This document shows positions 1-64,000 of a stretch of DNA of 64,000 nucleotides, in pieces. Within the stretch, counting starts at the first letter, position 1, and each line of letters starts with the position of its first letter. The DNA lies in the NCBI GenBank assembly GCA_019166125.1, contig JAHTBO010000001.1:535066-599065 (forward strand). The letters are read 5' to 3'. This DNA comes from Alcaligenaceae bacterium CGII-47. Lineage in GTDB: Bacteria > Pseudomonadota > Gammaproteobacteria > Burkholderiales > Burkholderiaceae_B. The notes under the pieces were generated by a model. The model did not search any database. It saw only the letters and a program-made list of their open reading frames with translations, and had not been told where the DNA came from. A program made the translations under genes and the position numbers.

Positions 1-92
1 CTCATGGCGTCGTTAAGATCCATGGCTAAAACTGTTGTGCTGAAAAGACTGGCAGCTAACATAAAGGGTATTAAGAACTTACGAAAAATCAT
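1..92 (-). CDS. ydbL: YdbL-like periplasmic protein (DUF1318), N-terminal fragment
   Basis: Partial gene running off the left edge of the window. The start codon is ATG at 92-90, preceded by a good Shine-Dalgarno (TAAGGAG on the minus strand, 99-105) that overlaps the stop codon of the upstream lipoprotein gene, so translation is probably coupled. The visible 30 residues are a signal peptide (MIFRKFLIPFMLAAS..., cleavage expected after VLA) followed by MDLNDAM, which resembles the start of mature E. coli YdbL. The position as third gene after ydbH and ynbE matches the enterobacterial order and supports the call. YdbL is a small periplasmic partner of YdbH/YnbE. Only the first 30 codons are present, so the identity rests largely on context. 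Confidence 0.7.
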   Translation of the reverse strand, partial: MIFRKFLIPFMLAASLFSTTVLAMDLNDAM

Positions 93-102
93 GCTGCGCT
101 CC

Positions 103-294
103 TTAGAATAAACCGCTAGATTCGCCTAAAATATTATCAAGGGCCTTATCAACCTTAATATAGATTTCATGTTGTATTTTTACATTTAGATTAATATTTA
201 TTGGCTCATTTGGCATTGCCAATTGCACGGTAGGAGTGCATGCGCTACTTAATATGACAAATAAGAAAGCACTTAAAAATAGACTTGTACGCAT
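103..294 (-). CDS. ynbE: YnbE-like outer-membrane lipoprotein
   Basis: 63 residues with a lipoprotein signal peptide: basic start, hydrophobic core, and lipobox ending LSSAC with the lipidated cysteine at residue 19. The mature part contains NEPININLNVKIQHEI, which closely matches the conserved NxNxxVKIxHEI core of E. coli YnbE. In E. coli, YnbE is an outer-membrane lipoprotein that docks the periplasm-spanning YdbH, with YdbL as a modulator; together they help move phospholipids between the two membranes. Here it lies 14 nt after ydbH and overlaps the ribosome binding site of ydbL, so the three genes look like one operon. Length is as expected for the family. Confidence 0.85.
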   Translation of the reverse strand: MRTSLFLSAFLFVILSSACTPTVQLAMPNEPININLNVKIQHEIYIKVDKALDNILGESSGLF

Positions 295-308
295 AGATCC
301 ATCCTGTA

Positions 309-3131
309 TTAACGTTTCTCGAGACGTTCTAGAACGCGCTTTTGAATAATATCACTGACTTGGCCACTTAGTTGGATGCTGGCGAGTAACGCGGGAATGT
401 CTTCTTCGAGATTAAGGTTCAAGTGGATCGGTCGCCCTTTCTCGACATCGGGATTTTGCCCCTCTAAGCGAATATTGAGTAATAGTTTACCGGATTGATC
501 ATAGCTTAAGGCGCTACTTAACAATTTAAAATGAAAATCTTCGAGCGCATCCGCAACGATGCGCATCGCTGGATTACTCTTTGCTAACGTTCGTATCTTA
601 TCAGAGTGGAACTGTAAGATACCAGGTTGCCTCGCTTGCAATTGACCCGCTGCAACAAAAAGTGTGCCCCGGTCAATATGAATGGGTATTTGTCCGTCAA
701 TAATGCCTGTTCCTGCCAGACCTTCTGCGGGGTAGACCTTAAATAGCTCTTGAAGCTCCAGGCCTTCCACGTGCAGCAGCACCTTATCTGCGCGCTTAAG
801 ATCAAGTTTCTGGGAATCTAGCCAAGCTCTGCCGTTAAGTAGTTTGACTTCGATGTGTCGCCAATCGGCAGCGCCTTGTAACGGTTTGCTGAGGCGGGCT
901 TGATAGTGGGCGTTTGTAAGCTGAATGGATTCTAATGGAATGCCGGGATTAAGCTGCTCGATGGATAACTTGGGTATGCCTAATTTTAACGCTTGCCCTG
1001 ATAATTGACCATTAAATTGTATGTCCAGATTTTTCAATCCACTACTATTTATAATGCCGTTCAGTCCGTCCGCACTGCCATTAAGCGATATTTTAAACGG
1101 ACCCTGAGGGGGTAATCCGAAATCTATTTGGCCGCGCAGCCGGCCACTATCAAACGAGACCAATTCAGGCCAGCCTTTAAAGGTTTTTTGCAAAGGGTTG
1201 CCGGCCTTAAAGAATATTTCCTTGAGGGTAGCCGTGCCTTGCAATGAGTCGTCGAGCAGACGAATGTGACTAGTAAGACCCAGACCTTTTTCGCCGCTCA
1301 GACTGCCCTTTAACTCAAGTTGTGGCAGTTGACCGCTGAGGGCACCCTTAAAGTCCCAGTTTTGGATATAGAGGTGATCGGAATTCAATTTCTCGATATG
1401 TGCGTTGAGTCCGCTGTGCACATCAATTTCATAGGGTGCGCTGCCGCGACCTTGGATGCTAAGGTCAGGCAGTTGAATGGTGATGCTTTCTGCCTGGCCG
1501 ATATCCCGCAACTGCAGCTTGTGGGCTTGCAGGCTGGATTCCTTGCTGGCGGTAACGGTCAGCCGATTGGCATCAGCATACCCAGTAAGGTAGGCGCGTG
1601 CTTGCAGTTGCTCGGCGCGCACAGCGGGGTGCGCGAGCGTATCAAGCCGCACGATCAGCGCTGCATTGCTTAGAGACCCTTGCCAGCCGGGTGTTTGCAG
1701 CAGATCCAATTGCCCTGTGAATTCTAATCCAAGATTTTTCAGTTCACTGTCATCAATCAATCCGTTTAGTGCGCTGGCCTTACCGTTAAGCGATAGCTTT
1801 AGAGGGCCTGGTTCCGGCAGATCGAAGTCTATTTGGCCACCTAGTCGGCCGCTATTCAGGGATATTTGGTGGGGCCAGTCGGTGAAGGTCTTTTCTAATG
1901 GATTATCTGCTTTAAAAGAAATTTCGTTTAAAGTAACGCTGCCTTGCAGTGAGTGGTCTAGCAGGTGAATGCTGCTGTTGACGCTGAGCCCGTGTTGGCC
2001 AGTAAGGCTGCCAGCTAAGTCCAGTTGCGGTAGACGACCAGTGATTGAGCCCTTAAAGTCCCAGTTTTGTGTGTGTAGCGGCACTGCTTTCAGTTTGTCT
2101 AGATGTACATCTAGCGGGCTGTGCACCACAAGCTCATAGGGTGTTTTGCTGCGACCTTGCACACTGAGGCCTGCCAGTTGCACGATGATTTTTTCTGCTT
2201 GACCGATAGCAGGCGACCGTAGCTGATGGGCTTGCAGGCTGGAGGACTCATTGACGCTGACTGAGAACTTCTCTGCATCCGCCTGTGCGCTTAGGTGGAC
2301 GCGCGCTTGTAGTTGTTCAGCATGCACGGCGGGATGGCTTAATCTATCAAGCTGCACGATGAGCTCAGCATCGTTTAGCGTACCGTGCCAATCAGGCGTT
2401 CGCTGTAAATCCAATAGGCCTTTGAGTTGTAAGTGCAATGCTTGATCACTGTTCACATTGATAATGAGTCGTTGCTGGCTATTGGCATTATCTGCATGAT
2501 CCAAGTGCGTGCTGACCTGTGCGCTTAGCTGCTCGGGACGAAACTCGGCGGGAAAACTGTTTAGCCAGACACCTTGCAAGTCTTTTAAGGTAAATTGGGC
2601 TTGAATAGAGGCAGGCTGCCAGAGTTGTCCTGGTGCGCTGGTATCGAAATTGAGTGAACCTTGCAGGTGGCCAAGCCCAGATAGCTTGGCATCAATCTGT
2701 GGCAGCTCAATTTGCTGTGGGAGCCATTTTAAAAGGACAGCAGGTAAGACCTTATTCGCTTGGTCGGTTGATGCTAAATCGTCAGTGATCGGCCAGTGTA
2801 TCTGTAATTGGGCAGCTTGTAGACGCTGTATCCGAAGGGCTTGCCAGGCCACGTCAATGCGCAGGTTTTCCACGCTTAATTGTTTGAGATGTGCCTCGTC
2901 ACCGGGCAGCGTGAGCTGCAGGTGCGAGACACTGAAGCCATTGTGGTGCCATTGCGGGTCTTGCCACTGGAAATCAAACCCTTGCTGTTGAAGAAGCCAA
3001 GGCAGTGAGTACGTTAAAGCCAGGACCGCTGCAATCAGTAACAAGCCCAGCAATACGCAGATACGCAGCAAGCGCCTCAGCCATGAATGTCTGGGCGTCG
3101 TGATGGGTGGCTCAGTAACCGCTGTATTCAT
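309..3131 (-). CDS. ydbH: YdbH-family AsmA-like intermembrane phospholipid-transport protein with internal duplication
   Basis: 940 residues: a short cytoplasmic N-terminus, one membrane anchor at about residues 22-45 (LLRICVLLGLLLIAAVLALT), then a long beta-rich periplasmic part and a C-terminal YdbH/dicarboxylate-transport-like domain. YdbH, TamB and YhdP are AsmA-like proteins that share the task of moving glycerophospholipids to the outer membrane in E. coli. The odd feature is a direct duplication: residues about 238-472 and 473-710 align throughout with a period of 235 residues (paired landmarks TPDWHG/TPGWQG, HPAVHAEQLQAR/HPAVRAEQLQAR, QNWDFKG/QNWDFKG, NPLEKTF/NPLQKTF). The duplicated block would lengthen the groove. 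Followed after 14 nt by ynbE and then ydbL. Confidence 0.85.
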   Translation of the reverse strand: MNTAVTEPPITTPRHSWLRRLLRICVLLGLLLIAAVLALTYSLPWLLQQQGFDFQWQDPQWHHNGFSVSHLQLTLPGDEAHLKQLSVENLRIDVAWQALRIQRLQAAQLQIHWPITDDLASTDQANKVLPAVLLKWLPQQIELPQIDAKLSGLGHLQGSLNFDTSAPGQLWQPASIQAQFTLKDLQGVWLNSFPAEFRPEQLSAQVSTHLDHADNANSQQRLIINVNSDQALHLQLKGLLDLQRTPDWHGTLNDAELIVQLDRLSHPAVHAEQLQARVHLSAQADAEKFSVSVNESSSLQAHQLRSPAIGQAEKIIVQLAGLSVQGRSKTPYELVVHSPLDVHLDKLKAVPLHTQNWDFKGSITGRLPQLDLAGSLTGQHGLSVNSSIHLLDHSLQGSVTLNEISFKADNPLEKTFTDWPHQISLNSGRLGGQIDFDLPEPGPLKLSLNGKASALNGLIDDSELKNLGLEFTGQLDLLQTPGWQGSLSNAALIVRLDTLAHPAVRAEQLQARAYLTGYADANRLTVTASKESSLQAHKLQLRDIGQAESITIQLPDLSIQGRGSAPYEIDVHSGLNAHIEKLNSDHLYIQNWDFKGALSGQLPQLELKGSLSGEKGLGLTSHIRLLDDSLQGTATLKEIFFKAGNPLQKTFKGWPELVSFDSGRLRGQIDFGLPPQGPFKISLNGSADGLNGIINSSGLKNLDIQFNGQLSGQALKLGIPKLSIEQLNPGIPLESIQLTNAHYQARLSKPLQGAADWRHIEVKLLNGRAWLDSQKLDLKRADKVLLHVEGLELQELFKVYPAEGLAGTGIIDGQIPIHIDRGTLFVAAGQLQARQPGILQFHSDKIRTLAKSNPAMRIVADALEDFHFKLLSSALSYDQSGKLLLNIRLEGQNPDVEKGRPIHLNLNLEEDIPALLASIQLSGQVSDIIQKRVLERLEKR
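1002..2420 (-). repeat. In-frame tandem duplication inside ydbH (two copies, about 705 bp period)
   Basis: The first copy covers 1716-2420 (residues about 238-472) and the second 1002-1715 (residues about 473-710). The copies are diverged but co-linear over their whole length, with matching landmarks every 20-40 residues (SLQAHQL/SLQAHKL, IGQAE, SIQGR/SVQGR, LLDHSLQG/LLDDSLQG, SLNGKA/SLNGSA). The boundaries are estimated by eye from protein similarity; the DNA copies are not identical, so the duplication is not very recent. Confidence 0.8.
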
Positions 3132-3228
3132 TGAACGCAGCGTAGCACACCATATCTTCGATCACCAAGAGGTGTGTCATGACACGCAGTTTTGGCACGC
3201 TTGGCGGTGACGGTGCGCTGCTCCTCAT

Positions 3229-3852
3229 CTATAGCTCGATCAGCAAGCTTGGATCAGGGATGTCTGCACGATCATGTGTCACCAGGATAGCTGGAATATT
3301 CTGACGAGCGATCCAGTCGAACACAAAGGTGCGAAACTGCTCGCGCAGCACCGCGTCAAGCCGGGAAAAAGGCTCGTCCAGCAGCAATGCATGAGGCTGC
3401 GCCATCAGTGCCCGAGCCACACTGGCTCGGGCACGCTGTCCCCCCGAGAGCGTGGCTGGATCGCGATCGTGCATGCCTGCTAGGCCGATTTTAGATAGCA
3501 CCTGATCAACCATCTGGCGACGCTGGCGGGCACCGACAAGGTCGGCGGGGAGTGCGAATGCCAGATTGCGCCCGACACTCATGTGAGGAAAGAGCAGGTC
3601 GTCTTGGAACAAGATGCCAATATGACGCTGTTCAGTGGGGAGTGTGGTAATCCGTTGGCCGTTAAGCTGAAGGTCACCGCGGTACCGAAAGGCGGTGTCT
3701 GTATTACCGATCATCCATTTCAATAGTGTCGATTTACCTGAACCGGATGGCCCCATAATGGCCTGAATCTGTCCTGCGGATACCGCAAAATCAAGGGGAC
3801 CGATCAGCAGCTGTGCGCCACGATGGATTGTGAGGCCGCAAACTTCAAGCAT
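3229..3852 (-). CDS. ynjD: ABC transporter ATP-binding protein, YnjD type
   Basis: 207 residues, a compact ABC ATPase with Walker A GPSGSGKST (about residues 34-42), Q-loop at FQDD, signature LSGGQ, Walker B ALLLDEP and switch histidine VTHD. The short length and ThiQ-like architecture match YnjD. It is the last gene of a four-gene cluster: kinase, YnjB-like binding protein, YnjC-like double permease, then this ATPase, 27 nt after the permease stop. It should energise import of whatever YnjB binds. The substrate is not proven for the E. coli system; thiamine-like or small amino-alcohol substrates are inferred from family resemblance and from the kinase upstream. Confidence 0.85.
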   Translation of the reverse strand: MLEVCGLTIHRGAQLLIGPLDFAVSAGQIQAIMGPSGSGKSTLLKWMIGNTDTAFRYRGDLQLNGQRITTLPTEQRHIGILFQDDLLFPHMSVGRNLAFALPADLVGARQRRQMVDQVLSKIGLAGMHDRDPATLSGGQRARASVARALMAQPHALLLDEPFSRLDAVLREQFRTFVFDWIARQNIPAILVTHDRADIPDPSLLIEL

Positions 3853-3879
3853 GGCGTGCTCCGGGATGGGATGCCTTTT

Positions 3880-5523
3880 TCATTGCAGTCCCTGGTGATG
3901 TCGTGAGTGCCACCGGGCTACGATCAGTGCCAGGGAAAATGCCAGAAGGGGCAGCAGCATCTGCAGGCTGGACTGTACCGCCAGGATGCGTCGATCAGAG
4001 CCCGCGCTTAGCGCCACCGCTTCAGTCGTGACGGTCTGGAATCGTCCTGCACCTGAAAATACCGTGGGTAGATACTGGGCGACGCTGACAGAAAAACCGA
4101 TGGCGGCAGCGGCCAGGATTGGGCGCAGCAATATCGGCCATTTCACCTTTAGGCAGGTTTGCCATGGGGTGTAGCCCATGGCGCGTGCCGTCGTGACCAG
4201 CCGCTGGTCGAAGGCGCGGTAGGGGCCGACAAGCGTGATGAGCATATAGGGCAGTACCCAGGCCATATGGCTCCAGATCAGACCCACAGCCGTGCCATCT
4301 AGCTGTAACTGCAGCAGAACGCTGTATTGTGCCGCCGCCAGGGGCAGGGCGGGTAATAGTAGGGGTGAATAAATCAGCAGATTCAGGCGCGCAGGGCCCC
4401 ATTCCAGCCAGAGCAGGGTTAAGGGCAATAGCAGCACGACACAGGCGCTGGCGACCCATAACGTTGTCAGCAAGGGGTGTAGATCTGCCGATGCCCAGTT
4501 CGACAGTGTCCAGCCAGTAGGCAAGGGGCTTGGAAAGAACCAGAGATCTGTCAGCGACCACAGTAATAGGATTACGCCTGGAAGCAAACCCAGAACAAGG
4601 ATTAGCGTGACACTAGCGTGAGCCAGCCAAGGGATCGCTTTGCTGCTTTGGCGTCGGCCGCGGGGATACGCTGTCAAGTATTGCAAGCCACCCCAAGCTA
4701 ATCGTACGACGGCGACGCAAGCCAGCAGTAGCCCAGCCAATAGCACGGCACCGATAGTGCCTTGGGCGACTCGTGCCAGGTCGGGATCAGAGAGCCATTG
4801 CCAGGTCAGTACAGCAAGGGTTGGTGGTGTGGTTGGCCCTAGCACCAGAGCCATGTCGACGACCGACAATCCGTAGGCAAACACGACCATCAATGGCCAT
4901 GCCAGTCTGGGGAGGATCTGTGGTAACAGGATTTTCCACCAGACCTGTAGCCTGCTGTAGCCCAAGCTGCGCGCGATCGTCATTTGATGGTTGACTGCCT
5001 GTTCACCGAGCAGGGCTGCCAGCATCCAGAGCATAAACCAGCTCTCCTTGATCGCTAGTGCAATCATCAGGCTTAGGCCGTAGCTATCCTGCACCGTGAC
5101 CCATTGGGGCGGTTGCTGCCAGGCTAATGCGGTGGCTAGAAGACGGGCCAGCCAGCCCGTCGGAGCGATCAATAGGGCGATGCCAATGGCAAACGCGGCG
5201 TGCGGGAAAGCGAGTAACGCAGGCAGGCGTCGGCCTAATGAGCGCCATGCGGCGCCGGGGTAGGCCAGCATCGTGATCAAGACAGCAAATGCCAGCGCGA
5301 GGGCGCTGGATGACAGCGCAGTGAACAAGGTAAGCCTCAAGGCGCCAGGCAGCCGCGGATCCCCTAGTGTGTCCAACCAGGCCTTGCTGTTACCAGCAGG
5401 GGCCAGAAACCATGACAGTCCGGCAAGTATGGGCAGGATCACGCATGCGACCCCCACTACCCCCGTGATACGCCATACCAGGGCCTGCTGACGGGCGCTT
5501 GAGGCGCTACCTTCCCGCGCCAT
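3880..5523 (-). CDS. ynjC: ABC transporter permease with two fused permease domains, YnjC type
   Basis: 547 residues with about 12 hydrophobic segments in two homologous halves, each carrying an EAA-type loop (AxxLGYSRLQVWWKILLP at roughly 185-205 and ARAMGYTPWQTCLKVKWP at roughly 445-465). Fused permeases of this size are typical of YnjC, ThiP and the iron/putrescine-like importers. Start chosen at the ATG at 5523, which overlaps the 3-prime end of the binding-protein gene by 17 nt and implies coupled translation. It forms the membrane channel with YnjB (periplasm) and YnjD (cytoplasm). Confidence 0.85.
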   Translation of the reverse strand: MAREGSASSARQQALVWRITGVVGVACVILPILAGLSWFLAPAGNSKAWLDTLGDPRLPGALRLTLFTALSSSALALAFAVLITMLAYPGAAWRSLGRRLPALLAFPHAAFAIGIALLIAPTGWLARLLATALAWQQPPQWVTVQDSYGLSLMIALAIKESWFMLWMLAALLGEQAVNHQMTIARSLGYSRLQVWWKILLPQILPRLAWPLMVVFAYGLSVVDMALVLGPTTPPTLAVLTWQWLSDPDLARVAQGTIGAVLLAGLLLACVAVVRLAWGGLQYLTAYPRGRRQSSKAIPWLAHASVTLILVLGLLPGVILLLWSLTDLWFFPSPLPTGWTLSNWASADLHPLLTTLWVASACVVLLLPLTLLWLEWGPARLNLLIYSPLLLPALPLAAAQYSVLLQLQLDGTAVGLIWSHMAWVLPYMLITLVGPYRAFDQRLVTTARAMGYTPWQTCLKVKWPILLRPILAAAAIGFSVSVAQYLPTVFSGAGRFQTVTTEAVALSAGSDRRILAVQSSLQMLLPLLAFSLALIVARWHSRHHQGLQ

Positions 5524-6727
5524 AGCGTTCTATCCAGGCTGATTCCAGCGCACTCATCCAGCTTGCATCGGGTTCAGCCAGGGTTGGAACCGCTGATTCA
5601 GGGCTATTGGATGGTAAATGATCAAACGCAGCCTTCAACTTCGGGGGCAATGCGGTGATGTTCAGTACCGTCGGGTCGCCCCACATGCTTGGATCTGCTT
5701 TTTTAGCTTGAGCCTGAGGCGAGAGCATGAAGTTGACGACTACTTGCGCGCCTGCCTTGGCGCTGGCGTTGTACGGGATCGCCAAAAAGTGAACATTGCC
5801 GATCATGCCGTCGCTAAAGCCAAAGGCGTACACTGAGGCAGGCAAGCGGCCTTGAGCAATAAGACTGGCCCCCTCGTTTGGATTGAACGTTATAGACAAG
5901 AGTAGCTCGCCGTCGGCCAGCATGCGGTGCATTGGTGCCACGCCCGACGGGAATGCCTTGCCCATGCGCCATAGGAAAGGATGAAGTTTATCCAAATATG
6001 CCCAAAGTGCGGGCGCATTACGGGCGAACGATTCTGGCGTCACAGGCTGGTTCAGATCCTCGGGAGAGGGGGCCAGCATCAGCAGCAATTGCTTCAGAAA
6101 AGTCGTTCCGTAAAAATCAGGTGGACTGGGATAGGTGACCCGGCCGGGGTGGGCCTGGGCAAATGCCAGGAGCTGATCAGTGGAGGTCGGCGGTAAGGGG
6201 ACATTGTGGCGATCGGCCAAGAAGGTCAGCCTGGCGGCTCCCCAGGGGGCTTCGAGCCCATCGGTCGACTCAGAGAAATCCTGGCGGACCGGTTTGCTCA
6301 TGTCGATATATTGCCAGTTGGGTAATTTCTCTGCCCAGGGGCCATAGAGCAGGCCAGCTTTTTTGAGGCGCTGAAAATTTTCTCCGTTGACCCAGAGCAA
6401 ATCTACGGAACCTGCCACGTTACGACCTGCCCGCTTTTCCGCTTCGATTCGCTGTACCGCTTCGGCGGTGTCGGTGACTTTGACATGCTTGAGCGTGATG
6501 CCTGACACGGCCTTGATCTGTCTGGCCACCCAGTCGATATAGGCGTTGGTGCTCTGGTCGCCGCCCCAGGCATTGAAATAGACGGTTTGACCTTGGGCTT
6601 GTGTCTGGATGGCCCTCCAGGCGGCTGCGTCGTTCGCGTGGACCGATATAGGTGATATAGCAGCGGCCAGCGCTGCTATCGTCAACAGCATGCGCTGCGT
6701 AGCGGTCGCTTGTACGTAGTGGGTCAT
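5507..6727 (-). CDS. ynjB: ABC transporter substrate-binding protein, YnjB type
   Basis: About 406 residues from the ATG at 6727 (MTHYVQATATQRM), which overlaps the stop of the kinase gene as ATGA; an upstream in-frame start at 6760 is inside the kinase and less likely. A signal peptide ends near SVHA-ND, followed by the YnjB-like start of the mature protein (VYFNAWGGDQSTNAYIDW). The NAWGGD motif and SVDLLWVNGENF stretch are characteristic of YnjB, a cluster of extracellular solute-binding proteins related to thiamine and polyamine binders. The translational overlap on both sides places it firmly in one operon with the kinase, YnjC and YnjD. Confidence 0.85.
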   Translation of the reverse strand: MTHYVQATATQRMLLTIAALAAAISPISVHANDAAAWRAIQTQAQGQTVYFNAWGGDQSTNAYIDWVARQIKAVSGITLKHVKVTDTAEAVQRIEAEKRAGRNVAGSVDLLWVNGENFQRLKKAGLLYGPWAEKLPNWQYIDMSKPVRQDFSESTDGLEAPWGAARLTFLADRHNVPLPPTSTDQLLAFAQAHPGRVTYPSPPDFYGTTFLKQLLLMLAPSPEDLNQPVTPESFARNAPALWAYLDKLHPFLWRMGKAFPSGVAPMHRMLADGELLLSITFNPNEGASLIAQGRLPASVYAFGFSDGMIGNVHFLAIPYNASAKAGAQVVVNFMLSPQAQAKKADPSMWGDPTVLNITALPPKLKAAFDHLPSNSPESAVPTLAEPDASWMSALESAWIERYGAGR

Positions 6728-7794
6728 AGTGCCTCTTCGAGTGTCTGGCATTCGGTCCATACCCGGTGTACGACTTCCTCACTGAGATAATGATCAACGC
6801 GCCCGCGCACATGGGTGATTAAGGATTCTGAGCTGAGCTGGTAGGACCAGTCCTCGGCGGCTGACTCGGTCGACTCCTGCTGCGAGAGCAGGCGCCATTT
6901 GGCGCACCAGGTGATCGACCATAGCCACATAGCCAAGCGCAGCGGACCATGCCAGCCACGATGGGCCTGCGCCATGGCGGTGTCCATGGCGTCCTCCCAG
7001 GCGATATAAGCCGATAGCACGGACTCTTGGGTCAATTCAGCATAGGTGTCGGTATCCCACGTCGTCGATGTATAGAGGGTCGCGTGTGCCAGGTCGAACG
7101 AGGGGTAGCTGTAGCGCGCCTTCTCCAGGTCCACCAAGATGGCTCGATGGTCTGATGTGATGAGGAAATTTCCGGGGTGCGTATCAAAAGAGATCAGATG
7201 CGTTGGTGGCCGAGCATTCGCCTCGCAGCATCGCGCCAGCGTGCGCAGCCCGTAGCGTATTTCTTGCAGACTGATAGGAGAGAGGCCGGCCTGGTCCAGG
7301 AACGCCGCCTGCAGGCTGATTTCATCGAACATGTCCCGAAGTGGATCAGCCGAGTGCCGCAGTGGGGCGCGTTGCGCTTCAGCGGGTAGCGGCAAGTTAT
7401 GAAAGCTGGCCATGGCTTGGCTGATCGCGCCAATATCGGTGGGCAAGCAGGGCGTACTGCCAATGATTTCCTGCACCAGTAAGGCCCCCCGGGGTAGCGA
7501 TGGGCCTGGTGGCATGATGTCGATCAGCTTTGGTGCATGCCCCCCGCGTGATGCCCGCTTAAAAGCCGTCGCCTGATAGTGCAGATTATCCTGAGCGGAC
7601 AGATTTAATTGGCTTTGTTTGGGGATGCGCGCGATCATGCCCGTGCCGACGATCCGTACATGATGATGCGCCAGGCCCTTGTCGGGCAGGGTCTCGAGTG
7701 CACAGTCGGCATAGTCAGGTTTGTGCGTGCGCAGGGCTTGGGCCAGAGAATGGTCGATAGCCTGATCCTGCGATAGGAGCTCCGAGATCAGCAT
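6724..7794 (-). CDS. Aminoglycoside phosphotransferase/choline-thiamine kinase-family protein
   Basis: 356 residues with the APH-family fold signature. The catalytic loop reads HLISFDTHPGNFLI (Asp204, Asn209), and the metal-binding motif ILVDLEKARY supplies Asp222 and Glu224. The usual HGD of the Brenner motif is SFD here, so the histidine is missing although the catalytic aspartate and asparagine are kept. The family includes thiamine kinase (ThiK/YcfN), choline and ethanolamine kinases and aminoglycoside kinases. Its stop overlaps the start of the YnjB-like binding protein by 4 nt, so it probably phosphorylates the imported substrate and traps it. Antibiotic resistance is less likely because of this transport context. 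The exact substrate is unknown. Confidence 0.75.
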   Translation of the reverse strand: MLISELLSQDQAIDHSLAQALRTHKPDYADCALETLPDKGLAHHHVRIVGTGMIARIPKQSQLNLSAQDNLHYQATAFKRASRGGHAPKLIDIMPPGPSLPRGALLVQEIIGSTPCLPTDIGAISQAMASFHNLPLPAEAQRAPLRHSADPLRDMFDEISLQAAFLDQAGLSPISLQEIRYGLRTLARCCEANARPPTHLISFDTHPGNFLITSDHRAILVDLEKARYSYPSFDLAHATLYTSTTWDTDTYAELTQESVLSAYIAWEDAMDTAMAQAHRGWHGPLRLAMWLWSITWCAKWRLLSQQESTESAAEDWSYQLSSESLITHVRGRVDHYLSEEVVHRVWTECQTLEEAL

Positions 7795-7846
7795 ATACCC
7801 CCTAAATATGTGAACGTTTATCGGTGAGTTCAGTCATGATAGTGTG

Positions 7847-10021
7847 TTACGGACGTGAAATACTGTCGACACCACCGCGTCTCCAGGCATGGTATTTTGC
7901 TAACCATGCCAGTACACGCTGTGGCGCATGCGCGCGTTTCCATTGACCTGCAGCATATTTGTTGGCCTCCGCCCAGGTCGGGTAGACATGGATAGTGTTG
8001 AGGATCTTGTTTAGGCCTAGGCTGTGTTGCATGGTCAATACGAATTCCGCCAATAGGTCGCCGCTGCGTTCTCCCACAATGGTGACACCCAGGATGCGAT
8101 CCTTGCCGGGTTGGGTGAGCACCTTCACAAATCCCTGCGTTGCGCTATCAGTGATCGCGCGATCTAATTCATCCAGCCCATAGCGGGTCACTTCGTAGGC
8201 GATTCCTTGGGCTTGTGCTTCCTGTTCATTGAGTCCTACCCTGGCGACTTCTGGATCGATAAAGGTCGTCCACGGAATCACGCGGTAATCGACTTTGAAC
8301 TTTTTGAATGGCCCTAATAGTGCGTTAACTGTTGCAACCCATGCCTGATGGGCAGCAGTATGGGTGAACTGGTAAGGCCCGGCGACATCACCGACGGCAT
8401 AGATATTCGGGTACAGCGTTTGCAAATACCCGTTGGTGACGATGGTGCGTTGGGTTTCGATGCCAAGCGCCTCAAGGCCATAACCTTGCAACCTGGCCGT
8501 TCGGCCCACCGCGCATAGCAAGGCGTCGAATTCAATAGCTTTCTGCGCCCCTTGGTGCGCCACAATCAAGCGCTTGCCTGAGCTGTCATGCTCGCAGCGT
8601 AGTGCCTGGTGCTGCGTCAACACCTGTACACCATCCTGCTCCAATGAGGCTTTTGCCAATTCAGACACCTCTGCATCCTCGCGGATCAGGAGGCGCGGTG
8701 CCATTTCCACCTGACTGACCTGTGACCCTAGGCGCGCAAAGCTCTGCGCCAGTTCGCAACCAATGGGGCCGCCTCCCAGCACGACCAGGCGCTTGGGGAC
8801 GTGATCCAGTTTTGAAAACTCATCCCATAAGGTGTCACTGGTTACATAACCCACTGCTTCCAGGCCGGGAAGCGGAGGTACAAAGGGACGTGCGCCGGTC
8901 GCCAATACGATAGTGCGGCTGGTCAGATGTTGGACCCCCCCGTCTTTGAGCGCGATTTCTACCGTCCAGGGATCCAATAGTCTGGCATAACCCTGGATGA
9001 CCTCAACGCCTAATGCGGTATAGCGTTCGATGCTGTCGTGCGGCTCAATCGTGCGGATAATTTGATGCACGCGCGCCATAATCTTGGGAAATGAAAATTG
9101 GGGCTTCGCACCCTCTAGCCCATATTTATCTGCGTGGCGGATCTGATGGGCGAGCGTGGCACTCTTGATCAAGGCTTTGCTAGGCACGCAACCTGTGTTC
9201 AGGCAGTCGCCTCCCATTTTATCGGCTTCGATGAGGGTAATTTTTGCCTTGAGGGTAGCGGCGATATAGGCGCTTACCAAACCACCCGAGCCCGCGCCGA
9301 TCACCACTAGATTGCGATCAAAGTGTTTGGGTTTTTGATACCCTGTATAAATGCGCCGAACCTTGATGGCCGCCAGCACTTGTTTCGTGATTAATGGAAA
9401 AAGGCCAAGCAGTGCGAAGGATAACAGCGTCGGGAGCGACAAAATATCCGACAGACTGTCCAATTGTGCGATCTGGGTGCCAGCGTTCACATAAACTAGC
9501 GTGACAGCTAGCATGCCAAGCTGGCTAACCCAATAAAAGGTCACTGTGCGAATTGATGTAAGCCCTAATAACAGATTGATCAAAAAGAACGGAAATATCG
9601 GTATTAGACGTAGGGTGAATAAATAGAAGGCACCTTCTTTCGCTATTCCTTCATTAACTACTCGCAGACGATCACCATAGCGCCGCTGTATCGCGTCTCT
9701 CAGTAGATATCGGGAAACCAAAAAGGCCAACGTGGCGCCGATTGTACTGGCGAAGGACACAATGATTGAACCCCACAACATACCAAATAAGGCACCAGCC
9801 GCCAACGTCATAATAGCTGCGCCTGGCAGCGATAGTGCGGTCACGGCCACATAGAATAGGAGAAAGGCACCACCCACCAGAATGGGCGCCGCGGCGCGTT
9901 GGTTTTCAAACTGATTCAGACCTGCCTTCAAACCTTCCAGTGTGAGCAGGTGACTCAGACCCGAATAGAAGAACCCGATAAAAAATAGAGTGACAACGAT
10001 TAGAATCAATGCTTTTTTCAT
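7847..10021 (-). CDS. TVP38/TMEM64-fused FAD-dependent pyridine nucleotide-disulfide oxidoreductase
   Basis: 724 residues in two parts. Residues 1-230 are a TVP38/TMEM64 (DedA-like) membrane domain with several hydrophobic helices and the re-entrant motif around FPFFLINLLLG. Residues about 240-700 are a mercuric reductase/dihydrolipoamide dehydrogenase-like flavoprotein: FAD site VIGAGSGGLVSAY, redox-active pair GGDCLNTGCVPSK, NAD(P) site VVLGGGPIGCELAQ, FAD motif YAVGDVAG and C-terminal HVYPTWAE with the active-site base region. The fusion should hold a disulfide or quinone-type reductase at the inner membrane. No MerA-type N-terminal metal-binding domain or C-terminal CC pair is present, so mercury reduction is unlikely. 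The electron acceptor is unknown. It is divergent from the ECF sigma gene. Confidence 0.85.
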   Translation of the reverse strand: MKKALILIVVTLFFIGFFYSGLSHLLTLEGLKAGLNQFENQRAAAPILVGGAFLLFYVAVTALSLPGAAIMTLAAGALFGMLWGSIIVSFASTIGATLAFLVSRYLLRDAIQRRYGDRLRVVNEGIAKEGAFYLFTLRLIPIFPFFLINLLLGLTSIRTVTFYWVSQLGMLAVTLVYVNAGTQIAQLDSLSDILSLPTLLSFALLGLFPLITKQVLAAIKVRRIYTGYQKPKHFDRNLVVIGAGSGGLVSAYIAATLKAKITLIEADKMGGDCLNTGCVPSKALIKSATLAHQIRHADKYGLEGAKPQFSFPKIMARVHQIIRTIEPHDSIERYTALGVEVIQGYARLLDPWTVEIALKDGGVQHLTSRTIVLATGARPFVPPLPGLEAVGYVTSDTLWDEFSKLDHVPKRLVVLGGGPIGCELAQSFARLGSQVSQVEMAPRLLIREDAEVSELAKASLEQDGVQVLTQHQALRCEHDSSGKRLIVAHQGAQKAIEFDALLCAVGRTARLQGYGLEALGIETQRTIVTNGYLQTLYPNIYAVGDVAGPYQFTHTAAHQAWVATVNALLGPFKKFKVDYRVIPWTTFIDPEVARVGLNEQEAQAQGIAYEVTRYGLDELDRAITDSATQGFVKVLTQPGKDRILGVTIVGERSGDLLAEFVLTMQHSLGLNKILNTIHVYPTWAEANKYAAGQWKRAHAPQRVLAWLAKYHAWRRGGVDSISRP

Positions 10022-10350
10022 ATTTGGGTCTTTTTTTCCATTATCTTTTTATACCTTGAGCGCTTGGTTTGCTTGCTCGGTAGTGGTGCAGACAGACTAC
10101 GATCCCACCATCAATCTTTCCGCACAAGCCAGCAGGCAGTACAGCTTTGAGAAGTTGTGTGCTGTTCATGGTGACACGCCTTGTGGTGCTTACCCCGGCG
10201 GGGTGTTGGGATAAGCCCTGTATGATCGAGAAAAGCGATCATCCTCAATGGCTTTCGTCACCAAACCTCGACGGGCTTGTTGTATAAGAGGGGGGAATAG
10301 ACGTAAACGGTTCGCGGTTGATGAATAAATTTTTTTCTTGGGAACCTGCC
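10022..10350. other. Divergent intergenic region between flavoprotein and ECF sigma genes
   Basis: About 330 bp separating two divergently oriented genes. It holds the possible lipoprotein remnant at 10080-10154, a small inverted repeat GATCG-agaaaag-CGATC around 10222-10238, and a purine-rich stretch at 10288-10300 before the sigma gene. I see no clear -35/-10 pair; an ECF-type promoter cannot be assigned by eye. Confidence 0.4.
10080..10154 (+). pseudogene. Possible remnant of a DUF4136-type lipoprotein gene
   Basis: Frame 3 of this intergenic stretch reads VVVQTDYDPTINLS followed by SRQYSFEK, which resembles the start of mature DUF4136 lipoproteins (V-x-T-D-Y-D-P, then an aromatic Y-x-F about 12 residues later). 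There is no lipoprotein signal peptide with a proper start upstream (the upstream in-frame part is antisense to the flavoprotein gene), and the frame stops at about 10214. It could be the decayed 5-prime part of a lost gene. The match is short and from memory, so this is tentative. Confidence 0.3.
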
Positions 10351-10875
10351 ATGTCAAAGGACACAGAGCTTCCACAGCTCATCAGCGCCGCACAGCACGG
10401 CGACCCGGCAGCCATCGACCAGCTACTGACAACGTGCCAAATACGCGTTCGGCGCTATGCACGCAAGCATTGCGAAGCGAGTGACGTCGATGATGCGGTT
10501 CAGGAAACATTGCTCGCGATCTCGCGCAAAATCAAGGTGCTTAAGGCGCCTGCTGCCTTTGCTTCCTGGGTTTTCGTCATTGTTAAAAGGGAATGTGGAA
10601 AACTCTATCGCGCCATGTTCCGGCATGAACCGCTAACTGAGGATCTGGCAGAGCAAGTCTTGGCGTGTAGAACCGACGATGATCTACGGGTGGATCTCAT
10701 TCGGGCTTTAGAACGGCTCCCGCAGAATTATCGCGAAGTCTTGTTGATGCGCGATTTTGAGGGTTTAACCATTGCGGAGATCTGTGCCCGCCTGGATGAG
10801 CCCGATGGTGCAGTAAAGAGCCGCCTGCACCGTGCTCGGGAAGCGCTACGCCAGGATCTCGTTGGTAGCAGCTGA
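10351..10875 (+). CDS. ECF-family RNA polymerase sigma factor, orphan
   Basis: 174 residues from the ATG at 10351; in-frame alternatives are TTG at 10318 and ATG at 10321, but only 10351 has a purine patch (GGGAA) at a usable distance. Region 2 includes DVDDAVQETLLAISRK (core RNA polymerase and -10 recognition) and region 4 has LPQNYREVLLMRDFEG followed by the helix-turn-helix AEICARLDEPDGAVKSRLHRAREAL. Group IV (extracytoplasmic function) sigma factors usually sit beside an anti-sigma gene. Here the next gene downstream is a tRNA on the other strand and the upstream neighbour is the divergent flavoprotein, so no anti-sigma is visible. The target promoters are unknown; the divergent flavoprotein is an obvious candidate. 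Confidence 0.85.
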   Translation: MSKDTELPQLISAAQHGDPAAIDQLLTTCQIRVRRYARKHCEASDVDDAVQETLLAISRKIKVLKAPAAFASWVFVIVKRECGKLYRAMFRHEPLTEDLAEQVLACRTDDDLRVDLIRALERLPQNYREVLLMRDFEGLTIAEICARLDEPDGAVKSRLHRAREALRQDLVGSS

Positions 10876-10975
10876 AAGGCGGCCCACTTGCGGTCTTTAG
10901 CCATTTAGAGATTACGGCCCTACATCAATATCAGGGAACACCAACATTTACACAAATACTGAGTCATTTATTCTA

Positions 10976-11060
10976 TGGTGCGAACGGAGAGACTCGAACT
11001 CTCACACCTCTCGGCGCCAGAACCTAAATCTGGTGCGTCTACCAATTCCGCCACGTTCGC
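10976..11060 (-). tRNA. tRNA-Leu(UAG)
   Basis: 85 nt including an encoded 3-prime CCA. The acceptor stem pairs GCGAACG (11060-11054) with CGTTCGC (10980-10986 side), discriminator A then CCA. The D-loop has GGTAGACGC, the anticodon arm CCAGA-TTTAGGT-TCTGG gives anticodon UAG (reads CUN leucine codons), there is a long class II variable arm, and the T-loop reads GTTCGAG. It lies between the ECF sigma gene and tig and is transcribed away from tig. Confidence 0.97.
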
Positions 11061-11074
11061 ACAGCAAGTCGAGC

Positions 11075-11103
11075 ATTATAGCGGCATTTTTGCCCAAAGC
11101 GCA
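11075..11103 (-). promoter_or_regulatory. Probable tRNA-Leu promoter
   Basis: A perfect TATAAT on the minus strand (11080-11075) lies 15 nt upstream of the mature tRNA 5-prime end, giving a transcription start about 7-8 nt before the tRNA. The -35 region (around 11098-11103, TGCGCT-like) is poor, which is common in betaproteobacterial promoters. Confidence 0.55.
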
Positions 11104-11178
11104 TGCGACGACGCGGTCTTTTAGTTTCCGGTAAAATAGGTCGTTTACTGTCTAATTACTTATCTCAATAGGTCCCGA

Positions 11179-12486
11179 ATGTTGCCTGTGGTTGAAAAAT
11201 TGTCTGGCCTAGAGCGTCGCGTTGATCTGGCCGTATCTGTTGCTGACATCGAAAAGGAAGTCCAAACGCAACTCAAGCGTGTCGCGCGCACCGCCAAGGT
11301 CGCTGGGTTTCGCCCGGGCAAGGCGCCGATTGCTGTCATTGAGCGTAGTCACGGGCCAAGCGTCCGTTATGACGTCATCAATTCCGAGATCGGCAAGTCA
11401 CTCGATAAGGTCATCGAGGAGTCCAAGCTCCGTCTCGCTGGCTCGCCCAGCCTAGAGCCCAAGACCGAGGGCGTCGATGAGGGCGTCATGGCTTTTTCGG
11501 CAACCTTTGAAGTCTATCCCGAGGTCGAGCTGCCGGATCTGGGTACCCTGAAGGTGACGCGTAGCCAGGTTGAAGTGGGCGATGTTGAGGTCCAAAAGAC
11601 CATCGACATCCTGCGTAAGCAGCGCACGATCTTCAAGGCGGCTGATCGTGCGGCACAGTCTGGTGATCGGGTGACGCTCGACTTTGCGGGCACCATTGAT
11701 GGTGTAGCGTTTGAGGGTGGATCGGCCGAGAAATTCAGTTTCGTTCTGGGCGAGGGTCGCATGCTGCCCGAGTTCGAGGCCGCGACGACAGGCATGAAGG
11801 CGGGTGAGTCCAAGGTGTTTCCGTTGGCGTTTCCTGCCGAATATGGCAGTGAGGCGGTTGCTGGCAAGACCGCCGAATTCAATATCACGGTAACCGAGGT
11901 TGCCGAGCCTGAGCTGCCTGAGGTGGATGCGGATTTCGCCAAGTTGCTTGGTCAGACCGAAGGCAACGTTGATGCACTTCTTGCAGATATCCGTGCCAAT
12001 ATCGAGCGTGAGGCTCAGGCCCGTGCCAAGGGTCGCACCAAGGGTAGTGTGATGGATGCTTTGGCTGCGGCCTGCACCTTCGACGTGCCCAAGGCGCTTG
12101 TCGATGATGAGGTCGTGCGTCGCACCGCAGCCGCTCGTGACGAGCTCAAAAATCGCGGGTTGCCCAATGCTGACACGATCCCGATCCCCGAGGATACTTT
12201 TAAGGCTGAAGCCGAGCGCCGTGTGCGCCTTGGCCTGCTCGTGGCCGAGCTGGTGAAGTCCTTGGATTTGCAGCCTAAGCCCGAACAGGTGCGTGCCCGT
12301 ATCGAGGAATTCGCCCAGAGCTACGAGCAACCCGCCCAGGTCGTGACCTATTATCTGTCCGATCGTGAGCGTCGCGCCGAGATCGAATCATTAGTGCTCG
12401 AGGATAATGTCGTGGATCATGTCCTCTCGGCTGCGCAGGTGACCGATGAACAGGCTGAATTTGATACCTTGATGGGAACCAACTAA
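11179..12486 (+). CDS. tig: Trigger factor, ribosome-associated chaperone
   Basis: 435 residues, the usual length. The N-terminal ribosome-binding domain carries the signature GFRPGKAP (about residues 43-50, the GFRxGKxP loop that contacts L23). A central FKBP-type prolyl isomerase domain spans about residues 160-245 ([31 protein letters not shown]), followed by a long helical C-terminal chaperone domain. Trigger factor binds nascent chains at the exit tunnel. The stop codon TAA overlaps the clpP start (TAATG), so the two genes are translationally coupled in a tig-clpP-clpX operon. A TAAAAT at 11132-11137 could be the -10 element. Confidence 0.97.
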
Positions 12487-13160
12487 TGTCGAGTTTTACC
12501 GATTTCTATGCGTCCATGTACGGAGGGGGGTCGGTAACGCCCTCGGGACTCGGTTATGTCCCCATCGTGATTGAGCAGTCTGGGCGTGGTGAGCGCTCCT
12601 ATGACATCTATTCTCGCTTGTTGCGAGAGCGGGTGATCTTTTTCGTTGGCCCCGTCAACGACCAGTCGGCAAATTTGGTGGTGGCACAACTGCTCTTTTT
12701 GGAATCGGAAAATCCTGATAAGGATATCTCGCTGTATATCAATTCTCCCGGCGGATCGGTCTACGCCGGTATGGCGATCTACGATACGATGCAGTTTGTT
12801 AAGCCTGATGTCTCGACTTTATGTACGGGGTTGGCTGCGAGCATGGGTGCGTTTCTGCTGGCCGCAGGTGCCAAGGGTAAGCGTTACGCATTGCCTAATT
12901 CGCGTATCATGATCCATCAGCCTTCAGGCGGTACGCAGGGTCAGGCTTCGGATATTCAGATCCAGGCCAGAGAAATCCTCAACTTGCGTGAACGCTTGAA
13001 CGAGATTCTGGCAACGAACACAGGTCAGGATATCGAGCGCATTGGCGTCGATACTGAGCGCGATAATTTCATGTCGGCTGAGGACGCCCAGGCTTATGGC
13101 TTGATCGATAAGGTCCTGGTCTCGCGTGGCAGTATCGAGACTCAGGAAAACGATAAATAG
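12486..13160 (+). CDS. clpP: ATP-dependent Clp protease proteolytic subunit
   Basis: 224 residues. The serine-protease triad is visible: Ser119 in [11 protein letters not shown], His144 in IMIHQPSGG, and Asp193 in TERDNFMS. An N-terminal propeptide of about a dozen residues before YVPIVIEQS is expected to be removed. ClpP forms a double heptamer and degrades proteins fed by ClpX or ClpA. The start codon shares a base with the tig stop, and clpX follows after 59 nt. Confidence 0.98.
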
Positions 13161-13219
13161 TGAGGCCTGTTCCTTGGATATCGGCCCCACTGCAGTTAGT
13201 CTATTGAAATTAGAATTTT

Positions 13220-14518
13220 ATGACCGATAAAAAAGGCTCCGGCGACGGAAAGGCCCTGCTTTGTTCCTTTTGCAATAAAAATCAGCACGAAGTCCGTAAG
13301 CTCATTGCCGGACCGTCTGTGTTTATTTGCGACGAATGCATTGATTTATGCAATGACATCATTCGTGAGGAGACTCAGGAGGCAGCGAAGGACGCGGTAC
13401 GAAACGAACTGCCTGCTCCCCACGAGATAAAATCCTTTTTGGATGGCTATGTCATCGGACAAGAGACACCTAAGCGTAATTTGGCGGTGGCGGTCTATAA
13501 CCACTATAAGCGTATCCGCTACGCAAACGCCAAGGCGGGAGATGTCGAGCTCTCCAAGAGCAATATTCTCTTGATCGGGCCAACTGGCTCTGGTAAAACA
13601 CTGCTCGCGCAGACCTTGGCTCGGATGCTGAATGTCCCCTTTGTCATGGCCGATGCGACGACGCTGACCGAGGCAGGGTATGTGGGTGAAGATGTCGAGA
13701 ATATCGTCCAAAAGCTTCTCCAAAATTGTAATTACGAGGTCGATAAGGCTCAGCGGGCAATCATCTATATTGATGAGATCGATAAGATCGCCCGCAAGTC
13801 GGATAACCCCTCGATTACCCGCGATGTATCGGGCGAAGGCGTGCAACAGGCGCTCCTTAAGCTCGTTGAAGGCACCGTGGCATCGGTTCCGCCACAAGGT
13901 GGGCGCAAGCACCCGAATCAGGATTTCGTTCAGGTCGATACGACCAATATCCTGTTTATTGTGGGAGGGGCCTTCGATGGCCTGGAGAAAATCATTCGGG
14001 ATCGTACCGAAAAGTCTGGGATCGGTTTTTCAGCCTCGGTACGCACGAAGTCCGAGCGTGGCGTAGGTGAGTTGTTTGCTGAGGTCGAACCCGAGGACCT
14101 GATCAAGTTTGGTCTGATTCCTGAGCTGGTCGGGCGTCTGCCTGTCGTGGCGACACTAGAAGAGCTAGAGGAAGAGACCCTGGTGCGCATTTTGACTGAG
14201 CCGCGTAATGCCGTGGTCAAACAGTTCCAAAAGCTCTTCGAAATGGAAGACGTCGAGCTAGAGGTCACGCCTGATGCACTGAGTGCCATTGCTCGCCGTG
14301 CAATCAAGCGTCGCACGGGGGCGCGTGGCCTACGGTCCATCATGGAGCAGGCGCTATTGGGTACCATGTACGACCTGCCGTCGCGACGTGAGATCAACCG
14401 TGTTGTCCTGGACGAGGACGCTGTGGTTGGTCGGGGCTCCCCAACTTTGATCGAAGGCCCGCGGACCAGCGATCAGGCCACAGACAACGACAAGCCCTTG
14501 AAGTCGGCTGCGGCTTGA
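13220..14518 (+). CDS. clpX: ATP-dependent Clp protease ATP-binding subunit ClpX
   Basis: 432 residues. An N-terminal C4 zinc finger (Cys15, Cys18, Cys37, Cys40) for adaptor and substrate binding is followed by an AAA+ module with Walker A GPTGSGKT at about residues 120-127, the pore loop GYVGEDVE, Walker [11 protein letters not shown], sensor and arginine finger regions, and the C-terminal helical domain with RRTGARGLR. ClpX unfolds tagged proteins into ClpP. It follows clpP by 59 nt without an obvious terminator between, so it is probably in the same transcript. Confidence 0.98.
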
Positions 14519-14569
14519 TGGGCAGGATAGGGAAAATCCTCTTATACTGATCTGAGGTGATCGTGGAAC

Positions 14570-14597
14570 CTTGAAAGACTGACCACCGTCACCATAT
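14570..14597 (+). promoter_or_regulatory. Sigma-32 (RpoH) type heat-shock promoter for lon
   Basis: CTTGAAA at 14570-14576, 13 nt spacer, then CACCATAT at 14590-14597. This is very close to the RpoH consensus CTTGAAA-N(13-15)-CCCCATNT. It is 79 nt upstream of the lon start codon and lon is a classic heat-shock gene, so the assignment is strong. Transcription would begin near 14604. Confidence 0.85.
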
Positions 14598-14618
14598 ACA
14601 TCTGCAAGCAGTGCATAT

Positions 14619-14644
14619 AAAAGGGAGGCCTGCGCTTCCCTTTT
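14619..14644 (+). terminator. 11-bp hairpin between clpX and lon, downstream of the heat-shock promoter
   Basis: Inverted repeat AAAAGGGAGGC-ctgc-GCTTCCCTTTT (one G-U pair). It ends in only four Ts followed by GC. It may be the clpX terminator, but it lies about 15 nt after the predicted heat-shock transcription start, so it is also in the lon leader. It could then act as an attenuator, RNA-stability element or RNA thermosensor-like structure. The lon Shine-Dalgarno (AAGGAAG at 14664-14670) is outside the stem. Confidence 0.6.
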
Positions 14645-14675
14645 GCATCTAGAGGTAAATTTTAAGGAAGCAACG

Positions 14676-17141
14676 ATGTCTGCAAACCAGATTCTTACTC
14701 AGGACCCCGTGGAGTTGCCGCTGTTGCCTCTGCGCGACGTGGTGGTGTTCCCCCATATGGTTATCCCGCTATTTGTGGGACGGCCTCGTTCAATTAAGGC
14801 GCTCGAGTTGGCCATGGAGGCGGGCAACAGCATCATGCTGGTCGCCCAGAAATCCGCAGGCAAGGATGATCCGACGCCCGATGATCTCTATGAGATTGGC
14901 TGTGCGGCCAGCATCCTCCAAATGCTCAAGCTGCCCGACGGCACTGTCAAGGTTCTGGTCGAGGGTCTGCAGCGGGCCCGTCTGCTTGATGTGACCGATG
15001 CAGAGACGCACTTTTCCGCCCGCGTGATAGGGGTGCCCGAACAGAGCGCAGATAATGCAGAGTCCGAAGGGCTGCGACGTGCGGTGGTTGCTCAGTTTGA
15101 GCAGTACGTCAAGCTAAACAAAAAAATCCCCCAGGAAATTTTAACGTCGCTCTCTGGGATTGATGAGGCGAGCCGCCTGGCAGATACGATTGCTGCGCAC
15201 TTGCCGCTAAAAATCGAACAAAAGCAGAGCATGCTGGAGACCATCGGTATCGCCGAACGGCTTGAGGGCTTGCTCGCTCAACTCGAAGCCGAAATCGACA
15301 TCCTGCAGGTCGAAAAGCGCATTCGTGGTCGCGTCAAAAAGCAAATGGAAAAGAGTCAGCGTGACTATTATTTGAACGAGCAAGTCAAGGCCATCCAAAA
15401 AGAACTGGGTGAGGGCGAGGAGGGGGCGGATATCGAAGAGATCGAACACAAGATCGCTGAAGCCCGCCTACCCAAAGAAGCCCTTAAAAAGGCCGAATCC
15501 GAGTTAAAGAAGCTCAAGCTCATGTCACCTATGTCAGCCGAGGCGACGGTGGTGCGCAATTATATCGATACCTTGGTGGCATTGCCGTGGCGCAAAAAAA
15601 GCCGTGTCAGTAGCTCAATCCAGAGCGCTGAAGAGATCCTCGATGCCGATCATTACGGCCTAGAGAAGGTTAAAGAGCGCATTATCGAGTACCTGGCTGT
15701 GCAGCAACGCGTGGATAAGCTCAAAGCACCTATCCTTTGTTTGGTCGGCCCTCCAGGCGTCGGTAAGACCTCGCTTGGGCAGTCCATCGCGCGTGCCACG
15801 GGTCGAAAATTCGTGCGTATGGCTTTGGGTGGCGTGCGCGACGAGGCAGAGATTCGCGGGCATCGTCGTACCTATATCGGCTCGATGCCGGGTAAGGTCC
15901 TACAGAACATGGCCAAGGTGGCTGTGCGCAATCCCCTGTTCCTGCTCGATGAGATCGACAAGATGGGTGCGGATTTTCGTGGCGATCCGTCTTCGGCTCT
16001 ATTAGAGGTCCTGGATCCCGAGCAGAACCATACCTTTCAGGATCATTACATTGAGGTGGATTTTGACCTGTCAGATGTGATGTTTGTGGCAACGAGCAAT
16101 ACGCTGAATATACCGCCGGCCTTGCTTGATCGTATGGAGGTTATTCGCCTCTCGGGTTATACCGAGGACGAAAAGGTACACATCGCCTTCGATCATTTAT
16201 TGCCCAAACTCATGAAGAACAACGGCGTACAGGAAGGCGAACTTTCAATTGCCGAGGACGCTGTCCGCGATATCGTGCGTTACTACACCCGCGAGTCAGG
16301 TGTGCGGGCCTTAGAGCGTGAGATGTCCAAGATCTGTCGTAAGGTCGTTAAGCGTCTATTGGCCGCCAATCCGGTCGTGCGTGGCCGCAAGGCGACCGCT
16401 GCACCGACTCAGACGGTAGCCGTTGATGCCGCCAATCTAAGCGATTTCCTGGGTGTGCGTCGCTTTAGCTACGGAATCGCCGAAAAGGAAGACAAAATCG
16501 GCCAGGTGACAGGTCTGGCGTGGACAGAGGTGGGTGGCGATCTGCTGACCATCGAAGTCGCGGATATGCCAGGTAAGGGCGTGGTATTGCGTACCGGATC
16601 ACTGGGGGACGTGATGAAGGAGTCCGTCGAGGCGGCTCGTACGGTGGTACGTGCTCGAGCTCAGAAATGGGGTATTCCCAATCAGGTCTTCGAAAAGCAC
16701 GACCTGCATGTGCACTTTCCAGAAGGCGCAACGCCCAAGGATGGTCCATCGGCAGGCGCGGCGATCACGACGGCCATGGTTTCAGCTCTGACAGGCATTC
16801 CGGTGCGCTCCGATGTCGCCATGACTGGCGAGATCACCCTGCGCGGCGAGGTGCTGCCCATTGGGGGCCTGAAGGAAAAGCTCCTTGCGGCGCACCGTGG
16901 TGGGATCAAAACCGTGATGATTCCTGAAGAAAACGTCAAGGACCTTGCAGAGATCCCTGACAACGTCAAGAATCATCTAGAGATCATCCCTGTGCGCTGG
17001 ATCGATCGAGTGCTGGAAGTTGCCTTGCAACATATGCCTACGCCCTTGTCAGACGAGGAGGTCGCGCGGCTGGCAGCGGAGGCACTGGCAGCATCCAGGC
17101 CCTTTGTGCAAGGGGGCGGTAGCGATACGATCAAGCACTGA
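14676..17141 (+). CDS. lon: ATP-dependent Lon protease
   Basis: 821 residues from the ATG at 14676, which is preceded by AAGGAAG; an in-frame start at 14643 would lie in the hairpin leader and is rejected. The N-terminal LAN domain starts [19 protein letters not shown]. The AAA+ module has Walker [10 protein letters not shown] at about residues 358-366. The C-terminal protease domain holds the Ser-Lys dyad, Ser692 in [10 protein letters not shown] and Lys735 in [11 protein letters not shown]. Lon degrades damaged and regulatory proteins. It has its own heat-shock promoter and a strong bidirectional terminator shared with the convergent lexA. Confidence 0.98.
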
Positions 17142-17164
17142 TCGCGCCTTTAGTCTTGTTGTAG

Positions 17165-17205
17165 AAAAAACCGCTCAGATAGCTTTTCTGGGCGGTTTTT
17201 TTTTT
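17165..17205. terminator. Bidirectional rho-independent terminator between lon and lexA
   Basis: Stem CCGCTCAGA (17171-17179) pairs with TCTGGGCGG (17187-17195, one G-U), preceded by A6 and followed by T10. It serves lon on the plus strand and, through the A-tract, lexA on the minus strand. Confidence 0.9.
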
Positions 17206-17217
17206 CAGTGGATGACC

Positions 17218-17877
17218 TCAGGAGAGGGCCGTCGTACGGATCAGTCCAACGGCAATGCCTTCAAGAAAAAAATCATCTGCCGCACTCACTAGAATCGGCT
17301 GAAACTCTGGGTTTTCGGGAAGGAGTGCTATCTGGTGGCCGCTTCGATGGAGACGTTTGACGGTGACTTCGTCCCCGAGGCGCGCTACGACAATCTGGCC
17401 ATTGCGCGCCTCGGGCGTGCGATGCACAGCAAGCAGGTCACCATCGAGGATACCTGCGTCACGCATGCTGGTGCCGCGCACACGCAGAAGGTAATCAGGG
17501 GTTTGAGCAAAAAGTCCCGCCTCTACGCCGATTTCCCGTTCAACGTGTTCGGTGGCGAGTATAGGAGAGCCAGCAGCCACCCGGCCCACGATAGGCAGCA
17601 GGAGCTGCGCGCTTGTGAGTTGTAGGGGAGCCGGAGTGGGTGCGGTGTGTGCACTGGTAGGCTGGTCCAGAAGCTGTATGCCACGCGAGGTGCCCGCGCT
17701 TAACTGGATCATGCCTTTGCGGGCGAGAGCCCTGAGGTGGTCCTCTGCAGCGTTCGCCGAGCGGAATCCAAATTGCTTGGCGATCTCGGCGCGAGTGGGC
17801 GGGCGGCCGCTGCGCAAGATTGTCTCGCGTATCAGGTCGAGAATTTGCGCCTGGCGCGGGGTGAGCTTGATAGCCAT
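17218..17877 (-). CDS. lexA: LexA SOS repressor
   Basis: 219 residues. The winged-helix DNA-binding domain occupies residues 1-68 ([16 protein letters not shown]; recognition helix near [13 protein letters not shown]). The self-cleavage site is Ala102-Gly103 (VGRVAAGSP), and the catalytic dyad is Ser137 ([12 protein letters not shown]) and Lys174 (DEVTVKRL). LexA represses SOS genes until RecA filaments trigger autocleavage. A perfect-spaced SOS box lies 9 nt upstream of the start codon, so the gene is autoregulated. It converges on lon across a shared terminator. Confidence 0.97.
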
Positions 17878-17885
17878 AGTTTTGC

Positions 17886-17901
17886 CTGTATATAAATACA
17901 G
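17886..17901 (-). promoter_or_regulatory. LexA (SOS) box upstream of lexA
   Basis: CTGTATATAAATACAG: the CTGT-N8-ACAG consensus with an A/T-rich centre, as in gammaproteobacterial and betaproteobacterial SOS boxes. It lies immediately upstream of the lexA start and is expected to overlap the promoter. Confidence 0.93.
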
Positions 17902-18004
17902 TCTAGATTGTGGCGTATAGCGTTGTGAAAATCAAGCAATCATGATGTATTGCACCCCGCTCGGGGCGCAACACAAGCGCCGACTCTGTGGAGAAGAGGG
18001 CGGC

Positions 18005-19213
18005 TTAGCCCTTGTTAACGACCTGGGCGATCGCCTGGGCTACATAGTCAATGTTGTGGCTGTTGAGTGCCGCGACACAGATGCGTCCGCTGCCGACAGC
18101 ATAAATACCAAACTCATCACGCAGGCGCTCGACTTGGGCCAAGGTCAGGCCTGAATAAGAAAACATCCCGCGCTGCTCGCGCACAAAGCTGAAATCCTGG
18201 GTGACACCATTTGCCTGGATTTTTTCGACGAGCTGATGGCGCATCAGACGAATACGTTCACGCATTGCGCTGAGTTCTTCGGCCCATTCTGTATAGAGCT
18301 CGGGCGTGTTGAGCACGGTCGAGACTAGCGCGCCGCCATGGGTGGGTGGGTTGGAGTAGTTGGTACGTATGACACGCTTAAGTTGGCTTAGAACCCGTGT
18401 GCTTTCGTCTTGGCTGGAAGTCACCAGCGTTAGGGCGCCAACGCGTTCGCCATAGAGAGAAAATGATTTGGAGAATGATGAACTGATGAACATCATGATG
18501 TCCTGGGCGGCGAAAGCGCGTACGACCGACGCATCTTGCTCAATTCCGGAACCGAAGCCTTGGTAGGCAATATCTAAAAAGGGAATGAGTTGGCCTTCCT
18601 TTACCGCCTGTGCGATCTGCTGCCATTGCTCGGCACTCGGATCCACGCCTGTCGGGTTATGGCAGCAGGCATGTAGAACGACAATCGTGCCAGCGGGCAT
18701 GGCCTGCAGTGACGCCAGCATCCCATCAAAATTCAGACCGTGGCTTGTGGCATCGTAATAGGGGTAAGTATTAACCTTGAAACCAGCAGACTCAAACAGC
18801 GCCCGGTGGTTGGCCCAGCTCGGGTCGCTGATGGCGACATAGGCGTTAGGGAGCAGTTGGCGAAGAAAATCTGCGCCGATCTTTAATGCCCCCGTGCCAC
18901 CTAGAGTTTGGACGGTCAGCGACCGATGCTCGGAGATCAGCGGCGAATCCTTACCCAGTAGCAGGGTTTGTGCACCCACGTTATAGCCGGGAATTCCGTC
19001 GATCGGCAAGTAGTTCCGTGGCGCTGCCTGCTCGTAGATCAGGCTCTCGGCCTTACGCACCGCGTGCAGCAGGGGAATTTGGCCCTGATCGTTGCAGTAC
19101 ACGCCTACGCCCAGGTTGACCTTGGTGGTGCGAGTATCCGCCTTGAATTGTTCGTTGAGACCGAGGATGGGGTCGCGCGGGGCGAGTTCGACAGAAGCGA
19201 AGATTGATGGCAT
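18005..19213 (-). CDS. tyrB: Aromatic-amino-acid/aspartate aminotransferase
   Basis: About 402 residues from the ATG at 19213 (MPSIFASVELAPRDPI); an upstream in-frame TTG at 19258 would add 15 residues not expected in the family. Class I aminotransferase of the AspC/TyrB subgroup: substrate and cofactor region GVGVYCNDQG, HACCHNPTG motif, DIAYQGFG, PLP-binding Lys249 in SSSFSKSFSLYGER, and the carboxylate-binding Arg in SGRICVAAL. It moves amino groups between glutamate and aspartate, phenylalanine or tyrosine. Sequence alone does not fix the preference; TyrB is the usual name for this betaproteobacterial ortholog upstream of uvrB. It is divergent from uvrB. Confidence 0.88.
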   Translation of the reverse strand: MPSIFASVELAPRDPILGLNEQFKADTRTTKVNLGVGVYCNDQGQIPLLHAVRKAESLIYEQAAPRNYLPIDGIPGYNVGAQTLLLGKDSPLISEHRSLTVQTLGGTGALKIGADFLRQLLPNAYVAISDPSWANHRALFESAGFKVNTYPYYDATSHGLNFDGMLASLQAMPAGTIVVLHACCHNPTGVDPSAEQWQQIAQAVKEGQLIPFLDIAYQGFGSGIEQDASVVRAFAAQDIMMFISSSFSKSFSLYGERVGALTLVTSSQDESTRVLSQLKRVIRTNYSNPPTHGGALVSTVLNTPELYTEWAEELSAMRERIRLMRHQLVEKIQANGVTQDFSFVREQRGMFSYSGLTLAQVERLRDEFGIYAVGSGRICVAALNSHNIDYVAQAIAQVVNKG

Positions 19214-19351
19214 TTTGAATTGAAAAGGGTAGATAAAAACGGAGCTTTGATGCGACAAGCTAACGATGTGATAATAAGGGGTTAACCCGAACCGTGTCTA
19301 GTTGATCACGAGTAATATCATAGTCGAGGGTTTATTTTTTGGCAGAGTCTG

Positions 19352-21382
19352 ATGAGTCTTCCCGTTCCAGGTTTCATTGAATACCCGGATAGTCCGTTTC
19401 AATTATTCCAGCCATATCCTCCCGCTGGCGATCAGCCTGCTGCAATTGATGCCCTGGAACAGGGTATCAATGATGGCTTGATGTGCCAGACCCTGTTGGG
19501 TGTCACAGGCTCAGGCAAGACCTTCACCATGGCGAATTTGATTGCTCGCACAGGTCGCCCCGCGATTGTGTTGGCGCCTAACAAGACCCTTGCTGCGCAA
19601 CTCTATGCCGAGATGCGTGAGTTTTTTCCGCGCAATGCAGTAGAGTATTTCGTATCGTATTACGATTACTACCAACCCGAGGCCTACGTCCCTTCGCGCG
19701 ATCTATTTATTGAGAAGGACTCCTCGATCAACGAACATATCGAGCAGATGCGCTTATCGGCCACCAAAAGCCTGCTCGAGCGGGCTGATACGATCATTGT
19801 CGGCACGGTGTCGTGTATCTACGGTATCGGTAATCCTGGCGACTACCATGCCATGGTGCTGACCTTGCGGACGAATGATCGCATTGCCCGCCAAGAGATC
19901 CTGGCGCGCCTGGTAGCCATGCAGTACGAGCGCAACGATACGGAGTTTGCGCGGGGGGTTTTTCGCGTGCGCGGCGAGATCATCGATGTTTTCCCTGCCG
20001 AGCACGCAGAGCAGGCCTTGCGCATTACCTTATTTGATGACGAGATCGAGTCTTTGCAGTTATTTGATCCCTTGACGGGCAAGACCGGTCAGATGCTCGT
20101 GCGTTTTACGATTTTCCCAAGCTCGCATTACGTCACGCCGCGCGAGACCGTCTTGCGAGCCATCGAGACAATAAAGATCGAGCTGCGTGAACGTTTGGCT
20201 GAGTTGATCGCCGATGGCAAGCTGGTCGAGGCGCAGCGTCTGGAACAACGTACGCGTTTTGACCTAGAGATGTTGCAGGAATTGGGGTTTTGCAAAGGTA
20301 TCGAAAACTATTCGCGCCATCTGTCGGGCGCCGCACCTGGCGATCCGCCACCAACCCTAATTGATTATCTGCCGCGTAATGCCTTGATGTTTATCGACGA
20401 GAGCCACGTCACGATCGGTCAGCTGAGCGGCATGTACAGAGGGGATCGTTCACGTAAGCACACCTTGGTGCAGTTTGGCTTTCGGCTCCCCTCCGCTATG
20501 GATAACCGGCCTTTGCAATTGGAAGAATTCGAGGTGCGCATGCCACAATGCGTATTTGTATCTGCGACACCGGGCAATTACGAGGCCGAGCATACCGATC
20601 AGGTGGTCGAGCAACTTGTGCGCCCGACAGGCCTGGTCGACCCCGAGGTCGAGGTGCGGCCTGCAAGTACGCAAGTTGATGATTTGCTCGGTGAGGCTAA
20701 GTTGCGCATTGCGTTACACGAGCGGGTGCTGGTCACCACCTTGACCAAGCGTATGGCCGAGGACCTGACCGAGTACCTAGAGGAAAGTGGCCTCAAGGTA
20801 CGCTACCTGCACTCCGATATTGACACGGTTGAGCGCGTCGAGATCATTCGAGACCTGCGTCTGGGAGCCTTTGATGTGTTGGTTGGCATTAACCTGCTGC
20901 GCGAGGGCCTGGATATCCCCGAGGTGTCTCTGGTGGCGATCCTGGATGCGGATAAGGAAGGGTTTTTGCGTTCCGAGCGCAGCCTAATTCAAACCATGGG
21001 GCGTGCAGCGCGTAATCTCAATGGTCGTGCAATTCTGTATGCCGACCGGATTACAGATTCGATGCAACGCGCGATGGGTGAGACCGCTCGGCGGCGGGAA
21101 AAGCAGCTCGCATTCAATATCGAGCATGGCATTACTGCACGTAGCGTCAATAAGGCAGTGCGCGATATGATTGATGGCGTGGTCTCGAACGCAGCGACAG
21201 CGCGGCAAGCCGCCGAGGCTGATTTTGACGAGAGCGCTTTGCATGACGAAAAGTCTCTGGCACGCGAGATTCACCGCCTAGAGGAAAAGATGCTGGGTCA
21301 TGCGCGTAATCTGGAGTTCGAGCAGGCGGCAGCGACTCGGGACACCTTGCGAGCGCTTAAAGACCGTGCCTTGTTCTCTTGA
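19352..21382 (+). CDS. uvrB: UvrABC excision nuclease subunit B
   Basis: 676 residues. Walker [11 protein letters not shown] lies at about residues 50-59. The damage-probing beta-hairpin is present ([14 protein letters not shown]), as are the helicase motifs DESHVTIGQ and QTMGRAARN, and a C-terminal UVR motif for UvrC binding ([22 protein letters not shown]). UvrB verifies lesions delivered by UvrA and loads UvrC. The 138 bp between this gene and the divergent aminotransferase contain no recognisable CTGT-N8-ACAG box, so SOS control is not evident although lexA lies nearby. Confidence 0.98.
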
Positions 21383-21607
21383 TGCGAATTTATATGACAA
21401 TTGTGTTGGATAGGTGTTGTAAAAAATCTACAGGTCGATATCAGCCGTTGGATGCCAATCAGCTCGCCGATTGCGCGCAAAATGGTGCTTTGCAACAAAT
21501 AGTGCTTTAAGGCTTAGGGCCTTGTATCAGTAAAACCTTATTATTCAAGCTGGCATGTACGAAAATACTTGCCTAATTGGGGGTTTTCCCTCACACTTCA
21601 AACTATT
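21383..21607. other. 225-bp intergenic region after uvrB
   Basis: AT-rich toward the right end (TTATTATTCAAG near 21539), consistent with a promoter for the phosphatase gene. I see no gene, clear terminator or named RNA motif. Confidence 0.3.
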
Positions 21608-22096
21608 ATGAATAAGGTACTTTTCGTTTGTACAGGCAATATTTGCCGATCCCCAACCGCACTGGGCGTCTTTCAGCATATGATTGACGATGCAGGTCTT
21701 GGGGATGTTGTCGGTGTCGATGCCGCAGGGACGCATGCGTTCCACGTTGGCGAGTCACCCGACCCTCGAGCTCAGGCCGCTGCCCAAAAGCGCGGCTATG
21801 ATCTGTCGCGTTATGTCGCACGGCAGATCGTAGCCGAGGACTTCCGTGAGTTCGATCTGATTCTGGCGATGGATTGGGAAAACCTCTCTGCCTTGCAGCA
21901 GCAATGCCCCAAGGTTTATCAACATAAGCTGATGCTCCTGATGCGTTTCTCGAACGAGTTCGAAGAGGCAACGGTGCCTGATCCCTATTACGGTGGACCA
22001 GAGGGCTTTGCCAAGGTGCTTGACTATATCGAGGACGCTAGCCAAGGCGTATTTGAATTGGTTCGTAAGCGCGTCACGCAATATCAGGCGGCCTGA
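21608..22096 (+). CDS. Low-molecular-weight protein tyrosine phosphatase family protein
   Basis: 162 residues from the ATG at 21608; an in-frame start 13 codons upstream precedes the conserved N-terminus and is unlikely. The P-loop CTGNICRSPT gives the nucleophile Cys8 and Arg14, and the general-acid loop is VPDPYYGGPEGF. This family dephosphorylates phosphotyrosine proteins or acts as arsenate-reductase-like enzymes; the DPYYGG loop favours phosphatase. It lies just upstream of iscR, an arrangement also found in other betaproteobacteria, but is separated from it by a terminator. Confidence 0.92.
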   Translation: MNKVLFVCTGNICRSPTALGVFQHMIDDAGLGDVVGVDAAGTHAFHVGESPDPRAQAAAQKRGYDLSRYVARQIVAEDFREFDLILAMDWENLSALQQQCPKVYQHKLMLLMRFSNEFEEATVPDPYYGGPEGFAKVLDYIEDASQGVFELVRKRVTQYQAA

Positions 22097-22120
22097 CAAG
22101 GCATTTTCATCTCAATTTAG

Positions 22121-22142
22121 AACGCCCCACAAGGGGCGTTTT
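22121..22142 (+). terminator. Rho-independent terminator after the phosphatase gene
   Basis: AACGCCCC-acaa-GGGGCGTT followed by TT, 24 nt after the stop codon. The 8-bp stem is perfect. It separates the phosphatase transcript from the isc operon. Confidence 0.85.
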
Positions 22143-22219
22143 CCATTGGGATTTGATATAAGTCAATTTTGAGAACCATTAGTCAGAGCGCTTTAGGCCA
22201 ATAAACGGATCGTCTTGCT

Positions 22220-22244
22220 ATACTTGACTTAATTGGTCGGGTAT
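22220..22244 (+). promoter_or_regulatory. IscR type 1 binding site upstream of iscR
   Basis: A 25-bp imperfect palindrome: left part ATACTTGACT, right part GGTCGGGTAT, with TAATT between. It matches the type 1 IscR operator pattern (ATA-x-x-TGACT...AGTC-x-x-x-TAT) recognised by [2Fe-2S]-IscR. It lies 46 nt upstream of the iscR start, so the operon is expected to be repressed when Fe-S supply is sufficient. Confidence 0.8.
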
Positions 22245-22289
22245 ACAGAGCTGACCAATACCTAATCAAACTCTGGCAAGGAAATCACC

Positions 22290-22817
22290 ATGCGTTTAAC
22301 GACTAAAGGGCGTTTTGCAGTTACCGCCATGATCGACTTGGCGTTGCGCCAACATAGTGGCCCGGTGACGCTGTCTGCGATCAGCGGGCGGCAGAATATT
22401 TCACTCTCGTATCTTGAGCAATTATTTGGCAAGTTACGGCGCCATGAACTGGTCGAGAGCGTGCGCGGCCCGGGTGGCGGGTACACTCTAGCGCGTTCGG
22501 CGCGTCATATGACGGTTGCTGATGTGATTTTTGCCGTAGATGAACCCTTGGATGCGACCAGTTGTGGCGGCAAGGAAGATTGTAACGTCGGTCGTAATGG
22601 CAGTGCGGGCAAATGCATGACGCATGACCTGTGGGCGACACTTAGTCATAAAATGGTAGAGTATCTGGATTCGGTGTCACTGCAGGATTTGGTTGATCAA
22701 CAGCGCATGCGCCAACTGCATGAATCCACGCAGGCTCGTATGACCATCCCGATCGTACCGGTGTCCACTAAGGATGGCGCACAGGCGGCAGAGCAATACG
22801 AGCCAGCCTCAGTATGA
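22290..22817 (+). CDS. iscR: Fe-S cluster-responsive transcriptional regulator IscR
   Basis: 175 residues, Rrf2 family. The N-terminal winged helix is typical (MRLTTKGRFAVTAMIDLAL, ISLSYLEQLFGKLR, VRGPGGGYTLAR). Cluster ligands are Cys92, Cys98, Cys109 and His112 (MTHDLW). In E. coli IscR the third cysteine is at 104, so five extra residues (within NVGRNGSAGK) lie between the second and third cysteines. IscR with a [2Fe-2S] cluster represses its own operon through type 1 sites, one of which is present upstream. iscS follows 15 nt after the stop. Confidence 0.95.
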   Translation: MRLTTKGRFAVTAMIDLALRQHSGPVTLSAISGRQNISLSYLEQLFGKLRRHELVESVRGPGGGYTLARSARHMTVADVIFAVDEPLDATSCGGKEDCNVGRNGSAGKCMTHDLWATLSHKMVEYLDSVSLQDLVDQQRMRQLHESTQARMTIPIVPVSTKDGAQAAEQYEPASV

Positions 22818-22832
22818 ATTGGAGTTTTTTTG

Positions 22833-24044
22833 ATGGATCAGTCCCCCGTTTACCTGGATTATTCCGCCACGACACCTGTCGATGAGCGCGTACTTCAGGC
22901 AATGATTCCCTGGCTGACTGAGCGCTTTGGCAATGCGGCCTCGCGCAGCCATGCTTATGGGTGGGATGCCGAAGATGCGGTCGAACGCGCACGCGCGCAG
23001 GTCGCAGCTTTGGTGGGTGCCGAGACGCGTGAAATTATCTGGACCTCGGGTGCGACCGAGGCAAATAATCTGGCGATCAAGGGGGTTGCTCAGTTTCATC
23101 GTGATCGTGGCCGCCATATTGTGACGGTGCGAACTGAGCATAAGGCGGTATTGGACACCTGCCAGGAATTAGAGCGCGAGGGCTTCGAGGTGAGCTATCT
23201 TGACGTGCAAGAAGACGGCTTGCTTGATCCAGAGGTATTCCGGTCGGCCTTGCGTCCGGATACCATCCTCGCCTCAGTCATGCTGGTCAATAATGAGATC
23301 GGTGTGGTGCAGGATATCGCTGCATTGGCGGCAATATGCCATGAGCACGGGGTGGTATTTCATTCTGATGCGGCGCAGGCGACGGGCAAGGTCGTTATTG
23401 ATGTGGCTGCGATGGATGTCGATCTGATGTCGTTTTCAGCCCATAAGACCTATGGCCCCAAGGGGGTGGGGGCTTTGTATGTCCGACGTAAGCCTCGTAT
23501 TCGACTGAACGCCCAAATGCATGGGGGCGGACATGAACGTGGCTTGCGTTCAGGCACCTTGCCAACGCATCAGATCGTGGGTATGGGCGAAGCCTATGAG
23601 CTGGCAGGGCAGCTTATGGCGACGGAAATCGCGCGTGTACACGGTCTGCGTGATCGTCTATGGAAAGGTTTACAGACGATCCCTGATCTGTATCTCAATG
23701 GTACGCTCACGCAGCGTATCGCGCATAATTTGAATGTTAGCGTCGCCTATATCGAAGGTGAAGCCTTACTCATGTCTGTACCAGAGCTGGCGGTATCAAG
23801 TGGGTCGGCATGCACCTCGGCAAGCCTGGAACCCTCTTATGTACTGCGCGCTCTGGGGCGTAGCGACGAGTTAGCCCACAGTTCCCTACGTTTGACCATA
23901 GGCCGCTACACAAGTGAGGCGGATATTGATTTTGCGATTACACTTTTAAACCGTCAGATCGCGCGCCTGCGTGAGATTTCTCCGCTGTGGGAGATGCATG
24001 AGCAGGGCGTCGATGTCGGTGCGATGCAGTGGGCTACTTTGTAG
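22833..24044 (+). CDS. iscS: Cysteine desulfurase IscS
   Basis: 403 residues from the ATG at 22833, preceded by GGAG at 22821-22824. Class V PLP enzyme: N-terminus [40 protein letters not shown] lysine in [15 protein letters not shown], and catalytic Cys in [14 protein letters not shown] on the mobile loop. It removes sulfur from cysteine as a persulfide and passes it to the scaffold and to tRNA thiolation enzymes. The C-terminal tail ([14 protein letters not shown]), which binds the scaffold in E. coli, is present. Everything needed for activity is visible, unlike its neighbour scaffold gene. Confidence 0.97.
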
Positions 24045-24054
24045 AGGGCGCGCC

Positions 24055-24438
24055 ATGCTGTATAGTAAAAAGGTACTCGACCACTACGAGAACCCGCGAA
24101 ATGTCGGGTCGTTCGACCCACTGGATGCATCCGTTGGCACAGCGTTGGTTGGCTCGCCTGCATTGGGTGAGGTGATGAAGCTACAGATTCGTATCGATGC
24201 CTCAGGCACGATACATGAAGCTTGTTTTCGAACTTTCGGTTGTGGTTCGGCTATTGCGGCGAGTTCGCTCGCTACGGTTTGGCTACAGGGCAAGTCACTT
24301 GACGATGCTCTGGCCATCAGTAATCTGGATATTACGCAGGAGCTAGAGCTCCCGCCCCTAAAAGCGCATTGCGCCATGCTGGCAGAGGATGCCATCCGGG
24401 CAGCAGTGCGTAATTATCAGCATAAGCATCAGAGGTAA
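24055..24438 (+). CDS. iscU: IscU-like Fe-S scaffold protein lacking Cys37 and Asp39
   Basis: 127 residues from the ATG at 24055, aligning without gaps to E. coli IscU. IscU uses Cys37, Asp39, Cys63, His105 and Cys106 to assemble clusters. Here Cys63 (FGCGSAI), His105 and Cys106 (KAHCAML) are kept, but position 37 is Leu (VGSPALGEVMK; codon ttg at 24163-24165) and Asp39 is Glu. A new cysteine appears at position 57 (EACFRT), six residues before Cys63. The HscA-recognition motif LPPVK is LPPLK. It is not SufU, which has an insertion and lacks His105. It is either a variant scaffold with altered ligands or one that relies on another IscU elsewhere. Located between iscS and iscA. Confidence 0.85.
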   Translation: MLYSKKVLDHYENPRNVGSFDPLDASVGTALVGSPALGEVMKLQIRIDASGTIHEACFRTFGCGSAIAASSLATVWLQGKSLDDALAISNLDITQELELPPLKAHCAMLAEDAIRAAVRNYQHKHQR

Positions 24439-24441
24439 ATT

Positions 24442-24765
24442 ATGGGAATTGTTCTCACTCAACAAGCCGCCGATCATATCAATCGTCACCTTGAAAAGCG
24501 TGGCAAAGGTCTGGGCCTGCGCCTGGGGGTGCGCCCAGCTGGATGTTCAGGCATGTCTTATCAGCTTGAGTACGTCGATGAGCAGGGTGCCGATGATCAG
24601 GTTTTCGAGCAGTTCGGCGTACGTGTTTATATTGACCCCCAGAGCCTGCCTTATCTGCAAGGTACCCAGCTCGACTATGCGCGCGAAGGCCTGAACGAAG
24701 GATTCAAGTTCTCGAACCCCAATGAAAAGGCCTCCTGCGGTTGCGGTGAATCATTTACCGTCTGA
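24442..24765 (+). CDS. iscA: Iron-sulfur cluster carrier protein IscA
   Basis: 107 residues, A-type carrier. The three conserved cysteines are present: one in PAGCSGMSY and two in the C-terminal SCGCGESF. IscA accepts or delivers [4Fe-4S] clusters to target enzymes. It starts 3 nt after the iscU stop. It is the last gene of the operon here: hscB, hscA, fdx and iscX, which normally follow in betaproteobacteria, are absent, and convergent lysS begins 20 nt later. Confidence 0.95.
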
Positions 24766-24785
24766 TTGGGCACGACAGTGCGGCG

Positions 24786-26306
24786 TTAGTCCTCGCGGCG
24801 TAGATGAGGAAACAAAATAACGTCCCGGATATTTGGGCTGTCAGTGAGCATCATGACCAGACGGTCGATGCCGATGCCGCATCCCCCAGTAGGGGGCATA
24901 CCGTATTCCAGCGCGCGTACGTAGTCGGCGTCGTAGTACATCGCCTCTTCGTCGCCCGCATCCTTGGCGGCCACCTGTGCCAGGAAGCGCGCCGCCTGAT
25001 CCTCAGGGTCATTCAGTTCCGAGAATCCATTAGCAATTTCACGACCGCAAGCGAATAGCTCAAAGCGCTCGGTCACCCCCTCGTGCGTGTCTGATGCGCG
25101 TGCCAGCGGCGAGACTTCGATAGGGTAATCGATGATGAAGGTCGGATGCCAGAGCAGCGATTCAGTGGTTTCTTCGAAAAGTGCGAGTTGGAGTGCGCCC
25201 AGCCCTGCATGCGCGAGCACGGGGCCCTTGATGTCTGCACCCAGACGCGCCAGCTCAGTGCGTAGGAATGTGTCATCGTCGAGCTGTGCGGGCTGGTAGG
25301 TGGGGGCATATTTGAGGATGGCCTCGGTAATTGTCAGACGATCAAAGGCCCGTCCCAGATCCAGGGGCTGGTCTTGGTAAGTCAACAGCGTAGCGCCGCA
25401 TACCTGGCTTGCAGTCTCACGGATCAACGCTTCCGTATAGTCCATCAGCCAGCGATAGTCGGTATAAGCCGCATAGAACTCCATCATGGTGAACTCGGGA
25501 TTATGCCGTGGACTGACCCCTTCGTTACGAAAGTTGCGATTGACTTCGAATACCCGCTCGAACCCGCCAACAATCAGGCGCTTGAGGTAGAGTTCGGGTG
25601 CAATACGCAGGTACATATCCATGTCCAGCGCATTGTGGTGCGTGGTAAAAGGTTTGGCAGCAGCCCCACCTGGAATCGGGTGCAGCATGGGGGTTTCGAC
25701 TTCGAGGAAATCCGCATCGAGCATGATCTGGCGCATCGCGCTGATGATCTGGCTGCGTGCAATAAAAGTCTGACGGGTCTGGCTCGTCATAATCAGATCA
25801 ACGTAGCGCTGTCGATAGCGCAACTCTTGGTCGGCCACGCCGTGGAACTTGTCAGGCAAAGGACGCAGCGATTTCGAGAGTAGGCGCAGTGTTTGGGCGT
25901 GGATCGAGAGCTCGCCCTTTTTGGTCTTGAATACCTGGCCTTCGACGCCTACGATATCGCCAATATCCCAGGTCTTGAAGGCGCTATAGCAATCCTCGCC
26001 CAAGGTGCCGCGATCCAGATAGATCTGAATGCGTCCTGTGCCGTCCTGGATGGTGGCAAAGCTCGCCTTGCCCATCACACGCTTGAGCATCATGCGCCCG
26101 GCGATACGGGCTGATTTGCCCAGTGTCTGGAGGCTTTCTGTATCCTGCTCGTCATGCGCCTGGTGCAAGGTGGCAGCGTGGCTATCTGGACGAAAGTCGT
26201 TGGGGTAGGCCACGCCTGCGGCGCGTAGCACGCCCAGCTTGGCCCGGCGTTCTGCGATCAGGCGGTTTTCGTCAATAGCGGGGGTATCGGTTTGCATAAA
26301 GCTCAT
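24786..26306 (-). CDS. lysS: Lysyl-tRNA synthetase, class II
   Basis: 506 residues. An N-terminal OB-fold anticodon-binding domain ([21 protein letters not shown]) is followed by the class II catalytic core with motif 1 near [21 protein letters not shown], motif 2 [20 protein letters not shown] and motif 3 [15 protein letters not shown]. It charges tRNA-Lys. It lies 10 nt downstream of prfB in the conserved prfB-lysS order. Confidence 0.98.
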
Positions 26307-26316
26307 GTCTCTAAAA

Positions 26317-27421
26317 TCAGATGCCTTGCTTGAGGCTGGCGGTGATGAATTGGTCTAAATCGCCATCGAGCACCTTTTGGGTGTTGGAGGTCTCGACGTT
26401 GGTGCGTAGATCCTTGATGCGGCTCTGGTCAAGGACGTACGAGCGGATCTGATGACCCCAGCCTACGTCACTTTTGGTGTCTTCGAGTTTTTGTTGCTCA
26501 GCCATCCGATTACGCATCTCTAGTTCGTAGAGGCGTGATTTGAGCATCTGCATCGCCTCAGCCCGGTTGCGGTGCTGCGAACGGTCGTTCTGGCACTGCA
26601 CAACAATGCCTGTCGGTTCATGCGTAATGCGCACAGCCGAGTCGGTCTTGTTGATGTGCTGGCCACCGGCACCGCTCGCGCGGTAGGTGTCGATACGTAG
26701 GTCGGCGGGGTTGATGTCTACCTCAAAAGAGTCATCGATCTCGGGGTAGACGAATACGCTGGCGAATGAGGTGTGGCGCCCGTTTGATGAGTCAAACGGG
26801 CTCTTGCGTACCAGGCGGTGAACGCCGGTCTCGGTGCGCAGCAGGCCATAGGCGTACTCGCCCTCGATCTTGATGGTGGCTGATTTGATGCCGGCGACAT
26901 CACCGTCCGAGGATTCGAGGATCACCGCCTTGAAATCCTTATGTTCGCTATAGCGCAGGTACTGGCGCAATAACATGGACGCCCAATCTTGAGCCTCAGT
27001 GCCGCCCGCACCCGCTTGGATATCCATAAAGCAGTTCAGTGGATCGGCCGGGTTGGAGAACATTCGGCGGAACTCCAACGCTTCGAGCTGCGCACCAATG
27101 ACTTCGCAGTCGTGCTCGATGGCGGCGAGTGTTGCATCGTCATTATCGGCGTGAGCAAGTTCAAATAATTCGCTGGCGTCCTTCAGGCCGGTGTCGATCT
27201 TGGTCAGTGTGTGGACGACTGTTTCGAGGGATTTCTTTTCGCGACCGAGCTCTTGTGCATACTGCGGATTATTCCAGATATCGGGGCTCTCCATCTCGGC
27301 ATTGACGACGTGCAGGCGCTCGGACTTGGCGTCGTAGTCAAAGATACCTCCGTAGGGAGGCCTGGCGCTCGATGTAGTCCTCGAGGTGGGCGCTAATTTG
27401 ATTCTGGCGTTCGGCTTCCAT
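26317..27421 (-). CDS. prfB: Peptide chain release factor 2, with programmed +1 frameshift
   Basis: Two reading frames joined by programmed frameshifting. The first begins at ATG 27421 ([16 protein letters not shown]) and reaches TGA at 27340-27338 after about 25 codons. The second continues in the +1 frame ([13 protein letters not shown]) to the stop at 26317. RF2 recognises UAA and UGA: the SPF tripeptide is in [10 protein letters not shown] and the catalytic GGQ in GAGGQHINK. The frameshift site is identical in form to E. coli prfB and lets RF2 level control its own synthesis. Followed by lysS. Confidence 0.97.
27338..27351 (-). promoter_or_regulatory. RF2 autoregulatory frameshift site
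   Basis: On the minus strand the sequence is GGAGG-TAT-CTT-TGA-C. GGAGG (27351-27347) is an internal Shine-Dalgarno that stimulates slippage, CTT TGA is the slip codon and in-frame stop, and the following C weakens termination. The +1 frame then reads GAC TAC GAC. Confidence 0.95.
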
Positions 27422-27539
27422 GTTTGATCCTGTCTAATTTGTGGCGGCCCGGCGTGCCGAGCATTTATATCGCGAGTAATCTGCTATTTTAACCCGTGTG
27501 CGCACCGAGTCTGTGGCGAGTGAAATGGAGGAAAGTCGG

Positions 27540-28664
27540 ATGGGGAATCAAGAGACTGAATGGGCCCTGCCTGTGCCTAGTGCGGCGCATGATTGTTCGG
27601 TTCAGGCTGGCGGCGCAGCGAGCAATCTGGCACCGGATGGCCTTGAGGGTCTATCGCCCGCCTATTTCGGCCTGGTGATGGCAACCGGGATTGTTTCGCT
27701 TGCAGGCGCGATGATGGGCTATCCGCGGCTCGCGCGTGCCTTGTTCTATCTGAATATTCTTCAATATGGGGTGCTGTGTGTGTTGTATGCCATTCGCGCC
27801 TGGCGTTACCCGAGGCGGTTTTTTGGCGATATGGTGACACACGCCACCGGCCCAGGCTATTTCACGATCATTGCAGGGACGGGGGTGCTAGGCAGCCAGT
27901 TTATCGTTCTGACTGGTGATCTATACGCGGGCTTTGCGTTGTGGCTCGTGGCGGTTTTGTTGTGGGGCGTGCTGGTCTATGCAATTTTTGCGGTACTGAC
28001 GGTAAAAGCCAATAAACCTGCGTTGGATCGTGGTATCAACGGTGGCTGGTTGTTGGCTGTGGTGGCTACCCAGGCACTGGCGGTATCCAGTGCCTTGCTC
28101 GCGGCGCAGATCGGCCAGCCGTATCGTCTACAACTAAATTTGGTGGCCTTGTCCATGTGGTTGTGGGGGGGAATGCTGTATATCTGGATCATGGCATTGA
28201 TTTTCTATCGTTATACTTTTTTTGCACTATCCCCCAGCGATCTTGCACCACCTTACTGGATCAATATGGGTGCAATGGCGATCTCTACATTAGCGGGATC
28301 CTTGTTGATTCTGAATGCTCAGGACGCGCCATATTTGATGTCCCTGCTGCCTTTCCTCAAAGGCTTTACCATGCTGTATTGGGCAACGGGCACATGGTGG
28401 ATCCCGATGCTGTTGTTGCTTGGCCTTTGGCGCTATGGTTACAATCGTTTCCCATTTAAATATGATCCCTTGTACTGGGGGGCTGTATTCCCCCTAGGGA
28501 TGTATGCGGCCTGTACCTGGCAATTAGAGCATGCAATGGCCTTTGGGTTCGAGACCGGTTTGCCGCGTGTGTTTTTCTATATTGCGCTGGGGGCCTGGAT
28601 AATTACCTTCTGCGGCCTGCTGCGTTCCGCGCTGCGCAGTGTGCGGCACATTCGTCCGAGTTAG
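27540..28664 (+). CDS. TehA/SLAC1-type (tellurite-resistance/dicarboxylate transporter) membrane protein
   Basis: About 374 residues from the ATG at 27540, chosen because GGAGGAAA (27527-27534) sits at the right distance; an upstream GTG at 27498 is less likely. About ten transmembrane helices follow a 40-residue N-terminal tail. The first helix carries YFGLVMATGIVSLAG and later helices have WLWGGMLYIWIMA, as in the TDT family (TehA, Mae1, SLAC1). Family members carry C4-dicarboxylates, sulfite or anions; some are annotated as tellurite resistance without a native tellurite role. It converges on a DctPQM TRAP operon across a shared terminator. Both could handle organic acids, but this is inference. 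Confidence 0.8.
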   Translation: MGNQETEWALPVPSAAHDCSVQAGGAASNLAPDGLEGLSPAYFGLVMATGIVSLAGAMMGYPRLARALFYLNILQYGVLCVLYAIRAWRYPRRFFGDMVTHATGPGYFTIIAGTGVLGSQFIVLTGDLYAGFALWLVAVLLWGVLVYAIFAVLTVKANKPALDRGINGGWLLAVVATQALAVSSALLAAQIGQPYRLQLNLVALSMWLWGGMLYIWIMALIFYRYTFFALSPSDLAPPYWINMGAMAISTLAGSLLILNAQDAPYLMSLLPFLKGFTMLYWATGTWWIPMLLLLGLWRYGYNRFPFKYDPLYWGAVFPLGMYAACTWQLEHAMAFGFETGLPRVFFYIALGAWIITFCGLLRSALRSVRHIRPS

Positions 28665-28691
28665 AAAGCGCCCGAATAGGGCGCTTTCTTT
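28664..28691. terminator. Rho-independent terminator between the TehA-like gene and dctM
   Basis: GAAAGCGCCC-gaata-GGGCGCTTTC followed by TTT. The 10-bp stem is perfect and begins at the end of the TehA-like stop codon. The 5-prime AGAAA tract gives weaker function for the convergent dctM. Confidence 0.88.
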
Positions 28692-28728
28692 GTGATGCGA
28701 GGGCTTACGTGCCCCCTATGGAATGTTG

Positions 28729-30009
28729 TTAAAAATTCATGACCTGAGGCAGCCACAGAGAGACTGCCGGCACATAGGTAATAAATATCAGATAGAGCAG
28801 CAGTAAGGACAGCCAGGGTGTCGCTGCCCGTATAACCTGGCCGATGCTCATGTTTGTTATCCCCGCTGTGACAAATAGGTTAAGCCCTATCGGTGGCGTC
28901 ACCATGCCGATCTCGAGGTTCACCACAATCAGGATGCCCAGGTGAACGGGATCAATACCAAGTTTTACGGCGATCGGAAACAGGATCGGCGCGAGAATCA
29001 GGATGATCCCGGTGGGCTCCATGAAGGCGCCGGCGATCAGCAACAAGATATTGACGACGATCAGGAACTGCCAGGCAGCCATATCCCAGGCAATGATCTG
29101 TTCAGCGATCATTTGTGGGATGCGTTCCGTGGTCAGCACATGCGCGAACAGCAAGGCGTTGACGATGATGAACATCAGCATCACGGTAACCTTGGCCGCA
29201 TCAATCAATACCTCGGGGACTTGCTTGATACCGATATCACGGTACACGAACACGGCGACCACAAAGGCGTAGACCGCTGCAACCGCTGCCGCCTCGGTAG
29301 GTGTGAAAACGCCACCGTAAATCCCGCCCAGGATAATGACGATCAGCATCAACCCCCAGAAGGAATCCCGTCCTGCGGCGATGATTTCAGATGCGGCGGC
29401 CCGAGGCTGACATGGCATGTTTTTGACGCGCGCGACAACGTAGATCACCACCATGAGAACAAGGCCGAGCAGGAGGCCCGGGATGACGCCAGCCATAAAG
29501 AGTGCGCCCACTGAGGTCTCGGTCGCAGCACCATAGACGACCAGCACAATGGAGGGCGGAATTAGGATGCCTAGGGTGCCAGCATTACAGATCACGCCTG
29601 CCGCAAAGGACTCGGTGTAGCCTGCGCGCACCATGCCGGCAATCACAATGGAGCCCACGGCCACCACCGTGGCGGGTGATGAGCCCGAGACGGCTGCAAA
29701 GAGCACGCAGGCCAGTACGGATGCGATCGCCAGGCCGCCGTGCAGGTGACCGACTGCTGCAATGGCAAACCGGATCATGCGTTTAGCTACCCCTCCGGTC
29801 GTCATAAACGCGCCAGCGAGGATAAAGAAGGGGATCGCCATCAGGGTGAAGTGTTCGGAGGTTTCGAACATCTTGAGGGATAGCGAGGCGAGCGAGTCTG
29901 TGCCAAAGAGCAGAATAGTCAGTATTGAAGACAGGCCCAGGGCCACCGCCACGGGCATGCCCATGAACATGAAGACAAAGAGTAGTACGAATAGGGCGCT
30001 AGTTGTCAT
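28729..30009 (-). CDS. dctM: TRAP transporter large permease DctM
   Basis: 426 residues with about 12 hydrophobic segments. DctM-family landmarks include LFMGMPVAVALGLSS near the N-terminus, FAAVSGSSPATVVAVGSI, GTLGILIPPSIVLVVYG and MVTPPIGLNLFVTAGI. DctM is the Na+-coupled elevator subunit of TRAP importers. Its start overlaps the dctQ stop (ATGA), so the subunits are translationally coupled. With DctP at the head of the operon, the predicted substrates are C4-dicarboxylates such as succinate, fumarate and malate. Confidence 0.94.
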   Translation of the reverse strand: MTTSALFVLLFVFMFMGMPVAVALGLSSILTILLFGTDSLASLSLKMFETSEHFTLMAIPFFILAGAFMTTGGVAKRMIRFAIAAVGHLHGGLAIASVLACVLFAAVSGSSPATVVAVGSIVIAGMVRAGYTESFAAGVICNAGTLGILIPPSIVLVVYGAATETSVGALFMAGVIPGLLLGLVLMVVIYVVARVKNMPCQPRAAASEIIAAGRDSFWGLMLIVIILGGIYGGVFTPTEAAAVAAVYAFVVAVFVYRDIGIKQVPEVLIDAAKVTVMLMFIIVNALLFAHVLTTERIPQMIAEQIIAWDMAAWQFLIVVNILLLIAGAFMEPTGIILILAPILFPIAVKLGIDPVHLGILIVVNLEIGMVTPPIGLNLFVTAGITNMSIGQVIRAATPWLSLLLLYLIFITYVPAVSLWLPQVMNF

Positions 30010-30551
30010 GGCTGATCCTGTCCGGCATTATCAGGGGTGTCGCTACGGTATTTGAGGGCGTCTGCAACTTCATCGCCCAGCAGGCTCGCCTGGCCGCCAC
30101 GCAGCAGATTCACGAGCACTTCGCCAAACCGCCAGATCAATAGCGCAAAGCCCAAGGGGAGTACCGCTCTGGGGACCCATTGGGGTATGGGTAAATCCTG
30201 CGCCATGATGCCAATGCTGTGCATCTTTGCAACATAGATCCATCCTCCGACCAAGACAATGCAGGCATAAAGCAGGCATAGTACAGCCGAGACGATATTG
30301 ACGCGGTGCGAGATTCGTGGGGGGAGGAGTTTGACCAAGGCGTCAACGCCGATGTGTGCGCCGACACGCACACCATAAGAGATACCGAAAAAAATCAAGG
30401 CACCAAAAAAATACATGGTGAGCTCGAGCGCCCACACAAAGCTATAGTTGAATACGTAGCGCGCGATAACCTGCGCAAAGGTGACCAGTGTCATGGCCGC
30501 GAGCAAAAAGGCGATGAAGCCTTCCTCTATGTGCTCCAGCATGGATCTCAT
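30006..30551 (-). CDS. dctQ: TRAP transporter small permease DctQ
   Basis: 181 residues with four predicted transmembrane helices and the small-subunit motif VFNYSFVWALELTMYFFG followed by GVRVGAHIGVDALV. It scaffolds DctM in the inner membrane. It is separated from dctP by 78 nt that contain a strong hairpin, and overlaps dctM by 4 nt. The C-terminus has a longer hydrophilic tail after the last helix (about residues 150-181). Confidence 0.93.
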   Translation of the reverse strand: MRSMLEHIEEGFIAFLLAAMTLVTFAQVIARYVFNYSFVWALELTMYFFGALIFFGISYGVRVGAHIGVDALVKLLPPRISHRVNIVSAVLCLLYACIVLVGGWIYVAKMHSIGIMAQDLPIPQWVPRAVLPLGFALLIWRFGEVLVNLLRGGQASLLGDEVADALKYRSDTPDNAGQDQP

Positions 30552-30576
30552 TATAGGTATCCTCAGAGGATTGAGA

Positions 30577-30601
30577 AGCGGCCGCTTGGTAGGCGGCCGC
30601 T
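30577..30601 (-). terminator. Intercistronic hairpin between dctP and dctQ
   Basis: Perfect 9-bp inverted repeat AGCGGCCGC / GCGGCCGCT with a 7-nt loop; each arm contains an 8-bp GCGGCCGC palindrome. It has no T tract, so it probably protects the dctP 3-prime end or partly attenuates, giving more binding protein than permease. Confidence 0.7.
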
Positions 30602-30629
30602 ATCAGATATTAAGCTGGCTTAGTGCAGC

Positions 30630-31838
<1,209 letters not shown>

Positions 31839-32408
31839 TTAAGGCAATCGTCCCGAATCACGGCTATATCGGTGCTGCTGCATGGCCTGGTCAAGCAGTT
31901 CAATCTGGGCATCGGTCAGCAATCGTTCCGCCATGGGTAATAGTTCCGTATCGGCACATTCGGCGTAAGCGCTGTATTCATCGCAGAATGCTTGGACATC
32001 TGCAGCGGATAGTTCGATAGATTCACCGTTAGCGATACGCAGTAGCCGTGGTCGTAGCTGAGCATTCCAGCGCCGCTGCAGGGCGTGGAGCATGTTGCTG
32101 AGGCCTTCAGTCATGCCGCGCAGGCATACTGCGTCCGATCCGGCCATGGACTCGATTATGGCGGGAAACAGGTGCTGCGCCTCGACTTCCTGACATTCAC
32201 GTGCTGGGACGTCGAAATGGTGCAGGATATCTTCAGCTTTTGATTGGGCGTCGCTGTCAGCGCCCCATATCGCGATGTGTTTGATCAACGCTTGTAGTGC
32301 CATGCACTGAGCCCGGGAGTCCTGATGCTTGCTCGCTATCTCTCGTAAGGGGGCTTCGTGCAAGGCGGGCATTGCAGGGGGGGTAATGGGGTCAGACAGA
32401 GGATTCAT
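31839..32408 (-). CDS. Hemerythrin/HHE-domain-like protein
   Basis: 189 residues, all-helical and acidic, no signal peptide. It has the pattern of hemerythrin-like iron-binding proteins: ILHHFDVPARECQEVEAQHLFPAI near residues 66-90 (His, Glu and EAxxH) and YAECADTELLPMAERLL near 152-170, which fits the last ExxxLLP helix of HHE proteins. These proteins bind a diiron centre and sense or carry oxygen or nitric oxide. The last helix has Cys-Ala-Asp in place of the common His ligand, so metal binding is not certain. It lies between dctP and an ABC importer and is transcribed alone. Confidence 0.65.
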   Translation of the reverse strand: MNPLSDPITPPAMPALHEAPLREIASKHQDSRAQCMALQALIKHIAIWGADSDAQSKAEDILHHFDVPARECQEVEAQHLFPAIIESMAGSDAVCLRGMTEGLSNMLHALQRRWNAQLRPRLLRIANGESIELSAADVQAFCDEYSAYAECADTELLPMAERLLTDAQIELLDQAMQQHRYSRDSGRLP

Positions 32409-32646
32409 GGTTTGGGTCTCCAGGCGCGGATGGTGACAGGACGATGCAAAAAGGGCGCCTTAGGTGGTGGGTGGACAAAATATCTATAAAGAATCTGCTT
32501 ATATATATCTATGGGTTATATGTAAAGCAATAATAATTCGTTGTTGTGTATAGGGCAAACTCGTTAAAGTTTCCATGTCATCCCTATTTAAAAGCAATGC
32601 GTACGGATCAGAATCAGTATGACGCTTGTTTTTTCTCTTGGTAATT
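32409..32646. other. Divergent AT-rich regulatory region
   Basis: 238 bp between the hemerythrin-like gene (-) and the ABC importer (+). It contains TTATATATATCTATGGGTTATATG around 32501-32523 and poly-A/T stretches suitable for promoters in both directions. No specific operator could be recognised. Confidence 0.35.
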
Positions 32647-33423
32647 ATGAACCTAGTATTTAGAAACGTTGAAAAGCACTTTGGCGATTTGCGCGTGGTC
32701 GAGCAGTTTGATCGCGAGATCGCCTCCGGTGAGCTCGTCGCGCTCGTCGGCCCATCTGGCTGTGGTAAGTCCACGCTGTTGCATATTGCAGCGGGCCTAG
32801 AGCGCACGACACATGGACAGGTGCTTGCTAATGGTGAACCGATAGAGCGGCCAGATCCACAGCGGATGCTGATGTTTCAGGAAAACGCGCTCTATCCTTG
32901 GCTAACACTCGAGCAGAACGTAGCCATGGCGCTAGAGCTGCAGAAGGTCAATAAGGCCCAGGCGCGCGCGCAGGCTGGACTCTGGCTTGAAAAGGTTCAA
33001 TTAAGTGGCTTTGAGGACTATTTTCCTCACCAGGTCTCGGGCGGTATGCGTCAACGCGCTGCCTTGGCGCGCGCCTTTATCACGAGTCCTGAGGTGTTGT
33101 TACTCGATGAGCCCTTTGGTGCGCTCGATGCCTTGACCCGTATGACGCTTCAGGATGTCTTGCGTGATCTGATCCATGAGGTTCACCCGACGGTGCTGTT
33201 GGTGACGCACGATGTAGACGAGGCTTTGTTTTTGGCAGATCGCATCCTGGTATTTAGTGCGCGCCCGTCTTCTGTGCTGAAGGAATTTAATCTTGCATCT
33301 CGCGACAAGTCACATGATTTATCGGACTTTGCCGATCTGCGCCGGGAAATCCTCGGGCTCTTGGGTATCCGGGCTGAGCATCGGCGCGATGATGTATTTA
33401 CTACTGAGGAAATAGCAGCATGA
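32647..33423 (+). CDS. ABC transporter ATP-binding protein, nitrate/sulfonate/taurine type
   Basis: 258 residues from the ATG at 32647 (MNLVFRNVEKHFGD). Walker A GPSGCGKST, Q-loop FQENALYPW, signature VSGGMRQRAALARAF, Walker B VLLLDEPFGALD and switch histidine VTHDVDEALFLADRI. The SGGMRQR and LFLADRI motifs are typical of SsuB/TauB/NrtD ATPases. It is the first gene of a four-gene operon and overlaps the binding-protein start by 4 nt (ATGA). The substrate class is aliphatic sulfonates, nitrate, nitriles or similar; it cannot be resolved from sequence. Confidence 0.92.
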   Translation: MNLVFRNVEKHFGDLRVVEQFDREIASGELVALVGPSGCGKSTLLHIAAGLERTTHGQVLANGEPIERPDPQRMLMFQENALYPWLTLEQNVAMALELQKVNKAQARAQAGLWLEKVQLSGFEDYFPHQVSGGMRQRAALARAFITSPEVLLLDEPFGALDALTRMTLQDVLRDLIHEVHPTVLLVTHDVDEALFLADRILVFSARPSSVLKEFNLASRDKSHDLSDFADLRREILGLLGIRAEHRRDDVFTTEEIAA

Positions 33424-34415
33424 AATTAGTTCGTATTCTGGCACCAGCGCTCATTGCACTGGCAATGACGACCCAGGCCGTCGCCGCTGATCCCTTTAAG
33501 GTCGGCTATATCCGTGTGATGGATGACGCGCAGGCGATTGCGGCGTTTGAGGCTGGCTTCTACAAGCAGCAAGGGCTGGATGTCCAACTGGTCGAGTTCA
33601 AATCTGGCACGGATCTCATCAAGGCCATTGTGGGCGGGCAGCTCGACACTGGGGTTCTGGGCTTTACCAACGCGGCGTCCTGGTCTTCGCGTGGCGCCGA
33701 CCTCAAGGTCGTGAGCGGTGCGCAGCGTGGCTTTCATGCGCTGGTGGTGCGTGATGATGTGGGCATCAATACGGTGGCTGACCTGAAGGGCCACACGCTG
33801 GCTTCGCAAAAGGAAGGCAGCACGGCAGATACGGTCCTCAGGGGCGTCGTCCTTAAGGACGCGGGCTTGCAGGCGACTGATCTGACCATCATGGGCGTGA
33901 GCCCGCAGGTGGCGGTGCAGTCCCTGTTAGGTAAGCGCGTGGATGCGGCCTTTCTCTTCGAGCCCCAAGCGAGCATTGCGCAATTGATCGCACCCGTGAA
34001 ACAAATCTATGAAATTGGTGCGGTGTGGCCGTTCCCTTGCATGGTGACCATCACTTCGGGTGAGACGCTCAAGACTAAAAAGGATCTGGTGTGGAAGTCG
34101 CTCGATGCGCAACGTCAGGCGATTGACTTGCTGCAGAATGAACCGGATGAAGCAGCCAAATTGATTGCCAGTTACTTTATCTCGGAACCGACGCTTAAGA
34201 CCCTTAATCACGGTGAGGTGCCGCGCGAAGAGGTCATCAGCAAGGCGATCAAGAGTCAGACCTTCAATGCGGCGCTGAGCACCGAAGATCTGAATCGTAT
34301 GCAGGATATCGCTAACATCATGCAAGAGCAAGGCGCTCTCAAAACCAAGGATGGCGCAGCTTACAACGTCAGGAGCATTGTTGACCTGGCGTGGCAAGAG
34401 GCACGCAAACTCTGA
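33420..34415 (+). CDS. ABC transporter substrate-binding protein, NrtA/SsuA/TauA family
   Basis: 331 residues with a signal peptide cleaved near AVA-ADP. The mature protein has the family pattern: FKVGYIRVMDDAQAIAAFEAGFYKQQGLDV, then GGQLDTGVLGFTNAASW, then LKGHTLASQKEGSTADTVLRG. This pattern fits the SsuA/TauA/ThiY-like fold that binds sulfonates, pyrimidines or nitrate-like ligands. A hairpin with a perfect 7-bp stem follows the stop codon, and may raise its level relative to the permease. Confidence 0.92.
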   Translation: MKLVRILAPALIALAMTTQAVAADPFKVGYIRVMDDAQAIAAFEAGFYKQQGLDVQLVEFKSGTDLIKAIVGGQLDTGVLGFTNAASWSSRGADLKVVSGAQRGFHALVVRDDVGINTVADLKGHTLASQKEGSTADTVLRGVVLKDAGLQATDLTIMGVSPQVAVQSLLGKRVDAAFLFEPQASIAQLIAPVKQIYEIGAVWPFPCMVTITSGETLKTKKDLVWKSLDAQRQAIDLLQNEPDEAAKLIASYFISEPTLKTLNHGEVPREEVISKAIKSQTFNAALSTEDLNRMQDIANIMQEQGALKTKDGAAYNVRSIVDLAWQEARKL

Positions 34416-34445
34416 GGCGCTGGTGCTTTAATACGGGTTTATCCA

Positions 34446-34463
34446 GGCCGGGACCCCCCGGCC
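34446..34463 (+). terminator. Hairpin between binding-protein and permease genes
   Basis: GGCCGGG-accc-CCCGGCC, followed by ATTTTATTT. A strong GC stem with a weak T-rich tail suggests partial termination or RNA 3-prime stabilisation inside the operon. Confidence 0.7.
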
Positions 34464-34479
34464 ATTTTATTTCAAGTCC

Positions 34480-35253
34480 ATGAGCAAAAAACAACGTCTC
34501 TCTGCTTCACGCCGTAAGCTGGCCATGTTGATCGCCATGGCAGCGATTCTGTTCTTCTGGCAGTGTGCTGCCTGGACCTTACCTGACTTTTTGATGCCTG
34601 GTGTGCCGACGGTGATGCTGCGGCTGTGGCACGATGTGCAGACGACACAGTTTCGCGACGTGCTTGCGGGCAGTCTAGGGCGCCTGGGCGTAGGTTATGC
34701 ATTTGCCCTGTTGTTCGGAATTGGTTTTGGCCTTGTGGGCGGCGTATTGCAGTTTTTCCGTGAGATTCTCAAGTCCGCCATCATTATTTTGCAGTCCATC
34801 CCGTCTATCGCGTGGGTGCCGTTATTTTTGATTCTGATGGGCTTTGGCAATCTGCCGATTATTGTGGTGATTGCGTTGGCGGCATTTTTCCCGGCAGCGC
34901 TGTCAGTCATGAACGCGACCGAAAGCGTACTGCAGACGCATGTGTCAGCCGCCAGAGTAATGGGAGCAAATCATTGGGAAATGCTGCGTCGTGTCTATTT
35001 GCCAGCGGTGATGCCTGAGCTGATTACAGGGGCTCAACTTGCGTTTGGTAATGCATGGCGTGCGCTGATCTCTGCGGAGATGTTGATTGGCTTCGGGCAG
35101 GGCCTGGGCCGCTCACTTGCTTATTCCGGCGAGACAGCAGATATGGCTGGGGTCATGGCCAATATCCTCACGATTGCCATCCTGGCCACCCTGATCGATC
35201 AGGTGGTTCTCGAAAACATCAAGCGCAAGGTTCTGCGCTATCAATACGTGTAG
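34480..35253 (+). CDS. ABC transporter permease, SsuC/TauC type
   Basis: 257 residues with six predicted transmembrane helices. The EAA loop is SAARVMGANHWEMLRRVYLPAVMPEL, and GFGNLPIIVVIALAAFFPAALS precedes it, as in SsuC/TauC permeases. It starts 64 nt after the binding-protein gene, beyond a hairpin, and is followed at once by a second binding-protein gene (stop 35253, next start 35256). Works with the ATPase at 32647. Confidence 0.93.
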   Translation: MSKKQRLSASRRKLAMLIAMAAILFFWQCAAWTLPDFLMPGVPTVMLRLWHDVQTTQFRDVLAGSLGRLGVGYAFALLFGIGFGLVGGVLQFFREILKSAIIILQSIPSIAWVPLFLILMGFGNLPIIVVIALAAFFPAALSVMNATESVLQTHVSAARVMGANHWEMLRRVYLPAVMPELITGAQLAFGNAWRALISAEMLIGFGQGLGRSLAYSGETADMAGVMANILTIAILATLIDQVVLENIKRKVLRYQYV

Positions 35254-35255
35254 GA

Positions 35256-36077
35256 ATGATGATGCCTTGGGCGATAGTGTGTGGGTTTTTTGCTTATCTA
35301 TGTCGCTTGGCTGCGCGTGTCGCCCTGGTTGTTGCTGCAGGGGTGCCGGGCGTTGCTATCGCTGCGACCCACGGCACCGCTCGTGCCGATACAAGCTTTG
35401 TCGCTATTTCGGACCTGCCGGCAGCGGCTCAGCCTGGGGCCAGGGTCCGGACAACAAGTCGCATTGATTTGCTGTTGGCCCAGCGTCTTGTGGATGGGCG
35501 GGCGGCGCAATTGATCAATGCGTCCAATCCGATGCAGGTTCTGGATGGGGAACGTAATGCCGGGGTTTGGCTGGGGGCATGGTCTGCGCAAGTACCGGTG
35601 CCTGCCGGGCTCGTACGTCAGTCTCTTGGCTATCCGATCGGGCCGATGGCGATTCTGCGCAGCGACACGACGATCCACGATTGGAATGCGCTTGCCAGCC
35701 GCACGGTTTGCGTGGTTGAGGACGAGCCTTATGTGGGGGAGATCGCTGCGCGCTTTGGTGCGCTCGAGCAACGTTATCCTTCGGCGACCGATGCCTTGTT
35801 GGCCGTGCGGGCAGGGCGCTGCGACGCAGGGGTATTAAGCAATCATTTATTGGATGCGCTGCAGAAATTTCCTGAATGGAAAAAATTCTCGGCTCGACTG
35901 CCCGCCTACCGACATGTGGACCTGGTATGGGTCTCGACTGAGGCGGGTGCGGATGAGTTCTGGCGCTCGCGTATGCAGGAAGTCACGTCAGCCCAGCTGG
36001 CTGCGATGACGACGCAGCAGGCTCGTGAGATTGCTTTTGAGGTATATCTGGATCAGGTCGTTCCAGACTGCCACTGA
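35256..36077 (+). CDS. Second periplasmic binding-protein-like gene in the ABC operon (SBP family 3-like)
   Basis: 273 residues from the first of three adjacent ATGs (35256), two bases after the permease stop; SD is TAGGA. A signal peptide ends near VAIA-ATH. The rest resembles the solute-binding family 3 / transporter substrate-binding fold: YPIGPMAILRSDTTIHDWNAL (lobe hinge), then TVCVVEDEPYVGEIAARFGA, then AGRCDAGVLSNHLLDAL. A second, differently folded binding protein in a taurine-type operon is unusual. It may capture a different form of the substrate or act as an accessory. I do not recognise a named family. Confidence 0.7.
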   Translation: MMMPWAIVCGFFAYLCRLAARVALVVAAGVPGVAIAATHGTARADTSFVAISDLPAAAQPGARVRTTSRIDLLLAQRLVDGRAAQLINASNPMQVLDGERNAGVWLGAWSAQVPVPAGLVRQSLGYPIGPMAILRSDTTIHDWNALASRTVCVVEDEPYVGEIAARFGALEQRYPSATDALLAVRAGRCDAGVLSNHLLDALQKFPEWKKFSARLPAYRHVDLVWVSTEAGADEFWRSRMQEVTSAQLAAMTTQQAREIAFEVYLDQVVPDCH

Positions 36078-36335
36078 TCAGCGGCGACGACGTACGGGGG
36101 CGGGGCCACCTGTGCGGTTCAGATGCCTGAAGGTGATGCGTCCCTTGCTCAGGTCATAGGGAGACATTTCGAGCGTGACTTGGTCACCTGCCAGAATACG
36201 GATGTGGTGCTTACGCATTTTGCCGCCGGTGTAGGCGATCACTGGGTGACCGTTTTCGAGCGTAACGCGAAAACGTGAATCGGGCAGCACCTCAGTGACT
36301 GATCCTTGCATTTCTAACAGTTCTTCTTTGGCCAT
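36078..36335 (-). CDS. infA: Translation initiation factor IF-1 paralog
   Basis: 85 residues. The S1/OB-fold IF-1 core is clear ([59 protein letters not shown]), with a C-terminal extension rich in arginine (VRRRR) beyond the usual 72 residues. IF-1 binds the 30S A site and aids initiation. Betaproteobacteria often carry a second infA outside the ribosomal operon; this isolated copy is that type. It converges on the last gene of the ABC operon with no gap. Confidence 0.93.
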
Positions 36336-36634
36336 CTATTCAATACTCCGTTGGGTGTTTGGGTGATCTGCATTTCACATCAGGCACGGCCAGCGGCATG
36401 GTGCCACGGTCGATACGCGCCGCCCGTGACGATGGCATACCTAAAAGGTCGCAGGATATCCTGCCGGGGCGATTGCAGGCGAGTGCCTCGATGATAAGAC
36501 GGCAAAAAGCCACCCAAGAGAATCAGCCTAGAAAACTGAATTACCTGAAAAACGCAGAAAATCAATCACTTAAGTATATACTATCGACCTAATTATGTCA
36601 ATAAATATACCTTTAAAGTGTTGGTAAAGCTGTC
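36336..36634. other. Intergenic region between infA2 and EamA-family gene
   Basis: 299 bp between divergent genes. The right half is AT-rich (TAAGTATATACTATCGACC at 36571-36589, then TTATGTCAATAAATATACC), which would suit a promoter for the EamA gene. No gene, hairpin or named motif is evident. Confidence 0.35.
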
Positions 36635-37540
36635 ATGACCCAGAAACTTACGCCTTCGACAGTTTTGCTGCTGTTGGTTCCTCCCTTAATGTGGGCGGGT
36701 AACGCCGTCGTTGGGCGGGCGGTCTATCATATGGTTCCGCCGCTTACGTTAAATTTTCTCCGTTGGGCGCTGGCGGCGCTCCTGCTCCTGCCCATGGGCT
36801 ACTCGATATTCCGCAGGGGAAGTGGTTTATGGACGAACTGGCGTCGTTACGCCTTGCTGGGCTTGCTCGGTGTTGGCCTATATAACTCGCTGCAATATTT
36901 AGCCTTGCATACGTCTTCGCCTTTGAATGTCACGCTCGTCGCTGCCAGTATGCCGGTATGGATGCTATTGATCGGCAGGATATTTTATGGCGCGGCGATC
37001 CATCGTACGCAGATTTTCGGCTCGGTGCTGTCCCTCGTTGGCGTACTGATCATCCTCGCGCAGGGGCAATGGTCGCAGTTGCGAACGCTGCATTTTGTCG
37101 CGGGTGATTTGCTGATGATTGCAGCAACTATCTTTTTTGCTTTTTATAGTTGGCAGCTCACCCTGGCTAATGATTCGCAAGCCATCCGGCGTAGTTGGGC
37201 GACGCTTCTTTTGGCTCAGGTGGTATATGGCGTCGTCTGGTCCGGTGCGTTTGCCGCAGTGGAATGGGGGGTTGTGGGTTGGGATATTGATTGGGGCTGG
37301 GGGCTAGGCTTGGCTCTGGTGTTTGTAGCGGTTGGCCCTGCGGTTATCGCCTTTCGTTGCTGGGGGATTGGTGTGCAAAGGGTGGGGCCGACCACGGCTG
37401 GGTTTTTCGTCAACCTGACGCCTCTATTTGCCGCGCTGCTGTCGTTATTGATGCTGGGTGATAGGCCGCGCCTCTACCATGCGTTTGCCTTTGGTTTGAT
37501 CGTTTTTGGTATTGTCCTATCCGGGCGTAATAGAGGGTGA
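36635..37540 (+). CDS. EamA/DMT-family exporter (RhaT-like)
   Basis: 301 residues with about ten transmembrane helices in two EamA repeats. First repeat: LLLVPPLMWAGNAVVGRAV, LTLNFLRWALAALLLL, NSLQYLALHTSSPLNVTLVAAS. Second repeat: LLMIAATIFFAFYSWQL and the final LTPLFAALLSLLMLGDRPRLYHAFAFGLIVFGIVLS. Family members export amino acids, nucleobases or other metabolites; the substrate here is unknown. Convergent with recJ, 24 nt apart. Confidence 0.87.
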   Translation: MTQKLTPSTVLLLLVPPLMWAGNAVVGRAVYHMVPPLTLNFLRWALAALLLLPMGYSIFRRGSGLWTNWRRYALLGLLGVGLYNSLQYLALHTSSPLNVTLVAASMPVWMLLIGRIFYGAAIHRTQIFGSVLSLVGVLIILAQGQWSQLRTLHFVAGDLLMIAATIFFAFYSWQLTLANDSQAIRRSWATLLLAQVVYGVVWSGAFAAVEWGVVGWDIDWGWGLGLALVFVAVGPAVIAFRCWGIGVQRVGPTTAGFFVNLTPLFAALLSLLMLGDRPRLYHAFAFGLIVFGIVLSGRNRG

Positions 37541-37564
37541 GTCGGGGAGGCTTGGGCTGGATGA

Positions 37565-39265
37565 TCAGGCCTGGACGACGTGCTCGATAAGTAATTGAAC
37601 CTTGATTTGGCCATTCCAGGTGTTTTGTTCTAGGCGATAGACCATGTCGATCATCTCGGGTAGAGGTTTGTTTTGATTGAACCAGATGGCGTCAAAGCGC
37701 TGCGTGCCGCGCTCTAGATAGAGTTTGAGGTGCTTGTCTTTCAGTAGTCGCTGGTGAATCACCCGAAACGTATCTCTAAAAGCAGGTGGTGGGAAACCCG
37801 AGCCCCACACCTGAGCTTGCAGCATACCGGCAACCTCTGCATTGGCATATCCCGTCTCGAGTGAGCCATCCGTCTGGATCAAGGGCTCAAAATGCGTGTG
37901 GCCACTAAGCGTCTGAACGGCCTGATCAAATTGCTGGACAAATTCTGGGTAAGCATCGGCGCGCAGTGTCAGGCCGGCGGCCATGGCATGACCACCGAAC
38001 TTAAGGATTGCGTTGGGTAAGCGCTTAGAGACCAGATCGAGCACGTCGCGTAAATGGACGTCAGGGATCGAGCGGCCTGAACCCTTGAGCTCACCCGGGT
38101 CTGAGGGGGCAAAGGCCATGGCGGGGCGCCAGTAAGTTTCCTTTAATCGTGAGGCAACCAGGCCGATCACCCCCTGGTGCCAGTCCTCTCGGTAGACACA
38201 GACGCTCGCCGCTAGGGCATCGGCCTTGATGCTGGCGAGGGCCTGGTCGCGCATCGTGTTCTCTAGTGCGCGGCGTTCGATATTGATGTCCTCGAGCTGG
38301 CGGGCCAAGGTCATGGCCTCGCCTTCATCATCGCTAATCAGGCAATGGATACCTAGGCTCATGTCAGCAAGTCGACCCGCGGCATTGATGCGTGGTCCGA
38401 CAAAAAAGCCTAAATCCTGGGCGTTTGCCTGAAAGGCATCGCGTCCTGCAATGGCAAACAAGGCCCGGATACCAGGCTGCATCTGGCCTTGGCGAATGCG
38501 CTTAAGCCCTTGTGCGACGAGCAGGCGGTTATTGGCATCGAGCCTGACCACATCGGCGACAGTGCCCAGTGCAAGTAAGTCAGCCAGATGGTCCAGTCGC
38601 GGCCCGCCCTGCGGCTCAAAGCGACCCCGCAGCCGTAATTCGGCGCGTAGGGCCAGCATCAGATAGAAAATAACCCCAACGCCAGCGAGGTTCTTGGACG
38701 GGAAACCGCAGGATGACTGATTGGGGTTCACAATAGCCAGTGCCTCTGGCAGGTGATCGCCGGGCAAGTGATGGTCGGTGATGATGACCCCGATACCTGC
38801 CGCTCGCGCAGCAGCAACGCCTTCGATGCTGGCGATGCCGTTGTCAACCGTGATCAGTAAGGCCGGCTTTTTGCCTGGGCGCTGTAAGGCGAGTTCAACG
38901 ACGGCGGGCGATAGGCCGTAGCCCGTCTCGAACCGATTTGGGACCAAAAAATCCACACTGGCACCCATCGCTCGCAGGCTGCGTATTCCCACCGCACAAG
39001 CGGTGGCGCCGTCGCAGTCGTAATCGGCGACGATCAGCATGTGTCGTCCGTGCTCGATAGCGTCCGCCAGAATGCGTGCTGCGTCTTTGGCCTGGCTGAG
39101 TTGCTCGGGTGGGATTAGCGCAGCCCAGCCTTCTTGGGTCTGAGAGGACGCGGTCAGGCCACGAGCGGCCCAAAGGCGTGCCATCAGCGGGTGCGCACCG
39201 CCACGTATTAATGCCTGAACGTGCTGCGCCTTGGCACGACGCTCAGTTATGACTGGACGGACCAC
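37565..39265 (-). CDS. recJ: Single-stranded-DNA-specific exonuclease RecJ
   Basis: 566 residues starting at GTG 39265, which overlaps the upstream gene by 19 nt. DHH phosphoesterase motifs: VADYDCDGATAC (Asp81, Asp83, Asp85), TVDNGIAS, and TDHHLPGDH (Asp163-His164-His165). The DHHA1 domain carries FGGHAMAAGLTL, and a C-terminal OB-fold follows. RecJ degrades single-stranded DNA 5-prime to 3-prime in recombination and mismatch repair. The overlap with the preceding ORF suggests coupled translation. Confidence 0.95.
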   Translation of the reverse strand: MVRPVITERRAKAQHVQALIRGGAHPLMARLWAARGLTASSQTQEGWAALIPPEQLSQAKDAARILADAIEHGRHMLIVADYDCDGATACAVGIRSLRAMGASVDFLVPNRFETGYGLSPAVVELALQRPGKKPALLITVDNGIASIEGVAAARAAGIGVIITDHHLPGDHLPEALAIVNPNQSSCGFPSKNLAGVGVIFYLMLALRAELRLRGRFEPQGGPRLDHLADLLALGTVADVVRLDANNRLLVAQGLKRIRQGQMQPGIRALFAIAGRDAFQANAQDLGFFVGPRINAAGRLADMSLGIHCLISDDEGEAMTLARQLEDINIERRALENTMRDQALASIKADALAASVCVYREDWHQGVIGLVASRLKETYWRPAMAFAPSDPGELKGSGRSIPDVHLRDVLDLVSKRLPNAILKFGGHAMAAGLTLRADAYPEFVQQFDQAVQTLSGHTHFEPLIQTDGSLETGYANAEVAGMLQAQVWGSGFPPPAFRDTFRVIHQRLLKDKHLKLYLERGTQRFDAIWFNQNKPLPEMIDMVYRLEQNTWNGQIKVQLLIEHVVQA

Positions 39266-40164
39266 CAGCGCCTCCAGTCCTGTTTGCCCGAAAATCGGGC
39301 GAACCAGCCACGACGCGGCACCAAGGTCACAAAGCGCTCGCTACCGGTCAACACGAGTTCCGCGTGTGTGTTCATCGGCGCCAGGACCTCGGCCTCTAAG
39401 GCTTGGAGGCCGGCGAGCCATCCCCCCCAGTCCTGGGCCTGTAGGCAGGATAGGAGGCGGTCATCAATGATGGTGTCCGGTAATGTACGGTGCGAGAGTT
39501 GGCTGGTCTGTGCGCCGCCGTAGAGCCACAGACTATTGATCGGTGCCAGGCCTTGAGCTGCGCGCGCCAGGTTGACTGGGTGCTTGTACCAGAGCATCTG
39601 CAAGGCGTTGACCAAGCGTCGCCAGGGTTGACCGGCGATGTCTTGGGGCCACCAGTCGTTCACCGTACTGATACTGACCAGTGTTGGGCTGGCGCAATGA
39701 GGAGCGAAGCCGGTCGGAGGCACCACGCGCCATTGATTTGCACTGTCCGGTGAAAAGGCAAAACCATTTTCGGTGGCCAGCTCGTGGGCGGAATCGAGTA
39801 GAGCCTGAGCATGTTCAGCGTCGATATCCAGCGACTCGGCGGGGAGCAGGGCAGCGCCGTCGCGTGAGGGCGACATGTGGATGAGTTCAGCCAGCCATAC
39901 GGGTTTATCATCGCTCACCAATTGGGCGCGCAGTGGTGCCAGACCTGCGCTAAGATGCTGTGCGGGGGTGGCCTGGAACCCGTGGGCGAGGAGTTGCCAG
40001 TGTTCGAGAGGCGTGCAGTGCGTCAGCGCGGCATCACTGAGTGTCTCGGCCATGCTACTACGCTCGAACCAACGCAGTAGCGTGGGTGAGTGGGTAGGCA
40101 GGTAAGACATGAGTTCGCGCGCTGCACCGGGATCGGGTAGGGCGCCAGGGAGTACGATTTGCAT
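39247..40164 (-). CDS. Conserved hypothetical protein coupled to recJ
   Basis: 305 residues, soluble, with no signal peptide and many tryptophans (WWPQDIAGQPWRRLVNALQMLWYKHP, WRRWWSVQS). It starts MQIVLPGALPDPGAARELMSYLP. I recall similar proteins of this kind upstream of recJ in betaproteobacteria, sometimes annotated as phosphoglycerate-mutase-like regulatory proteins, but I see no catalytic motif that would support an enzyme function. It precedes and overlaps recJ by 19 nt, so it may act with RecJ. Divergent from lolC. Confidence 0.75.
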   Translation of the reverse strand: MQIVLPGALPDPGAARELMSYLPTHSPTLLRWFERSSMAETLSDAALTHCTPLEHWQLLAHGFQATPAQHLSAGLAPLRAQLVSDDKPVWLAELIHMSPSRDGAALLPAESLDIDAEHAQALLDSAHELATENGFAFSPDSANQWRVVPPTGFAPHCASPTLVSISTVNDWWPQDIAGQPWRRLVNALQMLWYKHPVNLARAAQGLAPINSLWLYGGAQTSQLSHRTLPDTIIDDRLLSCLQAQDWGGWLAGLQALEAEVLAPMNTHAELVLTGSERFVTLVPRRGWFARFSGKQDWRRWWSVQS

Positions 40165-40204
40165 GTGGGAATTGTAGAGTTAATCGGAAGGGGTCGTGAA
40201 CATC

Positions 40205-41476
40205 ATGTCATATGAGTGGTGGATCGGTGCGCGTTACGCCGGACTGAGCCGCACTGGGCGCGGCGGGCGCCGTGGCGATCGCTTTGTTTCGTTCATCGCG
40301 GCCAGTTCGATGGCAGGGATTGCCTTGGGCGTTGCGGCCCTGATTGTCGTGTTGTCCGTCATGAATGGTTTTCAAACGCAGGTGCGCGACCGGATGCTCT
40401 CGGTTTTGCCGCACATCGAATTATATGTACCTGGCGTGGATCATGAGCAGGTACTTGAGCAATGGAAGGGGTTAGCTGCCCAGGCCGCCCAGGATCCGGA
40501 GGTGCGCGGGGCGGCGCCCTTTGTTGCCGCGCAGGGAATGCTAGCCCGTGGCCAGGCGCTCATGGGCGTGCAGATTCGCGGTATTGATCCGGCCATTGAA
40601 CCCAAAGTGTCAGATCTGACCGAGCAGATGTCCCAGGGTAAGCTCACGAGCCTTACCCCGGGTTCTTTCAATATTGTCGTCGGTAACCAACTGGCGCAGT
40701 CTATCGGTGTGGATGTCGGTGATACGCTGCTTGTGCTCGCGCCACAAGGCTCGATATCCCCTGCAGGGTTCTCACCACGTATGCGCCAATTTACCGTTTC
40801 AGGTATTTTTTCATCGGGCTATTACGAATATGATGCGACGCTTGCATTCGTGGATGTAGAGGATGCAGCGAAGGTGTTTCGAGATAGTGGGGTCAGCGGG
40901 GTGCGGGTGCGGATCACTGATATGCAGCGTGCCCCTGAGGTGGCTCGCGACTTACTTGGGCTGCTGCCATCAACCGTACGCGCACAGGACTGGACACAGA
41001 ACAACCGGACTTGGTTTGCCGCAGTGCAAACGGAAAAACGCATGATGTTTTTGATTCTGGCGCTGATTGTGGCGGTGGCGGCCTTTAATCTACTGTCTTC
41101 GCTCGTGATGGCGGTCAAGGACAAGCAATCTGATATTGCTATCTTGCGTACGCTGGGGGCGACGCCAGGGGAAATCGCCCGAATATTCCTTGTTCAAGGG
41201 GCGCTGATTGGTGTGGTGGGGACGGTGCTTGGCGTGTTGTTTGGTACGCTGATCGCTTACAACATCGATGTGATTGTGCCATTTATCGAACGAATGCTGG
41301 GGGTGAATTTTCTGCCCCAACAGATTTATTTCATTAGCGAGATGCCGTCCAATCCAATGATGAGTGACATCGTGACGGTTGCGCTTACCTCACTTGTGCT
41401 CTCCTTACTGGCGACCCTTTATCCGAGCTGGCGTGCCGCTCGCTTGCAACCTGCACAGGTACTGCGCCATGACTGA
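40205..41476 (+). CDS. lolC: Lipoprotein-releasing ABC transporter permease LolC/LolE
   Basis: 423 residues from the ATG at 40205 (MSYEWWIGARYAG); GGAAGGGG (40186-40193) is 11 nt upstream, while a GTG at 40196 is too close to it. FtsX/MacB-type architecture: one N-terminal helix (GIALGVAALIVVLSVMNGFQ), a large periplasmic domain, then three helices at the C-terminus, ending SWRAARLQPAQVLRHD. The complex extracts lipoproteins from the inner membrane and hands them to LolA. It overlaps lolD by 8 nt. Only one permease gene is present here. Confidence 0.95.
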   Translation: MSYEWWIGARYAGLSRTGRGGRRGDRFVSFIAASSMAGIALGVAALIVVLSVMNGFQTQVRDRMLSVLPHIELYVPGVDHEQVLEQWKGLAAQAAQDPEVRGAAPFVAAQGMLARGQALMGVQIRGIDPAIEPKVSDLTEQMSQGKLTSLTPGSFNIVVGNQLAQSIGVDVGDTLLVLAPQGSISPAGFSPRMRQFTVSGIFSSGYYEYDATLAFVDVEDAAKVFRDSGVSGVRVRITDMQRAPEVARDLLGLLPSTVRAQDWTQNNRTWFAAVQTEKRMMFLILALIVAVAAFNLLSSLVMAVKDKQSDIAILRTLGATPGEIARIFLVQGALIGVVGTVLGVLFGTLIAYNIDVIVPFIERMLGVNFLPQQIYFISEMPSNPMMSDIVTVALTSLVLSLLATLYPSWRAARLQPAQVLRHD

Positions 41477-42161
41477 GCCTATGATGAATCGTGTCCTGAG
41501 CGCACAGCACCTAAGCAAGGCCTACGATGAGGGCGCAGGCCGCGTAGAGGTTCTGCAAGACGTCAGTCTGCATGTGGATAAACACGAGATGGTGGCAATT
41601 ATTGGGGCCTCAGGCTCGGGAAAAAGTACCTTGCTCCATATCTTGGGCCTGCTCGATGCCCCCGATAGCGGGGCCGTACAGATCAACGGCAAGGATGCAT
41701 TGGGCCTGTCCGAGCAGGCGCGCAGCCGCTTGCGTAATCATGCCTTGGGCTTCGTCTATCAGTTCCATCATCTGCTGCCTGAATTCACTGCGCTGGATAA
41801 CGTTGCGATGCCTTTAATTGTGCGGCGTGAATCGCGTAAGGAAGCGCGCGCGCAAGCGCAGGAGTTATTGGCGCAGGTGGGGCTTGCCGCCCGCGTGACC
41901 CATTTTCCAGGACAACTTTCTGGGGGCGAGCGCCAGCGGGTTGCGCTCGCTCGCGCACTCGTCACGCATCCCGCTTGTGTGCTGGCCGATGAGCCCACCG
42001 GTAATCTGGATCGCACGACGGCTGAGTCCATGTTCGCGCTGCTGAAAAGCATCAATCAGACGATGGGTACGGCGTTCATTATTGTTACACATGACGCCGT
42101 GCTTGCCGCGCTCGCCCATCGCCAGTTGTATATGAACAAGGGTCAATTGCTGGACGCCTGA
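41469..42161 (+). CDS. lolD: Lipoprotein-releasing system ATP-binding protein LolD
   Basis: 230 residues from the ATG at 41469, which overlaps the lolC stop. Walker A GASGSGKST, signature LSGGERQRVALARAL, Walker B VLADEPTGNLD and switch VTHD; the LolD-type Q-loop FVYQFHHLLPEF is present. It drives LolC. tatD follows after 9 nt. Confidence 0.96.
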   Translation: MTEPMMNRVLSAQHLSKAYDEGAGRVEVLQDVSLHVDKHEMVAIIGASGSGKSTLLHILGLLDAPDSGAVQINGKDALGLSEQARSRLRNHALGFVYQFHHLLPEFTALDNVAMPLIVRRESRKEARAQAQELLAQVGLAARVTHFPGQLSGGERQRVALARALVTHPACVLADEPTGNLDRTTAESMFALLKSINQTMGTAFIIVTHDAVLAALAHRQLYMNKGQLLDA

Positions 42162-42170
42162 GGAGGGCGG

Positions 42171-43007
42171 ATGCTGATCGATACGCACTGCCATCTGGAT
42201 GCTGCTGAATTTGATTCAGATCGGGATGAGGTGATCAAGCGGGCCAGACAGGCAGGTGTCGGCGCCGTCGTCATCCCGTCCGTGGCACGGGATAATTTTG
42301 ACACAGTGCGCGACTTGGCCCAGACCTTTGCGGGTGGGACTTATGCGTTGGGCATACATCCGATGGCGGTGCCCACGGCACGCGATGAGGATCTGCTTAT
42401 CCTGGCTGAACGGATCGAGGCGGCGCGCGATGATCCGCGCTTTGTGGCAATCGGAGAAATTGGACTGGACTTCTACGTCCCTGGCTTATGCACGCCGGCC
42501 ATGCGTGAACGCCAGGAGCGCTTTTATAGCGCTCAGCTTGACTTGGCACAGCGCTTTGGATTGCCGGTGTTGCTGCACGTGCGACGGTCGCAGGATGTAC
42601 TGCTTAAGCATTTGCGGCGTCGCCCTCCCATCGGTGGTATTGCCCATGCGTTTAACGGGAGCTTCCAGCAAGCTGGCCAGTTCATTGGTTTGGGTTTTGC
42701 GCTGGGAATGGGCGGGGCGATGACCTTTGAGCGGGCCTTACAGATCCGGCGATTGGCCGCACAGCTACCGCTCGAGTCGTTGGTACTGGAGACTGATGCG
42801 CCGGATATTCCGCCCGCGTGGCTTGGACAGGGTCGTCAAGCGGATGACCCGCGCCCGCGTAATGAGCCTGCCGAGGTGGCTGGTGTGGCCCGATCTCTGG
42901 CGGATTTACGTGAGACAAGCCTGCCTGATGTGATAGCGGCCTGTGCAGAGACCGCGTATAGGGTGCTGCCTCGTTTGGCGCGTGGGCTTGGCGTGCCTAC
43001 GAGGTAG
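42171..43007 (+). CDS. tatD: TatD-family metal-dependent DNase/hydrolase
   Basis: 278 residues, SD GGAGGGCGG just upstream. TIM-barrel metal-binding residues: DTHCHLD at the N-terminus, GEIGLDFY, LHVRRSQD, AHAFNGS and LETDAPDIPP. TatD proteins act as 3-prime to 5-prime exonucleases and in DNA repair; the name is historical and not linked to Tat export. It is the third gene of lolC-lolD-tatD and may be read through from lolD. Confidence 0.93.
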   Translation: MLIDTHCHLDAAEFDSDRDEVIKRARQAGVGAVVIPSVARDNFDTVRDLAQTFAGGTYALGIHPMAVPTARDEDLLILAERIEAARDDPRFVAIGEIGLDFYVPGLCTPAMRERQERFYSAQLDLAQRFGLPVLLHVRRSQDVLLKHLRRRPPIGGIAHAFNGSFQQAGQFIGLGFALGMGGAMTFERALQIRRLAAQLPLESLVLETDAPDIPPAWLGQGRQADDPRPRNEPAEVAGVARSLADLRETSLPDVIAACAETAYRVLPRLARGLGVPTR

Positions 43008-43137
43008 ATATGTTGCCTCTTTACTTGGTATTAGCCGGGTAGGCCGGGCGTGTCCGTCTTGTCGCCTATCTGGGGCATTGAAACCGTAATCTGAACCTTT
43101 TGCCTGACGGCTTGTGTTGTCGCGCGGGGGGGAAGGC

Positions 43138-45657
43138 ATGGTTGGGCGATTGACCCTATTGGCATATGTGGGGGGTGTCGTCGTCGTGCATGGGCTCGCT
43201 GATTTACCAGATCTGCGTTGGCCGGTGCTTGGCGCGGTAGTTTCATGCATCAGCCTGTTTATCTTTTGGGCACGCCCCACAGCGCGTGCTGGTCTGTGTA
43301 TCGCCGGTGCGATTTGTCTGGGGTTTGGCCTGACCGTGTGGCAGGCACAGACACGCTTGGCAGATGAGCTGGCGCCGGGTAATGTGGACCGTGTCTCGCG
43401 GCTTGAGCTGCGTGTACTGAGCCTCGTGCGCCATGATCCGGATCGTAGACAGTTCGAGGCTCAGGTGCTGTCGGCGCGCCCTGGGGGGGTGCCCCAGAAC
43501 ATCATGGTGAGCTGGTCGGCAGGCGGGTGGCGTGGTCCGTATCACGCAGCGGTTGCGCCCGAGGTCCCGTTTCCCGAGATTGCTCCGGGTCAGGTGTGGC
43601 GTATGGCGCTCAACCTCAGGCCGATCCGTGCCGCCATGAATCAATATGCCTTCGATTATGAAGGGTATCGTTTTGCCCAGGGGGTGCGAGCCACAGGCAG
43701 CGTACGTGGCTCGCCGGTCTTGTTGCGCGATGAGCCGGGTGTGAGCCTATCTGTGCAGGCCGAGCGTGCACGTCACTCGGTGCGTGAGGCGATGCAGCCG
43801 TATCTGGCCGGCATGCGCTATGGACCGGTGCTGCTGGCTTTGGTGATTGGTGATCAGGCGGGGGTGAGTGCTGAGGATTGGTTGATTTTCAATCGAACAG
43901 GCATCACGCATCTGGTCTCGATCAGCGGGTCGCACATCACAATGATTGCCGCTTTGGGTGGGATGACTGCGTTCTGGCTGTGGCGGCGTATACGATGGCG
44001 TGGGAAGCCATTGGCTGAGCGCTTGCCTGGGCAGATTGTCGGCGCCTGTGCGGCACTTATTGTTGCCTGGTTGTACTGTTTGCTTGCGGGGTGGGGGGTG
44101 CCTGCGCGACGTACGTTCATGATGCTGTTCGTGGTCGCGGCATGCACGATCTGTCGGCTGCCGATTAGTGGTTCCCGCGTGCTGGCTCTCGCAGCGATGG
44201 TGGTCGTGGTGTTGGACCCTTGGGCGGTGCTGGCCAGTGGATTCTGGTTGTCGTTCTGTGCGGTAGCCGTTCTGATTGCGGGCGGGGCGCGGCTAGATGA
44301 GAGACCCGACGTATCGGCTGAGGCTTGGGATCAAAGGGCTGTACCGACGTTCTGGTGTCGTATGAGGCAAGGCTTGGTGTTGGCAACACGGCTACAGCTC
44401 GCCATTACGCTCGCCCTGATGCCGATTTTGGCGTGGATTTTTCATGAGGTCTCGATCGCCTCGCCTTTGGCCAATGCCTATGCGATTCCGGTAATTGGTG
44501 CGGTGGTGACGCCATTGGCCCTGATTACAGCGGCGCTGAGCGTGATTCCGGGTGCGGAATGGCTGACTGCCGGGCTGGCTTGGTTTACCCACCAGATTTT
44601 GTTTTGGATGATGGTGCCCACCGTATGGTTGGGCACACAAACCCTGTCTCAGTTCTCTGTGGCTGCCGCGCCAGTCTGGCTCTATGCCTTGGCGATGGCA
44701 GGGGTGGTCTGGGCGTTATGGCCGACATCGTTGCGATGCTCTGGTCGTTGGTTGGGGTGGTTGTTGATGCTGCCTGCCTTGGCCTGGCAGCCTGGTCGGC
44801 CTGGACTAGGGGAGTGGGATATGGCCACCCTCGATGTTGGACAGGGTAGCGCGGTGCTGGTGCGTACCGCCAATCACACGCTGCTCTTTGATACGGGCGT
44901 GCGCCGTAGCGTGCAAAACGATGAAGGGCAACGCAGTATCCTGCCATTTTTGCGCGCCTGGGGCATACGCAAGCTTGATGTGTTGGTCGTCTCGCACAAG
45001 GATCTGGATCATGTCGGGGGCTTGCGCAGTGTGCTGGCGGGTATGCCTGTAGAGCAGTCCTATAGCTCGTTTTCGCTATCGGCTTGGTTAAGAGCCGAGG
45101 CGCGCAAGCTCGCCGCAACACCATCCGTGCTGCCTTTGGCCGAGGTGCCCTGTCAGTACGGGGTGACATGGCAGATGGATGGTGTGTCGTTTGAGTTTCT
45201 GTGGCCGCTGCCGCCTGACGCGCTGACCGGTGCGCCACGGATAAGGCCGCGGGCAACGGCGCGCAACGAAGACAGTTGTGTGCTTCAGGTGCGTGGCGCC
45301 CATCACTCCCTGTTGCTCACAGGTGATATTGAGGCGGCCGAGGAGGCCGCGTTGCTCGCCAGAGGCTTAGAGGCGGTTGATGTTGTGGTCGCGGCACATC
45401 ACGGCTCGAAAACCTCATCCACACTCGGCTTTATCGAGCGGGTGGATGCGATACATGTGATCGCCCAGCTTGGTTCCTGGAATCGCTACGGGCATCCCGC
45501 CGATTCGGTTCGGCAGGCTTGGCAACGCGCTGGCGCTAAGTTCTGGCAGACCGATATCCACGGTGGGGTGCATGCTCAGTCGCGCCCGGACGGGGTGACA
45601 GTGACGAGTGTTTTGGAGTCGTCCAGACGATATTGGCACGGTAAAAGACAGCCCTGA
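43138..45657 (+). CDS. comEC: DNA internalization competence protein ComEC/Rec2
   Basis: 839 residues from the ATG at 43138, chosen over an upstream TTG because of the GGGGGGAAGG purine run before it. Three parts: an N-terminal OB-fold region, a multi-helix competence domain (SISGSHITMIAALGG near residue 255 and onward), and a C-terminal metallo-beta-lactamase domain (LDVGQGSAVLV near 565, SHKDLDHVGG near 620, AHHGSKTSS near 753). ComEC forms the inner-membrane channel for single-stranded DNA and may degrade the other strand. A full-length gene suggests natural transformation is possible; other com/pil genes are not in the window. Confidence 0.93.
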   Translation: MVGRLTLLAYVGGVVVVHGLADLPDLRWPVLGAVVSCISLFIFWARPTARAGLCIAGAICLGFGLTVWQAQTRLADELAPGNVDRVSRLELRVLSLVRHDPDRRQFEAQVLSARPGGVPQNIMVSWSAGGWRGPYHAAVAPEVPFPEIAPGQVWRMALNLRPIRAAMNQYAFDYEGYRFAQGVRATGSVRGSPVLLRDEPGVSLSVQAERARHSVREAMQPYLAGMRYGPVLLALVIGDQAGVSAEDWLIFNRTGITHLVSISGSHITMIAALGGMTAFWLWRRIRWRGKPLAERLPGQIVGACAALIVAWLYCLLAGWGVPARRTFMMLFVVAACTICRLPISGSRVLALAAMVVVVLDPWAVLASGFWLSFCAVAVLIAGGARLDERPDVSAEAWDQRAVPTFWCRMRQGLVLATRLQLAITLALMPILAWIFHEVSIASPLANAYAIPVIGAVVTPLALITAALSVIPGAEWLTAGLAWFTHQILFWMMVPTVWLGTQTLSQFSVAAAPVWLYALAMAGVVWALWPTSLRCSGRWLGWLLMLPALAWQPGRPGLGEWDMATLDVGQGSAVLVRTANHTLLFDTGVRRSVQNDEGQRSILPFLRAWGIRKLDVLVVSHKDLDHVGGLRSVLAGMPVEQSYSSFSLSAWLRAEARKLAATPSVLPLAEVPCQYGVTWQMDGVSFEFLWPLPPDALTGAPRIRPRATARNEDSCVLQVRGAHHSLLLTGDIEAAEEAALLARGLEAVDVVVAAHHGSKTSSTLGFIERVDAIHVIAQLGSWNRYGHPADSVRQAWQRAGAKFWQTDIHGGVHAQSRPDGVTVTSVLESSRRYWHGKRQP

Positions 45658-45717
45658 AGAATTGCCTGCAGTGCATATGCTTCGCCGTGAGCGAGCCTAC
45701 TGAGCCTTCGTTCATAA

Positions 45718-45733
45718 ACACTATTACTAGTGA
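45718..45733 (+). promoter_or_regulatory. NrdR-box-like site 1 upstream of nrdA
   Basis: ACACTATTACTAGTGA matches the NrdR consensus (aCACwAtATwTwGtGt) at most positions. Its centre is 31 bp from that of site 2, the three-helical-turn spacing seen for tandem NrdR boxes. Confidence 0.75.
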
Positions 45734-45748
45734 TTACTTCTTATCCGA

Positions 45749-45764
45749 CCACAATATGTAGTAG
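45749..45764 (+). promoter_or_regulatory. NrdR-box-like site 2 upstream of nrdA
   Basis: CCACAATATGTAGTAG is a weaker NrdR-type palindrome, 15 bp after the end of site 1. NrdR with dATP bound represses ribonucleotide reductase genes. The pair supports nrdA transcription starting around or after 45765, so the coding start at 45874 has a leader of roughly 100 nt. Confidence 0.7.
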
Positions 45765-45873
45765 GATAGATGCACAAATCATTTACTCTAATCTGCTCGT
45801 TTGGCCGCTGTGTTATTCGTCCCGGCGTTGGATTTCTGGTAGATCAGGGTTATTACAACTAGTCTGGAAAATC

Positions 45874-48405
45874 ATGATAAAGATCGTTATCAAGCGCGAT
45901 GGCAGAAGAGAGCCTTTCACTCCTTCAAAACTTAATGGCTGGGGCGAGTGGGGTGCCAGAACTCTGGGCGAACAAGTGGATTGGCCCTCGGTGGTGCTGG
46001 AAACCGTCACCAATATGCCCGAGGAATGTTCCTCGGAATTTCTACAGATACAGCTCATCAAGCACTGCCTGGATGCCGATACCTGGTCCTACAATCGCAT
46101 GGCAGGACGCCTGTACGCAGCACTGGCACGAAAAGAGCTGAAGGATGTCTGTGGCGGTGTTTTTCCTACCGTGCGCGAGCTACACACTAAGCTGCAGGGC
46201 TTTGGCTATATGGAGCAGCTGGACTATTCAGATGACGAGTACGCGCAGGTCGAGCGCCTTGTCGATCACGATCAGGACTTCAATTACGCCCATTATCAGA
46301 TCCATACGGATCTATCCAAATACGCTATCTCGAACCGGGTCGAAGGTATCCACTACGAGACGCCTCAGTTTGTCTATATACGTATGGCGATGGCGCTGTC
46401 GGTAGATCAGCCGCTGGAACGACGCATGACGGATATCGCGAAATTTTACGAGCATCTGTCAAAAAATCGCCTTAATGCGCCAACACCCAATCACATCAAT
46501 CTGGGCACGCCATTGCGCGGCTATGCCAGTTGCTGCCTCTATGCCGCCAGCGACTCGGCGCGCTCGCTGGCGGTGGGCAATCATATCGCCAACACCATGA
46601 CCTATATGAGTGCCGGCATTGGGTCTTATCTGCAGACCCGCTCGGTCAACGATCCCGTGCGTGGAGGGGTTATTCGACATCAGGGCAAGCTGCCCTACTT
46701 ACGTGCCACCGCTGCAGAGATCAAGGCGAACCTGCAGAATGGCCGCGGCGGGGCCTGCACCAGTTATTTTTCGATCTTTGACCCAGAGATCGATACCCTG
46801 TTGCGCCTTAAGAATCCCATGTCTACCGAGGACAAAAAAATCCGTAGCATGGACTATTCATGGGGGGGTAATCGATTTTTTGCTCGCAAGGTTGCGCGCA
46901 ACGAGGACGTTTTTCTCTTTAACTGTTATACGGCTCCTGATCTCTATGAGGCGCTGTATAGCGCAGATGAGGAACGCTTTGCGACCTTGTATGCGCACTA
47001 CGAGCAGAACCCTCATTTCAAAAAGCACATGATCAATGCGCGCGAGTTATTGATCACCGCGATTAATGAATGGAACGAAACAGGGCGCATCTACGAGCAC
47101 AATATCTACGAGATGAATCATCACACACCCTTTAAGGGCACCATCTACAGCTCCAATCTATGCTCAGAGATCGCCTTGCCCACACAGGCCTACAACCACA
47201 TGACCGAGCTCTACCAAGAGCAGGATGTCTCTTTTGTGGAGTTTGAGGATGATGCAGGCCAGACACATAAGGTGCAGCCTGTCACGGGTTACGTTGACAC
47301 GGTGCGCGGGCGTATTTATCTGGATGATTTGCTTGAAGGTGATGCGCTGGCTGATGGCACCAAGATTGCACGCATCCTGCGTCGCTCCTCGCCCGAAGTC
47401 GCCACCTGCAATTTGGCAGGCATTGTGGTCTCGAATATCGAGTCTGACGAGCAGTACGAAGAGGTTGCCTACTACGCGCTGCTCATGATCGATAAGAGCA
47501 TTCATTTGGCTGAGTATGAGTTGCCGCATATCGGCTTCACCTCTAAAGCACGCTTGAATGCAGGGGTAGGCATTCTTGGCTTAGCGCACCTCATGGCCAA
47601 AAATCACCGTCTCTATACCGACGAACAGGGCAAGCGCTTCGTCCACGAAGTCGCCGAGCGTCATTATTACCATCTGGTTCGCGCCAGTCTGCGACTGGGT
47701 CGCGAGCTGGGTAATGCCCCCTGGATGCATAAGACCAAGTGGCCCCAAGGATGGCTGCCGACTGATACCTACAATCGTAATGTCGACAAGATCACGGCGT
47801 TCGAGAACCGCTATGACTGGGAGACCTTGCGCCAGGAAATTGTGGCCAATGGCGGAATTCGCAACTCGGTTGTCGCGGCACACATGCCCACCGAGACATC
47901 CGCCAATGCCTCAGGCACCACGAATGGCGTGTATCCGATTCGGGAACTGACAATGATTAAGACCGATAACCAGCGGGTGAATTACTGGGCAGCGCCTGAT
48001 GGTGACACGCTTGCCGATTGGTATCAGTCTGCGTGGGATATCCCGGCTCAGGATATGACGGAAGTCTACGCCATCATCCAAAAATGGACCGATCAGGGGA
48101 TTTCGGCTGATTTTTATCGCAAGGTCATTGGGGATGCCTCCATTGAGTCGACCGAAATGATCCAGAACTATTTGTATCGCGTAAAAATGGGGCTGAAATC
48201 CAAGTATTACATGAACCAGAAAACATCGGCTGGAATGAAGCCCGTAGCAAGCTTTGCGTCCGCCATCCAAACCATGACACAGGGACCTGGAGCGGTAGGT
48301 CAGGCGACACCGACAACCTGGCAGGGGCTAACTGACGCCAGGTATGCCTCTGCAGTGGCTGACGATGCTGATGACCCGGTGTGCAATGGTGCCTGCACGC
48401 TGTAG
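45874..48405 (+). CDS. nrdA: Class Ia ribonucleoside-diphosphate reductase, alpha subunit, with extra segment
   Basis: 843 residues from the ATG at 45874 (MIKIVIKRDGRREPF). An in-frame start at 45730 would place the NrdR boxes in the coding region and is rejected. It has an N-terminal ATP-cone, then the catalytic barrel. Active-site residues: Cys220 (YASCCL), Asn428-Cys430-Glu432 (SSNLCSE) and Cys512 (VATCNLAG), with C-terminal redox cysteines Cys837 and Cys841 (CNGAC). Between Cys430 and Cys512 there are 82 residues, versus 23 between the equivalent cysteines in E. coli NrdA, so about 59 residues are extra. The sequence reads closer to phage T4-type NrdA than to E. coli NrdA. Reduces NDPs to dNDPs with NrdB. 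Confidence 0.93.
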   Translation: MIKIVIKRDGRREPFTPSKLNGWGEWGARTLGEQVDWPSVVLETVTNMPEECSSEFLQIQLIKHCLDADTWSYNRMAGRLYAALARKELKDVCGGVFPTVRELHTKLQGFGYMEQLDYSDDEYAQVERLVDHDQDFNYAHYQIHTDLSKYAISNRVEGIHYETPQFVYIRMAMALSVDQPLERRMTDIAKFYEHLSKNRLNAPTPNHINLGTPLRGYASCCLYAASDSARSLAVGNHIANTMTYMSAGIGSYLQTRSVNDPVRGGVIRHQGKLPYLRATAAEIKANLQNGRGGACTSYFSIFDPEIDTLLRLKNPMSTEDKKIRSMDYSWGGNRFFARKVARNEDVFLFNCYTAPDLYEALYSADEERFATLYAHYEQNPHFKKHMINARELLITAINEWNETGRIYEHNIYEMNHHTPFKGTIYSSNLCSEIALPTQAYNHMTELYQEQDVSFVEFEDDAGQTHKVQPVTGYVDTVRGRIYLDDLLEGDALADGTKIARILRRSSPEVATCNLAGIVVSNIESDEQYEEVAYYALLMIDKSIHLAEYELPHIGFTSKARLNAGVGILGLAHLMAKNHRLYTDEQGKRFVHEVAERHYYHLVRASLRLGRELGNAPWMHKTKWPQGWLPTDTYNRNVDKITAFENRYDWETLRQEIVANGGIRNSVVAAHMPTETSANASGTTNGVYPIRELTMIKTDNQRVNYWAAPDGDTLADWYQSAWDIPAQDMTEVYAIIQKWTDQGISADFYRKVIGDASIESTEMIQNYLYRVKMGLKSKYYMNQKTSAGMKPVASFASAIQTMTQGPGAVGQATPTTWQGLTDARYASAVADDADDPVCNGACTL

Positions 48406-48464
48406 ATCCCCATGATCACCGCTCATCAGCCTCGTCAAAATATCTATTTTCGGAACTCAGAACC

Positions 48465-49562
48465 ATGACTGAAAACGTCTTTAATTACCAAAAAGAAGAC
48501 TATGCCAAGCCCTTGCTATTCTTGGGAGAAAAGCAGGGCCTGTTTGACACCATCAATCGTCACTACCCGGAGATCTGGGCGCTCTACAAAACCCAAAAAT
48601 CTCTCGATTGGGACGAGAATGAGTTCGACTATTCCTCGTGCAATGCGGACTTCAAGAACTGCGATCGGTCCACTTATGACATGATGATCAAGACGCTCGC
48701 CTGGCAGTGGGAGGCAGATAGCGTGGCCTCGCGTGCCATTGCCCCCGTGCTGGCCCCTTTCATCACGTCCTCCGAGCTCTGGGCCGCTTGGCAGCGTATC
48801 TCGGACAACGAGGTCGTCCACGCAGCCACCTATTCCGAGATCGTGCGCAACTCGTTCGATGATCCGGCTGCGATCATTGACGAAATCCTGAGTGTGGAGC
48901 AGGCACATGCCAGACTGTCGCGTGTCGTCACTGCTTTTAATGATGGCTTTAAAGCTTCGCATCAGTATGCATTGGGACAACTGCCCAATGATCAAAATAC
49001 CTATAACGCTATATTTAAGATGGTGGTCGCGTTGTATTGCATGGAGCGTATACAGTTCATGGCGTCGTTTGCCGTGACGTTTGCGATATGTGATACGGGG
49101 ATGTTTCAGCCGATAGGTAAGGCGATCCAAAAGATCGCCCAAGACGAGCTGGAAGTCCATGCTGAACTTGATCGTGTTGTTTTGCAAAATGAGCTGACGA
49201 CTGCGCGCGGGCGCCTCGCTTTTTCACAGTGCCGGGCAGACATCGAGCAGATGATCGCCGAGGTGATCGACAGCGAGCTGCAGTGGATTGAGTACCTGTT
49301 CTCCGAGGGGCGGGAACTGGTGGGCATGAACGCTGACCGGCTCGCGGCCTGGACGCTGTTTTGCGCGAGGGATGTCTATCACACCTTGGGCATCCAGACT
49401 GATCGGTATACGTTTCCGCACCTCAATCCACTCAAATACATGGAAAAGTGGCTGAATATCAGCAAAACACAGGCGTCGCCGCAGGAGCAGGACATCGCCG
49501 CCTATAAGGTTGGTGTCATGCGCAGAACCGACGAAGGCGTTATTTTTGATGCAGAGTTTTGA
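48465..49562 (+). CDS. nrdB: Class Ia ribonucleoside-diphosphate reductase, beta subunit
   Basis: 365 residues from the ATG at 48465. Diiron ligands and radical tyrosine are present: Asp85 (WEADS), Glu116 and His119 (DNEVVHAATYSEI), the radical Tyr123, a Glu in YCMERIQF, and Glu/His in IAQDELEVHAEL. The positions are one higher than in E. coli NrdB. It supplies the tyrosyl radical to NrdA. It follows nrdA by 59 nt and shares its regulation. Neither a glutaredoxin nor an nrdI-type gene accompanies it. Confidence 0.95.
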   Translation: MTENVFNYQKEDYAKPLLFLGEKQGLFDTINRHYPEIWALYKTQKSLDWDENEFDYSSCNADFKNCDRSTYDMMIKTLAWQWEADSVASRAIAPVLAPFITSSELWAAWQRISDNEVVHAATYSEIVRNSFDDPAAIIDEILSVEQAHARLSRVVTAFNDGFKASHQYALGQLPNDQNTYNAIFKMVVALYCMERIQFMASFAVTFAICDTGMFQPIGKAIQKIAQDELEVHAELDRVVLQNELTTARGRLAFSQCRADIEQMIAEVIDSELQWIEYLFSEGRELVGMNADRLAAWTLFCARDVYHTLGIQTDRYTFPHLNPLKYMEKWLNISKTQASPQEQDIAAYKVGVMRRTDEGVIFDAEF

Positions 49563-52053
<2,491 letters not shown>

Positions 52054-52057
<4 letters not shown>

Positions 52058-53412
52058 TGGGACTGTTCATAATCAAAATGCCGGATATTGGCGAAGGAAT
52101 TGCTGAGGTCGAGCTCGTTGAGTGGCATGTTCAGGCGGGGGATCAGGTCCTCGAGGATCAGGTGCTCGCCGATGTCATGACCGATAAGGCGACGGTACAG
52201 GTGCCTTCATCCGTGCACGGCAAGGTCGTTGCGCTGGGCGGGAAGGTGGGCGAGGTGATGGCGGTGGGCAGTGAGCTCATCCGCATCGAGGTGCAAGGCG
52301 AAGGCAATCTGGACCGGCAGCCCGCCTCCCCTCGTGGGTCGGTGGGGCAAACAACGGTTGCTGCAGCGCGCGCGCCAGGACCCATAGCGGCCCCCTCGGT
52401 TGCGGCTGAAGTGGATGCGGATGATGAGGCCGCCCCGACTCCGACCCCTGTTCCGACTCCGCCGCAGCCCATCGTGCCTCCTGTAGCGGCAAGCGCGCCT
52501 GTGGCGATTAGTGCGCCAGCGCGCCCTGATGGACAACGCCCGCTGGCTTCGCCGGCAGTGCGACGTCGTGCCTGGGATTTAGGCGTGGCCTTGCAATATG
52601 TGCCGGGTAGTGGTCCGGCAGGTCGAATCACACAGGGTGACCTGGATGCCTGGCTGGCTCGGGATCGCAATGACACGTCGAACCGCACAAGCGCATCGCT
52701 CTATAACGCTCATGATGAGGAAACTCAAATTCCAGTGCTTGGTCTGCGTCGCAAGATCGCCCAAAAGATGCAGGAGTCCAAACGACGTATTCCACACTTC
52801 ACGTATGTCGAGGAGATCGACGTCACTGAGCTGGAAAACTTACGTCAGCGGCTCAATGCACAGTACAGCACGCAGCGCGGTAAGCTCACGCTCCTGCCGT
52901 TTCTTGCACGTGCTATGGTGCTGGCCATCCGCGAGTTCCCCCAGATCAATGCCCGCTTTGATGATGAGGCGGGTGTGGTGACGCAGTACGGGGCCGTACA
53001 CCTGGGGGTTGCTGCACAAACCCCAGGGGGGCTAATGGTGCCAGTAGTGCGTCATGCAGAGACTCTGGATATGTGGTCTTGCGCTGCTGAGGTGGCGCGT
53101 CTGGCTGATGCTGCACGCGCAGGCAAGGCGGCTCGTGATGAACTCACGGGCTCCACGATCACGCTCACCAGCCTGGGGCCTCTGGGCGGTATTGTTTCGA
53201 CACCCGTGATCAATTATCCCGAGGTGGCGATTATCGGGGTTAATCGCGTGGTAGAGCGGCCCGTATTTGTTGGCGGCAATGTGGTCGCACGTAAGCTCAT
53301 GAACCTATCGTCTTCCTTTGATCACCGCGTGGTGGATGGGTTGCATGCCGCCGAATTTATACAGTGCATTCGGCGCCATCTGGAATGCCCTGCCTTGTTG
53401 TTTGTGGAGTAA
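52054..53412 (+). CDS. bkdB: Branched-chain 2-oxoacid dehydrogenase E2 (dihydrolipoamide acyltransferase)
   Basis: 452 residues. Order: lipoyl domain with Lys45 in [11 protein letters not shown]; Ala/Pro-rich linker (residues about 95-165); peripheral subunit-binding domain ([15 protein letters not shown] to [10 protein letters not shown]); catalytic domain ending [15 protein letters not shown]. It transfers the acyl group from lipoamide to CoA. Followed after 2 nt by lpdV. Confidence 0.95.
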
Positions 53413-53414
53413 GC

Positions 53415-54827
53415 ATGGCGACGCAAAACACGACCCTATTGATTATTGGTGGCGGCCCGGGCGGCTATGTGGCGGCGATTCGAGCCGGACAGCTTGGCAT
53501 TCCTACGATTCTTATCGAGGGCGCAACACCGGGTGGGACGTGCCTGAATATAGGTTGTATTCCATCCAAAGCCCTGATTCACGTTGCCAACGAGTTCCAT
53601 GCGTTGCAGGCTTATGCCGCTGACTCGGTCCTGGGCATTCAGGCGCAGGCGCCCGTTATTGATATTGCACGCAGCGTGGCGTGGAAGGACGGTATCGTCA
53701 AACGCCTGACAGGCGGTGTCGCCGCATTGCTAAAAAAACATCAGGTCACTGTGATCTCGGGTTGGGCGCGGATTGTTGATGGCAAGACCATTGATGTAGA
53801 GGTGCCCGCCGTCAAGGGTGGACGCACCCAGATGCAACGTATTCGTTGTGAACATCTTGTTCTGGCAACGGGTTCAGAGCCAGTTGAATTGCCGTTCATG
53901 CCATTTGGCAAGCAGGTCATTACTTCAACTGAGGCGCTCTCACCCAAAAAATTACCAAAACGCCTGGCTGTGGTGGGCGGAGGCTATATCGGCCTGGAGC
54001 TGGGCACGGTCTATCGCAAGCTCGGCGTTGATGTGGATATTATCGAGGCGCAGTCACGCATCCTTCCCAGCTACGATGCAGACTTGGTCAAACCTGTGGA
54101 GATCGCCTTAAGGGCCATGGGTGTTTCTATCCATACCGCGACACGTGTACTGGGCTTGAGCGAAGACGGAAAAGGGGTCCGTGTGCAGGGCACCGAGGGT
54201 GCGCAGCGCATCGTGGCCGCAGACCAGGTGCTGGTGGCCGTAGGACGTCGCCCGCGCAGTCGAGGGTTCGGCCTCAGTACACTGATGCTCGATATGGAGG
54301 GCTTGGCAGTGCGCATTGATGATCAATGCCGTACCTCCATGCGTAATATTTGGGCGATTGGCGACTTGACAGGCGAGCCCATGCTGGCGCATCGGGCCAT
54401 GGCTCAGGGCGAGATGGTAGCGGAAATTATCGCGGGTCATACTCGACGTTTTGTCCCCGCCTCGATGCCTGCCGTGTGTTTTACTGATCCAGAGATCGCC
54501 TGCGCAGGCTTGTCGCCAGAGCAGGCGCGGGAAGCCGGGCTGGACGTGATTGAGGCGAGCTTTCCGTTCGCCGCTAATGGTCGGGCTATGACCTTGCAGA
54601 GCACAGATGGCTTTGTGAGGGTTGTCGCCCGGCATGATAATCATCTGATTCTGGGATGGCAGGCAGTCGGGCGGGGCGTCTCGGAGTTGAGTGCGGCATT
54701 TTCCCAATCAATAGAGATGGGAGCGTGTCTGGAGGATGTCGCAGGTACGATTCACGCGCATCCTACGTTGGGCGAGGCAGTCCAGGAGGCTGCATTGCGT
54801 GCCTTGGGCCGAGCGGTACACATTTAA
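53415..54827 (+). CDS. lpdV: Dihydrolipoamide dehydrogenase, E3 of the Bkd complex
   Basis: 470 residues from the ATG at 53415. FAD site [18 protein letters not shown], redox disulfide Cys43-Cys48 ([13 protein letters not shown]), NAD site [18 protein letters not shown] motif WAIGDLTG, and active-site His-Glu in [13 protein letters not shown]. It reoxidises the lipoyl group of BkdB. Last gene of the bkd operon. Confidence 0.96.
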
Positions 54828-54916
54828 GTCCCGCCTGGCGGGTCAAATAGCGGCAATGTCGGGACGTGCGCCAGACCGCTACAATCAAGGCATTCACTCA
54901 ATATTCGAGGATCCCT

Positions 54917-55855
54917 ATGAATGCTTCGTCAAATGCCACAGAACCCCGCCTGGATTATGTGACCTGCGTAAGCCCTGCGGGTACGCATCGCATGGCGTAC
55001 TGGGAGTGGGGTGACCCCACAAACGATCATGTCATATTATGTGTCCATGGCTTGACCCGTACCGGACGTGACTTTGATCTTTTGGCGCAGGCCTTGGCGA
55101 CGAACGCGCGTGTGGTTTGTCCGGACGTGGTGGGTCGTGGACGCTCGGATTGGTTGATCGATCCGATGTCCTACGCGATTCCGCAGTATGCCGCTGATAT
55201 GATTGTGCTGATCGCCCGTTTGCGCCCCGCACGGCTAGACTGGGTGGGGACCTCCATGGGGGGGCTGATTGGTTTGGGCGTGGCGGGCATGTTGGCAGCT
55301 TCGCCCGCGCTACGTCCGAATCGCGAGCCTTGGGGTTTAGGGGCTGCGGCTGATATCCCCTTGGATAAAATGGTCCTAAACGATATCGGGCCCGTATTGC
55401 AAATGGATGGGCTGGGGCGTATTGGCGAGTATGTCGGCGCGCCCGTTCAGTTTGACAGTTTTGCGCAGGCTGTAGATTATGTACGAGAGACTTCAGCGAG
55501 CTTTGGCGTGCATGACCAGGCGGGCTGGGAAGCACTCACGCAGCACGTATTCAATGAGCAGGATAGTCATTGGATTAAGCACTATGATCTACGTATGAGT
55601 CAGGCTTTTGCGGCACAGACCCCCGAACTCATGCGTGCTGCCGAGCATATTCTATGGCAGGCATACGAGCATTTGCCCGGTGAGGTGTTGATTGTGCGCG
55701 GCGAGCAGTCTGATCTGCTAAGCGTGGCGGACACGCAGTCCATGCTCGAGCGCAACCATAGATCGAAGTTACACGAGATCAAGGGGGTAGGGCATGCACC
55801 GACTTTGCGATCAGCAGAGCAAATCCAGCCTATCCAGCAGTTTTTACATGCCTGA
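54917..55855 (+). CDS. Alpha/beta-fold hydrolase
   Basis: 312 residues from the ATG at 54917 (MNASSNATEPRLDY), preceded by GAGGA. Oxyanion region CVHGLTRTGRDFD, acid and turn VVGRGRSDWL, nucleophile elbow VGTSMGG (Ser), and a C-terminal His in KGVGHAPTL. The substrate is unknown. A TACAAT at 54880-54885 may be a -10 element. It lies 90 nt after lpdV and upstream of a PHP gene and greB. Typical range for the family; role could be esterase or lactonase. Confidence 0.85.
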   Translation: MNASSNATEPRLDYVTCVSPAGTHRMAYWEWGDPTNDHVILCVHGLTRTGRDFDLLAQALATNARVVCPDVVGRGRSDWLIDPMSYAIPQYAADMIVLIARLRPARLDWVGTSMGGLIGLGVAGMLAASPALRPNREPWGLGAAADIPLDKMVLNDIGPVLQMDGLGRIGEYVGAPVQFDSFAQAVDYVRETSASFGVHDQAGWEALTQHVFNEQDSHWIKHYDLRMSQAFAAQTPELMRAAEHILWQAYEHLPGEVLIVRGEQSDLLSVADTQSMLERNHRSKLHEIKGVGHAPTLRSAEQIQPIQQFLHA

Positions 55856-55892
55856 TACCCCCTGGGGTTGAGGCAATAAATGAGGTATCACC

Positions 55893-56720
55893 ATCAATAT
55901 AGATTTACATAGTCATTCCATTCAATCCGATGGCTTAATGTGTCCTGCCGAGGTCGCCGCCCGTGCACATAATAACGGCGTGGATGTCTGGGCGCTAAGT
56001 GATCATGATGAACTCTCTGGTCTACCTGAAGCCGCGCAGACGGCGCAGGAACTGGGCTTACAGTTCATTCCCGGCGTTGAAATATCCGCCACGTTCTGCG
56101 AGAAGACCGTGCATATTCTTGGCTTGAATATCGATCCTCAACACGAGGGCTTAGGTCGCGGTCTGGAATTGGTCCGTGCAAGCCGTATGGTACGTGCGCG
56201 CCAGATCGATGAACGCTTGCAGGCCCTGGGCCTGGGTGAGTGCTATGCTGGCGCCCTGACGTATGCAGGCAATCCTGATTTATTGAGTCGGGCGCATTTT
56301 GCACGGTATCTCCACGAGATCGGGGCTTGTCGCAGTGTGCAAAAAGCTTTTGACAAATACTTGGGTGAGGGACGCGCAGCGTATGTGCCAGTACAGTGGG
56401 TGAGTCTGGCACAGTCTGTGGAATGGATTCAGGCCTCAGGAGGCAAGGCGGTGATTGCTCATCCTGGACGCTATAAATACACGGCGGCGCAATTTGATGC
56501 CTTATTTGAGGACTTCAAGGCCTTGGGCGGCGAGGGGATCGAGGTGATCACAGGAGGTCATACGCCACGCCAGTATGTCGAGTATGCGCAGGTCGCTCGA
56601 CATTATGGCTTTGAGGGCTCGCGCGGCTCGGACTTTCATGGACTGGAGAGTCGGATAGACCTGGGCAGGCTACCAGATTTGCCCGCTGATCTGACGCCAG
56701 TCTGGCGCGATTGGTTGTAG
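55893..56720 (+). CDS. PHP-domain phosphoesterase (YciV/RNase AM-like), apparent AUC start
   Basis: 275 residues if initiation is at ATC 55893. The reading frame from 55887 reads ITINIDLHSHSIQSDGL before the first ATG (55938). The metal-binding HxH (HSH) lies upstream of that ATG, so a start at 55938 would remove a catalytic motif. In-frame codons upstream are TGA at 55881, then GGT ATC ACC ATC AAT ATA; none is ATG, GTG or TTG. TGAGGT (55881-55886) is a plausible SD for ATC 55893. The rest is typical of the family: WALSDHDELSG, GVEISAT, VIAHPGRY, EVITGGHT and GSDFHG. Members such as YciV degrade RNA 5-prime ends or AMP-derivatives. It is either non-AUG initiated, or has a start mutation or sequence error. 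Confidence 0.8.
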   Translation: MNIDLHSHSIQSDGLMCPAEVAARAHNNGVDVWALSDHDELSGLPEAAQTAQELGLQFIPGVEISATFCEKTVHILGLNIDPQHEGLGRGLELVRASRMVRARQIDERLQALGLGECYAGALTYAGNPDLLSRAHFARYLHEIGACRSVQKAFDKYLGEGRAAYVPVQWVSLAQSVEWIQASGGKAVIAHPGRYKYTAAQFDALFEDFKALGGEGIEVITGGHTPRQYVEYAQVARHYGFEGSRGSDFHGLESRIDLGRLPDLPADLTPVWRDWL

Positions 56721-56730
56721 GAGAGCGTTG

Positions 56731-57285
56731 ATGAACAAGGCCTTTGTACGAGAGTCCGATGACGCTGAAGACGAGGATGATGCGCCCGAGGTGCATGCCT
56801 TGCCAGCTGGCTCAAAAAACTATATGACGGTGCAAGGTCATCGGGCCTTGCGTGATGAGTTGACTCGTTTGCTGAATGTCGAGCGCCCTGAGGTCGTGCA
56901 GGTCGTATCTTGGGCAGCATCCAACGGGGATCGCTCCGAGAACGGCGACTACATATATGGTAAGAAGCGCCTGCGCGAGATTGATCGTCGGATGCGTTTT
57001 CTGACAAAGCGCTTAGAGATGGCCGAGGTGGTGGATCCGGCGACTCAGCCGAATAAGGATCAGGTATTCTTTGGTGCGACGGTCCACTACAGCGATCAGA
57101 GGGGGGCTGAGTTTCGCGTCACGATCGTGGGCGTGGATGAGGCTGAGCCGCTGGCCGGGCGCATCAGTTGGGTGTCGCCAGTGGCGCGCGCACTGTTGAA
57201 GGCGCATGAGGGGGATACGGTGAGCCTGCGCACGCCTGCGGGTAAGGACGAGCTCGATGTGCTCGAGATTACGTATCCTGGCTAA
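56731..57285 (+). CDS. greB: Transcription elongation factor GreB
   Basis: 184 residues from the ATG at 56731, with GGAGAG upstream. An N-terminal coiled coil (tip region WAASNGDRSENGDYIYGKKRLREID) is followed by an FKBP-like C-terminal domain (FFGATVHYSDQRG, GRISWVSPVARALLKAHEGD). The acidic N-terminal tail (SDDAEDEDDAPE) is longer than in E. coli GreB. GreB stimulates RNA cleavage in backtracked RNA polymerase. It lies 10 nt after the PHP gene. Confidence 0.95.
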   Translation: MNKAFVRESDDAEDEDDAPEVHALPAGSKNYMTVQGHRALRDELTRLLNVERPEVVQVVSWAASNGDRSENGDYIYGKKRLREIDRRMRFLTKRLEMAEVVDPATQPNKDQVFFGATVHYSDQRGAEFRVTIVGVDEAEPLAGRISWVSPVARALLKAHEGDTVSLRTPAGKDELDVLEITYPG

Positions 57286-57324
57286 AATAGCGAATTCCCC
57301 TTGTCACTCTAGCTGGTCTCTCAC

Positions 57325-60300
57325 GTGAATCTTGTCCTGCATTTTCCTGGCTCGTCCGCCTTGTCTGCTTTTCGGCAGGCGCGTTTGCTACAACGTTTTG
57401 CTCAGGCGGGTGTGCCTGTCGCGTCAATCGAAGCAGTCTACGAGCATTATGCGTGGCTTGACGGTGAGCTCGACGCGACAATGCACGAGCGGCTGGCCGC
57501 ATTACTCGATAGTGTGGCTCAAGACGATCAGCCTAAGACGGGTAAGCATGATTTGGTGCTGCGTGTTGTGCCACGCCCCGGCACGGTCTCGCCCTGGGCG
57601 AGCAAGGCAACGGATATTGCCCATCATTGTGGTCTGTTGACGGTGCGGCGCATCGAGCGCGGTATCCGCTATATCGTGCGGCCCAAGACGGGTTTAATCG
57701 GAACACGCCCGTTTGAGGCAGCGCAGCAGGCAACCATCATGCAGGGCTTGCATGATCGCATGACCGAGGCGGCTGTGATTGGGGCGTTTGATGGGCAGGC
57801 GCTGTTCGAGTCTCTGGCCGGTTTATCCGTGCGAGCCATTGAGGTGTTAAGCCGGGGTCGGGAGGCACTCCGCGAGGCGAATCAGGCGCTGGGACTGGCC
57901 TTGTCTGATGATGAAATCGAATATCTTCTGGTTTCATTTACCGATTTGGGGCGCGATCCGACTGATGTAGAGCTCATGATGTTCGCGCAAGCCAATAGCG
58001 AGCATTGTCGCCATAAAATATTCAATGCCCAGTGGGCCATTGATGGTCAGGCTCAGAGCCAGACCTTGTTCGACATGATTCGTGCAACGCATGCGGCGCA
58101 GCCCCAGGGCACAATTGTGGCGTATTCCGATAATGCCGCCGTTATGGTGGGCGGACCGGTACAGTTCTTTCATGCAGGGGCTCAGGATGGGACAGGCCCG
58201 ATCTATAGGCGCCATGAGGGTGAGGCGCACACGTTGATGAAGGTTGAAACCCATAATCACCCGACCGCCATTGCGCCGTTTCCCGGTGCGGCGACCGGGG
58301 CGGGTGGCGAAATTCGCGACGAGGGCGCGACGGGGCGTGGTTCTAAACCCAAGGCAGGCCTGACAGGCTTCACGGTGTCCAGCTTGCGCTTCGATGATGC
58401 GCCACAGGCTTGGGAAGGTGTGGGCAGTGCGCCTGAGCGGATTGCCTCCCCGCTGGATATTATGATTGAAGGTCCGGTCGGTGCAGCAGCGTTCAATAAT
58501 GAATTTGGACGTCCGAATGTGTTGGGATATTTCCGCAGCTACGAGCAGACGATAGACGGCGTGCGCTGGGGTTATCACAAGCCCATCATGCTTGCGGGGG
58601 GGCTGGGGTTGATCGATGCTCGGCTTACCCATAAGGACGCGATTGCGCCAGGCACCTTGCTCATTCAGTTGGGTGGGCCGGGTATGCGCATCGGTATGGG
58701 TGGCGGCGCAGCATCAAGTATGAGTGCGGGTGCCAATCAGGCAGAGCTGGATTTCAATTCGGTGCAACGCGGCAATCCGGAAATTCAGCGGCGTGCTCAA
58801 GAGGTCATTGACCGTTGCTGGCAGCAAGGCGCTGACAATCCTATTGTGGCGATACACGACGTGGGGGCCGGAGGTTTGTCCAACGCGTTCCCGGAACTCG
58901 TGAACGATGCCGGGCGAGGTGCAATCTTTGAACTCGAACGCGTGCCGCTGGAGGCGTCTGGATTATCGGCAGCCGAAATCTGGAGCAATGAGTCCCAGGA
59001 GCGCTACGTATTGGCGGTATTGCCTCAGGACCTAGAACGTTTTGGCGCGATAGCGGATCGTGAGCGCTGTCCGTACGCAGTGGTGGGCGTGGCGACTAAA
59101 GAGCGAGTCTTGCGTGTGACGCACGGTGAAGGCCTGCCTGGGTTGGATGCGCAAGGAACAAGGGCGTCGGGCTTGCGGCCAGTGGATGTCCCCATCGATG
59201 TGATTCTGGGTAAGCCGCCGCGTATGCTGCGTGATGTGATGCGCCAGACTGTGCATGGCGCGCGGTTCGATCTAATCGATGTGGATCTGGGTGAGGCGAT
59301 TGAGTCCGTGCTGCGCCACCCGAGCGTCGCGAATAAATCCTTTCTTATCACTATTGGGGATCGGAATGTGGGTGGCCTGACCAGTCGTGACCAGATGGTG
59401 GGGCCTTGGCAGGTGCCCGTCGCTGATTGTGCGGTGACGTTGGCTGATTTTGAGCAAGTGCGTGGTGAGGCTATGGCCTTGGGCGAGCGCAGTCCGATTG
59501 CTGTACTGAATCCTGTGGCATCAGGGCGGATGGCTGTGACCGAGGCGCTGACCAATTTGCTCGCGAGCGATGTAGCTTGCCTCGAGGATATCAAGCTCTC
59601 GGCGAACTGGATGGCGGCCTGCGGCGTGGCAGGTCAGGATGCTGCACTCTACGATACGGTGGCAGCCGTTAGTCAATGGTGTCAGGATCTGGGTCTGTCC
59701 ATACCAGTGGGTAAGGACTCCCTGTCGATGCGAACTAATTGGGAGGCGGACGGAGCGATGCAGGCCGTTGTGTCGCCGGTCTCATTGGTCGTCACGGCAT
59801 TTGCACCGGTGACAGATGTGCGTGCGACCCTGACACCGCAACTGAGTACGGGTGATTTTGATTCCGTGCTGATTTTGATCGACTTGGGGTTGGGGCGACA
59901 AAGACTGGGCGGTTCCGTGTTGGGCCAGGTGCTCGGGCAGGTTGGCGACGAGACCCCTGATATGCAGGATGCAGGGCTGCTCAAGGCGACGTTCCTGACG
60001 GTGCGCACCCTGGCTTCGCGGGGCTTGATTCTGGCCTACCATGATCGCTCTGATGGCGGACTGCTCGCGGCGGCGGCCGAGATGGCGTTTGCGGGACGCG
60101 TTGGCGTTTCACTTAATCTAGATATGTTGATGATCGATCCCTATATGGCTGACGCGGGGGATTACAAGATTCGACAAGATCAGATCGCGGTGCAGCGAGG
60201 CGAACGTCTGCTCGAGGCCTTGTTCAACGAGGAGGCTGGGGTGCTGTTGCAGGTCTCACGCATACATCGGGACGAGGTGTTGCAGACCCTGCGCGAGGCA

Positions 60301-61374
60301 GGCTTGTCGCCGCACTCGCATGTGGTGGGCATGCTCAATAACAAGGCTGAATTTCAGGTATTCCGGGATGCTGAGTGCGTCTATCAACGGCCGATTGCCG
60401 AGCTGGGTCAGGTCTGGAGCGATGTGACACGGCGCATCATGCAGCGTCGTGATCATCCTGACTGTGCTCAGGCAGAGTACGATCGCTGGCAGGATACGAA
60501 TGATCCCGGGCTGTCTCCACACGTTGGGTTTGATCCCCAGGAAGACGTCTCGGCCCCTTATGTTGCACGGGGTGTACGACCGCGTATCGCGGTACTGCGT
60601 GAGCAGGGTTGCAATAGCCAGGTAGAGATGGCTTGGGCGTTCGATACGGCGGGTTTCGAGGCGGTGGATGTGCACATGACTGATCTGCTGGCTGGGCGCG
60701 CGGCCTTAAGTGATGTGCAGGGCATGGTGGCCGTTGGTGGTTTCAGCTATGGCGACGTGCTGGGCGCGGGCGAGGGCTGGGCACGTACGATACGTTTCAA
60801 TGATGTGCTGGCTGAGCAATTTAGCGTGTTTTTCGGTCGAGGCGACACCTTTGCTCTGGGCGTGTGTAATGGTTGTCAGATGATGGCCGCTCTGTCGAGC
60901 CTGATTCCAGGTGCCGAGCATTGGCCACGGTTTACCCGCAATGTATCCGAGAAATATGAGGCGCGGCTCGCCTTGGTCGAGGTGCTAGAGTCCCCGTCGA
61001 TCTTTTTTGCAGGAATGGCAGGGGCGCGTGTGCCGATTGCGGTCGCACATGGCGAGGGTTTCGCTGATTTCAGCCGCCAGGGTGATGCTGCGCAGGTCCA
61101 CGAGGCGCTCGCTTTTGTTGATAATCATGGCATGCGCACCATGCAGTATCCAGCCAATCCGAATGGAAGTCCAAATGGGTTAACGGCGGTAACAACGGCG
61201 GACGGCCGTTTTACGGCGATGATGCCGCATGCAGAGCGCGTCACACGCAACGTCATGATGTCGTGGGCCCCTCACCGATGGGGTCCAGCGGATCAGGGGG
61301 GCGAGGACAGTGCATTGGGCGGTTTCACCCCCTGGATGCGGATGTTCCGCAACGCCAGAGTCTGGCTGGACTAG
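57325..61374 (+). CDS. purL: Phosphoribosylformylglycinamidine synthase PurL (large, fused type)
   Basis: 1349 residues, starting at GTG 57325. Fused FGAM synthetase and glutaminase domains: FGAM synthetase signatures include [48 protein letters not shown] ([16 protein letters not shown] here) and [19 protein letters not shown]. The C-terminal class I glutamine amidotransferase has nucleophile Cys1181 (GVCNGCQMM) and His1302/Glu1304 (MPHAERV). It makes FGAM in de novo purine synthesis. A TAAAAT at 57283-57288 may be a -10 element overlapping the greB stop. Confidence 0.97.
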
Positions 61375-61409
61375 AGAGTACAGGTCACGATCACGGACGA
61401 TGATGGCGC

Positions 61410-61415
61410 TATAAT
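61410..61415 (+). promoter_or_regulatory. Probable guaB -10 element
   Basis: TATAAT 24 nt before the guaB ATG. The -35 region is weak by eye. The 64-bp gap after purL is too short for a terminator and this element. Confidence 0.5.
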
Positions 61416-61438
61416 CCGTCTTTGCGTGGAGTTCATTT

Positions 61439-62899
61439 ATGCGTTTGATCAAAAAAGCCCTCACTTTCGATGATGTCTTGTTGGTGCCGGCTTATTCTCA
61501 GGTTTTGCCGCGCGACACGCGGCTGACGACGCGCCTGACGCGCGATATCCGTCTGAATATTCCTCTGGTCTCGGCCGCAATGGATACGGTGACCGAATCA
61601 CGCTTGGCGATTGCCATGGCCCAGGAAGGCGGCATTGGCATCATCCATAAGAACCTGGACGCAGATGCTCAGGCGCGCGAGGTATCGCGGGTGAAGCGCC
61701 ACGAGTTCGGGATCGTAATCGATCCGGTCACGGTGACCCCGACAATGAAGGTGCGTGATGCGATTGCGTTGCAGCGCCAGCATGGCATTTCGGGTCTGCC
61801 TGTGGTTGAGGGCGGTGAGCTTGTCGGGATTGTGACGAATCGAGATCTGCGTTTTGAGGATAGGTTGGACGTCTCGCTGCGCGAGATGATGACCCCTCAG
61901 GATCGTCTGGTGACGCTGCGCGAAGGGGCAACGCTAGAGGAGGCCCAGGCGCTGATGCATCGTCATCGCTTAGAGCGCGTGTTGATCGTTAATGACAAGT
62001 TCCAATTGCGCGGCTTGGCGACGGTAAAGGATATCGTCAAAAATACCGAGCATCCGATGGCTTGTAAAGACTCACAGGGACAGTTGCGCGTGGGTGCTGC
62101 GGTCGGTGTGGGCGAAGGCACGGACGAGCGTGTCGAAAAACTCGCCAGTGCGGGCGTGGATGTGATCGTGGTGGATACCGCCCACGGCCATTCGGCTGGA
62201 GTGATTGAGCGCGTGCGTTGGGTTAAAAAGCATTACCCCAAGATTCAAGTCATCGGCGGTAATATTGCGACCGCTGCCGCGGCACTGGCCCTAGTCGAGG
62301 CAGGTGCCGATGGCGTCAAGGTTGGTATTGGCCCGGGTTCAATCTGCACCACCCGTATCGTAGCGGGTGTGGGCGTGCCACAGATTACGGCGATTGCCGA
62401 TGTGGCTCAGGCTCTCGAAGGCACAGGTGTGCCCCTGGTAGCCGATGGCGGCATTCGTTATTCTGGTGATGTGTCCAAGGCGCTGGCTGCTGGCGCGTCG
62501 TCCTGCATGATGGGCGGCATGTTTGCAGGGACCGAAGAAGCACCCGGTGAGGTCGTACTGTTCCAGGGGCGATCATATAAATCGTACCGAGGCATGGGTA
62601 GCCTGGGTGCCATGGCCGATGGCTCGGCAGATCGCTATTTCCAGGACCCGAACAATAACGTCGACAAGCTCGTTCCCGAGGGTATTGAAGCACGCGTGCC
62701 TTATAAGGGCAGTGTCATTGCTATTTTGTACCAATTAGGGGGCGGGATTCGTGCTTCCATGGGCTATTGTGGCTGTGCGACGATCGATGATCTGCATGCT
62801 CAGGCAGAGTTTGTCGAAATCACCGCTGCAGGCGTGCGTGAGTCACATGTCCATGACGTGCAGATCACCAAAGAAGCCCCTAATTATCGCGCCGATTGA
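61439..62899 (+). CDS. guaB: Inosine-5-prime-monophosphate dehydrogenase
   Basis: 486 residues. TIM-barrel with catalytic Cys303 in [11 protein letters not shown], flap and NAD sites ([13 protein letters not shown]), and a CBS pair inserted near residues 95-205 ([44 protein letters not shown]). It oxidises IMP to XMP, the first step to GMP. Its 3-prime end overlaps the convergent MFS gene by 16 nt. guaA is not in the window. Confidence 0.98.
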
Positions 62900-64000
62900 T
62901 CCCTCATAATTGGAATTGCACCAAGAATCAGACTCGCAGTGGCGATAAGCAATACGGCATCCAAGCTGATGTTGAACCAGACGTGCATAAAGCTAAAGAA
63001 CAGCGGGCCGATGAACTGGCCTAGGGCAAACGAGGCTGTCATTGCTGCGATTTGAACTTTGGCGCGTAGTGGGCCGACCTCGGCTTGGGCTTCTTGTAAA
63101 CCCACCATGGTGATCGTCATGAAGGTGCTTCCAACACATACCGCTGCAACGATAATGGCCGCTAGGTTACTGAACAAGACAGGCATAAGAACGCCAGTGG
63201 CCATGACCAAATGAGATAACGCCCAGATCTGGCGGCGGTTAAGCCTGTCTAACAAACGACTGGCAAGTATCGTGGATACCGCAGCAGCCAGCCCAAATAT
63301 GGGCCATGCAAGACTGAAGAGTAACGGATCTGGTACGAGGATCCGCGCCTGAGCAGGTAGAAAGGTTGCTGGCAGGATATAGCCAAAACCATAGATGCCA
63401 TAACACCAGATCAAGCCCCAATGCAGACGCCCGCACACAGGATCCTTATGCCTGATGCTGTTGTGGAGAGTCTGGGTGGGAGCATTAAGCGCTTCGACAG
63501 GTGCCTGTGCCGCCATACTTGAGCCTGTTGCGATCGGTGTAGTTTGTGCAGCAGGATGGCGCCACAGATCGCCCGCGCCGATTAGGCCTAGCAGGGCGGC
63601 ACAGGCGAGCAGCAGCCAGGCCTGATCAGACGAGGCGTGCATGAGCGCCAAAGCCATGCATACGACGCCTGCAAAGGCAACGCCGCACCCTACGCCTGCA
63701 AAGACAATGCCGCTTCGGCCCGATTGCCCGGCCGCGTTCAGGCGTGCAATACATAGTGTGGCAGTGCCGATCATGACCCAGGCGCTCGCGATGCCCGCAA
63801 GCATACGCCAGAGCAGCCAGGCGATCCAATTGCCCGTTAAGCCCATTAGCGCGGTCATGATGACCACCATCCATAAGCCGCGCCGTAGCATCGATTCAGG
63901 AGGCCAGGGAATACGGGTGGCAAGTAGGGCGCCCAGCAGATAACCCAGATAGTTGGCGCTAGCCAGCCAGCCACCGTCAGCCAGGGATAGCCCCAGATCG
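62884..64000 (-). CDS. YbfB/YjiJ-family MFS transporter, partial
   Basis: Runs off the right edge. The frame stays open beyond the first in-window ATG at 63891; upstream codons read [26 protein letters not shown], typical of the start of YbfB/YjiJ proteins, so the true start is outside the window. About ten hydrophobic segments remain, including [15 protein letters not shown] and [15 protein letters not shown] and the C-terminal [16 protein letters not shown]. Members are predicted efflux carriers with unknown substrate. Confidence 0.82.

Follow-up and report, generated by a model that had tools for sequence, protein, structure and literature searches.

The window, by which we mean the whole 64,000-nucleotide stretch of Alcaligenaceae bacterium CGII-47 DNA that was analysed, contains an isc operon of the order iscR-iscS-iscU-iscA, followed by lysS on the opposite strand; hscB, hscA and fdx are absent between iscA and lysS. 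The IscU encoded here lacks Cys37 and proteins of this kind are referred to below as IscU*. The features are as follows.

22290..22817, + strand: iscR, Rrf2-type regulator
22833..24044, + strand: iscS, cysteine desulfurase; active-site loop and C-terminal tail present
24055..24438, + strand: iscU*, an IscU without Cys37, 127 aa (translation, phmmer, NCBIfam, predicted fold)
24163..24165, + strand: codon 37, ttg, Leu; Cys in 32/32 sampled genomes classed hscBA-plus
24169..24171, + strand: codon 39, Glu; Asp in 32/32 sampled genomes classed hscBA-plus
24223..24225, + strand: codon 57, tgt, Cys; a recurrent Arg-to-Cys change and no conserved ligand
24241..24243, + strand: codon 63, Cys kept (translation)
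24349..24363, + strand: LPPLK, residues 99-103 (translation)
24367..24372, + strand: His105-Cys106, kept (translation)
24442..24765, + strand: iscA, A-type carrier; cysteine motifs present
24766..24785, no strand: iscA/lysS junction, where hscB-hscA-fdx sit in relatives G122, G124 and G201

The order uvrB ... iscR, iscS, iscU, iscA was found in all 37 family regions inspected (four with and 33 without hscBA-fdx), with a phosphatase gene between uvrB and iscR that was missed in one of them (G056). In the four inspected regions that retain hscB-hscA-fdx, these genes lie after iscA in every case. lysS was downstream on the opposite strand in 30/37 regions and was not found in the stretch inspected for G199, G074, G125, G126, G183, G207 and G208. 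The cluster motif of the IscR at 22290-22817 is C-x5-C-x10-C-x2-H, with ten residues between the second and third cysteines, a spacing shared with G124, a relative with an intact ISC system; in E. coli IscR the spacing between the second and third cluster cysteines is shorter.

No gap is needed to align the window IscU with residues 1-126 of E. coli IscU (2l4x_A), and translation and phmmer confirm the residues reported by the first-pass annotation: Leu37, Glu39 and Cys57, with Cys63, LPPLK, His105 and Cys106 kept. The HscA-binding motif of E. coli IscU is LPPVK. The best NCBIfam model is IscU (TIGR01999) at 185.6 bits, under the equivalog cut-off of 192.4, and AlphaFold2 predicts an IscU-type fold (mean pLDDT 96.4) that superimposes on E. 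coli IscU from its complex with IscS (3lvl_A) with a TM-score of 0.95. By sequence and predicted fold the protein is thus a member of the IscU/NifU_N group, with two of the three ligand cysteines (63 and 106) present, Leu at the position of the third, and Glu in place of the Asp39 of IscU scaffolds. It is not a SufU, scoring 39.7 bits against a cut-off of 92.5 and having LGE instead of CGD. A sequencing error at position 37 can be dismissed because Cys37 is missing in all 10 genomes of the genus. No close relative with normal Cys37 and Asp39 was found among these 10, and sampled family IscUs with both residues normal come only from genomes classed as keeping hscBA-fdx.

Relocation of hscBA-fdx to another part of the genome was considered and rejected, as HscB, HscA and the isc ferredoxin, and also frataxin, gave no match over cut-off anywhere in the window's genome. 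HscA was over cut-off in 0/10 genomes of the genus and in 1/14 control genomes of the genus search. The first-pass annotation had raised the question of a second IscU, NifU or SufB: SufB and SufU are present, and no second IscU or NifU was found, the only other NifU_N protein in this genome being a single SufU encoded beside SufS and SufT. All three exceed their NCBIfam cut-offs and the SufU carries the Cys-Gly-Asp motif; the order of the suf region (L138) by inspection is regulator-sufB-sufC-sufD-sufS-sufU-sufT, with sufB confirmed by model. The earlier suggestion that this is not a normal scaffold is therefore supported: Cys37, Asp39, HscB, HscA, the isc ferredoxin and frataxin are gone while a SUF system is present, and, judged from these gene and residue patterns, the protein is unlikely to be a normal scaffold.

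Distribution of Cys37 and hscBA-fdx in the family

SufB was matched in 77 of 268 family genomes (75 over cut-off) and HscA was over cut-off in 185/268. Eight of the 77 (G122, G124, G129, G199, G201, G204, G205 and G206) also had HscA, HscB and isc-Fdx over cut-off. In the remaining 69, here termed hscBA-minus, all three were under cut-off, with the absence of HscA judged from best E-values that were all weaker than or equal to DnaK-level hits and with 13 of the 69 genomes less than 90% complete. CyaY (frataxin) was present in the same eight SufB genomes with hscBA and in 3/3 SUF-minus controls, and was missing in 68/69 hscBA-minus genomes. The single hscBA-minus genome with frataxin, G202 (L144), has a copy that scores below those of its relatives, and looks like a recent transition. 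The assembly-specific module of hscBA, fdx and frataxin therefore tends to go together, while iscR, iscS, iscU and iscA stay.

Cys37 follows the same division. It is absent from all 64 hscBA-minus IscUs read, namely 63 tabulated sequences from 18 genera and that of G178 (Gln37), and present in 32/32 sampled genomes classed as hscBA-plus, a sample of eight genomes with SUF and 24 SUF-minus genomes, of which 22 have HscA over cut-off by E-value and two (G136, 1.8e-209; G227, 1.4e-203) are apparently under it, HscB and Fdx having been searched in three SUF-minus controls of which only G217 is in the sample. In one hscBA-plus member, G225 (L121), a frame break in the contig, perhaps a sequencing error, interrupts a canonical IscU; this genome is counted in the tables of 32 and excluded from the conservation sets of 31. 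Besides G178, the hscBA-minus genomes outside the table are G235 (an IscU fragment without position 37), G063 (an IscU match whose sequence was not retrieved) and G179, G184 and G224, in which no IscU was recognised and which are only 72-82% complete.

Asp39, Cys63, His105, Cys106, Lys103 and Gly38 are each likewise present in 32/32 of the hscBA-plus sample; the counts among the 63 hscBA-minus IscUs are 10, 50, 60, 51, 56 and 63 respectively. Neither Cys63 nor Cys106 is left in eight genomes, seven of which have a cysteine-free IscU. Loci without Cys37, Cys63 and Cys106 are L091, L108, L122, L125, L162-L164 and L166. Cys37 is replaced by T, L, Q, E, S, N, D, G, I, V or A, and since the replacing residue varies, the shared feature is the absence of cysteine at this position. 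Among 93 positions conserved in hscBA-plus IscUs, only Cys37 is kept in none of the 63, the next-lowest being Asp39, and it is the sole position changed in all eight less-diverged groups (hand-picked from the 12 genera with an IscS tail). The three g32 genomes share Cys37 as their only conserved-site change, and G125 has five changes that include it. If changes fell evenly, the chance of one named position being hit in all of G185, g32 and G125 would be 6e-5, or about 0.006 for any position, both rough values given uneven change among sites and a hand-made choice of lineages. These comparisons suggest that, of the conserved residues, Cys37 was lost first. Relative to the loss of hscBA-fdx, no intermediate genome was seen, so the sample gives no order for the two losses.

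A rooted IscS+IscA tree calls for three changes of hscBA state, one each for G185, the g32 trio and the large clade to which the window's genus belongs. This tree comprised 79 of the 94 family rows of a quick tree and seven outside loci, in which hscBA was assumed present; the outgroup was imperfectly separated (G142 fell within it) and many inner branches were weak, and the splits defining the three losses had bootstrap values of 98-100. The quick unrooted tree of 94 rows gave four changes. On these topologies, hscBA-fdx was lost at least three times. A single loss of Cys37 may account for the large clade, so that the 64 Cys37-less genomes represent far fewer than 64 events; in sister-pair tests of hscBA against Cys37, three of three pairs agreed (p 0.25), too few for significance.

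An IscU that is changed yet retained looks peculiar to the window's family, as judged by IscU scores. Of 399 genomes sampled across the order, to which this family contributed 13, 15 had no match to the IscU model, and the other E-values, in a listing read by eye, were either about 1e-62 to 1e-70 (canonical-like) or above 1e-16 (the SufU-like level), with intermediate values only in G000, G113, G075 and G076, the four hscBA-minus family genomes of the sample, and in G548 from another family. The match in G548 (family f41; 1.5e-44) could reflect a truncated or altered protein. No description of this IscU pattern was found in the open literature searched, most subscription papers lying outside that search.

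Selection on iscU and the putative interface with IscS

In pairwise codon models, median dN/dS for hscBA-minus IscU was 0.08-0.22 across ten genera, compared with 0.006-0.039 in six groups of hscBA-plus IscU. Pairs with dS outside 0.05-2.5 were dropped, leaving 37 of 89 hscBA-minus IscU pairs (9/45 in the window's genus), and all 37 rejected dN/dS = 1, with a lowest LRT of 13.6. IscS is also somewhat relaxed in hscBA-minus genomes (0.03-0.06 versus 0.014-0.033). There were no stop codons inside the IscU matches of the 18 hscBA-minus genera, and Pro14, Gly18, Gly33, Gly38, Phe58, Gly62, Ile67, Ala68 and Leu97 are kept in 63/63 sequences. The iscU gene of hscBA-minus genomes is maintained under purifying selection, with weaker constraint than canonical iscU.

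IscS is a candidate partner. One study of the E. coli proteins places the contacts of IscU with IscS at Tyr3, Tyr11, Gly38, Val40, Lys42, residues 59-64 and Lys103, and finds binding abolished by K103E or by removal of IscS residues 376-404 (PMC2854127). In the window's genome the IscS-contact residues and the IscS C-terminal tail are kept, and Tyr3 (97%), Gly38, Gly62 and Lys103 rank with the best-conserved residues of hscBA-minus IscUs. By a motif rule the tail is kept in 33/63 hscBA-minus genomes, the rule also passing tails about two residues shorter in 7/10 genomes of the window's genus. It is lost in the other 30 genomes, covering six of the 18 genera (g4, g17, g20, g27, g28 and g42), so that IscS binding can be no shared role there unless the binding mode has changed. 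Examples of tail-less IscS are L147, L187, L189, L190 and L146, and IscU is most diverged in such lineages. In genus g42 both the tail and Lys103 are lost (7/7 tabulated, in one of which only the tabulated IscS was judged) and the role of IscU there must therefore differ or be fading.

Conservation of the interface was also considered as proof of IscS binding and is too weak for this: where the tail remains, contact residues are kept at an identity of 0.89 versus 0.84 for other conserved sites (p 0.28; similarity p 0.10). Where it is lost, contact residues are marginally better kept than other sites (p 0.049 for identity and 0.024 for similarity).

Possible roles of an IscU without Cys37

We propose that IscU* is a scaffold retired after a takeover by SUF and retained for a function other than scaffolding, partnership with IscS being the likeliest, a reading to which we give a probability of roughly 55%. 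SUF (represented in the window's genome by SufB, C, D, S, U and T) was probably gained by an ancestor within the family, after which at least three descendant lineages would have dropped the hscB-hscA-fdx block from the isc operon, with frataxin also lost in all but one genome checked and various other residues taking the place of Cys37. A protein that lacks Cys37, and in most cases Asp39 too, should have no hold on the assembly-site metal or on a [2Fe-2S] cluster, and for this reason Fe-S assembly would pass to SUF; the iscU gene would be kept because its product still does something else. The most likely such role would be to bind IscS at the normal site, limiting access of other sulfur acceptors, for example TusA, and tuning sulfur flow, as a Cys37-less IscU still bound to IscS would be a non-accepting competitor. 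In E. coli, IscU displaces TusA from IscS and alone has little effect on IscS activity (PMC11302665).

One alternative is passive decay, in which SUF makes the clusters and a redundant IscU erodes slowly, losing Cys37 first, then Asp39, Cys63, Cys106 and the tail of IscS, until the gene itself disappears. The graded series from the single shared conserved-site change of the g32 trio to cysteine-free proteins would fit this, as would dN/dS values several-fold above those of canonical IscU, which partial decay would give, the loss of the IscS tail in six genera, the three genomes in which no IscU was recognised, and the finding that sampled members of the order's other families have, by score, mostly canonical IscU or SufU-like matches only. 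However, those three genomes are the incomplete ones noted above, and against decay stand median dN/dS of 0.08-0.22, rejection of neutrality by every usable pair, matches free of internal stops across 18 genera, the nine residues invariant in all 63 sequences, and the fact that Cys37 is never kept when Cys63 and Cys106 mostly stay. We consider decay rather unlikely, though a rival to be taken seriously. A persulfide relay, in which IscU* takes sulfur from IscS on Cys106 and Cys63 and passes it to another acceptor without metal, would account for the frequent retention of Cys106, Cys63 and His105, and work on mouse ISCU identifies C104, the equivalent of Cys106, as the persulfide receptor (PMC6687725). 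The sulfur acceptor role suggested by the first-pass annotation is in this sense open to most lineages; it is closed to the eight genomes that retain iscU despite having neither cysteine. The same source reports no persulfide transfer by mouse ISCU without metal, for which C35 is needed, and of the exposed cysteines of E. coli IscU it is Cys37 that lies closest to the IscS loop and has been proposed as first acceptor (PMC2854127), with another paper calling the sulfur-accepting IscU residue in E. coli not known (PMC9769115). A relay is, on balance, improbable.

A re-designed cluster or iron site built from Cys57, Cys63, His105 and Cys106, the changed ligand set of the first-pass annotation, is less probable by far. 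Cys57 does occur only in Cys37-less IscUs (25/63 hscBA-minus versus 0/32 hscBA-plus), but it is patchy, with 11 parsimony changes on the tree, and it outlives Cys63 in five genomes (G114, G115, G123, G228 and G230). Codon 57 is usually Arg (CGC or CGT), from which one C-to-T transition (CGY-to-TGY) gives Cys, and in the predicted model the position is mid-strand (52-61), outside the cysteine loops. Residues 37, 39 and 57 do not co-vary as a set, 29 distinct combinations occurring among the 63 hscBA-minus sequences. Cys57 as a replacement ligand was rejected on these grounds; the residue most plausibly reflects a frequent mutation that selection has ceased to remove. A role as Fe donor is also unlikely because Zn or Fe is bound in mouse ISCU by C35, D37, C61 and H103, which are assumed to correspond to positions 37, 39, 63 and 105 (PMC6687725).

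Returning to the retired scaffold, a more tentative extension, less likely than not, is that the loss of Cys37 was itself adaptive, being selected whenever the chaperone, ferredoxin and frataxin module was dropped and giving, at least three times independently, a non-accepting IscS-ligand pseudo-scaffold that governs sulfur traffic; some lineages would then have ended in an IscU without any cysteine. The window's IscU* is like IscU of the E. coli and mitochondrial type (TIGR01999) in best-scoring family by sequence and predicted fold, in operon position and in neighbourhood, but is without Cys37 and Asp39, falls under the equivalog cut-off and comes from a genome in which HscB, HscA, isc-Fdx and CyaY were not found. 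SufU (TIGR01994), a zinc-dependent sulfurtransferase, offers a parallel as an IscU relative that is no scaffold, although it keeps the Cys37 and Asp39 equivalents (CGD) that IscU* does not. The degenerate A-type domain of NfuA likewise keeps an Fe-S carrier fold after loss of a ligand cysteine (PMC8593673), but is fused to an active domain, whereas IscU* is a stand-alone scaffold homologue in the isc operon.

These genomes provide a natural experiment on a protein that has been studied for a long time: among those read in the family, the presence of Cys37 matches the hscBA-fdx class with no exception seen. If purifying selection maintains an IscU without Cys37, in some cases without any cysteine, this protein would have a function beyond scaffolding, and the annotation of an IscU does not mean that there is a working ISC pathway.
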